Part shown: positions 1 to 37,839 of the stretch, piece after piece | Layout of the letters: the number at the start of each line of letters is the position of its first letter | Position numbering within the stretch: position 1 is the first letter of the stretch | Assembly: GCA_016870365.1 (NCBI GenBank) | Contig: VGBW01000011.1 | Coordinates: forward strand, 1-37,839 | Reading direction: 5' to 3' | Length of the DNA: 37,839 nt | Source of the DNA: Actinomycetota bacterium | Lineage (GTDB): Bacteria > Actinomycetota > Actinomycetes > Nanopelagicales > Nanopelagicaceae | Notes under the pieces: generated by a model | What the model saw: only the letters and a program-made list of their open reading frames with translations | What the model was told of the DNA's origin: nothing | Database searches by the model: none | Made by a program: the position numbers and the translations under genes

Positions 1-30
1 AGCGCGAGGGCGAGTTGTTACCCTTGCGCT
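1..30 (+). other. 10-bp hairpin at the window edge
   Basis: Bases 1-10 pair with bases 21-30 (10 pairs, one of them G-U) around a 10-nt loop. No T-tract follows, so it is not a standard intrinsic terminator. It may be the 3' end of a structured RNA or gene that begins left of the window. Confidence 0.4.
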
Positions 31-44
31 CACAGGTACTAAAT

Positions 45-126
45 GGTGGGTTGCCCGAGTGGCCAATGGGAGCGGACTGTAAATCCGCCGGCTATGCCTT
101 CAGTGGTTCAAATCCACTACCCACCA
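45..126 (+). tRNA. tRNA-Tyr (GTA)
   Basis: A complete class II tRNA fold can be drawn. The acceptor stem is 45-51 with 119-125, the anticodon stem is 72-76 with 84-88, and the T-stem is 102-106 with 114-118. The anticodon loop is 77-83 and the anticodon GTA lies at 79-81. A long variable arm (89-101) fits Tyr. The discriminator base is A at 126. CCA is not encoded (bases 127-129 are CAA), so it must be added after transcription, unlike in the two Ser tRNAs of this window. Confidence 0.95.
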
Positions 127-135
127 CAAGTGCTC

Positions 136-849
136 TTAGCTCAAAGCCCATTTCACAGTGATGGAGATAGAGACTTCTTCCTCACCAAGATCAATTACCG
201 GAGTTGAGGCATCTTCTGCCTTAGCGACTCCAAGCATTGGGAAGGAATAAGAAGGCGTAGAGTTCTCTTGCAATGAAATTACTCTGCCTAGAGAGGCTCC
301 AAGGAGTTTGGCGTAAGAAGAGGCTCTAGATTTAGCATCAGCAACAGCGGCAGCTCTTGCCTCCTGCATCGCTGCAGATCCCTTAGAAATAAATGGCACG
401 ATTCCATTTATCGTAACACTTTCATTTCCAGCGTTCACCACTGATTCAATTACTTTCCCAGCGCTCTCTGCTTTGCGAATCACTACGGTAAAAGATTGAG
501 TGGCGCGATATCCAATAATTACTGAGCCCTTATCTTGGGTGTAATTATATTCTGGATAGACAGATAGGTTTGAGCTCTTAATATCTTTGGTGGCGATTCC
601 CTCTGACTTTAGCGCAGACCTAACACCAGCTGCAGCCTTTGATGCACTCGATAGGGCGGTAGCGCTCTTATCGCTAAGCGAGGTGACGCCTAAATAAAAC
701 CGGACTGCATCAGGAACAACGCTGACTGTTCCTACTCCAGTAACTGTTACGTGGGGATCTGATTCAGCGCCTTGGGCTGGATAGACCCAGAGCGTGCTTA
801 GAGCAAATAGAGCGATAATGGCTGTGGTAATTCGATTCACTTTTCTCAT
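136..849 (-). CDS. SIMPL-domain (DUF541 / YggE-like) secreted protein
   Basis: The chosen start at 849 gives 237 residues. A reading frame open to 888 would overlap the divergent gene. A TATCTT box (856-861, minus strand) lies 6 nt before the ATG, which suggests a leaderless mRNA. The N-terminus has a basic stretch, a hydrophobic helix and a possible cleavage near PAQGA, so the protein is probably exported or membrane-anchored. The remainder begins with the VTVTGVGTVSVVPD pattern of SIMPL proteins and continues as alternating strands and helices to a VSISITV end. E. coli YggE belongs to this family and has been linked to oxidative stress, but the molecular role is unclear. The gene is convergent with tRNA-Tyr and divergent from the threonylcarbamoyl-AMP synthase gene. 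Confidence 0.85.
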   Translation of the reverse strand: MRKVNRITTAIIALFALSTLWVYPAQGAESDPHVTVTGVGTVSVVPDAVRFYLGVTSLSDKSATALSSASKAAAGVRSALKSEGIATKDIKSSNLSVYPEYNYTQDKGSVIIGYRATQSFTVVIRKAESAGKVIESVVNAGNESVTINGIVPFISKGSAAMQEARAAAVADAKSRASSYAKLLGASLGRVISLQENSTPSYSFPMLGVAKAEDASTPVIDLGEEEVSISITVKWALS

Positions 850-854
850 AAGCC

Positions 855-861
855 TAAGATA
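855..861. promoter_or_regulatory. Back-to-back -10 boxes shared by two divergent leaderless genes
   Basis: Reading right, TAAGAT (855-860) is 7 nt before the ATG at 868. Reading left, TATCTT (856-861) is 6 nt before the ATG at 849. The two boxes overlap almost completely inside an 18-bp gap. No clear -35 is seen on either side. This is inferred from spacing only. Confidence 0.5.
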
Positions 862-867
862 CCTGCT

Positions 868-1827
868 ATGGCCACGATTATTTCTCAATGCTCGCTTAGC
901 GTATTACGCCAAAGCGCTGAGAAATTAAAGGCAGGGGACCTAATAGCCTTTCCAACAGAGACGGTCTATGGCATCGGAGCAGATGCGCAAAACATGAAAG
1001 CAGTGGCCAGGATGTATGAAGTCAAGAATCGACCCGCAAATCACCCAGTAATTGTGCATATCGCAGGGCTAAACGATGTCGACTACTGGGCAAAAGATGT
1101 TCCAGAGTATGCAATAAATCTTATGAGGGATTTCTGGCCAGGCCCTATGACGCTACTTCTGAAGAGGCGAGGAGTTGCTGGTGATTACCTAACTGGAGGT
1201 CAAGAGATTGTGGGCTTAAGAATTCCCGCAAATAGCCTGGCTCTGGGGCTATTGAGTCAATTTAAAGCAATAGGTGGAAAGGGAATTGTCGCCCCAAGCG
1301 CCAATCGTTATGGCGCAGTTTCACCAACTACTGCTCAGGCCGTCGGCGAGGAGTTAAGTGACTATCTATTGCCAGGTGACCAGATTCTTGATGGGGGAAT
1401 TTGTCTAGTGGGAGTTGAATCGACAATCATTGATTGCAGTGGCGATAACCCAACAATTCTTCGCCCTGGAGCCGTTAGCTCTGAGATGATCGAGAAGAGC
1501 ACCGGAATAATCCTTGATTCGGTTGGCGAAACAAGAATTCGTGTTTCAGGTTCAGATAAGCAGCATTACGCACCAAAGGCAAAAGTGCTAATTGATGGTC
1601 AATGCCAAGAAGGTGAGGGTCTGATTGCAATGAGCGATGTGGCTACTCCGCAAGGTGCCATTCGCTTGGCAGAGCCAAATAGCATTGAAGAGTATGCCAG
1701 GGTGTTGTATGCCGCGCTCCGCAAAGCAGATAATCAGGGATTAAGAACTATAAGAGTAATTCCACCAAGTGGCTCAGGTCTTGCAGTTGCAATCCGTGAT
1801 CGTATTAGTCGTGCAGCAGCAATTTAA
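868..1827 (+). CDS. tsaC: L-threonylcarbamoyladenylate synthase (YrdC + Sua5 domains)
   Basis: The enzyme makes threonylcarbamoyl-AMP from threonine, bicarbonate and ATP, the first step of the universal t6A37 modification of ANN-decoding tRNAs, in the cytoplasm. The YrdC domain covers roughly residues 10-200, with the hallmark FPTETVYG at 28-35, a KNRP motif and APSANRYG. The last ~100 residues fit the Sua5 C-terminal domain. At 319 residues it has the length of the two-domain Sua5 type rather than the short TsaC/YrdC type. The start is supported by the -10 box 7 nt upstream and by the N-terminal position of the YrdC fold. There is no Shine-Dalgarno sequence. It converges on the GntR gene with a 23-nt gap. 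Confidence 0.93.
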   Translation: MATIISQCSLSVLRQSAEKLKAGDLIAFPTETVYGIGADAQNMKAVARMYEVKNRPANHPVIVHIAGLNDVDYWAKDVPEYAINLMRDFWPGPMTLLLKRRGVAGDYLTGGQEIVGLRIPANSLALGLLSQFKAIGGKGIVAPSANRYGAVSPTTAQAVGEELSDYLLPGDQILDGGICLVGVESTIIDCSGDNPTILRPGAVSSEMIEKSTGIILDSVGETRIRVSGSDKQHYAPKAKVLIDGQCQEGEGLIAMSDVATPQGAIRLAEPNSIEEYARVLYAALRKADNQGLRTIRVIPPSGSGLAVAIRDRISRAAAI

Positions 1828-1850
1828 TTCTTGATATAACAAAGAGAGTC

Positions 1851-2564
1851 TTAACGCCTGATGCTATATTTTAGAAATTCTTGACCGTTGGGCCTTATTG
1901 CTCTGGCTAACTCCAGGCAATCTCCTCGTTTATTAAACGCTCTCCGCTTGATTTCAATTGCTGGGGTTCCTGCCGATACAGATAACTTCCTAGAGATGTC
2001 TTCTTCAATAAGTAACGATGAAATTTCCTCATCCGCGCTCTCCACCACCTGCCCATAATTATCTGAGAGCAGTTTGTATAAAGAGCCGGAGAGCCGCTCT
2101 TTATCAAGGCCAGGAGCAAACCTTGCCTTTACGTATGAGACTTCCCAAGAGAGGGCTACTTTTTTATTCGCTCTGACTCTTTCGATGCGGTATGAGGGCT
2201 CATCAATCTTTGCCCACGATGAATCGGTTAATTCAGGATTTTCAATCAGCCTAACATCTATCACTGAGGTTTCATATTCAATTTCTCTTAAGGCGAGTTC
2301 TTCGCTAAATGATCTAAGGCGATGGTGGTGAGTATCTCGATGAGGCGCTACAAATGTCCCAGAGCCTTGTCTACGATAGACAAGACCGGCGTGCTCCAAG
2401 ATCTCTAAAGCATTTCGAATAGTTACTCGGGAAACGCCAAAGTGTTCGGCCATCTGTCTTTCAGTAGGGATGACTTCATGGATTGCAAGCTCGGATAGGT
2501 CAGCGCGAATCAACTCTGAGATACGAACAGGCTTGAGTGACTCCTCCTTGGCCAAAGCCCCCAC
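1851..2564 (-). CDS. GntR/HutC-family transcriptional regulator, DasR-like
   Basis: A GTG start gives 237 residues, with a GAAGG-rich stretch just upstream. A winged helix-turn-helix lies at about residues 33-72 ([16 protein letters not shown], then the wing QGSGTFV), followed by a UTRA ligand-binding domain to the end. This is the architecture of DasR, NagR and YvoA, which in known cases respond to GlcN-6-phosphate or GlcNAc-6-phosphate and repress amino-sugar uptake and breakdown genes. It is divergent from an amino-sugar ABC operon, and the gap between them holds a near-consensus DasR operator (2654-2665). Both points support a DasR-type role. The exact effector cannot be read from sequence. 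Confidence 0.85.
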
Positions 2565-2653
2565 CCCCTTCTTCTCCCCTTCTCAACGGGGTGATACCGA
2601 TTCCATAACAATTGCCCGAAAAACCTGCCAGACACTAGCATTTTGATGAGAAT

Positions 2654-2665
2654 TGGACTAGACCA
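2654..2665. promoter_or_regulatory. DasR-type operator (dre)
   Basis: TGGACTAGACCA differs at one base from the TGGTCTAGACCA core of the DasR-responsive element. It lies 57 bp before the binding-protein start and about 90 bp from the regulator's own start, so it could control both directions. A weak TTGATG (2643-2648) to the left may be a -35 box, in which case the site sits in the promoter spacer. Confidence 0.75.
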
Positions 2666-2721
2666 GCCTACTACGACCTGTTGGAATTGCCAGCAGGTAG
2701 CACCAAACCGGGAGGTCTCTC

Positions 2722-3969
2722 ATGCGCATAACGCGCAAAAAGATTATCGCCATTATTTCTTCGATGACACTTATCAGCTCGCTCTTTCTTGGCGCGAGCA
2801 TGGCAAGTGCTTCACCGAAAGATAGCGGCACAGTTACTGTCTGGATTCAAGGAGATGCCAAATCTTGGCCAGCAGCACTTGATCGTGCAAATAAGATGTT
2901 TAATTCAAAGTATCCAAATGTCAAGGTTGACATTCAATATCAGACTTGGGGAGATTCTCTAAAGAAACTCGATGCAGCCCTAGTTGCCGGGAATACACCA
3001 GACGTATTTGAGTTTGGTAATACCCAGGTTCTGAAATACTCAGCAGCCGGTGCCCTTAAGGATCTAAGTAGCTCAAAGAGTCAATTTGCCTACAGCACTA
3101 ACTGGCTCAAAGGCCTAGAGGAGGCTGGAAGCTATAACGGCAAGCTCTTTGCAGTTCCTTACTATGCTGGGTCGCGAGCAGTCATGTATCGCACTGATTT
3201 ATTTACTTCACTAAAGATCAAGGTTCCAAGAACTTATGAGCAATTTACAGCAGCCGCAGATAAGTTAATGGCGGCAAATTCTTCCAACTCAAAGTTCTCT
3301 GCTGTTTATATGCCAGGTAAGTATTGGTATGCAGCAATTGGCTTTGTTTATGACTCCAAGGGGGCAATTGCAGTTGAGGAAGCTGGAAAGTGGAAAGGTT
3401 CACTGGATTCAGCAGCCTCTGTTGAAGGGCTAACTCGCTGGAAAAACATTGTTGATAAATACTCTAAAGCCGATAAGTCTGGCGATGAGGGTGGTCAATG
3501 GGAGGTCTTCGCAGGTGGAAACGTTGCGATGAGCTACTCAAATGGCTGGGAAACATGCTGCATTGCTCCTCAAAAGGGCGCCTTCTTCCCGATGCCTTCA
3601 ATTCGCGCTGGTGAATACATGCCAGCATTCCTCGGTGGATCTAATCTTGGAGTTCCTGCTAAGGCAAAGAATCCAGAGTGGGGTATTTACTGGATTAAGT
3701 CATTCACCTCTGGCCAAGCAATGCGTGAAATCGTCAAGGTGGGCAATCTTCCCAACAACACCAGCATGTTGACCCTAGTTAAGGGAGGCAATGCTCAAGT
3801 TGCAAAAGGTGCTACCTCGACATGGTTCGTTCCTGCAGCACAGAAGTGGGTAAATGTGGAGAACGCAAACGTTCTTCAAACCATGCTCTCTGATATCGCA
3901 ACAGGAAAGAAGACAGTTGCGCAAGCAGCCAAAGATGCATCTGCGGAGATCACAAAACTGCTGAACTAG
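2722..3969 (+). CDS. Sugar ABC transporter substrate-binding protein (family 1, DasA/NgcE-like)
   Basis: This 415-residue exported binding protein should deliver an oligosaccharide to the permease pair encoded just downstream. The N-terminus has a basic start (MRITRKK), a hydrophobic core and a likely cleavage after ASA near residue 30. No lipobox cysteine is visible, so it may be anchored differently or released. The mature part has typical family 1 features: VTVWIQGD, NTPDVFEFGNTQ, and a GGSNLGV segment with later tryptophans that often stack on sugars. A strong GGGAGG lies 6 nt before the ATG. The DasR operator and downstream nagZ suggest an N-acetylglucosamine-containing ligand such as chitobiose or a muropeptide disaccharide. 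This substrate is inferred. Confidence 0.85.
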   Translation: MRITRKKIIAIISSMTLISSLFLGASMASASPKDSGTVTVWIQGDAKSWPAALDRANKMFNSKYPNVKVDIQYQTWGDSLKKLDAALVAGNTPDVFEFGNTQVLKYSAAGALKDLSSSKSQFAYSTNWLKGLEEAGSYNGKLFAVPYYAGSRAVMYRTDLFTSLKIKVPRTYEQFTAAADKLMAANSSNSKFSAVYMPGKYWYAAIGFVYDSKGAIAVEEAGKWKGSLDSAASVEGLTRWKNIVDKYSKADKSGDEGGQWEVFAGGNVAMSYSNGWETCCIAPQKGAFFPMPSIRAGEYMPAFLGGSNLGVPAKAKNPEWGIYWIKSFTSGQAMREIVKVGNLPNNTSMLTLVKGGNAQVAKGATSTWFVPAAQKWVNVENANVLQTMLSDIATGKKTVAQAAKDASAEITKLLN

Positions 3970-3996
3970 AAGCAAGAAAACTCCTAACGAGGTAAA

Positions 3997-4030
3997 GGAG
4001 AGTGGTAGCGTCGAGGGCGCACCACTCTCC
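3997..4030 (+). other. Perfect 10-bp hairpin between binding-protein and permease genes
   Basis: Bases 3997-4006 (GGAGAGTGGT) are the exact reverse complement of 4021-4030, with a 14-nt loop. The following ACTCGTTTATT has too few T residues for a strong terminator. It probably causes partial termination or protects the upstream mRNA, raising the binding-protein to permease ratio. Confidence 0.65.
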
Positions 4031-4062
4031 ACTCGTTTATTGGGAAGCAGGTTTGAGATCTG

Positions 4063-4980
4063 ATGACTAGCGCAACAAAATTAAGGATAGAGCCAAAGAG
4101 TAATTTCTGGCCCTATCTCTTAATTGCTCCTGCGTTAACCGTAATTCTACTGATCTTAGGCTTTCCCGTATTTCGACTGATAACGCTAAGTTTTCAGCAA
4201 TTTGGCTTGGCAGAGATTGTCTCGGGCATCCCGACTTGGATTGGCTTTGAAAACTACCTAGCGCTACTCAAAGATCCGGAATTCTGGATAGTTCTACGTA
4301 GAACATTCATCTTTACATTTGCTATGGTGGCAGCTTCGATAGTGATTGGTGCTTGGCTAGCACACTTAATGGCGAGGATGAATTCCATACTTCGATGGCT
4401 GTTGAACACCACCTTGATTCTCGTTTGGGCGATTCCTGCACTGGTTGGTATCTCAATTTGGAAGTGGATGTTCTCCTTTGAATTTAGCATTATCACCTCA
4501 ACCATCAATCGCCTAGGTTTTGACTTTGCTCAACGCAATTGGTTTACCAATACTTTTTCAGGCTTTTCCATCATCGGCGGAGTTGTGGTCTGGGGCGCAG
4601 TCCCATTCATAACAATCAGCATCTATGCTGCATTAACTCAAGTTCCTAAGGAGCTATTGGAAGCAGCTGCCATTGACGGCGCTAACTCCAGACAGATATT
4701 TAGGTCTGTAATCCTTCCAATACTGCTTCCTATTTATGTGATTTTGATTAGCCTTTCAATCATCTGGGACTTCCAAGTCTTTACCCAAATCTGGGTACTA
4801 CTTGATAATCGACCAGCTTCTGAGTATTACACAATGGCGATCTATGCCTTTGAAAAGTCTTTCGGTTTAAGTGAGTATGGAATGGGGGCAGCCATTGCTC
4901 TCTTAATGATTATCTCGTTATTGGGTGTTACTTGGTTCTACATAAAGAAGATGGTCCAAATTGGAGATAGTAATGCATAA
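4063..4980 (+). CDS. Sugar ABC transporter permease (MalF-type)
   Basis: This 305-residue inner-membrane subunit has about six transmembrane helices, starting with FWPYLLIAPALTVILLILGF. The EAA loop that docks the ATPase is visible (LEAAAIDGANSRQIF followed by ILPILLP), at about residues 200-225. Together with the next gene it should form the channel for the sugar bound by the 2722-3969 product. No ATP-binding subunit gene is in the operon, so a shared MsiK-type ATPase encoded elsewhere is likely, as in many actinobacterial sugar importers. It overlaps the next gene by 8 nt. Confidence 0.92.
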   Translation: MTSATKLRIEPKSNFWPYLLIAPALTVILLILGFPVFRLITLSFQQFGLAEIVSGIPTWIGFENYLALLKDPEFWIVLRRTFIFTFAMVAASIVIGAWLAHLMARMNSILRWLLNTTLILVWAIPALVGISIWKWMFSFEFSIITSTINRLGFDFAQRNWFTNTFSGFSIIGGVVVWGAVPFITISIYAALTQVPKELLEAAAIDGANSRQIFRSVILPILLPIYVILISLSIIWDFQVFTQIWVLLDNRPASEYYTMAIYAFEKSFGLSEYGMGAAIALLMIISLLGVTWFYIKKMVQIGDSNA

Positions 4981-5797
4981 GAAGAGTTCGATCTATGCAA
5001 ATATCTCTGGAGTATTCGCCATTGTCTTTATGGGCTTTCCAGTTTACTGGATGGTCACTACCTCTTTTAAGAACCGCCAGGATGTCCTCTCAACCGAGCC
5101 GACGATTCTGCCCAGATCTTTTACCATTGAAAATTATCAGAACGCTTTCTCAAGAGAGGGTTTTTATGCCAGTCTTCGCAATAGTTTGATTGTGGTCCTA
5201 ATAACCGTTGCTATTTCACTATTTATAGCAACGTTTGCAAGCGTGGCCATAGCTAGAACTAAATTTACCGGTAAGCGAAGCTTTATCTCATCTCTTCTTA
5301 TCGTGCAGATGCTCCCACTTTCTGCGCTGATAATTCCCCTATTCCTCTTGTTAACGCGCCTTCAATTGACAAATACCATAGGAGGTCTAGCGCTTACCTA
5401 TGTGGCATTTATCTTGCCTTTCACTATTTGGACTCTAAGAGGTTTCCTAGCCAACATCCCCATAGATATTGAGGAAGCTGCCCTAGTCGATGGTTGCACA
5501 AGAGTTCAGGCATACCGTCATGTTCTCTTGCCATTAATGGCTCCAGGATTAGTTGCCACTGCAATATTTGCATTCATTCAAGCCTGGAATGAATTCTTGC
5601 TGGCCTACATCATTATGCAAAGCCAAGAGAATTTAACGCTACCAGTTTGGCTTGCTGGTTTTACCACTAGAACTGGAACCGATTGGGGCCCTCTAATGGC
5701 GGCATCTACAGTGACGGCTATCCCAGTTGTAATATTCTTCTCCCTGATTCAGAAACGAATAGCCACAGGCGTGACAGCAGGAGCTGTTAAGGGATGA
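4973..5797 (+). CDS. Sugar ABC transporter permease (MalG-type)
   Basis: This 274-residue partner permease has about six transmembrane helices and an EAA loop (IEEAALVDGCTRVQAY, then VLLPLMAPG). The ATG at 4973 was chosen because GGAG lies 7 nt upstream and the start overlaps the previous gene by 8 nt. A TTG at 4961 in the same frame has no such support. The C-terminal RIATGVTAGAVKG is typical of MalG-type subunits. The ATGA overlap with the downstream nagZ-like gene shows tight operon coupling and suggests that the imported sugar is NagZ's substrate. Confidence 0.92.
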   Translation: MHKKSSIYANISGVFAIVFMGFPVYWMVTTSFKNRQDVLSTEPTILPRSFTIENYQNAFSREGFYASLRNSLIVVLITVAISLFIATFASVAIARTKFTGKRSFISSLLIVQMLPLSALIIPLFLLLTRLQLTNTIGGLALTYVAFILPFTIWTLRGFLANIPIDIEEAALVDGCTRVQAYRHVLLPLMAPGLVATAIFAFIQAWNEFLLAYIIMQSQENLTLPVWLAGFTTRTGTDWGPLMAASTVTAIPVVIFFSLIQKRIATGVTAGAVKG

Positions 5798-7239
5798 AGT
5801 TCAGTGATACTGAAAAGGCAATATTGGCCCATTTCTCTCCTGGGTTTGGCGGTACCGAGATACCTGAATGGATATATAAGTATCTAGAAAATGGGTTAGG
5901 GGGAATTACCCTCTTTAGCTCTAACTGCCCATCCCTGGATGTAGCACGTGAGCTAATTCTTAAGATCAGAGCCATCTCCCCAAGAATTATTATTTCCCTA
6001 GACGAGGAAGGTGGCGATGTAACTCGCCTCTTTGTTCCTGAAGGAAGCCCCTTCCCAACTCCTGCACTTTTGGGACGTTGCAATGATTTGGGATTAACGG
6101 AGAATTCTTTTAGGGAATTAGGAAAAGTGCTGAATTCTATTGGAGTCAACTTGAACTTAGCCCCTGTTGCTGACGTTTCAACTCATAGTGATAGCCCAAT
6201 AGTGGGGGTAAGGTCTTTTGGTGGCGATGCAGATTTGGTAGCCGTCCACGTAGCAAGTGCAATAAAGGGATTGCGTGGCGCAGGAATTGCTTCATGCATC
6301 AAGCATTTTCCCGGGCACGGTGGGGTATTAGAAGATAGCCATAATGACTTAGCGCAACTCAATGGAGATATTAGTGAACTAACCGAGACCCACCTCAAGC
6401 CATTTATTTCAGCAATAGGCGATGATGTAGAGGCGATAATGATGGGACACATATTGCTTTCATCCCTTGACCCCGCCTCTCCCGCTTCTTGCTCTAATGT
6501 GATTACTAGGGATTTATTACGTAGAAAACTGGGTTTTACTGGGCTAGTTGTGACAGATGCTCTAGATATGGGAGCACTCGGTGGTCCAAAGAGAATTAGC
6601 ACCTCAGCCCTTCGAGCAATTTCTGCTGGCGCAGATTTGCTCTGTTTCTCTGGGCTCTATGATCAATCTAGCTTTGTGGAAGATAGTTTGATGACAATAA
6701 GCGAGGCAGTGGACGCACAAGAGATTAGTCGTCAGTCAATAGAGGAGAACGCGAAGAGAATTTGGAGTTGGAGCCCGCCAAAAGCCAAAGATTTGTCTCC
6801 CGTGTTTCTGCCAGAGGCTTCAAGATTTCGATCTGGAGTTCATTGCCAAGGTGAACTCTTTATCTCAACTGATCGGGTGTTTCTAATTGAGTTATCTGCA
6901 GACCCAACTATTGCTGCCGGATTTGTCGGTTGGGGATTGCGAAGACCTCTTGTTAGAGCAGGCAAGAAAGTGAAACTAGAGTCAAGCGATATCGATCTAT
7001 CAATACTCACTCAAGGTTCTCTGGTGGTGGCCTTCAGGGATGCATTTAGAGATAACAAGATACTTGGTGCGCTAGATAGAATCAATCGCGGTAGGCCAGA
7101 TGCAATATTTGTTGACATGGGTTGGCCAACCTGGGATTTCAATCCTAAAAATATTATTCGAACATTTGGCTCAAGTGCCCTGGCCTCCGAGATAGCGATA
7201 GCTTGTATGACCGAAAGCCCTATCGGCTCAAAGAGATAA
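5794..7239 (+). CDS. nagZ: Glycoside hydrolase family 3 beta-N-acetylhexosaminidase (NagZ-like)
   Basis: The 481-residue enzyme should release terminal beta-linked GlcNAc from chito-oligosaccharides or GlcNAc-MurNAc fragments. The family signature KHFPGHG is at residues 170-176, followed by DSH at 181-183. In NagZ enzymes that Asp-His pair acts as the acid/base, and both residues are present. The likely nucleophile is Asp255 in VVTDALDMG. A second alpha/beta domain follows from about residue 350, as in the longer Gram-positive NagZ (B. subtilis type). There is no signal peptide, so it acts in the cytoplasm on imported disaccharides. The ATG overlaps the permease stop codon by 4 nt. Confidence 0.9.
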   Translation: MKFSDTEKAILAHFSPGFGGTEIPEWIYKYLENGLGGITLFSSNCPSLDVARELILKIRAISPRIIISLDEEGGDVTRLFVPEGSPFPTPALLGRCNDLGLTENSFRELGKVLNSIGVNLNLAPVADVSTHSDSPIVGVRSFGGDADLVAVHVASAIKGLRGAGIASCIKHFPGHGGVLEDSHNDLAQLNGDISELTETHLKPFISAIGDDVEAIMMGHILLSSLDPASPASCSNVITRDLLRRKLGFTGLVVTDALDMGALGGPKRISTSALRAISAGADLLCFSGLYDQSSFVEDSLMTISEAVDAQEISRQSIEENAKRIWSWSPPKAKDLSPVFLPEASRFRSGVHCQGELFISTDRVFLIELSADPTIAAGFVGWGLRRPLVRAGKKVKLESSDIDLSILTQGSLVVAFRDAFRDNKILGALDRINRGRPDAIFVDMGWPTWDFNPKNIIRTFGSSALASEIAIACMTESPIGSKR

Positions 7240-7386
7240 GTTCAGAATAGCTCTCTATAGCACCATCAATTATCGCTTTAGGAGTAACTTCTTTGGTTTC
7301 ACCAAGAGACCAATCTGGTGGATTTTCCTTTCCGCCTAGCGTCCAGGCTAGGGCGAACCTACCGATTTTGCCCAACCTATTAGAAT

Positions 7387-7734
7387 ATGAATGTGCTAGA
7401 AAAATCGGATCGCCCTTGGGGCCGCTATGAGGTCTTGCAAGAGAGCCCATCTCATAAAGTTAAGTGCATCTGGGTTAAGCCTGGAAAGAGGCTTTCATAC
7501 CAGCGCCATCAGAAGCGTTCTGAGCATTGGTTTATTGTTTCAGGACAGGCGCAGGTGACCATTAACGGTGTAGTTTCATCACTTGAAGTGGGCGATAGTC
7601 TCGATATTCCCGCAGGAAGCTTGCATCGCATTGCAAGTATTGGAAATAGCGATGTGATCTTCATTGAGGTTCAAGCCGGCACCTATTTTGGAGAAGATGA
7701 CATCGAACGTGTTGAAGATGACTTTGGACGTTGA
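7387..7734 (+). CDS. Small cupin, phosphomannose-isomerase type II family
   Basis: This 115-residue single cupin begins with the ManC/PMI-II pattern DRPWGRYEVL, followed by VKPGKRLSYQRHQKRSEHWF and PAGSLHRI. The His and Glu residues expected to bind metal are present. It corresponds to the C-terminal isomerase half of mannose-1-phosphate guanylyltransferase/isomerase proteins, without the nucleotidyltransferase half. A TAGAAT box lies directly before the ATG at 7387 and 6 nt before a GTG at 7393, so a leaderless start at 7393 is also possible. The gene sits 7 nt before a sugar-phosphate isomerase/deaminase gene. It may interconvert sugar phosphates, or it may be a regulatory cupin. The substrate is unknown. 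Confidence 0.8.
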   Translation: MNVLEKSDRPWGRYEVLQESPSHKVKCIWVKPGKRLSYQRHQKRSEHWFIVSGQAQVTINGVVSSLEVGDSLDIPAGSLHRIASIGNSDVIFIEVQAGTYFGEDDIERVEDDFGR

Positions 7735-7741
7735 GAACTAA

Positions 7742-8779
7742 GTGAACGTTAAAGATTTTAAGATGTTTTCAGAGATTTCTGAGAGCCCTGAGGTTTTCTC
7801 AAGGCTGATCGATTCTGAGAAGCAATTTGAAAGGGCAGCAGAGGAAATAGAATCAAAGACTATAGCTAATGTAATTATCTTAGCTCGAGGAACCTCTGCT
7901 AACGCAGGCCACTATTTGAAGTTTCTCATTGAAGTCAAATTGGGACTGCCAGTGGGACTTGCTTCACCTTCATCTGTTTCAATCTATGGCGCCAAACCTA
8001 ATTTCAAAGACACCTTAGTTATTGCCTTAAGTCAGAGCGGAAGATCACCGGATCTCCTCTCCTTTGCAAGCGCCTCTAGAGAGGGCGGAGCGCTACTAAT
8101 CACCATGACGAATGTCTCAGATTCTCCCCTGGCAAGAGCCGGTGATATTCATATAGATCTATCTGCAGGGCCTGAAGTTGCCGTTGCTGCCACAAAGAGT
8201 TATTCAGCTGAACTCCTGGCATCACTACTCCTGATTGATGCCTGGATGGGAAAGAGGGGGAAGAATCGCTCACACCTAGGTGATGCTTCTAGAAAGTGTC
8301 TTTCGAGCTTGAGTGATGTAGATAGTTTTGCTAGCACGCTAGATGCCAAGAGGGAAATTGTGGTGATTGGCAGGGGATATGCATATGCCAATGCCAAAGA
8401 GCTGGCACTTAAGATCCAAGAGACTAGCTATATTCCGGTACAAGGGATGTCTAGCGCTGATTATCAACATGGCCCGATTGCAACCCTTAGCAAAGATTGC
8501 CAAGTAATAGTGCTTTCGCCCTCAGGGATGCCAAAAGGGGCGCTGGAGGATTCAATTATTCGTATTCGCCAGAGTCAACCAGAGATTATCTGGCTAGGGA
8601 GCAGTCAACTTGCAATAGAAGATGAGAGAACAATTCTCGGCTCTAGCCTAGATAGCGAGGAAGAGTCAACGATAATTGATGCCGCTCTGATTCAATACTT
8701 AACTCTTGGTTTTGCCGTAAAAAATGGCTTCAATCCAGATTCTCCAACAGGGCTTAGTAAAGTAACGCTTACCAAGTAA
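7742..8779 (+). CDS. SIS-domain glucosamine-6-phosphate deaminase candidate (NagB-II / AgaS / GlmS isomerase-like)
   Basis: The 345-residue protein has two SIS domains in tandem, like the isomerase half of GlmS but without the glutaminase half. Visible motifs are EISESPEV near the start, ILARGTSANAG, ALSQSGRSPD, the long VAVAATKSYSAE segment, then ELALKIQETSYIPVQGMSSADYQHGP in the second domain. Proteins of this type serve as GlcN-6-phosphate deaminases (NagB-II) or related aldose-ketose isomerases. In this operon the best guess is GlcN-6-P to fructose-6-P plus ammonia. The first possible start is GTG 7742. An ATG at 7763 would remove seven residues and aligns better with the family's usual N-terminus. 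Confidence 0.82.
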   Translation: MNVKDFKMFSEISESPEVFSRLIDSEKQFERAAEEIESKTIANVIILARGTSANAGHYLKFLIEVKLGLPVGLASPSSVSIYGAKPNFKDTLVIALSQSGRSPDLLSFASASREGGALLITMTNVSDSPLARAGDIHIDLSAGPEVAVAATKSYSAELLASLLLIDAWMGKRGKNRSHLGDASRKCLSSLSDVDSFASTLDAKREIVVIGRGYAYANAKELALKIQETSYIPVQGMSSADYQHGPIATLSKDCQVIVLSPSGMPKGALEDSIIRIRQSQPEIIWLGSSQLAIEDERTILGSSLDSEEESTIIDAALIQYLTLGFAVKNGFNPDSPTGLSKVTLTK

Positions 8780-8781
8780 CC

Positions 8782-9132
8782 TCACCAGTTCAATAAGCCA
8801 ATAATCTCCTCATCATCAATCTTGGCTGGATCAACGAATCGAGCCTGCGAATACCAGTGATTCTGCTCGATTGTGTATGACTGAAGCCTTCGCAGACTCT
8901 CTAGGACCTCTTCACGCTTGACCCCAAGATCTTCTAGGCGATGCCTGGTTCTTGCTAGAGATATCGTTTCTTTGGCTCGTTGAAAGTCATTACCTTGAAG
9001 ATAAGACATGATTAAAACCCCCATACTTACTAACTCTCCATGAAGGATGGTCCTACCGGTTACTTCCTCAAAAGTGTAAGCAAAGAAGTGCTCGGATCCC
9101 TCCTCAAATCTGGCATGCCCCAGATTCGCGAT
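8782..9132 (-). pseudogene. 3' remnant of an iron-containing alcohol / sn-glycerol-1-phosphate dehydrogenase-like gene
   Basis: Reading leftward from 9132, 116 codons encode the C-terminal third of an EgsA/AraM-like dehydrogenase: GHARFEEGSEHFFAY, then TGRTILHGELVSMG, SYLQGND and a long helical tail. The two histidines that bind the metal in this family are kept. The NAD-binding domain and the first two thirds (roughly 250 residues) are missing. A TGA stop (9133-9135) interrupts the frame upstream, exactly where homology to a permease begins on the other strand. Methionine codons within the remnant could give an 80-residue product from 9024, but that would lack a fold. It is read as a truncated, dead gene. 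Confidence 0.8.
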
Positions 9133-9134
9133 TC

Positions 9135-9545
9135 ACTCTGGTACTTCCTTATACAGGTTTAGGAATTCCTTTAGCTACATGGCTCTTGAAGGCATACCTG
9201 GATTCGCTCCCTAAAGAACTTTTTGAGGCTGCGCGCGTAGATGGTAGTAGCGACTTCGGCATGTACAAGATTATTGCTCTGCCACTGCTCAAGCCCGGAA
9301 TAGCCACCGTCGCGATCTTCACTGCGCTGGGATCATGGAATGAGTTTCTTCTCGCCAACATTTACGTTCAAACAGATGATTACAAGACGATTCCCGCAGG
9401 ACTGCTCGCCTTTTCAACCAAATATGTTACGGATTATCAATTGCTATTTGCCGCACTCACGGTAATAACCATCCCCATGATCATCGTCTACATCGTGTTT
9501 AACAAGCAAGTTGTAGCCGGCTTGACTGAAGGATCACTAAAGTAG
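9135..9545 (+). pseudogene. 3' remnant of a MalG-type sugar ABC permease gene
   Basis: The frame carries the second half of a sugar permease: LVLPYTGLGIPLATWLL, the EAA loop (LFEAARVDGSSDFGMY, then LPLLKPG), GSWNEFLLA and a typical VVAGLTEGSLK end. Homology starts near 9135. The first three or so helices and any binding-protein or MalF gene are absent. A TTG at 9186 could start a 119-residue product, but it would have only part of the membrane core. The left edge abuts the broken dehydrogenase gene on the other strand. Confidence 0.82.
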
Positions 9546-9549
9546 GTCC

Positions 9550-9630
9550 ATGTTCTCACTCGCTGGAAAGGTCGCTCTTGTTACAGGAGCGGGGTCGATC
9601 AATGGATCAATCGACAAGAGGGAATCGTGA
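9550..9630 (+). pseudogene. 5' remnant of an SDR gene, now a 26-codon leader ORF
   Basis: It starts 4 nt after the permease remnant. The first 16 codons read MFSLAGKVALVTGAGS, the classic first strand and glycine-rich NAD(P) loop of a short-chain dehydrogenase. After that the frame loses similarity and ends at TGA 9628-9630. The stop overlaps the GTG start of the next gene (GTGA, 4 nt). The rest of the SDR gene is gone. The short frame could still be translated and couple ribosomes to the SIS gene. Confidence 0.75.
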
Positions 9631-10358
9631 GGGCACAAGGTCGCTATTTAGATAATCTGATAAAAAAATTGGATGAGCTTAGGGAGAATGATGATTCGAT
9701 CGAGCGCGCAGCTAGTGCGATGGCTGATTCCTTGGAGAATGATGGTCTAATCCACATCTTTGGCACTGGCCACTCACACATGTTGGCTGAAGAGATGTTT
9801 TATCGAGCCGGCGGCCTCGGCGCGGTCAATCCAATTTTGGATGAGGATTTGATGCTTCACAAAAATGCAAGTCGAAGCACGGAATTAGAGCGAGATGCAG
9901 AACTGGCTCCGACGATTCTCGGTAAACATCGCCTCTCAAAAGGGGACGTCTTTATTATTGCATCTAATTCTGGTGGCAATGCGTTGATTGAAGAAATCGC
10001 AAAGAGAGTAAAAGAACTGGGCCTGGTGGTGATCGCCATAACAAGTATTCAACATGCTACATCTTCAGTAGCGCGCGCCAAAGGAAGAAAGCTACATGAA
10101 CTCGCAGATATCGTCATTGATAATCTGGGCGAAGTGGGTGATGCTTCGATTGTCTTCGATGAGATCCCTGAAAAAGTGGCTCCCACATCAACCGCAATGG
10201 GCGCAGCCATCGTGAATGCAATTACTGCTAGATCGGTTGAGATACTTATTGCGCGGGGGGTCAAGCCGCAGATCTTTAGCAGTAGTAATACGGTTGAGGG
10301 TGATATTCGAAATAATGAACTTATTGGCCGCCTTAAGAGTCGAATTCCTATACTGTGA
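9627..10358 (+). CDS. SIS-domain protein, UPF0309-like (SIS_2)
   Basis: The 243-residue protein has a single SIS fold: FGTGHSHMLAEE near residue 45, RAGGLGAVNPI, SNSGGNALIEE as the sugar-phosphate serine loop, and a C-terminal SSNTVEGD segment. It resembles the actinobacterial UPF0309 group, whose substrates are mostly unknown but which bind phosphosugars. GAGGG lies 5 nt before the GTG at 9627, which supports that start. The start overlaps the stop of the SDR remnant, and the end overlaps the following SDR gene by 4 nt. It may be a phosphosugar isomerase or sensor. A specific reaction cannot be assigned. Confidence 0.8.
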   Translation: MRAQGRYLDNLIKKLDELRENDDSIERAASAMADSLENDGLIHIFGTGHSHMLAEEMFYRAGGLGAVNPILDEDLMLHKNASRSTELERDAELAPTILGKHRLSKGDVFIIASNSGGNALIEEIAKRVKELGLVVIAITSIQHATSSVARAKGRKLHELADIVIDNLGEVGDASIVFDEIPEKVAPTSTAMGAAIVNAITARSVEILIARGVKPQIFSSSNTVEGDIRNNELIGRLKSRIPIL

Positions 10359-11116
10359 TTGACCAGAAAAGACCAAAGACAAGGTCTGCACTTGTTTCGG
10401 GCGCTGGCGCTCCAGGAGGAATCGGAATAGCAATCGCTAAGACGCTCAAAGAGTTGGGCGCTGAAGTCTTTATAACTTCAACTACCGAGCGAATCCATGA
10501 TCGAGCAAGTGAGATTGGAGTCACCGGGCTAGTTGCTGACTTAACAAGTGAGAGTGATTGTGCTCGAGTGATTGAGGCGGTGGGAACTTTGGATATCTTG
10601 GTAAATAACGCTGGAATGGCGAGCGTAAATAGCCCACTTGGAGCCGATGAGGCTAGTGATCTTACGAATGTTACTAGTGAAGCCTGGCAGCGAGGCATGC
10701 AACGAAACGTTGATACCGCTTTCAATCTCACCAAAGCAGCTCTGCCACTGTTGCGAAAATCAAAGAGTGGTCGCATCATTATGGTCTCTAGCGTTACTGG
10801 TGGACTGATGGCGATGGCTGACCAACCGGTTTATGCCGCTGCAAAAGCAGCGATGATCGGATTGATGCGCTCGATAGCTTTAGATGAAGCGAAGTACGGA
10901 GTTACTTGTAATGCAGTATTGCCAGGATGGATCGAGACCGATACCCAGGGCGCTCATGAGAAATTGCAAGGCTTAAAGACTCCACTAGGGAGAAGTGGAA
11001 AACCAGAAGAGATAGCTGGATTGGTGGGATGGTTAGCATCAACAAGCTCTGGCTACATGACGGGCCAAGCTCTAGTTGTTGACGGTGGAAATTCGATTAG
11101 GGAAGAGCGAGCCTGA
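10355..11116 (+). CDS. Short-chain dehydrogenase/reductase (FabG-like SDR)
   Basis: The 253-residue protein has a Rossmann fold with the cofactor loop SGAGAPGGIG at 15-24, NNAG near 84-87, catalytic Ser145/146, Tyr160 and Lys164 (VYAAAK), and a C-terminal MTGQALVVDGG. The usual TG motif at the start of the loop is replaced by SG, with an extra AP in the loop. Classical SDRs of this type oxidise sugar alcohols or sugar acids or reduce ketones. The substrate here is unknown. GTGA overlap with the SIS gene and a 1-nt overlap with the GNAT gene place it in one transcript with both. It is a different gene from the SDR remnant at 9550. Confidence 0.88.
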   Translation: MIDQKRPKTRSALVSGAGAPGGIGIAIAKTLKELGAEVFITSTTERIHDRASEIGVTGLVADLTSESDCARVIEAVGTLDILVNNAGMASVNSPLGADEASDLTNVTSEAWQRGMQRNVDTAFNLTKAALPLLRKSKSGRIIMVSSVTGGLMAMADQPVYAAAKAAMIGLMRSIALDEAKYGVTCNAVLPGWIETDTQGAHEKLQGLKTPLGRSGKPEEIAGLVGWLASTSSGYMTGQALVVDGGNSIREERA

Positions 11117-11586
11117 TGAAGATTAGACCGGCGCGAAGCGATGAGGCGTCAATCATCCTGCAGTTAATCAAAGACCTAGCCCAATACGAGAAAGCCCCGG
11201 ATGAAGTCGAAGCGAGCGAGAAAGAGATTATCGAAACAATCTTCGCCGAGAATCCAAAAGTGTTCTGTGATTTCGTAGAAGTAGATGGCGACATTGCCGG
11301 AATGGCGATCTGGTTCTTGAATTACTCAACCTGGCAGGCGAAACATGGAATCTATCTGGAAGATCTTTATATCAAGCCAGAGTTTCGCGGCAAGGGATAT
11401 GGCAAGGCACTTCTTAAACACTTAGCTCAAGTCTGTAATGAGAAAGGCTACGGTCGCTTGCAATGGTGGGTCCTTGACTGGAATTCACCGGCAATCGAGT
11501 TTTATAGAAGCCTTGGAGCCCAAGCCATGGATGAATGGACCGTCTATCGAACTTCTGGTCAGGCCCTTAAGGAGCTAGGAAACTAG
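11116..11586 (+). CDS. GNAT-family N-acetyltransferase (SSAT / diamine acetyltransferase-like)
   Basis: The 156-residue protein starts with MKIRPARSDEASIILQLI and carries the acetyl-CoA loop RGKGYGKALL at 91-100, then the LQWWVLDWNSPAIEFYRSLGA segment. This order and the wording LAQYEKAPDEV near the N-terminus resemble spermidine/spermine or thialysine acetyltransferases. The acceptor is probably a small primary amine. In this operon an amino sugar cannot be excluded. The start overlaps the SDR stop by 1 nt, and the 3' end overlaps nagA on the other strand by 12 nt. Confidence 0.85.
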   Translation: MKIRPARSDEASIILQLIKDLAQYEKAPDEVEASEKEIIETIFAENPKVFCDFVEVDGDIAGMAIWFLNYSTWQAKHGIYLEDLYIKPEFRGKGYGKALLKHLAQVCNEKGYGRLQWWVLDWNSPAIEFYRSLGAQAMDEWTVYRTSGQALKELGN

Positions 11587-12657
11587 CTCGCCTTCAAAGA
11601 AGACCTCATTAAGGTTCCACTTTTCATCAAAGGTTAAGAAGTTCGCTCTCTTTCCCACAGCGATATCTCCAACCGTGTTTTGTCCCAGTAATCTAGCCGG
11701 ATTTGTGGAAAAGAGGCTAACTGCTTGGATCAAATCTAACTCAAGACTGTCCATAGCATTCTTAAAGGCCTTATCCATAGTGAGCATGCTTCCAGCAAGC
11801 GCGCCATTGCTTGTCAAACGAGCAACGCCACCTGAAACGCTTACTGGAAGCTCGCCTAGTTGGTAGCTGCCATCAGGGTTTCCGGCAAATGGAGCCGCAT
11901 CGGTAACTGCAATGATTCGATTTGGGGCGCGCCTGATCACCTCCTTCATCACTGAGTAAGGAACATGGATCCCATCGATGATCAACTCCAAGAAGAGGGA
12001 GCTTTGATTGAGGCTATAACCAGCAAGACAGCCTTGGTCATCCAAATCTTTTCTCATGGCATTATAGAAATGGGTGACGCTACTTGCGCCATTTGCTACT
12101 GCTTGCTTGACAACTCCTGATGTTGCTGCGCTATGCCCAATAGACATTCTTACGCTATTGCTGGCAAGGTATGAAATAGCTTCAAGTGCACCATCAACCT
12201 CTGGGGCTATGGTCATGTAGCAGACCTTGCCGCTGGCGACATATTCCTCTAAATCATCCAGATTAGGAGGTAGTAAATACTCTTTCTTATGCGCTCCAGA
12301 GTGAATGTGGGAGAGATATGGCCCTTCAAGATGTATGCCAATCAAATTCCTTCCAAGTTCTAATCTAGAAATCTTTTCCTTTATTGAAGCAACGGGCTCT
12401 GAGATGAAACTTGCAAGCAGAGTCGTACTTCCATGCCTTAGGTGAAACTCGGCCCCTCTAGGATCTGTAGATAAGTCATGCCCTCCCCCGCCATGACAGT
12501 GAACATCAACAAAGCCTGGAATTACTACGCCGCTTAGTTGCTTTGCTCCAGCTAATTCTCCTTTCTTTATCTCAGCAATTACCCCGCTCTCAACCCTTAG
12601 CGTCACCCCCTCTAGTAGCGCCTGGGATGTAGCAAGCTGAGAGGCAAAGAACTTCAT
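11575..12657 (-). CDS. nagA: N-acetylglucosamine-6-phosphate deacetylase
   Basis: The enzyme removes acetate from GlcNAc-6-phosphate to give GlcN-6-phosphate in the cytoplasm, the step between MurQ or GlcNAc kinase and the SIS deaminase. Starting at 12657 it has 360 residues. Amidohydrolase motifs are present: DVHCHGGGGHD at about 51-61, HLEGPYLS, APE, SIGHSAA, THFYNAM, and a TDAAPFAG segment with the catalytic Asp. An upstream ATG at 12666 adds three residues. A CATTAT box preceded by TGC lies 7 nt before the ATG at 12657, so a leaderless start there is possible. The gene stands alone on the minus strand between the SIS-SDR-GNAT operon and the TctCBA operon. No DasR site was seen in front of it. 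Confidence 0.94.
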   Translation of the reverse strand: MKFFASQLATSQALLEGVTLRVESGVIAEIKKGELAGAKQLSGVVIPGFVDVHCHGGGGHDLSTDPRGAEFHLRHGSTTLLASFISEPVASIKEKISRLELGRNLIGIHLEGPYLSHIHSGAHKKEYLLPPNLDDLEEYVASGKVCYMTIAPEVDGALEAISYLASNSVRMSIGHSAATSGVVKQAVANGASSVTHFYNAMRKDLDDQGCLAGYSLNQSSLFLELIIDGIHVPYSVMKEVIRRAPNRIIAVTDAAPFAGNPDGSYQLGELPVSVSGGVARLTSNGALAGSMLTMDKAFKNAMDSLELDLIQAVSLFSTNPARLLGQNTVGDIAVGKRANFLTFDEKWNLNEVFFEGELVS

Positions 12658-12797
12658 GGGGCCCATAATGGCAGTTTTTCAGCCTTGTCCACCAAAGTGT
12701 TATCAATCCGAGACCGAAAAGGCTTCTGTCATGCCACCCAGGCCGATACGGTGGACCTCCTCCCTCGCCCTCGAGAGGAAAAAAAATAGGAGAAAAA

Positions 12798-13925
12798 ATG
12801 TCTTTGAAGAAAACACTTATTGCAGCGGCAGTGGCGCTGACCTCTTCTGCGCTAGTTATTTCTGGAACAACTTCAGCAAGTGCTGCAAAGGTTCCTTCAG
12901 CAAAAGCAAAAGCTGGGGATGAGTGCGGCCGTGCTGGAATGGTCGCCAAAGCCCGTGGAGCAGAAGGCTTAGACCTTCGTTGCATCACCATGGCCTATGG
13001 GACAGCTTCAGGCCAACTTCGTTGGGGTTACCCCGACCTTAAGCCACTTAAGAACCTTGATTGGGTAGTTCCTGCTAACCCAGGCGGATACTCACAGACC
13101 TCAACTGCGATTAGCGAATCGCTGAAGAAGGAAGGACTTCTTACCACCTACAGCTCAACATTTAAGCCCGGAGCCGGTGGAACAACAGGGCTGGCATTCT
13201 TCCAGGAAATAAAAGCTAAGCCTGAATCAGTTCTGATTACCGGACTTGCCATGGCAGGAGGAATTCCTTCAAACAAGTCGCCGCTTAAATTACAAGCCTC
13301 GACTCCAGTTGCCAAGGTGATGCGCGAGTATCAAGCTCTGGCGGTCCCAGTAACTTCCAAATACAAGACGCTCTCAGCATTCCTTGCTGACTGGAAAGCA
13401 AACCCAAAACTTGCTATCTCTGGTGGATCACTAGGTTCAACCGATCATCAATTCATCGGTCTACTTGCAAAAGCTGCCGGCATTGACCCCAAGGCGATGA
13501 ACTTTGTGGTCCACTCTGGTGGACCTGAAGTTCTTGTCTCCATTCTCTCCGGAGCCACTATTGCTGGAACCTCTGGCTCTGCTGAATTCCAGGCACAACT
13601 GGTAGCAGGAAAGATCAGAGTGCTTGCAGTCTCATCAGCCAAGCGTCTGCCAGGTTATAACGCTAGGACCTTGAAGGAACAGGGCGTTGATCTGGTCTAT
13701 GGAAACTGGCGCGGAGTCATGGCGACTGCGGATCTATCTGAAGCCGATCGCCTAAACATGGTGAAGGTTTTCGACACCATGCGTGGCACCGATACCTGGA
13801 AGGGATATCTAAAGCAATACAACTGGGATGATGAATGGGCCGCAGGTAAGGCTTTTGGATCATTCCTGACCATTCAACTTCCATTAGTAGCAGGGGTTAT
13901 CAAAGACCTAGGTCTTGGTGGCTAA
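12798..13925 (+). CDS. tctC: TctC-family substrate-binding protein of a tripartite tricarboxylate transporter, with extra N-terminal Cys module
   Basis: This exported binding protein of the Bug/TctC family has 375 residues. A signal peptide covers about residues 1-30 (cleavage near SASAA). Between it and the binding fold lies an additional module of about 40 residues with Cys43, Cys62 and Trp76 (DECGRAGMVAKARG, then LDLRC and LRWGYP). It resembles small Cys-pair repeats often seen in secreted actinobacterial proteins. The TctC fold then follows from about residue 88 (DWVVPANPGGYS, KPGAGGTTG, GSTDHQF). AGGAG lies 6 nt before the ATG. The ligand, probably a carboxylate, is not predictable. It heads the tctCBA-MFS operon. 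Confidence 0.88.
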   Translation: MSLKKTLIAAAVALTSSALVISGTTSASAAKVPSAKAKAGDECGRAGMVAKARGAEGLDLRCITMAYGTASGQLRWGYPDLKPLKNLDWVVPANPGGYSQTSTAISESLKKEGLLTTYSSTFKPGAGGTTGLAFFQEIKAKPESVLITGLAMAGGIPSNKSPLKLQASTPVAKVMREYQALAVPVTSKYKTLSAFLADWKANPKLAISGGSLGSTDHQFIGLLAKAAGIDPKAMNFVVHSGGPEVLVSILSGATIAGTSGSAEFQAQLVAGKIRVLAVSSAKRLPGYNARTLKEQGVDLVYGNWRGVMATADLSEADRLNMVKVFDTMRGTDTWKGYLKQYNWDDEWAAGKAFGSFLTIQLPLVAGVIKDLGLGG

Positions 13926-13942
13926 CTCAAGGAAGTGCTGAC

Positions 13943-14452
13943 TTGAACAAAGTCTCACAAGCAGGGAAGGGGGAGCTGGTCTTTGCCGGCGCCCTCTTCC
14001 TTGTTTCATTAGTTGTTTTCTGGGACACCAGTGGTTTAGTTCTACCCACAAATAACACGGTAATCAGCCCGCGCACCTTTCCATACGCGGTAGCAACACT
14101 TCTGATGTTGGCCTCATTAGGCATTGCCTGGGAAGTATTTCGTGGACGTGCAGCTATCCCTGAAGGGGCAGGCGCTGATAGCACTTTCCAAAGAGCTGAC
14201 TTTAAGACCATGCTGATTATCCTGATCGGCATTGGATTGCATACTTTCTTACTGGAGAGAACCGGCTACATAATTGCGGCCACAATCTCATTCTGGTCTG
14301 TGGCTTATGCTTTTGGCGCCAAGAGGATTGTTAGGGTCGGTCTCATCGCCTTTGTGTTTTCAGCTCTAGTTTTCTTTAGTTTCACGAACCTACTCGATAT
14401 CCAATTGCCAGAGTGGTTCATCGAGCGGGCCATATCAAAGGTCGGCAGTTGA
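13943..14452 (+). CDS. tctB: TctB-family small membrane subunit of the tricarboxylate transporter
   Basis: The 169-residue membrane protein has four predicted helices, beginning with [20 protein letters not shown]. It contains the [15 protein letters not shown] segment typical of TctB. It is the small, poorly conserved subunit that accompanies TctA. TTG is the only reasonable start, because the nearby GTG frame closes at once, and AAGGAAG lies upstream. The stop shares one base with the TctA start. Confidence 0.88.
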
Positions 14453-15972
14453 TGTTAGATAACTTCAACTTTCTTCTAGATGGCTTTGCCGCGGCTTTTG
14501 TATTTAGCAATCTGATTTATGGCTTCATCGGGACTTTCTTGGGAACACTGGTTGGAGTCTTGCCTGGAATAGGACCGGCGTTGGCAATAGGACTTCTGCT
14601 GCCGATAACTTTGACAGTTCAGCCCACCCAAGCCCTCATCATGTTTGCTGCAATCTACTACGGGGCTATGTATGGAGGATCAACAACTTCCATCCTGCTA
14701 AATACCCCAGGTGAGAGCGGTTCGGTAATTACTGCAGTTGAAGGAAATAAGATGGCGCGGGCAGGAAGGGCAGCTGCAGCTTTAGCCACCGCAGCCATTG
14801 GCTCCTTTGTCGCGGGGACTATCGCAACCTTACTTCTTGCAATGGCAGCGCCAGAGCTGGCAGAGATAGCACTGACTGTGCAGCCGGCGGGATTTCTAGC
14901 TTTGATAATAACTGCCTTCGCCACCGTCGGCACACTTCTTGGCTCCTCTCGGATTCGCGGGATACTCTCGCTTGCAGTTGGGCTAACCGTGGGCTTGGTA
15001 GGAGCGGACCTGCAATCAGGCTCTCTACGCCTGACCTTTGGAAACAGAGCAGCTATCGATGGGATAGAGACAGTAACGGTGATCGTTGCACTCTTTGCTC
15101 TTGGGGAGATTTTTTATCTGGCAAGTAGGTTTAACCATGGGCCTTGGCAGGTCATACCGATCGGTGGTCGAGCGATAATGAGCAAGAGTGACCTTAAGCG
15201 CTCTTGGAAGCCATGGCTGCGAGGAACGGCAATTGGTTTTCCTCTAGGGGTTGTGCCGGCTGGAGGGTCTGAGGTTCCCACATTCCTCTCCTACGCAGTA
15301 GAGAGAAAACTGGCCAGAGGCAAGAACAGGGAAGAGTTTGGCCATGGCGCAATTGAAGGCGTGGCAGGTCCGGAAGCTGCAAATAACGCCAATGCAGCGG
15401 GAGCTCTAGTGCCGCTCCTTGCTCTGGGATTGCCCACATCTGCCACCGCTGCAGTTGTCCTCGTCGCATTCCAAAGTTATTCGATACAACCAGGCCCGCT
15501 CTTGTTTATGACTAACCCAGAGCTAGTTTGGGCTCTAATCGCCTCACTATTTATTGGTAATACCCTTTTGCTGATCCTAAACCTACCCTTCATCCGATTC
15601 TGGGTTAAGCTGCTTTACATTCCAAGGCCTTACCTATATGCAGGAATAGCAACCTTCGCTCTGCTCGGCGCTTATGCTCTCAATAACTCAATCTTTGATC
15701 TTCAGGTCGCCCTAGGGGTAGGAATGATTGGCTATCTCTTTAGGCGATTTGCCGTCCCAATCACACCCATGGTGATTGGAGTGATCCTAGGTCCCTTGGC
15801 CGAGCTCTACTACAAACGTGCTCTGCAAATCAGCCAAGGAGATCATGGCGTCTTGCTCGATGGTCCTTTGACTAAGTCACTGTATCTCTTCTTGATTCTA
15901 TTGATTTTTCTCCCCCCGATATATCGTCGTTTCATAGGAAGAAACAGAGGAAAAACCAAGGCCGACTCTTGA
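14452..15972 (+). CDS. tctA: TctA-family large permease of the tricarboxylate transporter
   Basis: With the ATG at 14452 the protein has 506 residues, the family's usual size. A longer frame from 14413 would run through tctB and was rejected. It has about 11-12 membrane helices and the conserved TctA loops [19 protein letters not shown] and [15 protein letters not shown] near the N-terminus. Their symmetrical partner follows in the second half ([14 protein letters not shown] and [18 protein letters not shown]). It should move the TctC-bound carboxylate using an ion gradient. Confidence 0.93.
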
Positions 15973-17153
15973 TGGGCGATAGATCTCAACGCTGGCTCCG
16001 GGCCTTGTTAGTAAATGTTGCGCTGGCCCAGGCCAGCATCTATGTGATGCGACCCATGATTACCTATCGGGCGTTAGAAAATGGCGCATCAGGCTATGAG
16101 ATCGGTCTCATTGCATCTATATACGCGCTAGTCCCATTATTAGTAGCAGTTCCTATGGGTAGGTGGGTAGGAAGAATTGGCGAGATACCACTTCTACTTG
16201 CTGGCTGTCTTTCCTTTATTGCTCTAGGGATCGCATTCGCATTTCTTAATAATGTTATCGCTATAGCAGCAGCCACATCCATCGCCGGAGTGGCTCACCT
16301 TTCCAACGTTGCCGCTAGTCAAGCGATGGTAGCCAATAGAAGTCCTATGGAATTACAGGATCAGAACTTTGGATACTTTTCTTTCGCAACATCGCTTGGT
16401 CACAGCGTAGGACCAGCCCTTGGTGGGGTAATTGCAGGCGCTGCGGGAGTGCTGCCGCGCTCATCAACCTCGGCTTTTGTATTTGCCTCAATATTGGCGC
16501 TCCTTGCGCTAGTTCCCATCTTTCTCTCTAAAGGAGTCAAGCAGATCAAATCTCAACAAGAGCGCGATGCGGCAGGAGCAATGAGAGCCAGAGATGTCCT
16601 AAGGCGCCCTGGAATAAAACCAGCTATCTGGACCTCGCTCTCGGTAGCAGCGGCAAATGATGTATTAGTAGTGATTCTGCCTCTAGTGGGAACGGAAAAA
16701 GGTATTAGCCCGGTGGTAATAGGCGTGATTCTCTCGATCCGCTCTGCTACTGCCATGATCTCGAGGTTCTTGCTAGGGCGATTAGTCAAGAGCTATGGAT
16801 CTGCCAGAACGATGAATCACAGCATTTTCTTATCTGCGGTTTTTCTCTTTGCCTCCATCTATGCCAATAGCTCCCTGACCCTTGGTTTATCTATGGCCAT
16901 AGTTGGATTCTTATTGGGGATCGGTCAACCTCTAACTATGTCCATAGTCTCCAAGAAGACTCCAGCCCAAGAACGAGCCATGGCGATATCGATTCGTCTA
17001 TTTGGCAATCGCATGGGCCAGTTCTTAGTCCCACTGGCAGCAGGAGCACTGGCTGCGCCATTTGGTGCAAGTTCGGTTTTCATGGGACTCGGAGTTCTAG
17101 TGGCCTCTGCCGGGGTGATCTCTGCTGCAACGCTTGATGATGAGACGGCTTAA
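15972..17153 (+). CDS. MFS transporter
   Basis: The 393-residue membrane protein has about 12 helices in two halves separated by a charged loop near residue 200 (KQIKSQQERD). It contains MFS-type loops such as MGRWVGRIGEIP and LGRLVKSYGSA. The start at 15972 overlaps the tctA stop by 1 nt, so the two are probably co-translated. The substrate is unknown. Being the fourth gene of a tctCBA operon suggests export or exchange of a related carboxylate or product. Its last 4 nt overlap convergent tspO. Confidence 0.85.
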   Translation: MGDRSQRWLRALLVNVALAQASIYVMRPMITYRALENGASGYEIGLIASIYALVPLLVAVPMGRWVGRIGEIPLLLAGCLSFIALGIAFAFLNNVIAIAAATSIAGVAHLSNVAASQAMVANRSPMELQDQNFGYFSFATSLGHSVGPALGGVIAGAAGVLPRSSTSAFVFASILALLALVPIFLSKGVKQIKSQQERDAAGAMRARDVLRRPGIKPAIWTSLSVAAANDVLVVILPLVGTEKGISPVVIGVILSIRSATAMISRFLLGRLVKSYGSARTMNHSIFLSAVFLFASIYANSSLTLGLSMAIVGFLLGIGQPLTMSIVSKKTPAQERAMAISIRLFGNRMGQFLVPLAAGALAAPFGASSVFMGLGVLVASAGVISAATLDDETA

Positions 17154-17617
17154 TTTCTAGTTGAGTAACCCCAGGCTAAGGTGGCTGCAATTGCTACCCA
17201 AGCTTGATAAGGAATAAGAAGAAATCCCATGAGTATCGATGCTCTAAAGGTGAGATAGAGAACTGGAAGGGTTAGAAGCGCTGTTATCGCCAGCGCGATT
17301 GCGGCAAGTGGGAGATTATGGGGAACATAAAACTGATAAGCCCAAGTAAGTGCTGCGCTAACACTTAGCCCGAAGAAAACCAGCCAGGAGATGTTTTCCA
17401 TTCGAGTCAGATACTTAGATACTCGATATGAAGCAATACCTAGAACTATGAAGTTATAGGGCCAGATGAGTCCAAAGACAAAGTCAGGTGGTTGCCATGG
17501 TGGGCGATTTAGCGATGAATACCATCCAGGAGAGGCGGAGACCCAGACCCCAGATCCGATGGCATAGATAAGAACTAGAAGAATTCCAGCACCAGCAAAT
17601 AGGTATTTGGCCTCCAT
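17150..17617 (-). CDS. tspO: TspO/MBR family tryptophan-rich sensory protein
   Basis: The 155-residue protein has five predicted helices and the family's tryptophan-rich motifs: SLNRPPWQPPDFVFGLIWP near residue 36, then WAYQFYVPHNLPL and LIPYQAWVAIA. TspO proteins bind tetrapyrroles and affect oxidative-stress or pigment responses in bacteria. A TAACCT box (17624-17629, minus strand) lies 6 nt before the ATG, which suggests a leaderless mRNA. It is divergent from murQ with only 27 nt between starts. Confidence 0.93.
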   Translation of the reverse strand: MEAKYLFAGAGILLVLIYAIGSGVWVSASPGWYSSLNRPPWQPPDFVFGLIWPYNFIVLGIASYRVSKYLTRMENISWLVFFGLSVSAALTWAYQFYVPHNLPLAAIALAITALLTLPVLYLTFRASILMGFLLIPYQAWVAIAATLAWGYSTRN

Positions 17618-17623
17618 GAGGCA

Positions 17624-17636
17624 AGGTTACTAGGGT
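17624..17636. promoter_or_regulatory. Two adjacent divergent -10 boxes for tspO and murQ
   Basis: TAACCT (17624-17629, minus strand) is 6 nt before the tspO ATG, and TAGGGT (17631-17636, plus strand) is 8 nt before the murQ GTG. Both fit the TANNNT pattern of leaderless actinobacterial promoters. No -35 boxes are evident. Inferred from spacing. Confidence 0.45.
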
Positions 17637-17644
17637 TAGCCATT

Positions 17645-18556
17645 GTGAATGAAGACCTTGGCCGATTAGACACTGAGGCAATTGACCCTAGATTCTCCAA
17701 GATTGACACCTTATCAACCATAGACCTTCTTACTGTCTTTAATGAAAATGATAAGAGTGTTATAGAAGGGGTGGCCAGAGTATTACCAAGTATTGCTGAA
17801 GCGATTACAGTGATTACTAAGCGAATTGAATCAGGAGGGAGGCTTGTTTATGTTGGGGCAGGAACCTCAGGAAGGCTAGGCGTATTGGACGCTGCCGAAT
17901 GCATTCCAACTTTTTCGCTGGAAGACGGTGTAGTAGTTGCTCTGATTGCAGGAGGAGACACTGCGCTACGAACTGGCATCGAAGGTGCTGAAGATGTTCT
18001 TGATGGCGCTCTTGCAGATCTAAAGAAAATGAATTTCTCAAGCAAAGATGCTTTAGTCGGAGTTGCTGCAAGTGGTCGAACCCCTTATGTAATTGGTGCG
18101 TTGCAATATGCCAAAAAGCTTGGGGCTGCCGCGATTGCTCTTTCTTGTAATTTAGATGTCGAGAGTTCCAAATTTGCCGATATTGCAATTGAGATAAATA
18201 CGGGAGCAGAAATATTGGCAGGCTCAACAAGGCTAAAAGCTGGAACGGCTCAAAAGCTAGTCCTCAATATGATTTCCACAGTCTCCATGATTAACCTTGG
18301 AAAAACTTATGGAAATCTTATGGTCGATCTTCAGGTCAGCAATGTTAAGCTAAGGGATCGAGCCATTAGAATCATTCAAGCTGCTACTGGCTGCGACGGC
18401 AGAAGGGCCCAAGATGCTCTTAGAGAGGCTCGAGATCAGGTGAAAGTAGCAATCGTTATGATCCTGTTAGATATTTCAGCTGATAAAGCCCTCGCCTCGC
18501 TAAAGGCTTCAGGCTCGCGAGTCAGAAGTGCGCTTGGTAAGCCTATGAATACTTGA
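17645..18556 (+). CDS. murQ: N-acetylmuramic acid 6-phosphate etherase
   Basis: The enzyme splits the lactyl ether of MurNAc-6-phosphate into GlcNAc-6-phosphate and D-lactate. The 303-residue protein follows the family closely from its start (EDLGRLDTEAIDP). The SIS core has GAGTSGRLGVLDAAECIPTF (71-90) and IEGAEDV. The two catalytic glutamates of the family correspond to Glu85 and Glu113, and both are present. The C-terminal helical domain is complete. The GTG start is supported by a -10 box 8 nt upstream. It is followed by an RpiR regulator, a sugar ABC importer and an amino-sugar kinase on the same strand, and no MurP-type PTS gene is nearby. Confidence 0.95.
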   Translation: MNEDLGRLDTEAIDPRFSKIDTLSTIDLLTVFNENDKSVIEGVARVLPSIAEAITVITKRIESGGRLVYVGAGTSGRLGVLDAAECIPTFSLEDGVVVALIAGGDTALRTGIEGAEDVLDGALADLKKMNFSSKDALVGVAASGRTPYVIGALQYAKKLGAAAIALSCNLDVESSKFADIAIEINTGAEILAGSTRLKAGTAQKLVLNMISTVSMINLGKTYGNLMVDLQVSNVKLRDRAIRIIQAATGCDGRRAQDALREARDQVKVAIVMILLDISADKALASLKASGSRVRSALGKPMNT

Positions 18557-18590
18557 CCTTTTGAGGCCAAGGCGATAATTTTCACCAACA

Positions 18591-18616
18591 TATAGTCTTG
18601 CTGAAATGATTTTTCA
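18591..18616 (+). promoter_or_regulatory. Candidate promoter and RpiR/MurR operator
   Basis: TATAGT at 18591-18596 is a good -10 box, with no clear -35. TGAAA (18602-18606) and TTTCA (18612-18616) form an inverted repeat with a 5-nt centre, placed over the expected transcription start. Its position directly before the rpiR gene suggests autoregulation of the rpiR-ABC-kinase operon. RpiR proteins often bind repeats of this kind. Confidence 0.5.
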
Positions 18617-18628
18617 TGGAAGGTGGTC

Positions 18629-19558
18629 ATGGCTAAACAGTTATCGCTAGTTGCCCCTAGCCATAATTCAAACCTGCTGGAATTGATTCAGAGCCAACTG
18701 GGTTCATTTCACGCCAGCGAGATTGCAATTGCTGAGGTCATATTAAGAGATCCTCAGTTGATTGCTCCCATGAGTATCACTCAACTTGCTGCTCATAGTA
18801 AGACTTCAGTTTCATCCGTTGTTCGATTTAGTAAGGCTTTAGGCTTTCGTGGTTTTCCAGAATTCAAAATGGCCCTAGTAAGAGATCTATCATGGAAAAG
18901 TGCCAAGCAATTCAACGCCGAGTATCTAGATGGCGGTATTACTCCCAACGATAGCCTGGCTTCAATAATTGAAAAGGTTACCTACACAGATGCAAGGGCT
19001 ATAGAGTCAACTGCTGAGAAATTAGACATTCAGACCTTTGAAAAAACTGTGGAAGTTTTTGAAAAAGCAGAGACAATAGGACTGTTCGGCCTAGTCTCTA
19101 GCGGTTTTGTCGCTATGGACTTTCAATCAAAGCTTAATAGGCTCTCTAAGAGAGCAATATCTTGGACAGACTTCCACTCTGCTATGACCTCTATCGCGGT
19201 TTTAGGTAAGGGCGATGTCTTAGTAGCAATTACCCACTCAGGAACCACTGTTGACACAGTTGATGTCATGCGCGAATTTAAGAAGCGTGGGGTAACATTA
19301 GTTCTGATTACCAATACCCTTAGAAGTCCCGCCGTATCACTTGCAGATTTTGTATTACATACCGCCGCACGGGAAACCACCTTCCGTAGCGGTGCAACGG
19401 CTTCGCGCATTGCGCAGCTAACGGTGGTTGACTGTCTCTGTGTCGCACTGGCGCAGAGAAACTGGAGTGGCACCAAGTCCGCTCTAGATCTTTCAAGAGC
19501 TGCTGTTTCAATCCGCTCCAGAAAGAACCACACCCACCGCCCTCAAGGAGGAAATTAA
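18629..19558 (+). CDS. RpiR-family transcriptional regulator, MurR-like
   Basis: The 309-residue protein has an N-terminal HTH_6 domain with its helix-turn-helix at about residues 48-76 (SITQLAAHSKTSVSSVVRFS, then KALGFRGFPEFK). A C-terminal SIS effector domain follows from about 130 (TIGLFGLVSSGFVA and ITHSGTTVDTVDV). RpiR regulators respond to phosphosugars, and the MurR branch responds to MurNAc-6-phosphate. The position between murQ and a sugar importer makes that effector plausible. ATG 18629 was chosen over GTG 18623 because GGAAGG lies at a good distance from it. The stop is directly followed by the GTG of the binding-protein gene. Confidence 0.88.
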   Translation: MAKQLSLVAPSHNSNLLELIQSQLGSFHASEIAIAEVILRDPQLIAPMSITQLAAHSKTSVSSVVRFSKALGFRGFPEFKMALVRDLSWKSAKQFNAEYLDGGITPNDSLASIIEKVTYTDARAIESTAEKLDIQTFEKTVEVFEKAETIGLFGLVSSGFVAMDFQSKLNRLSKRAISWTDFHSAMTSIAVLGKGDVLVAITHSGTTVDTVDVMREFKKRGVTLVLITNTLRSPAVSLADFVLHTAARETTFRSGATASRIAQLTVVDCLCVALAQRNWSGTKSALDLSRAAVSIRSRKNHTHRPQGGN

Positions 19559-20833
19559 GTGAAAATCTCAAAAACCCGCGGCCTAGTCGCAGCCCTTTTT
19601 GCGGCAGTGACCGTGGTTGCACCTGGAGCTTCTATAGCTTCAGCCAACACAGAAATTACATTCTGGAGCTGGCGCACTGAAGATAAAGCGTTCTATGAGA
19701 ACCAGATGAGGCTTTTCGAAGCAAAGAATCCTGGTATCACAGTTAAGTTCACGCCATATCTAAATACTGAGTACAACGCCATTGTGGCAACTGCCTTAAC
19801 GGCTGGAAAAGGCCCTGATGTTATTCAAATGCGCCCATACGGCGGAATGGCAAACCTTTCTGACGCTGGAAACTTTATGCCGTTAACGACTGCAGACGTT
19901 CCTGCTCTAAAGAAGTTGCCTGTTGGAATTCTTGCAGGTGCTCAAGGATACAAAGATAAGAAGCAATACGGATTGCCATATGCGGTCTCTGCTTTGGGAG
20001 TCATGTACAACCCAGATATTCTAGAGAAAGCTGGAGTGCGTGCCTTGCCACAAACATGGGCACAACTTCAAATTGCTTTCGAAAAAGTAAAGAAAGCTGG
20101 ATTCCTTCCACTGGGTAATGCTGGTGGTAACGGTCCTGCCCTTGAGCAGCTACATGCAACTATTGGCCCAACTTTCTATGGTGGAACAGCATTCTTCAAC
20201 GATGTTGTCGCAGGAAAGAAAACATTTACTGACAAAGGTTATGTAGCAAGCCTCAAGGCAGTTGCAGACCTTGCTAAGTGGATGCCGGCTAATTACCAAG
20301 GTATCGACTACAACACAGCGCGTGGCCTCTTTGCAAACGAGAAGGCAGCCTTCTATATTGGAGGAAACTATGAGATTGGTTATTTCCGCTCCCTAAATCC
20401 CTCAATCACGGTTGGTTGGTTCCCAGCTCCTAAGGCCACCGCCGGAGCCAAGCGTTATGTAGGAACCTGGGCTGATGGCGCTTATGCCATTAACTCAAAA
20501 ACCACACAGAAAGTAGCAGCTTTGAAGCTCATCAACTTCCTTGGGACCAAAGAATTTGGTCAGGCACTCGTTGATGAGATCGCCTTTATCCCAACTGCGC
20601 CGTATGTGAAGATAAATGATCCAGCTGTTAAAGAAATCAATCGTTGGAGAACAACTCTAGGAACACCCTTCCTCAATGTCGTTGGATTCCGCTTTGAGAG
20701 TCCGACTAGCTCTTCAATTCTTCAGCCTGGATTCCAGAAGCTAATTGTTGGTGGAACGACACCAGAGCAATTAGCCAAGGATGTTCAGACCGCAGTAGCT
20801 TCTTGGTACGCACCTCAAAAGGGTAAGTCCTAA
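19559..20833 (+). CDS. Sugar ABC transporter substrate-binding protein (putative MurNAc / amino-sugar importer)
   Basis: The 424-residue exported binding protein has a basic start (MKISKTRG), a hydrophobic core and a likely cleavage after SIASA. No lipobox Cys is seen. The mature protein begins TEITFWSWRTEDK and has family 1 features (GKGPDVIQMRPYGG, GLPYAVSALGVMYN, GTWADGAYAI). A perfect AAGGAGG lies 6-7 nt before the GTG start, which follows the rpiR stop without a gap. The operon with murQ, a MurR-like regulator and an amino-sugar kinase suggests MurNAc or a MurNAc-containing sugar as ligand. This is a context inference. Confidence 0.85.
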   Translation: MKISKTRGLVAALFAAVTVVAPGASIASANTEITFWSWRTEDKAFYENQMRLFEAKNPGITVKFTPYLNTEYNAIVATALTAGKGPDVIQMRPYGGMANLSDAGNFMPLTTADVPALKKLPVGILAGAQGYKDKKQYGLPYAVSALGVMYNPDILEKAGVRALPQTWAQLQIAFEKVKKAGFLPLGNAGGNGPALEQLHATIGPTFYGGTAFFNDVVAGKKTFTDKGYVASLKAVADLAKWMPANYQGIDYNTARGLFANEKAAFYIGGNYEIGYFRSLNPSITVGWFPAPKATAGAKRYVGTWADGAYAINSKTTQKVAALKLINFLGTKEFGQALVDEIAFIPTAPYVKINDPAVKEINRWRTTLGTPFLNVVGFRFESPTSSSILQPGFQKLIVGGTTPEQLAKDVQTAVASWYAPQKGKS

Positions 20834-20841
20834 GAGTAATT

Positions 20842-20880
20842 AGTAGCTCTGAGCGCATCTTTGATGCGCTCAGAGCTACT
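20842..20880 (+). other. Perfect 18-bp hairpin between binding-protein and permease genes
   Basis: Bases 20842-20859 are the exact reverse complement of 20863-20880, with a 3-nt TTT loop. This is the strongest inverted repeat noticed in the window. It is followed by TCTAGGCC rather than a T-tract, so partial termination or mRNA 3'-end protection is likelier than full termination. Its place matches the hairpin at 3997-4030 in the first importer operon. Confidence 0.75.
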
Positions 20881-20893
20881 TCTAGGCCTTTAG

Positions 20894-21811
20894 ATGTCAT
20901 CAGCGCTCCGCAAAGAACAGAACCGAACAATAGGGGCGCTACTAATCCCCGCACTCGCGGTGATCATCGTTTTCACAACCGTTCCAGCACTAACGACTCT
21001 AAGTTATGCACTCTTTAGTTGGGAGGGTTTTCAGAGAAGCACATTTGTCGGATTTGAGAATTTTCAGAAACTCTTTGCCTATCCTTACCTTGATCAATTA
21101 ATTGCAGCTCTAAGGCATAACACCACCGCCTTTGTAGTCATTATGACATTCCAAACTTCTTTAGGACTACTTTTTGCTTATGCCATGTTCAGAGTGAGAA
21201 GAGGGCTTCGCTTCTATCGAGTTGTTGTCTTTCTCCCAGTTATCTTCTCGCTAGTTGTCGTGGGATATCTCTGGCAATCCTTGTTTGATCCCTATTACGG
21301 ACCCGTAAATCAGATTATCGCTGGAATTGGTTTTCCCGAGCTTGCCAAACCTTGGCTAGGGGATACTTCAACAGCTCTCCCAACTTTGATGTTGATAAAC
21401 CTATGGCGCTGGGTTGGATTTCCGGCGATAGTGTTTTTAGCAGGGCTAAATGCTGTAAATAGTGAGTACATTGAAGCAGCCCGTATTGATGGAGCATCAG
21501 AGGGTCAGATCTTTAGAAGGATTATTTTTCCACTCCTTGCCCCCTCTTTGACCATTATCACGGTTCTTACATTCATTGGAGCATATGAATGGTTTGATCT
21601 TCCCTTTGTAATCGGGGGATCAAATGGAAGCCCTGCGGGAGCTACAGATACTCTGGCTCTAATGTTTTATCGACTCTCTTTCGGTTCGATTGACTCTGGT
21701 GCGAACAATGTGGGTGTTGGCTCAGCTCTCGGCGTTCTGATCTTTACATTGGTAGGACTCGGGGCCGCCTTTGGCTCTGCATTACTTCGTAAGCGTGAGG
21801 TAGAGCAGTGA
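20894..21811 (+). CDS. Sugar ABC transporter permease (MalF-type)
   Basis: The 305-residue membrane subunit has six helices (first one IGALLIPALAVIIVFTTV) and the EAA loop IEAARIDGASEGQIF followed by IIFPLLAPS. The short N-terminal region without extra helices is typical of actinobacterial sugar importers. It pairs with the next gene, with a 4-nt GTGA overlap between them. No ATPase gene is present in this operon either. Confidence 0.92.
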   Translation: MSSALRKEQNRTIGALLIPALAVIIVFTTVPALTTLSYALFSWEGFQRSTFVGFENFQKLFAYPYLDQLIAALRHNTTAFVVIMTFQTSLGLLFAYAMFRVRRGLRFYRVVVFLPVIFSLVVVGYLWQSLFDPYYGPVNQIIAGIGFPELAKPWLGDTSTALPTLMLINLWRWVGFPAIVFLAGLNAVNSEYIEAARIDGASEGQIFRRIIFPLLAPSLTIITVLTFIGAYEWFDLPFVIGGSNGSPAGATDTLALMFYRLSFGSIDSGANNVGVGSALGVLIFTLVGLGAAFGSALLRKREVEQ

Positions 21812-22635
21812 TAAAACTCTTTGCATCTCGCACCTTCTTCCAAAGTGTCTTGATAATTAACTCTTTGATAGTGCTGCTACCTGTCTTTTTTCTTCTTAAT
21901 TCATCCCTTCGTGAATCGAACGAATTCGCCAGAACCCCTTTTGCGCTTGCGAGAGACCCTTTCTGGGAAAACTATAAGAGAGTTTGGAGCGAAGGAGAGT
22001 TTGGCTCCTACTTCATCAATTCCCTGGTCATTACGGGTGGCTCATTAATTCTGATCCTGGTTCTTGCTCTAGGGGCGGGCTTTGTCTTAGGTAGATATAG
22101 ATTTAGGGGCAATAACCTAATTTTCGGATTCATTCTCACCGGAATGTTGATACCAGCCAAACTAGCAATTCTTCCACTTTTTATCCAGCTCAATTGGATG
22201 AATCTCTTGGATTCTAGACTGGGATTGATCCTGATCTATACCTCAGCGGCACTTCCAGCAGCAACATTTATCATGAGCGGTTTCTTCAAATCTCTGCCAA
22301 CAGATTTAGATAATGCCGCCAGAATTGATGGAGCTAGTGAATTTAAGTTACTCTCTAAAGTACTAGTTCCACTAGTTCGTCCTGGAATGGCTATTGTGGC
22401 TATCTACTCAGCTATTCCTATCTGGAACGATTTCTTCCTTCCCCTTGTTTTCTTGCAGAGCCCGGAGAAGAAGACTTTGATGCAGGGTTTAACCGTCTTC
22501 TTTGGCCAATATGCCTCACAGTGGGGGGTTCTATTTGCAGGACTCTGCCTAGCGGCACTTCCTTTAGTAGTCCTTTATTTGGTACTTTCCGAACAGTTCA
22601 TAAAGGGTCTTACTGCCGGCGCCGTGAAAGGCTAA
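21808..22635 (+). CDS. Sugar ABC transporter permease (MalG-type)
   Basis: The 275-residue partner permease has six helices and the EAA loop (LDNAARIDGASEFKLL, then VLVPLVRPG). The first alanine position of the usual EAA is Asn-Ala-Ala here. It ends with FIKGLTAGAVKG. The GTG start at 21808 overlaps the upstream stop codon. The kinase gene begins 5 nt after the stop. Confidence 0.92.
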   Translation: MIKLFASRTFFQSVLIINSLIVLLPVFFLLNSSLRESNEFARTPFALARDPFWENYKRVWSEGEFGSYFINSLVITGGSLILILVLALGAGFVLGRYRFRGNNLIFGFILTGMLIPAKLAILPLFIQLNWMNLLDSRLGLILIYTSAALPAATFIMSGFFKSLPTDLDNAARIDGASEFKLLSKVLVPLVRPGMAIVAIYSAIPIWNDFFLPLVFLQSPEKKTLMQGLTVFFGQYASQWGVLFAGLCLAALPLVVLYLVLSEQFIKGLTAGAVKG

Positions 22636-22640
22636 ATTCA

Positions 22641-23504
22641 ATGCTCAGTCTAGGAGTAGATGGTGGTTCATCCTCGAGCAAATGGACCTTAATCGATCAA
22701 TCTGGCGCCATCAAATCCAAAGGCTCAAGTAATCCCATAGACGGCCATCTTTATCGAATTGAATCGCAAGAAAAAATGGAAAAGTTCTTAGCTGTCTTGA
22801 AAAGAGATCTCGGTGATTTGATACCTGATCGTATAACTATTGGACTCACTGGACTCGGATCAGTTGAAAAGATAGAGGAGTACTTCCTTAAGGCTTTTCC
22901 TGGTTCTAAGTTATCAATTGGGACAGATGTAGCACTCGCCTATCGATCAGAGTTTAGAGATGGCGAAGGTATCTATCTCTATGCGGGGACTGGATCGATA
23001 GCAGTTCATATCACCGAGGCAGGAGAGGAGATAAGTATTGGCGGTTGGGGTTATCTATTAGGTGATGAAGGAGCTGGTTATTGGATTGGTCTAACAGCTC
23101 TTCGTCATCTAATGACTCAGATTGAAGAATTATCTGTATTAGATGAATTATCTAATGAGCTATCCCAAGTAATCGGCGGTAACGACTGGCCCACGATTAG
23201 GCAATTTGTTTATTCAAAAGATAGATCAGCAATTGCAGGACTTACTCCCATTGTTGCTAATTGCGCATCTAACGGTTCAAAGAGTGCTGCTTTGATATTA
23301 GATGAAGCCGCAAGCTATCTAACAAAACTTGCACTAAGAATAGAGAAGAGGCTAAAGCGGGTGAATTTGCCAATTGCCTTCGGGGGCGGAATTGCAAGTC
23401 CAGCACTTGGAATTGGGCAAGCAATAAAGATCAAGCTAGGCAGAGAGATTCGGATTGATTCCCACGATCATTCACTTACGGCTGCCAAATTAGGGTTCAA
23501 CTAA
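22641..23504 (+). CDS. BadF/BadG-family amino-sugar kinase (GlcNAc/MurNAc kinase, MurK/NAGK-like)
   Basis: The 287-residue ASKHA-fold kinase has phosphate-1 loop VDGGSSSSKW (6-15), a TDVALA segment with likely catalytic Asp96, AGTGS (115-119) and GYLLGDEGAGYWIG (137-150). These are the motifs of eukaryotic GlcNAc kinase and the clostridial MurNAc/GlcNAc kinase MurK. It should phosphorylate the imported sugar at C6, making MurNAc-6-phosphate for MurQ and possibly GlcNAc-6-phosphate for NagA. The ATG at 22641 was chosen because the kinase fold starts right there. A frame open to 22521 lies inside the permease gene. It overlaps the convergent FAD dehydrogenase gene by 4 nt. Confidence 0.88.
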   Translation: MLSLGVDGGSSSSKWTLIDQSGAIKSKGSSNPIDGHLYRIESQEKMEKFLAVLKRDLGDLIPDRITIGLTGLGSVEKIEEYFLKAFPGSKLSIGTDVALAYRSEFRDGEGIYLYAGTGSIAVHITEAGEEISIGGWGYLLGDEGAGYWIGLTALRHLMTQIEELSVLDELSNELSQVIGGNDWPTIRQFVYSKDRSAIAGLTPIVANCASNGSKSAALILDEAASYLTKLALRIEKRLKRVNLPIAFGGGIASPALGIGQAIKIKLGREIRIDSHDHSLTAAKLGFN

Positions 23505-24856
23505 ATAGGGAATTTCTTTCCAGGATTAAAGATTCTATTTGGATCAAGAATGGACTTAATCTCTCTCTGTATCTTCAAGATTCTCTCTGGAGTTTCATTA
23601 AGTAAGGCTGAGATCTTCAGTCCGCCAATTCCATGCTCTCCACTAGCAGTCCCACCTAGCCCCTGAGCTAGAGCGATAATCTCATTAAAGGCCCTAAGCG
23701 CCCTAGCCTCAGCTCCTTTATCGTTATGAGGGTAGATGATGGTGGGATGCATATTTCCATCACCAGCATGACCAAAGACTCCGATTTTCACCGAGTTTCT
23801 TGCTGCGATGTTTTCAATGCCAGATACTAATTGAGAGATCTTTGAAACAGGAACTACTACATCATCAATGAGTGCTACTCCAAGGCGCTCTAAGGAAGAG
23901 TAGGCCAGTTTTCTCACCTGGATTAGATCATCGGAATCCTTAGGGTCATCTGAATAGATTGCATCAATGGCGCCATGCTTAAGGGCTATCTCTTGAGCCT
24001 TCTGGCAATCATCAGCTGATTCATCGCTTTGCATGATTAATACCGATTCGCAGCTTTCAAAACCCATCGGCTTCCACTCTTCAACCGCACTAAGAGTGGT
24101 CTTATCAATCAGTTCCAGCATTGATGGACGGATAGTGAGCATTTCAATTGCGGCATCAGCAGCCTTGATAACGCTGGGAAATGTGGCGATTAGAGTAACT
24201 GGCTTCCTTAGCCTAGGTACTAATGAAAGTGTTGCTTCGACTACAACCCCTAAGGTTCCCTCTGAGCCAATGAAGAGATGAAGTAAATCAAGGGTCGTGA
24301 CCGATTTCTTGGTTGGAAAGCCGAAATCAACAACTTCTCCATCTGATAAAACAACTCTTATCGCCCGAACATGCTGTGAAGTTACTCCATACTTAATGCA
24401 GCACATGCCCCCGGCGTTAGTTGCAATATTGCCGCCAATAGTTGACCAGGAGCGACTGGCTGGATCCGGGAGATAAGTCAAACCAAACTCCTCAGCTGCT
24501 TTATCCAGATCGCTGTTTATGACCCCTGCTTCAACTCTCGCTATTTGATTGATGGGATCAATCTCTAGGATCCTACTTAGCTTCTCTGTTGAGATTACGA
24601 TGCAGCCTTGAATTGAATTAGCGCCCCCTGCAAGCCCACTACCAGCGCCACGGACTACAACAGGAATTGATTCTTGGTTGGCGAACTTAACGGCCTTTGA
24701 TACCTCATCAATTGACTTAGCAATCAAGACCGCAGCGGCCTTAGAAGATGGGGCAAAAGGCGCCTGATCTCTTTCATAAGATGCGAGTATCTGTTCATCA
24801 TCAATCACTGCGCAATCTCCACCAAGTGCGGCGCGAAGAGCCTTGGAAACGCTCAT
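23501..24856 (-). CDS. FAD-linked D-lactate / glycolate-type dehydrogenase (GlcD/Dld family)
   Basis: The 451-residue flavoprotein has a PCMH-type FAD-binding domain at about 35-215 (VVVRGAGSGLAGG, TIGGNIATNAGG, FIGSEGTLGVV). The FAD-oxidase C-terminal domain follows (GHAGDGNMHPTI, then GTASGEHGIG). The family oxidises D-2-hydroxy acids such as D-lactate or glycolate and passes electrons to quinone or another acceptor. Ending 4 nt into the MurNAc kinase gene suggests it may use the D-lactate released by MurQ. The substrate is inferred from context. A TAGAGT box lies 6 nt before the ATG, so the mRNA is probably leaderless. Confidence 0.88.
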   Translation of the reverse strand: MSVSKALRAALGGDCAVIDDEQILASYERDQAPFAPSSKAAAVLIAKSIDEVSKAVKFANQESIPVVVRGAGSGLAGGANSIQGCIVISTEKLSRILEIDPINQIARVEAGVINSDLDKAAEEFGLTYLPDPASRSWSTIGGNIATNAGGMCCIKYGVTSQHVRAIRVVLSDGEVVDFGFPTKKSVTTLDLLHLFIGSEGTLGVVVEATLSLVPRLRKPVTLIATFPSVIKAADAAIEMLTIRPSMLELIDKTTLSAVEEWKPMGFESCESVLIMQSDESADDCQKAQEIALKHGAIDAIYSDDPKDSDDLIQVRKLAYSSLERLGVALIDDVVVPVSKISQLVSGIENIAARNSVKIGVFGHAGDGNMHPTIIYPHNDKGAEARALRAFNEIIALAQGLGGTASGEHGIGGLKISALLNETPERILKIQREIKSILDPNRIFNPGKKFPI

Positions 24857-24862
24857 AGGAAC

Positions 24863-24886
24863 ACTCTAATGACTCTGTAATACTCT
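24863..24886. promoter_or_regulatory. Divergent -10 boxes for the FAD dehydrogenase and ABC-F genes
   Basis: TAGAGT (24863-24868, minus strand) is 6 nt before the ATG at 24856. TACTCT (24881-24886, plus strand) is 8 nt before the ATG at 24895. Both genes lack a Shine-Dalgarno sequence, which fits leaderless transcripts. Confidence 0.45.
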
Positions 24887-24894
24887 GCGCTCTT

Positions 24895-26664
24895 ATGGCT
24901 CGTAACATCATCAATATCGAAGGGGTTTCAAAGGCCTTTGAGATTACGCCCCTACTAGTTGATGTCTCACTCGGCATCTCAGAGGGTGAGCGAATAGGGA
25001 TTGTTGGGCGAAATGGAGGTGGTAAATCAACGCTCCTTAGAATCCTAGCGGGCCTGGAAGATGTTGACTCCGGAAGAGTTACTAGGGCTAATTGGGCAAA
25101 GCTTGGCTCTCTAAGCCAAGTAGATAGCGCTCAAGCAGGTGCGACAGTTCGAGATGTTGTAGTTGGGGTAAAGAAAGTTCACGAATGGGCAAGTGATTCT
25201 GGTGTGCGTGAGATCATCGCTGGGCTCTTTGGTGGATATGAAAGCTCGATCATGGATCGCCCCTTTGCTTCACTATCAGGAGGTGAGAAGCGAAGAGTTG
25301 GCATTGCTAAATTACTAATACAGAGCCTTGATGTCGTTTTGCTAGATGAGCCGACAAATCACCTTGACGTCGAGGGAGTAGCCTGGCTTGCAAAGCATTT
25401 ACGCAAACGCCGCGAGCTAGCAGTGGTAGTAATTACCCATGATCGTTGGTTCTTAGATGAAGTATCAGATTCCATCTGGGAGATGATTGATGGCAAAGTA
25501 GAGTCATATGAAGGTGGCTACTCTGCCTATGTTCTTGCCAAGGCTGAGAGAGTGAGACAAGCAGGCGCTGAAGATGCTAGACGCAATAACTTGATTCGCA
25601 AAGAACTTGCCTGGCTGCGTCGTGGAGCACCTGCAAGAACTTCGAAGCCGAAGTTTCGAGTTGATGCCGCTAATCAATTGATTTCTGCTGAACCATCGCC
25701 GAGAAATCAGGCAGAGTTATTGAACTTTGCTACCAATCGCCTAGGAAGCATGGTCTATGAGATTCACAATGCCAAATTAAGTATCGGTGAAATTACCCTG
25801 ATTGAAAAACTTAATTGGAATATCGGCCCTGCAGATCGCATCGCCCTAGTAGGCGTGAATGGCTCAGGAAAGACCACTTTGATGCGAACCCTGGCTGGGC
25901 AATATCGCTTCTCCGCTGGCAAATTACAGAGAGGCATCACAGTCAGAGTTGCTTTTCTCTCACAGCACCTCGAGGAGCTAGATCCCGCCTGGCGAGTCTT
26001 GGAGGCCGTTGAAAATGTGGCTCTACGGGTAGATCTTGCCGGGGGGCGAGAGATTTCAGCCTCACAGCTCTGTGAGCGGCTCGGCTTTGATTATGAGGGA
26101 CAGCAGAAGATGGTCCGTGATCTCTCAGGTGGCGAGAAGCGAAGACTGCAATTAACTCGCCTACTTATGGATTCACCAAATGTTCTTCTACTTGATGAGC
26201 CAACTAATGACTTCGATGTTGAGACACTCACTGCCCTTGAAGATCTCTTAGATACCTACGCTGGAGTAATAATTGCTATCTCCCATGATCGCTACTTTCT
26301 CGAAAGGGTGTGTGATCGCTTTGTTGGGCTAATCGGTGATGAAACTCTTCAAGATTTGCCTTTGGGAATTGAACAATATTTAGAGTTAAGGACTGAGATG
26401 ATTTCTCGGAGCATTGCTATCGCTGATAAGAAAGAGATTTCCGGAGCTGCTCAGTTGCGCCTGATAAAGAAAGAGCTGGCAAAGGTTGAAAGACAGCTTG
26501 AGAGAGTCATTCAACAAGAACAAGGGTTGATTAGAGAGCAAGAGGAGGCAGCCTTTGATCACAAGATGCTTCTTGAAGTTGGCGCTAAGCTATCTGATAT
26601 AGAAAAGCTTCGGGCAGAGCTAGAAGACAAGTGGTTGGGGTTAAGTGGCCAAGTCAAGGAGTAA
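24895..26664 (+). CDS. ABC-F family ATPase (Uup/EttA-like)
   Basis: The 589-residue soluble protein has two ABC cassettes and no membrane helices. The first Walker A is GRNGGGKST (38-46) with signature LSGGEKRR and Walker B LLDEPTNHLD. The second has GVNGSGKTT, LSGGEKRR and LLDEPTNDFD. The linker is short and basic-rich. A C-terminal coiled coil of about 90 residues (LIKKELAKVERQLERVI onward) resembles Uup. ABC-F proteins act on the ribosome, and some give antibiotic resistance. Nothing here points to resistance. It overlaps the downstream transporter gene by 20 nt. Confidence 0.92.
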   Translation: MARNIINIEGVSKAFEITPLLVDVSLGISEGERIGIVGRNGGGKSTLLRILAGLEDVDSGRVTRANWAKLGSLSQVDSAQAGATVRDVVVGVKKVHEWASDSGVREIIAGLFGGYESSIMDRPFASLSGGEKRRVGIAKLLIQSLDVVLLDEPTNHLDVEGVAWLAKHLRKRRELAVVVITHDRWFLDEVSDSIWEMIDGKVESYEGGYSAYVLAKAERVRQAGAEDARRNNLIRKELAWLRRGAPARTSKPKFRVDAANQLISAEPSPRNQAELLNFATNRLGSMVYEIHNAKLSIGEITLIEKLNWNIGPADRIALVGVNGSGKTTLMRTLAGQYRFSAGKLQRGITVRVAFLSQHLEELDPAWRVLEAVENVALRVDLAGGREISASQLCERLGFDYEGQQKMVRDLSGGEKRRLQLTRLLMDSPNVLLLDEPTNDFDVETLTALEDLLDTYAGVIIAISHDRYFLERVCDRFVGLIGDETLQDLPLGIEQYLELRTEMISRSIAIADKKEISGAAQLRLIKKELAKVERQLERVIQQEQGLIREQEEAAFDHKMLLEVGAKLSDIEKLRAELEDKWLGLSGQVKE

Positions 26665-27601
26665 GGCCTTACCGCTAGATGGGCTTGCTGCACTATCTGG
26701 GGTGATGATTGCGCTTCAAGCAAGGGCCAATGGTGAACTCTCATATCGCCTTGATAACGCACCACAGGCAGCTCTAGTTTCATTCTCCTCTGGATTATTC
26801 TTCATAGCAATCTATGCAATCTTTAGTCCTTCAATCAAAGAGGGAATCAAGCGCCTTAGGCAAGCAGTTGAGCAAGGTGAGATTCCGAGGGTAAGGCTTC
26901 TGGCCGGAGCCCTTGGGGGAGCATTCGTGGCCCTTCAAACCAGCGTGGTTCCTCTAATCGGGGTGGCGCTTTATTCTGTTGCTTCAATCGCAGGCCAGAG
27001 CACAGTCTCACTTCTAGTAGATCGAATTGGCCTAACTGGTGGTGGAGTAAAACTCATCTCACCAAGGCGAATAGCAGCAGCATTCATAACAGTCCTTGCC
27101 GTTTTGGTCTCAGTCTTAGATAAGTTAGAGAAGGATAATTTTCAACTCTTTGCGCTATTTCTAACACTAATTGCTGGAGCCTTAGTGGGAGTTCAGCGAG
27201 CTCTAAACGGCCAGATCAATGAATACTCGCAAAATAGTTACACCACATCGCTACTTAATTTCATAACTGGGACATCCTTCTTGGTCGTATTTATCTTGAT
27301 TCTTACCGCACTTGGGAAAGTCGAACTACAACCACTTCCGTCAGGGCCTTGGTGGATCTATACCGGCGGAGTGATTGGCGTCATCTATATCGCAGCAACT
27401 TCTCTAATTGTCCAACATCTTGGGGTTCTGACCTTTACCCTCTTTAGCGTTGGCGGCCAATTGTTTGCCTCACTCCTTCTTGACATCTACTCACCTACTA
27501 AAGGGGTAAGCGTCAGTTGGTATCTGGTATCTGGAATTGTGATGACTTATATCGGGGTGATAGTTGGCGGAGTGCGTCAATCGCGTTTAGAGCGCAGGTA
27601 A
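26645..27601 (+). CDS. DMT-superfamily YdcZ-type membrane protein
   Basis: The 318-residue protein has about ten helices in two repeats. Each repeat carries the YdcZ pattern with a QARANGELS or QRALNGQIN segment near its start (VMIALQARANGELS at about residue 16, GVQRALNGQIN at about 180). Function is unknown; small-molecule export is a guess from the superfamily. The GTG start lies inside the end of the ABC-F gene, which indicates co-transcription. A later start would cut the first helix. It overlaps convergent dedA by 25 nt. Confidence 0.83.
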   Translation: MAKSRSKALPLDGLAALSGVMIALQARANGELSYRLDNAPQAALVSFSSGLFFIAIYAIFSPSIKEGIKRLRQAVEQGEIPRVRLLAGALGGAFVALQTSVVPLIGVALYSVASIAGQSTVSLLVDRIGLTGGGVKLISPRRIAAAFITVLAVLVSVLDKLEKDNFQLFALFLTLIAGALVGVQRALNGQINEYSQNSYTTSLLNFITGTSFLVVFILILTALGKVELQPLPSGPWWIYTGGVIGVIYIAATSLIVQHLGVLTFTLFSVGGQLFASLLLDIYSPTKGVSVSWYLVSGIVMTYIGVIVGGVRQSRLERR

Positions 27602-28191
27602 TTCTTTATAGTCAGAGCAATTGTCAAGAGCACAAAAAATACTGCTATTACCCGGGATGAATCTTTAAGGGCTGGAATTGAAGCGGCATAGAAACCAAGA
27701 AGTGTGATGCCAACTCCCCAGAGCAGAGCACCAAGGGCATTGGCTGCCAAGAATCTGTAGTAATTCATCTTGGCAATTCCGGCAATTGGCGGCATGAAGG
27801 TGCGGATCCAGGGATAGAACCGAGCCAGAATTACTGCGCTCCAGCCATACTTTTCATAGAAGGCCTCAGCTCGGGTCACCATGGCATCGATTCTCTTCGA
27901 AGATCGCCGCTCCAAGTAACTTCTTCCATATTTTCTTCCCAAGACATATCCCACCTGGTCTCCCATAAATGCCGCAATGAAGATTATGGTGATCAGAAAG
28001 AGGATATTGGTGTCATCTCTTGTTGCTGCAACTAAACCTGCGGCAAATAGGATTGAATCCCCGGGAAGAAAGAAGGCCAAAAGTATCCCGGTTTCAACAA
28101 AGACTATGGATCCCAGGGCCACATATATAAAGAAAGGCGCAGAGGAGTTTAGATACTGCTCCACCCAGTCAGCAATCGACAAGTTAAGCAA
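27577..28191 (-). CDS. DedA family membrane protein (SNARE-associated / VTT domain)
   Basis: The 204-residue membrane protein has the DedA core: FLPGDSILFAAGLVAA, then GDQVGYVLGRKYGRS and the FYPWIRTFMPPIAGIAKM segment with the conserved arginine and prolines. DedA proteins take part in lipid carrier recycling across the membrane, including undecaprenyl phosphate in some members. The start is TTG at 28191 with AAGAGG upstream. A second TTG at 28182 is an alternative. It overlaps the malic enzyme stop by 8 nt and is the last gene of the upp-malic enzyme-dedA operon. Confidence 0.9.
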   Translation of the reverse strand: MLNLSIADWVEQYLNSSAPFFIYVALGSIVFVETGILLAFFLPGDSILFAAGLVAATRDDTNILFLITIIFIAAFMGDQVGYVLGRKYGRSYLERRSSKRIDAMVTRAEAFYEKYGWSAVILARFYPWIRTFMPPIAGIAKMNYYRFLAANALGALLWGVGITLLGFYAASIPALKDSSRVIAVFFVLLTIALTIKNYLRSKRD

Positions 28192-29560
28192 ACCTCTTGA
28201 CCGCGTCAGCTACAGACTTAACGACATTTGCATCAAAAACGCTGGGAACGATAAAAGAAGCATTTAGCTGATTCTCATCCACACAGCTTGCAATTGCCTC
28301 AGCGCAGGCTACAAGAAGTTCGTCAGTAATCTTCGAAGCCCCAGAATCTAATAGACCGCGAAATATTCCAGGAAAAGCTAGAACATTATTGATCTGATTT
28401 GGCTGGTCACTTCTTCCTGTGGCAACAACCGATGCATACCTTCGGGCGATCACCGGATCTACCTCAGGATCAGGGTTAGCTAGGGCAAAGACGATGGAGC
28501 CTTTAGCCATTGACTGAATTTCTGCCTCACTCAAAAGATTTGGCGCGCTCACCCCAACAAATATATCTGCGCCCTTCATGGCTTGGCTTAGATTTCCTTC
28601 AAATTGCTCAGGGTTGCAGTTCTCAATAAACCACTTTCGCATAGCGCTATTGCTGACACTCTTCTTGTTTATTGCCCCTCTGCTGTCAAAACCAATTATG
28701 TTCTTGGCCCCTGCAAGGACAAGTAGGCGAGCAATCGCTGTCCCTGCAGCTCCTGCACCATTTAGAACAATCCTAGTCTTGCCTAAGTCTTTCTTTACTA
28801 GTTTCAGAGCATTGCGAAGAGCAGCTAGGACTACCACTGCTGTGCCATGTTGATCATCATGAAATACCGGGATGTCAAGAAGCTCTCTCAATCTTGCCTC
28901 GACCTCAAAGCAGCGGGGAGCTGAGATATCTTCTAGATTGATTCCGCCATAGACCGGAGCAATTAACTGCACAGTCCTAACAATCTCATCGACATCTTGG
29001 GTATCAAGGCATACCGGCCAAGCATCAACATCGGCAAATCTCTTAAAGAGTGCAGCCTTACCTTCCATCACTGGAAGGGCTGCTGCCGGACCAAGGTTTC
29101 CAAGGCCTAAAACGGCAGACCCATCAGTGACAACAGCGACGGTATTACGCTTGATTGTTAGGCGTCTGGTATCAGATGGATCCTTGGCAATTGCTAGGCA
29201 GATTCGAGCAACTCCCGGGGTATAGGCCCTAGATAAATCGTCACGGGTCTTCAGGGGAACCTTTGAATTAACTTCAAGTTTTCCGCCCAGGTGAAGCAAG
29301 AAGGTTCGATCAGAGATCTTTCTAACCTTGAGAATAGGGGATGCGCTAAGTGCTGTGGTGATGCGTTCACCATGGCCTACATCTATGGCATCACAGGTGA
29401 CGTCAATAACCACGCTATCTAATTGCGATTCGACAACATCAAGCGCGGTAACCATCGCACCTTCCCTAGAAATGATTGTGGTTATCTCAGCAACTGGCTG
29501 GAATTCGGGGCGTCCTTCGACGCGGATCGTTATTCCATACCCTGGGGAGGTAGTGGCCAT
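28184..29560 (-). CDS. NAD-dependent malic enzyme with N-terminal ACT domain
   Basis: The 458-residue enzyme decarboxylates malate to pyruvate. Residues 1-80 form an ACT-like domain (ITIRVEGRPEFQPV, IISREGAMVTALDVVE). This addition is common in actinobacterial malic enzymes and may bind a small regulator. The catalytic part has SRAYTPGVARI, then TDGSAVLGLGNLGPAAALPVMEGK as the malic signature, HDDQHGTAVV, and the NAD loop NGAGAAGTAIA. It starts directly after the upp stop codon, with GGAG 8 nt upstream of the ATG. Confidence 0.95.
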   Translation of the reverse strand: MATTSPGYGITIRVEGRPEFQPVAEITTIISREGAMVTALDVVESQLDSVVIDVTCDAIDVGHGERITTALSASPILKVRKISDRTFLLHLGGKLEVNSKVPLKTRDDLSRAYTPGVARICLAIAKDPSDTRRLTIKRNTVAVVTDGSAVLGLGNLGPAAALPVMEGKAALFKRFADVDAWPVCLDTQDVDEIVRTVQLIAPVYGGINLEDISAPRCFEVEARLRELLDIPVFHDDQHGTAVVVLAALRNALKLVKKDLGKTRIVLNGAGAAGTAIARLLVLAGAKNIIGFDSRGAINKKSVSNSAMRKWFIENCNPEQFEGNLSQAMKGADIFVGVSAPNLLSEAEIQSMAKGSIVFALANPDPEVDPVIARRYASVVATGRSDQPNQINNVLAFPGIFRGLLDSGASKITDELLVACAEAIASCVDENQLNASFIVPSVFDANVVKSVADAVKRFA

Positions 29561-30199
29561 CTAGACAACTCCGTAGAGTCGATCTCCAGCATCGCCAAGA
29601 CCCGGAACGATATAGCCATGTTGATTTAGCTTCTCATCCATTGCTCCGGTGACAATTGTGATTGGAGTCCTAGAGTCTCTAAATGCCTCTTCCACTGCTT
29701 TGGTACCTTCTGGGGCTGCAAGTAAACAGATCGCTGTAACTGATTCTGCTCCTCGCTCAAGTAGATAATTAATAGCCGCAATTAAAGTTCCACCTGTCGC
29801 CAGCATTGGATCTAGGACATAACACTTGCGCCCTCCTAGATCCTCTGGCAGGCGATTAGCGTAGGTTGAGGCTTGTAGAGTCTTTTCATCTCTAACCATC
29901 CCTAGAAATCCCACATCAGCGCTGGGAATAACGCGCATCATTCCCTCGAGCATTCCAAGGCCTGCTCTAAGGATTGGCACTACCACTGGGCGAGGACTTG
30001 CCAGCATCGCTCCTTTTGTTTGAGCGACCGGCGTCTGGATCGAGACTTCTTGGATCTTCACATCTCGGGTGGCTTCATATGCCAGAAGGGTGACTAGCTC
30101 TTCGACTAGATGACGAAAAATCTGTGAATTAGTCTGCTCATCGCGTAGCACCGTCAATTTATGGGTAACAAGCGGGTGACTTACTGCGACAACCTTCAT
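29561..30199 (-). CDS. upp: Uracil phosphoribosyltransferase
   Basis: The enzyme makes UMP from uracil and PRPP (pyrimidine salvage). The 212-residue protein has the family length and motifs: [13 protein letters not shown] at the start, [11 protein letters not shown], the PRPP loop [11 protein letters not shown], and GDAGDRLYG at the C-terminus. A TAAAGT box lies 6 nt before the ATG, so it is probably leaderless and heads the upp-malic enzyme-dedA operon. Confidence 0.96.
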
Positions 30200-30205
30200 G
30201 GCGAC

Positions 30206-30211
30206 ACTTTA
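30206..30211 (-). promoter_or_regulatory. -10 box for upp
   Basis: On the minus strand TAAAGT is followed by six bases and then the upp ATG. No ribosome-binding site fits in this space, so a leaderless transcript is inferred. Confidence 0.4.
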
Positions 30212-30271
30212 CTACCAAGGGCAACGGTGGAACTATGAGGCATTGCATTTCTTAAGGGCGGGAGGTGTGAG

Positions 30272-30745
30272 ATGGCGGAGGAAACACTTGAATTTGCTCT
30301 CCTTTCCTGGCGCGATGATGGACAATGGCGAATCTCTCAACTACCTGATGAAGCAACTAGTGATATTGGCCTCGTCCTTGATGCCCTCAGGGCTCAGCAA
30401 GTAGATGGCGGAGCAGTTGCGCTTCTTGCCATCGATGATCAGTTCTTCATAATCATGCGCCAGATTGGCGCAAGGATGCAGATGGTCTTAAGTGATGTTA
30501 TGGCAGCACTTGATTATGAGATAGCAGCAGAGGTTTTGGAGCTAAGTGATATTGATTTTCCTGCGGAAGACGATGCTGATGAACCAGCTGGGGACCTAAA
30601 TATCTTTGCAGACCTTGGCCTTGATCCTATGGAGCTGCAGATGATATGTGATGATGACGATTTGTATCCTGATGAACAATTGGAGGTAATTACCCGAAGA
30701 ATTGGCTTTGGCGATATCTACAGCGAGCTAGTCGAGAATCTTTAG
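30272..30745 (+). CDS. tRNA adenosine deaminase-associated protein (actinobacterial family)
   Basis: The 157-residue acidic, soluble protein matches the small family that precedes tadA in many actinobacteria (FALLSWRDDGQWRIS, then GGAVALLAIDDQFFIIMRQ, and ADLGLDPMELQMICDD near the end). The function is unknown. The constant pairing suggests a partner or regulator of TadA. A strong GGGAGGTG lies 5 nt before the ATG. The gene ends one base before the tadA ATG. Confidence 0.85.
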   Translation: MAEETLEFALLSWRDDGQWRISQLPDEATSDIGLVLDALRAQQVDGGAVALLAIDDQFFIIMRQIGARMQMVLSDVMAALDYEIAAEVLELSDIDFPAEDDADEPAGDLNIFADLGLDPMELQMICDDDDLYPDEQLEVITRRIGFGDIYSELVENL

Positions 30746-31198
30746 ATGAATTATGAACGCGCAATGCGCGTAGCCCTTGAGCGCGCGAAATTTAGCAGCA
30801 CTGCAAGTGGCGATGTTCCTGTGGGGGCAGTGATGCTCAACAAAGAGGCGGAGATAGTTGCCCTTGGAAACAACCAGAGAGAGTTATTGAATGATCCACT
30901 AGGACATGCAGAAATTGTGGCTATCAAGGCTGCAGCAAGATCGGTTGGTGCTTGGCGCTTAGATGAGTGCACCCTTGTTGTCACTCTTGAGCCATGTGTT
31001 ATGTGCGCAGGAGCGATAATGGCAGCGCGAATTCCTAGAATGGTATTTGGCGCCTGGGATGAGAAAGCAGGAGCCTGTGGCTCTGTTTGGGATCTTCTGC
31101 GTGACCCTAGAGCGCTACATAAAGTGGAAGTAGTCTCAGGCGTCTTAGAGCAAGAGTGTGCAGATTTATTAACTCAATTTTTTGCCAAGCAAAGGTGA
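30746..31198 (+). CDS. tadA: tRNA(Arg) adenosine-34 deaminase
   Basis: The enzyme converts A34 to inosine in tRNA-Arg(ACG). The 150-residue protein has the zinc/catalytic motif HAE at 54-56 and PCVMC at 83-87, both complete, preceded by DVPVGAVM. It belongs to the CMP/dCMP deaminase fold, and the C-terminal WDEKAGACGSVWDLLRD fits TadA rather than guanine deaminase. It follows the associated-protein gene directly, so the two are co-transcribed. Confidence 0.95.
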   Translation: MNYERAMRVALERAKFSSTASGDVPVGAVMLNKEAEIVALGNNQRELLNDPLGHAEIVAIKAAARSVGAWRLDECTLVVTLEPCVMCAGAIMAARIPRMVFGAWDEKAGACGSVWDLLRDPRALHKVEVVSGVLEQECADLLTQFFAKQR

Positions 31199-31223
31199 AC
31201 TAAAAGGGACTTTAGGTCTCGCG

Positions 31224-31229
31224 TATAGT
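31224..31229 (+). promoter_or_regulatory. -10 box for tRNA-Ser(CGA)
   Basis: TATAGT ends 7 nt before the mature tRNA 5' end at 31237, so transcription would start at or very near the mature end. No good -35 was found at 16-18 bp. Confidence 0.4.
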
Positions 31230-31236
31230 CACCTAC

Positions 31237-31326
31237 GGTGGCGTGTCCGAGCGGCCTAAGGAGCGCGCCTCGAAAGCGCGTGTTGGGGAAGCTCAACCGT
31301 GGGTTCAAATCCCACCGCCACCGCCA
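31237..31326 (+). tRNA. tRNA-Ser (CGA)
   Basis: The acceptor stem is 31237-31243 with 31316-31322. The anticodon loop CTCGAAA gives anticodon CGA, and a long variable arm (around GTTGGGGAAGCTCAAC) marks a class II Ser tRNA. The discriminator is G at 31323, as expected for Ser, and CCA is encoded at 31324-31326. The 3' part of the mannose synthase gene runs through it on the opposite strand. Confidence 0.96.
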
Positions 31327-32050
31327 GCTGCTTCAATCTAAAGAATCGCCCCAATCCCCACACAGTTACCAAGAGCATCGCCTCACGGACGATTGCTCCG
31401 GACATCTTGCTAACTCCGCTCTCACGTTCTCTAAAAGTTATCGGCACTTCAATGATTTTCGCTCCAGCAAGTTTTGCTGCGCGAGTCATCTCTATCTGAA
31501 ATGAATATCCCTCACTTTTGATCTCAGCTAAAGGAATCTTCCGAAGTAATTCGGCGGAGTAAATCCGAAATCCCGCCGTTGAATCATTAACTCCCATTCC
31601 CAACATCAGCCTCACATAAAGATTTGCTACTCTCGATAAGAGTTGACGGCGCCACGACCAGTTAATCGTTGCTCCGCCCTTTGTCCATCTACTTCCTATA
31701 ACTAGCCCGGCGCTTGGATTCTCTTCCTTTGCCTTCATCATTAGAGCTAGATCTCTTACCCGGTGCGACATATCAGCATCAATCTCGATGAACTCCTCGT
31801 AACCACGCTCAAGTCCCCAGGCAAAACCGTGGCGATACGCGCCGCCCAATCCAGACTTTTTCGAACGTGTTTCAACAAATAATTGCGGGTAATCCTTAGA
31901 GAGGTTCCTACAAATCTCAGCCGTTCCATCTGGGGAGCCATCATCGACGACAAGAATCGATGCATCCTTTATATGTTTGAAGAGTCTTGGGATTAAGACG
32001 GGCACATTCATTGCCTCGTTATAGGTTGGGATAACGATTAGACGTTTCAT
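31256..32050 (-). CDS. Polyprenol-phosphate mannose synthase (GT2, Ppm1/DPM1-like)
   Basis: The 264-residue cytoplasmic glycosyltransferase should move mannose from GDP-mannose to polyprenyl phosphate for lipoglycan or glycoprotein synthesis. GT-A features are clear: VIPTYNEAMNVP, VVDDGSPDGTA, the DXD-like EIDADMSH, and GSRWTKGG. It lacks the fused apolipoprotein N-acyltransferase domain seen in some mycobacterial relatives. ATG 32050 shares one base with the upstream stop (TGATG). The last ~22 residues (AVAVGFEPTVELPQHALS and four more) come from antisense reading of tRNA-Ser, because no stop occurs earlier. The true functional C-terminus is therefore probably near KQL. Confidence 0.9.
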   Translation of the reverse strand: MKRLIVIPTYNEAMNVPVLIPRLFKHIKDASILVVDDGSPDGTAEICRNLSKDYPQLFVETRSKKSGLGGAYRHGFAWGLERGYEEFIEIDADMSHRVRDLALMMKAKEENPSAGLVIGSRWTKGGATINWSWRRQLLSRVANLYVRLMLGMGVNDSTAGFRIYSAELLRKIPLAEIKSEGYSFQIEMTRAAKLAGAKIIEVPITFRERESGVSKMSGAIVREAMLLVTVWGLGRFFRLKQLAVAVGFEPTVELPQHALSRRAP

Positions 32051-34377
32051 CAAATCTCAATCCGATAATTTGGATTCAAAATTGTTAAAGCGCCGTTCTG
32101 TTCTCCGACCATACCTTCAGCAACTAGAGTAGATCCAACTTCAAGACCGGCAATCTCGCGCCTACCCAAAAATTGCAAAGTAACTCCACCGCTCTCGTCC
32201 CAAATTTCAATCTCAAGAGTTGGTGCGGCCGACATTGAGGCCGGGCGAATAGCAGTAACTTTTCCGGAAACATGAGCGCGCTTGCGCCATTGAATACTTC
32301 CGATCGGAGTCATCTTCTCTTGGTAATGACTTACCTTCTCGGCACTTGTACTCCACTTACTTTCGGTGCGAACTGGAGGAGTTACTACTTTAGTCTCACG
32401 AGTTCTTGATTCAACTTGGCGAACCTCACGACTTCCCTTAATTATCCGTTCGATATCAAACGGGACGATGGTTGCAACTACTCGAGGTAGATCCGAGATT
32501 GGTCGAGCTATCTGTTCAGCTGAGTCATCATGCAGCAAGCGCCCTAATACTCCCTTATAGGAGCGACGCGGAATCAGAAGAGTTAGCTCTACATCTTCCT
32601 TCTCAGTTGCACGGATCGCATATTCAACCGCGCCATCTGCAAGCCTTCGATCGGGACAATCAATGAGCTCAAGTGCAACATCTCTAAGCGCAGGATTTTC
32701 GTTCCAAGCTCTAAATAGGCGATCAGCCCTTCTATCATCTAAGACAAAATGAACTGCATGTAAATTTCTTGGCTTAAGGCTTCTTGCATATCTCACAGCA
32801 GCAATTGTTGCGACATCAACTTTATCGACCAAAACTGTGACATCGTGGCGGACAATCGTTGTTGCACGACTATCACTAATTGTCGCTTTTAGCGCTTCTT
32901 GTTCCAAACTATATCGGCGATTGAAATTCTTCATCATGATCAAAACAATTGGAGTACCAATTACAACTAACCAAGTGCCTTCGGTAAATTTCGCGATAGA
33001 GAGTATGGCAACGGTAATCAGCGAGATGGAACCTGATAGTAAATGCAGCAAGTGCCTCGCTGAACTTTCCCCCTTTGACTTCTTTGACATTCCTAACCCA
33101 GTAATAGAAAAACCAATAAACACTGCAAGAGCATAAATGGCTGCCAGTGTTGTAATGCTCGCACCTGAGACGAGAACCAAAATTGAAGAGAAGAGAGCAA
33201 TAAAGAGAATTCCATTAGAGAATGCGAGTTTGTGCCCTCTGGAGGTTAACCACTTTGGCAAATATCCATCATTTGCAACTATCCGAACCATATTTGGAAA
33301 GGCGCTATAACAAGTATTCGCACCGGCAAAGAGAATCAACATCGTTCCCGCTTGCACCACGAGATAGAAGATTCCAGCAAAAGTTGTGTTACCTAGTGAA
33401 GCCTTGGCAACAAGTGAGATAACAGTTGGAGTTCCTTCCTGATATGGAACAGCTGTCGTTTGATAAGCGAGCCAACCAATTCCAATTACTAGGAGGCCAA
33501 GGGTCATAGCCATTACTGAAAATGTTTGGCGCGCATTTAAATGTTCCGGACTCTTAAAGAGAGGAACTGAGTCAGACACCGCCTCCAGCCCCGTAAGGGA
33601 AGCACTTCCATTAGCGAATGCCTTCAAGATCATCAATATTGCCGCAAAAGAGATTAGACCTTGCTCCTCACCGAGAGGTAGAAGGCCAGGGGTATTGGTT
33701 GGGTACTCTGGCAAAGTTCCATTAAGTGAGCGATAAATACCAGAAACGAAGACTACGAGCATCGAACCTATGAAGAGGTAAGACGGGATTACAAAGAACA
33801 CCCCGGCATCCTTGACGCCTCGCAGATTGATAAAAGTTAGCGAAAGAATTATTCCTAGCGTGAGTTCCACTTTACTTTCACCAAGGGAAGGAAAAGCAGA
33901 AATTATCGCCGCAACGCCCGCTGCTGTTTGAATTGCAACCGTGATTATGTAGCCGAACATCAATTCAATGGCTGCGATTAGTGAAACATTGATTCCGAGA
34001 TTCTCTCTAGCAACAATATAGGCCCCGCCTGCTTTGGTGTAAGTATTTATTACATCTCTGTAAGAGAGCGCAATTATAAAAAGCATCGTAAGTATTACGG
34101 CAAGAATTGGAGTGAAAAGTCCGAAAGCAGCGAGCCCGAATGCTGGAATTAGAGCGACAAGAATCTGTTCTCCACCATACGCTGAAGATGAGATGCAATC
34201 TGAGGAGAGAACGCCAAAAGCATTTTTCTTTGAGAGTCGTTGTTCACCAAGGCTATGGCGGTTTAGTGGAGCTCCGAGGAGGAATTTCTTAATTCGGTAT
34301 GAGAGTGGATCACGAAGGTGTGCATGCTCTGCGAGCGCCTTTGGAGAAGGTGCATTATCTGTCCACGATTTAGCCAC
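32050..34377 (-). CDS. KimA-like APC-family potassium transporter fused to a USP-like and an OB-fold domain
   Basis: The 775-residue protein begins with a 12-helix APC transporter core (residues ~30-480) that reads like B. subtilis KimA: KKFLLGAPL, GEQRLSKKNAFGVLSSD, SSAYGGEQIL, ALSYRDVI, GGAYIVARENLG. Asp60 and Tyr67 keep the Asp-x6-Tyr spacing of KimA's ion-site residues. A cytoplasmic USP-like domain follows (~510-640). Unlike KimA, an extra domain of about 85 residues closes the protein (RAHVSGKVTAIRPASM, ending LTILNPNYRIEI), resembling the separate OB-fold protein found near APC and TrkA genes in other actinobacteria. The start is GTG with GAGG 7 nt upstream. It is co-transcribed with the mannose synthase gene. 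Confidence 0.8.
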   Translation of the reverse strand: MAKSWTDNAPSPKALAEHAHLRDPLSYRIKKFLLGAPLNRHSLGEQRLSKKNAFGVLSSDCISSSAYGGEQILVALIPAFGLAAFGLFTPILAVILTMLFIIALSYRDVINTYTKAGGAYIVARENLGINVSLIAAIELMFGYIITVAIQTAAGVAAIISAFPSLGESKVELTLGIILSLTFINLRGVKDAGVFFVIPSYLFIGSMLVVFVSGIYRSLNGTLPEYPTNTPGLLPLGEEQGLISFAAILMILKAFANGSASLTGLEAVSDSVPLFKSPEHLNARQTFSVMAMTLGLLVIGIGWLAYQTTAVPYQEGTPTVISLVAKASLGNTTFAGIFYLVVQAGTMLILFAGANTCYSAFPNMVRIVANDGYLPKWLTSRGHKLAFSNGILFIALFSSILVLVSGASITTLAAIYALAVFIGFSITGLGMSKKSKGESSARHLLHLLSGSISLITVAILSIAKFTEGTWLVVIGTPIVLIMMKNFNRRYSLEQEALKATISDSRATTIVRHDVTVLVDKVDVATIAAVRYARSLKPRNLHAVHFVLDDRRADRLFRAWNENPALRDVALELIDCPDRRLADGAVEYAIRATEKEDVELTLLIPRRSYKGVLGRLLHDDSAEQIARPISDLPRVVATIVPFDIERIIKGSREVRQVESRTRETKVVTPPVRTESKWSTSAEKVSHYQEKMTPIGSIQWRKRAHVSGKVTAIRPASMSAAPTLEIEIWDESGGVTLQFLGRREIAGLEVGSTLVAEGMVGEQNGALTILNPNYRIEI

Positions 34378-34413
34378 GGTAGTGCCTCATTCTACGCCCC
34401 TTGAATTCACGCG

Positions 34414-34419
34414 TATGCT
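34414..34419 (+). promoter_or_regulatory. -10 box for the aldehyde dehydrogenase gene
   Basis: TATGCT is followed by 8 nt and then the ATG at 34428, the same leaderless spacing as elsewhere in the window. This argues against the upstream in-frame TTG at 34401. Confidence 0.45.
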
Positions 34420-34427
34420 CTCGGCCT

Positions 34428-35852
34428 ATGGCCCTTAGAACTGATCTTTATATCGATGGCAAGTGGGTCAAAGGCTCTGGCCAAGTTCCAGTCTATGACC
34501 CAAGTGATGGCAGCGTTATTGCAGAGATTCAAACTGCCGGTGAAAGAGAGTGTGATGCCGCAGTTGAAGCAGCTCATAAAGCATTTCCAGAGTGGGCAAA
34601 GACTGCTCCAAGACTTCGTGCTGAAATGTTGCGTAAAGCATTTGAGATCATGGTTGCAGAAGCTGATCAATTAGCAGAGTTGGTCTCAAGAGAGAATGGG
34701 AAAGTAGTAAGTGATGCCAAGGGTGAGATCTTATATGCCGCAGAGTTCTTCCGTTGGTTTAGCGAGGAGACGGTAAGAGTTGCAGGGGACTTTCGAAAGG
34801 CGCCAAGCGGAGATAAAAGAATATTAGTTACCCATCAGCCGATTGGAGTTTCACTACTTATTACTCCCTGGAATTTTCCAGCAGGGATGGCCACTAGAAA
34901 AATCGGTCCAGCAATTGGGGCAGGCTGCACAGTAATTCTCAAACCCGCAATAGAAACCCCGCTAACTGCCATGGCAATTGTTGATATCTTAGAGAGAGCT
35001 GGAGTGCCAAGAGGAGTAGTTAATCTAATTACTCCAACTCCTGCAGGGCCGATGGTGAATCGGATGCTCCATGATCCAAGGGTTATGAATCTTTCTTTCA
35101 CAGGATCTACAGAGGTTGGTCGCATCCTTCTTAAAGAGGCATCAGATCGAGTGATCCGATGCTCTATGGAGCTCGGGGGAAATGCGCCATTTGTGGTTCT
35201 AGATGATGCCAATATCGATGAGGCGGTAAAGGGGCTAATGCTTGCCAAGATGAGAAATGGCGGAGCTGCCTGCACCGCTGCCAACCGCATCTATGTCCAA
35301 GAAAATATTGCAACTGAATTTACGAATAAGTTTGCCAAAGCAATGTCAGAGCTAAAGATGGCGCCAGGTCGAGAATCTGGAGCACAGCTTGGAGCCAGCG
35401 TCTCTATTAAGGAAAGAAATAAGATTGCAGAGCTGGTAGAGCTCTCAGTTAGAGGCGGCGCTAAGGTTGAAACTGGTGGGGTAATACCAGAGGGAGCTGG
35501 AGCCTTTTATCCTCCAACAGTTCTAAGCGTTGATAAATCAAATGAGATTCTCAAATACGAAGTCTTTGGACCCGTTGCCCCAATTGTTACTTTTGAAACA
35601 GATGATGAAGCGATAAAGCTCGCCAACGATAGTGATTTTGGATTAATTAGTTATGTCTATTCCACAGATCTCTCAAGAGCAATACGAATGGCTGAAGCAA
35701 TTGACTCTGGAATGGTGGCAATAAATCGAGGAATGATCTCAGACCCTGCTGCGCCATTTGGCGGCAATAAACAATCTGGTTTGGGTCGAGAGGGTGGATT
35801 TGATGGCATCCATGAATTCCTTCAGACCAAATACATCGGGGTAGAGATCTAG
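34428..35852 (+). CDS. gabD: NAD(P)-dependent aldehyde dehydrogenase (succinate-semialdehyde dehydrogenase type)
   Basis: The 474-residue soluble enzyme has the full ALDH set: ITPWNFPAGMATRK (145-158), FTGSTEVGR (224-232), catalytic Glu248 in MELGGNAPF and nucleophile Cys282 in GGAACTAANR. The C-terminal PFGGNKQSGLGREGG is typical of the GabD group. Succinate semialdehyde is the likeliest substrate, and glutarate semialdehyde is possible given the convergent L-2-hydroxyglutarate oxidase gene. The start at 34428 is set by the -10 box and by RTDLYIDGKW, which begins the family fold. The TAG stop shares CTAG with the stop of the next gene on the other strand. Confidence 0.85.
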   Translation: MALRTDLYIDGKWVKGSGQVPVYDPSDGSVIAEIQTAGERECDAAVEAAHKAFPEWAKTAPRLRAEMLRKAFEIMVAEADQLAELVSRENGKVVSDAKGEILYAAEFFRWFSEETVRVAGDFRKAPSGDKRILVTHQPIGVSLLITPWNFPAGMATRKIGPAIGAGCTVILKPAIETPLTAMAIVDILERAGVPRGVVNLITPTPAGPMVNRMLHDPRVMNLSFTGSTEVGRILLKEASDRVIRCSMELGGNAPFVVLDDANIDEAVKGLMLAKMRNGGAACTAANRIYVQENIATEFTNKFAKAMSELKMAPGRESGAQLGASVSIKERNKIAELVELSVRGGAKVETGGVIPEGAGAFYPPTVLSVDKSNEILKYEVFGPVAPIVTFETDDEAIKLANDSDFGLISYVYSTDLSRAIRMAEAIDSGMVAINRGMISDPAAPFGGNKQSGLGREGGFDGIHEFLQTKYIGVEI

Positions 35853-37054
35853 AGATTAGGTAGAACTTTTTCTGATGCCACCCATCTGCCAAAAGGAATA
35901 GCGCTGGTCCAACCTGGAGAGACTGCATTGAGTATGTGGGTTGAGTTCCGGTAATTCTCAACAATAAAGTCTTGCTCAAGGCGGCCACTTTGAATATTTA
36001 CTAACTGAGAACGAATCCCTGGTGGCTTCTTTTTCCATTCCTTAATTTCTCTAGCACGGGGCACCAGCGTTGCAGACTCCCTGACAAGTGAACTTTGTTT
36101 AAGCTTAGGAAGTTCAGATTTCAAAATCTCACCAAGGCTATGAGCCTGGCCTCGCATTAAGGCTCTTGTTGCTAGAAGTGCTTGACCCATATCTGATAGA
36201 GACCAGCCTGAAGTTAGAGAATATTGCTCTCTACCCAAGATTGGAATTGCGGTTGGCCCAATTTTGACTTTTCCATCAAGAGTCAAAGTGAAATGAACAC
36301 CCAGAAATGGATTCATGGGATGTGGTACGGGGTAAACCAGCCTCGTCAGTGGTAACTTGTTTGAATCAGCGGTTCTATAGATCCCCATGAAGGGCACCAT
36401 TGCGTACTCTTTGGCCATTCCCAGACCTCGAGCCAAGCGATCTGACTGTGCTCCAGCCGAGTTGATTACATATCTTGCGTTGAAGCCCTTGACGCTCACC
36501 TCACCTGCTGATTCACTCAGTCGAACTTTTGCGCCATAAGAAATTCCGCCGCCTACTTCTTCGAAGTCTCTTACCATCGCATTTGTCACAGCTCTTGGAT
36601 CTGAGATTGCAGTCTTTGGTGACCATAGATATCGGTTATAAGTCTTAGCTAACGGCTCATGTCTTTCTAAATTATTCGCATGATGAATCTCAAGGTCTAC
36701 ACCATTAGTAATTCCACGAGAGTACAAGAGATCTAAACGAGCATCTTCTTCAGCACTCCTAGTGACAACCACTTTGCCGCACTCAAGAACTGAAATTTTG
36801 TTCTTAGCGCAGAGCTTTCTAAGTTCAAGGTTGCCTTCACGACAGAACTTTGCTTTTAGCGAATCAGGAGAGTAGTAGAAACCTGCATGGAGTACCCCTG
36901 AATTTCGTCCACTTGCATGATGGCCAGGACCTGATTCCTTATCAATAATGTGTATCTTTAAGCTGGGTCTTGCTTGAAGAAGTGCTATTCCGATAGAGAG
37001 GCCAACAATTCCAGCACCAATTATCAGCACATCAGACTTTGGCTCGCTACTCAC
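35849..37054 (-). CDS. lhgO: L-2-hydroxyglutarate oxidase/dehydrogenase
   Basis: The 401-residue DAO-type flavoprotein starts with DVLIIGAGIVGLSIGIALL (dinucleotide loop GAGIVG), then SGPGHHASGRNSGVLHAGFYY, which is diagnostic of LhgO. The C-terminal SPGWTSAIPFG is also typical. LhgO oxidises L-2-hydroxyglutarate to 2-oxoglutarate, feeding electrons to the quinone pool in E. coli. There it works beside CsiD and GabD in glutarate/lysine breakdown; no CsiD gene is seen here. The start is GTG with GGGAG 8 nt upstream. It is convergent with the aldehyde dehydrogenase gene (4-nt overlap). Confidence 0.92.
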   Translation of the reverse strand: MSSEPKSDVLIIGAGIVGLSIGIALLQARPSLKIHIIDKESGPGHHASGRNSGVLHAGFYYSPDSLKAKFCREGNLELRKLCAKNKISVLECGKVVVTRSAEEDARLDLLYSRGITNGVDLEIHHANNLERHEPLAKTYNRYLWSPKTAISDPRAVTNAMVRDFEEVGGGISYGAKVRLSESAGEVSVKGFNARYVINSAGAQSDRLARGLGMAKEYAMVPFMGIYRTADSNKLPLTRLVYPVPHPMNPFLGVHFTLTLDGKVKIGPTAIPILGREQYSLTSGWSLSDMGQALLATRALMRGQAHSLGEILKSELPKLKQSSLVRESATLVPRAREIKEWKKKPPGIRSQLVNIQSGRLEQDFIVENYRNSTHILNAVSPGWTSAIPFGRWVASEKVLPNL

Positions 37055-37082
37055 CTATCAAACTCCCTTTTCTAAAGAACTT

Positions 37083-37170
37083 TGGCGGAGGATGAGGGAT
37101 TTGAACCCTCGGTAGGTTTCCCTACACACGCTTTCCAAGCGTGCGCACTCGGCCGCTATGCGAATCCTCC
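37083..37170 (-). tRNA. tRNA-Ser (GGA)
   Basis: On the minus strand the acceptor stem is 37164-37170 with 37087-37093. The anticodon loop TTGGAAA inside stem CACGC/GCGTG gives anticodon GGA. A long variable arm marks class II. The discriminator is G, and CCA is encoded (complement of 37083-37085). It lies 28 bp upstream of the lhgO start, on the same strand. Confidence 0.95.
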
Positions 37171-37247
37171 CGAGCTTGCTCCATAGAAAGCATTCCTATG
37201 AAGCGAGGGGAGAACTCTATCGGTGCCACAAACTATGATTAACCGCA

Positions 37248-37336
37248 GATCTCCCGTGCGGCGCTATCGCTTCCGAACTCCCCCAGAGCTGGAAGGCAGC
37301 AAGGGTAGGCGCGCTCTAGTGGGTGCGCGGGGGATC
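37248..37336 (+). ncRNA. ffs: Signal recognition particle RNA (small bacterial 4.5S type)
   Basis: Bases 37248-37259 pair with 37325-37336 (12 pairs, two G-U) to close a single long hairpin of 89 nt. The apical part has the Ffh-binding core: GAACTCCCCCAGAGCTGGAA leads into GGCAGCAAGGGTAGG, matching the conserved CAG/GGAAG tetraloop region and the AGCA-containing symmetric loop. The small size fits the Alu-less form. It sits 34 nt before dnaX, a common actinobacterial arrangement. Confidence 0.92.
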
Positions 37337-37370
37337 CTAAAAAAGAATTTAGCAGGTAGGAGAGGTTGTT

Positions 37371-37839
37371 ATGTCACTAGCGCTATATCGCAAGTATCGC
37401 CCCTCTTTTTTTGCTGATGTTATCGGTCAAGATCATGTCACAGCACCGTTATCTAATGCGCTGGAATCAGGTCGCATTCATCATGCATATTTATTTTCAG
37501 GACCACGAGGATGTGGCAAAACATCAAGCGCCAGAATTATGGCTCGCTCACTGAATTGTGAAAAGGGGCCAACACCAAGCCCTTGTGGCAAATGCCAATC
37601 TTGTACTGATTTAGTGGCAAATGGTCCTGGATCTATTGATGTTATTGAGTTAGATGCTGCCACCCATGGTCTTGTGGATGATGCTAGGGATTTAAGAGAC
37701 AAAGCCTTCTTTGCCCCCGTTAATTCCAGATACAAGATCTATATCATCGATGAGGCTCATCAATTGGGGCCAGGGGCAGCCAATGCCTTACTCAAAGTGG
37801 TGGAGGAGCCACCACCCCACGTCCTATTTGTCTTTGCAA
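37371..37839 (+). CDS. dnaX: DNA polymerase III subunit gamma/tau (N-terminal part, runs off the window)
   Basis: The first 156 codons are present and the gene continues past the right edge. It starts MSLALYRKYRPSFFADVIGQ. The AAA+ Walker A GPRGCGKTS lies at about 44-52, and the zinc module is complete with Cys63, Cys72, Cys75 and Cys78. Walker B (YIIDEAHQLG) and the start of the sensor region follow. The protein loads the sliding clamp as part of the replicative polymerase. A strong AGGAGAGG lies 5-6 nt before the ATG. It is preceded by the SRP RNA gene on the same strand. Confidence 0.97.
   Translation, partial: MSLALYRKYRPSFFADVIGQDHVTAPLSNALESGRIHHAYLFSGPRGCGKTSSARIMARSLNCEKGPTPSPCGKCQSCTDLVANGPGSIDVIELDAATHGLVDDARDLRDKAFFAPVNSRYKIYIIDEAHQLGPGAANALLKVVEEPPPHVLFVFA

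Follow-up and report, generated by a model that had tools for sequence, protein, structure and literature searches.

The stretch of DNA analysed here (the window) is contig 11, 37,839 nucleotides long, of a metagenome-assembled genome from a member of the Nanopelagicaceae. The genome is 1.29 Mb in size, is split into 25 contigs and is 96% complete. Between an intact sugar isomerase gene on the left and intact SIS_2 and SDR genes on the right, the window holds remnants of a dehydrogenase gene, a malG permease gene, an SDR gene and a GntR regulator gene, with two junctions among them, J1 and J2 (Table 1).

Table 1. Genes, gene remnants and junctions at the scar, in window positions.
Feature	Position	Strand	Evidence
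Intact gene with SIS domain (sugar isomerase), anchor on the left	7742..8779	+	Pfam SIS E 5.9e-32; 83% to G009/G019
Fe-ADH_2-type glycerol-1-phosphate-dehydrogenase-like 3' remnant	8782..9122	-	Codons 225-336 plus stop; aligned to intact 336-aa homologues
Junction J1, 3' part of the dehydrogenase gene on the minus strand to that of type-B malG on the plus strand	9122..9123		Nucleotide and protein alignment; at most a few bases common
Type-B MalG permease 3' remnant	9123..9545	+	Codons 132-271 plus stop; intact G047 MalG
SDR 5' remnant, about 19 codons, MFSLAGKVALVTGAGSING	9550..9606	+	84% over 19 aa to G020 SDR start
Junction J2, SDR 5' end in frame with GntR 3' end	9604..9606		GGA codon assignable to either
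GntR/UTRA regulator 3' remnant, last ~8 codons	9604..9630	+	Match to G012 GntR end
Intact SIS_2 phosphosugar isomerase gene	9627..10358	+	Pfam SIS_2 E 2e-44
Intact SDR gene, overlaps SIS_2 stop	10355..11116	+	Pfam adh_short_C2 E 2.6e-50

The dehydrogenase remnant reads from 9120 to 8782 on the minus strand, 112 codons plus stop, and in nucleotide alignment its homology to relatives stops at 9122. The initial annotation had rightly seen a dehydrogenase tail on the minus strand, but had given it about 116 codons up to 9132; this position is the next stop codon in the dehydrogenase frame and lies inside antisense malG sequence. The remnant shares 94% of its amino acids with G009, L039 and L040, and 86% with G002 and G003. 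It lacks the N-terminal NAD-binding part and has no Pfam match of its own. In an intact relative the Fe-ADH_2 match (PF13685) covers residues 60-143, a span that is absent here, and instead of the NAD-binding and catalytic domains of the family codons 225-336 alone are left. The malG remnant consists of 140 codons plus stop and retains a Pfam match (BPD_transp_1, E 2.1e-16). The aspartate encoded at 9123-9125 pairs with residue 132 of the 271-residue G047 MalG in protein alignment, so that the malG tail, correctly annotated before on the plus strand, starts at 9123 and not at about 9135 with ~137 codons. Of a complete permease with its partner MalF and its binding protein (SBP), only codons 132-271 are present. 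Neither the dehydrogenase remnant nor the malG remnant contains a stop or a frameshift. Alignment to intact homologues thus agrees with the earlier description of two head-to-head genes that have each lost their 5' part, with homology switching strand within a few bases; the relatives that keep an intact dehydrogenase/importer pair, proposed at the time for placing the breakpoint, put it at 9122/9123.

The second junction, about 60 bases downstream of the malG end, was missed by the initial annotation. Starting 4 bases past the malG stop, the SDR remnant matches the SDR start of G011 at the DNA level over its first ~20 bases, and then runs in frame into the end of a GntR gene. The product ends in NGSIDKRES*, against GSIDTKRVS* for the GntR of G012, and the overlap between GntR stop and SIS_2 start is the same in the window and in G012. 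The intact regulator of relatives has GntR and UTRA domains. At J1 and at J2 at most a few bases are shared, and both are non-homologous joints. The longest direct repeats within 100 bases are 8 bases (J1) and 9 bases (J2) long; we do not take them for deletion repeats, since both copies are still present and neither appears to lie at a joint. A scan of viral contigs gave no exact match to the J1 sequence and no relative of protein P0001.

Relatives have intact genes at the same place. In G009, G002, G003 and L041, the counterpart of the sugar isomerase gene at 7742 is directly followed by an intact dehydrogenase, and G012 has the same block with one additional gene between the two. The block holds the SIS gene and, on the opposite strand, the dehydrogenase with a gene for a PIG-L deacetylase, then a divergent SBP-MalF-MalG importer (importer A). 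After the importer come GH1 and GNAT genes on the opposite strand, then GntR, SIS_2 and SDR. Where the contig extends that far, these are followed by the GNAT gene found at 11116 in the window. L040 and L039 also hold the block, L039 in different surroundings, and in two members of the genus (G021 and G023) GH1 stands directly after the SIS gene, without a dehydrogenase remnant. The layouts differ across relatives, and therefore gene content at this site is variable. Conserved short forms of the dehydrogenase or malG, which had been named earlier as an argument against a scar, were found in none of the genus mates searched. Both outer ends of the scar fall within this one known block. Relative to the G009/G012 layout, about 7.3 kb has been lost, from dehydrogenase codon 225 to the last GntR codons, and a 484-base piece made up of a type-B malG end and an SDR start stands in its place.

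Some further observations concern these relatives. Importer A and the dehydrogenase are 93-99% identical at the protein level among L039 (G223), L040 (G124) and L012 (G009), which are filed under three genera; this suggests either that the block was transferred recently or that contigs were misbinned. At 8925-10311 of L013 (G002), the match to the sugar isomerase gene and the match to a cupin gene are both broken in two, which suggests frameshifts or sequencing errors. Beside the cupin gene, L018 (1-1940), L020 (8045-10579) and contig 7 of G002 have two adjoining genes that are absent from the window, which we take to be probably xylose-isomerase-like and xylulokinase-like. Two database labels look misassigned: L042 is an acI-type contig labelled Clavibacter sp. 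BS5, and L051, from a MAG series and with unrelated-looking gene content, is labelled Bifidobacterium breve.

The MalG of importer A, which is native to the locus, is just 38-40% identical to the remnant in eight relatives. The best match is instead from another genus (G047, 78-79% of amino acids), followed by G034 (70-72%) and others at 59-65%. By these identities the remnant is assigned to a different importer type, here called B, and not to importer A. No close relative of the type-B malG was found in 23 other genus members searched (E 1e-40 or stricter); its close relatives sit in other genera of the family, and an order-level search for a closer donor added nothing to the 296 genomes of the family search. 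Importer B is usually found beside SIS_2 genes, in several genomes also beside a NAGidase (beta-N-acetylglucosaminidase) gene or homologue, and these neighbours make it likely that it imports amino sugars. An intact type-B malG with an SDR gene directly behind it was found in no genome, a point against the mosaic reading given below. The GC content of the inserted piece (0.473) is like that of the window (0.469), so composition is uninformative on origin.

The two sides of the scar differ in ancestry. On the left of J1, genes share 78-96% identity with G002 and G019. The SIS_2 gene right of J2 has its best relative in G012 (72-75%, against 66-67% for G002, G003 and G009), and the SDR gene at 10355 is 82% identical to G011, 69% to G012 and about 60% to G002 and G009. 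At the ABCF gene at 24895, identity to G002 is back to 87%. Ancestry switches between the SDR and NagA genes; the GNAT gene at 11116, which is 71-85% identical to all relatives, cannot discriminate. Further right, the TctC and TctA genes at 12798-15972 are 83-85% identical to G011, compared with 52-58% (TctC) and 68-72% (TctA) to G002, G020, G015 and G023, while the MFS gene that follows is 86% identical to G002. This stretch is another exchanged segment. Set against the left flank, the TctC/TctA, SIS_2 and SDR identities show that the region has been partly exchanged with a G011/G012-like lineage.

The scar is real, recent and undecayed. It is single copy in its own genome, where the N-terminal part of the dehydrogenase, PIG-L, GH1 and NAGidase have no match; queries with SBP and GntR of the importer A block and with SBP and MalF of type B find paralogues only, at 23-31% identity. 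The missing parts are thus absent elsewhere in this 96%-complete genome. The Ka/Ks of the dehydrogenase remnant, 0.026-0.028 against G009, L039 and L040, is about 0.03, and the truncation is therefore recent. At sites fixed in five relatives, 11 of the 14 changes specific to the window are synonymous and 3 nonsynonymous, and the binomial probability of seeing no more than 3 nonsynonymous changes in a neutral sequence is 4e-5 when 75% of changes are taken as nonsynonymous. Scaled by sites, a neutral branch with 11 synonymous changes would have about 40 nonsynonymous ones. Since 3 were observed, the truncated state spans, as a rough estimate, at most about a fifth of the branch. The initial annotation had also read the loss as recent, and these ratios and counts support it. 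Both short remnants are dead but have not yet decayed.

On balance we lean towards a recombination mosaic, in which the middle of the resident block is gone from the island and two illegitimate joins enclose a short segment of type B. The setting would be a flexible amino-sugar island in a Candidatus Planktophila-type genome, whose resident lineage would have held the block of its relatives (sugar isomerase, dehydrogenase and PIG-L on the minus strand, divergent importer A, GH1, GNAT, GntR, SIS_2, SDR). By the identities, the right-hand part, with the GntR tail, SIS_2 and SDR, stems from a lineage like G011/G012, which sets it apart from the left flank. We infer that DNA of another lineage joined without homology at one end, in the SDR gene, and by homologous recombination further right, with the remaining island genes deleted before or during this step. 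The mechanism would then be homology-facilitated illegitimate recombination, which has been described in naturally competent bacteria (PMC3240628). Such a mechanism would join incoming linear DNA by homology on one side and without homology on the other, and so leave truncated genes at one edge. In contrast to that system, the event is here read from sequence only, and no position was located for the homologous crossover on the right, where the GNAT gene at 11116 does not tell the relatives apart. A ComEC-type competence protein is present in the genome and Ku was not found in it, neither of which is decisive for the mechanism. Our best reading makes no choice as to the order and number of events among the steps of the mosaic.

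The main rival, a serious contender although we hold it to be rather unlikely, is that two plain deletions occurred in a composite island that once had both importers, one of which fused the dehydrogenase with the type-B malG and the other SDR with GntR, while incoming DNA played no part at the joints. Such islands have a counterpart in G047, the closest malG source, where dehydrogenase, importer A, GntR, SIS_2, NAGidase and importer B occur together, and the dehydrogenase and type-B malG are 12.3 kb apart in the orientation that J1 requires. (L049 also combines the dehydrogenase with importer B, but there the two are co-oriented, and its layout was discarded as a source of J1 for that reason.) In G034, moreover, SIS_2 directly follows the type-B malG. 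The GntR and SIS_2 genes of G047 would however lie inside the first deleted stretch, so that a second copy is needed, and this history has to face both the ancestry of SIS_2 and SDR, which differs from that of the left flank, and the lack of importer B in any genus mate at E 1e-40. The single deletion of a native dehydrogenase/importer pair proposed in the initial annotation now looks improbable. The geometry of the remnants speaks for it, and its account of a loss holds to the extent that the missing parts are absent and that relatives keep both an intact dehydrogenase and a divergent importer at this site; the low identity to the native MalG, the second junction at 9604-9606 and the differing ancestry right of J2 contradict a single deletion of that pair.

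A further possibility, which we doubt, is that one repair event swapped the ~7.3 kb for the 484-base piece as foreign filler, both of whose joints would be illegitimate, in a genome without detected Ku. If true, a streamlined freshwater bacterium would here provide a natural case of long-patch double illegitimate recombination. An assembly artefact or strain chimera has to be considered in a metagenome-assembled genome split over 25 contigs, but it would have to produce two independent junctions with few shared bases, and with repeats far under usual assembler word sizes, in a single-copy region where both flanks are syntenic with relatives and no missing gene part is found elsewhere in the assembly; we consider this very unlikely. 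Hardly any weight is given to the idea that the short forms are functional small proteins under selection. The frames are open and the Ka/Ks of the dehydrogenase remnant is low, yet recent truncation alone predicts such a ratio, the remnants have no start codons of their own at the joints, one lacks the NAD-binding part and the other is half a permease, and none of the genus mates searched has such forms.

Among known systems, the locus stands close to the flexible islands for carbohydrate use in the freshwater acI actinobacteria (Nanopelagicaceae). Site content in these islands likewise varies by species, with or without the dehydrogenase, importer A or SIS_2, and with GH1 directly after SIS in some; what sets the window apart is a content switch with its joints still visible. 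As in the deletion scars and gene remnants of streamlined bacterial genomes, truncated gene ends are found where relatives have intact genes, but here a pair of junctions falls inside about 480 bases, and a search of genus mates did not turn up the operon of the middle piece. Events of this kind are already known, and the locus is an ordinary, though well-preserved, trace of gene loss and exchange. It is worth noting that what appears to be the scar of one deletion can conceal a second junction and foreign pieces. For the streamlined freshwater actinobacteria, the locus offers a recent case, resolved to the base, in which exchange and loss at one shared site have changed the sugar-uptake repertoire and have left truncated ends that are still undecayed.
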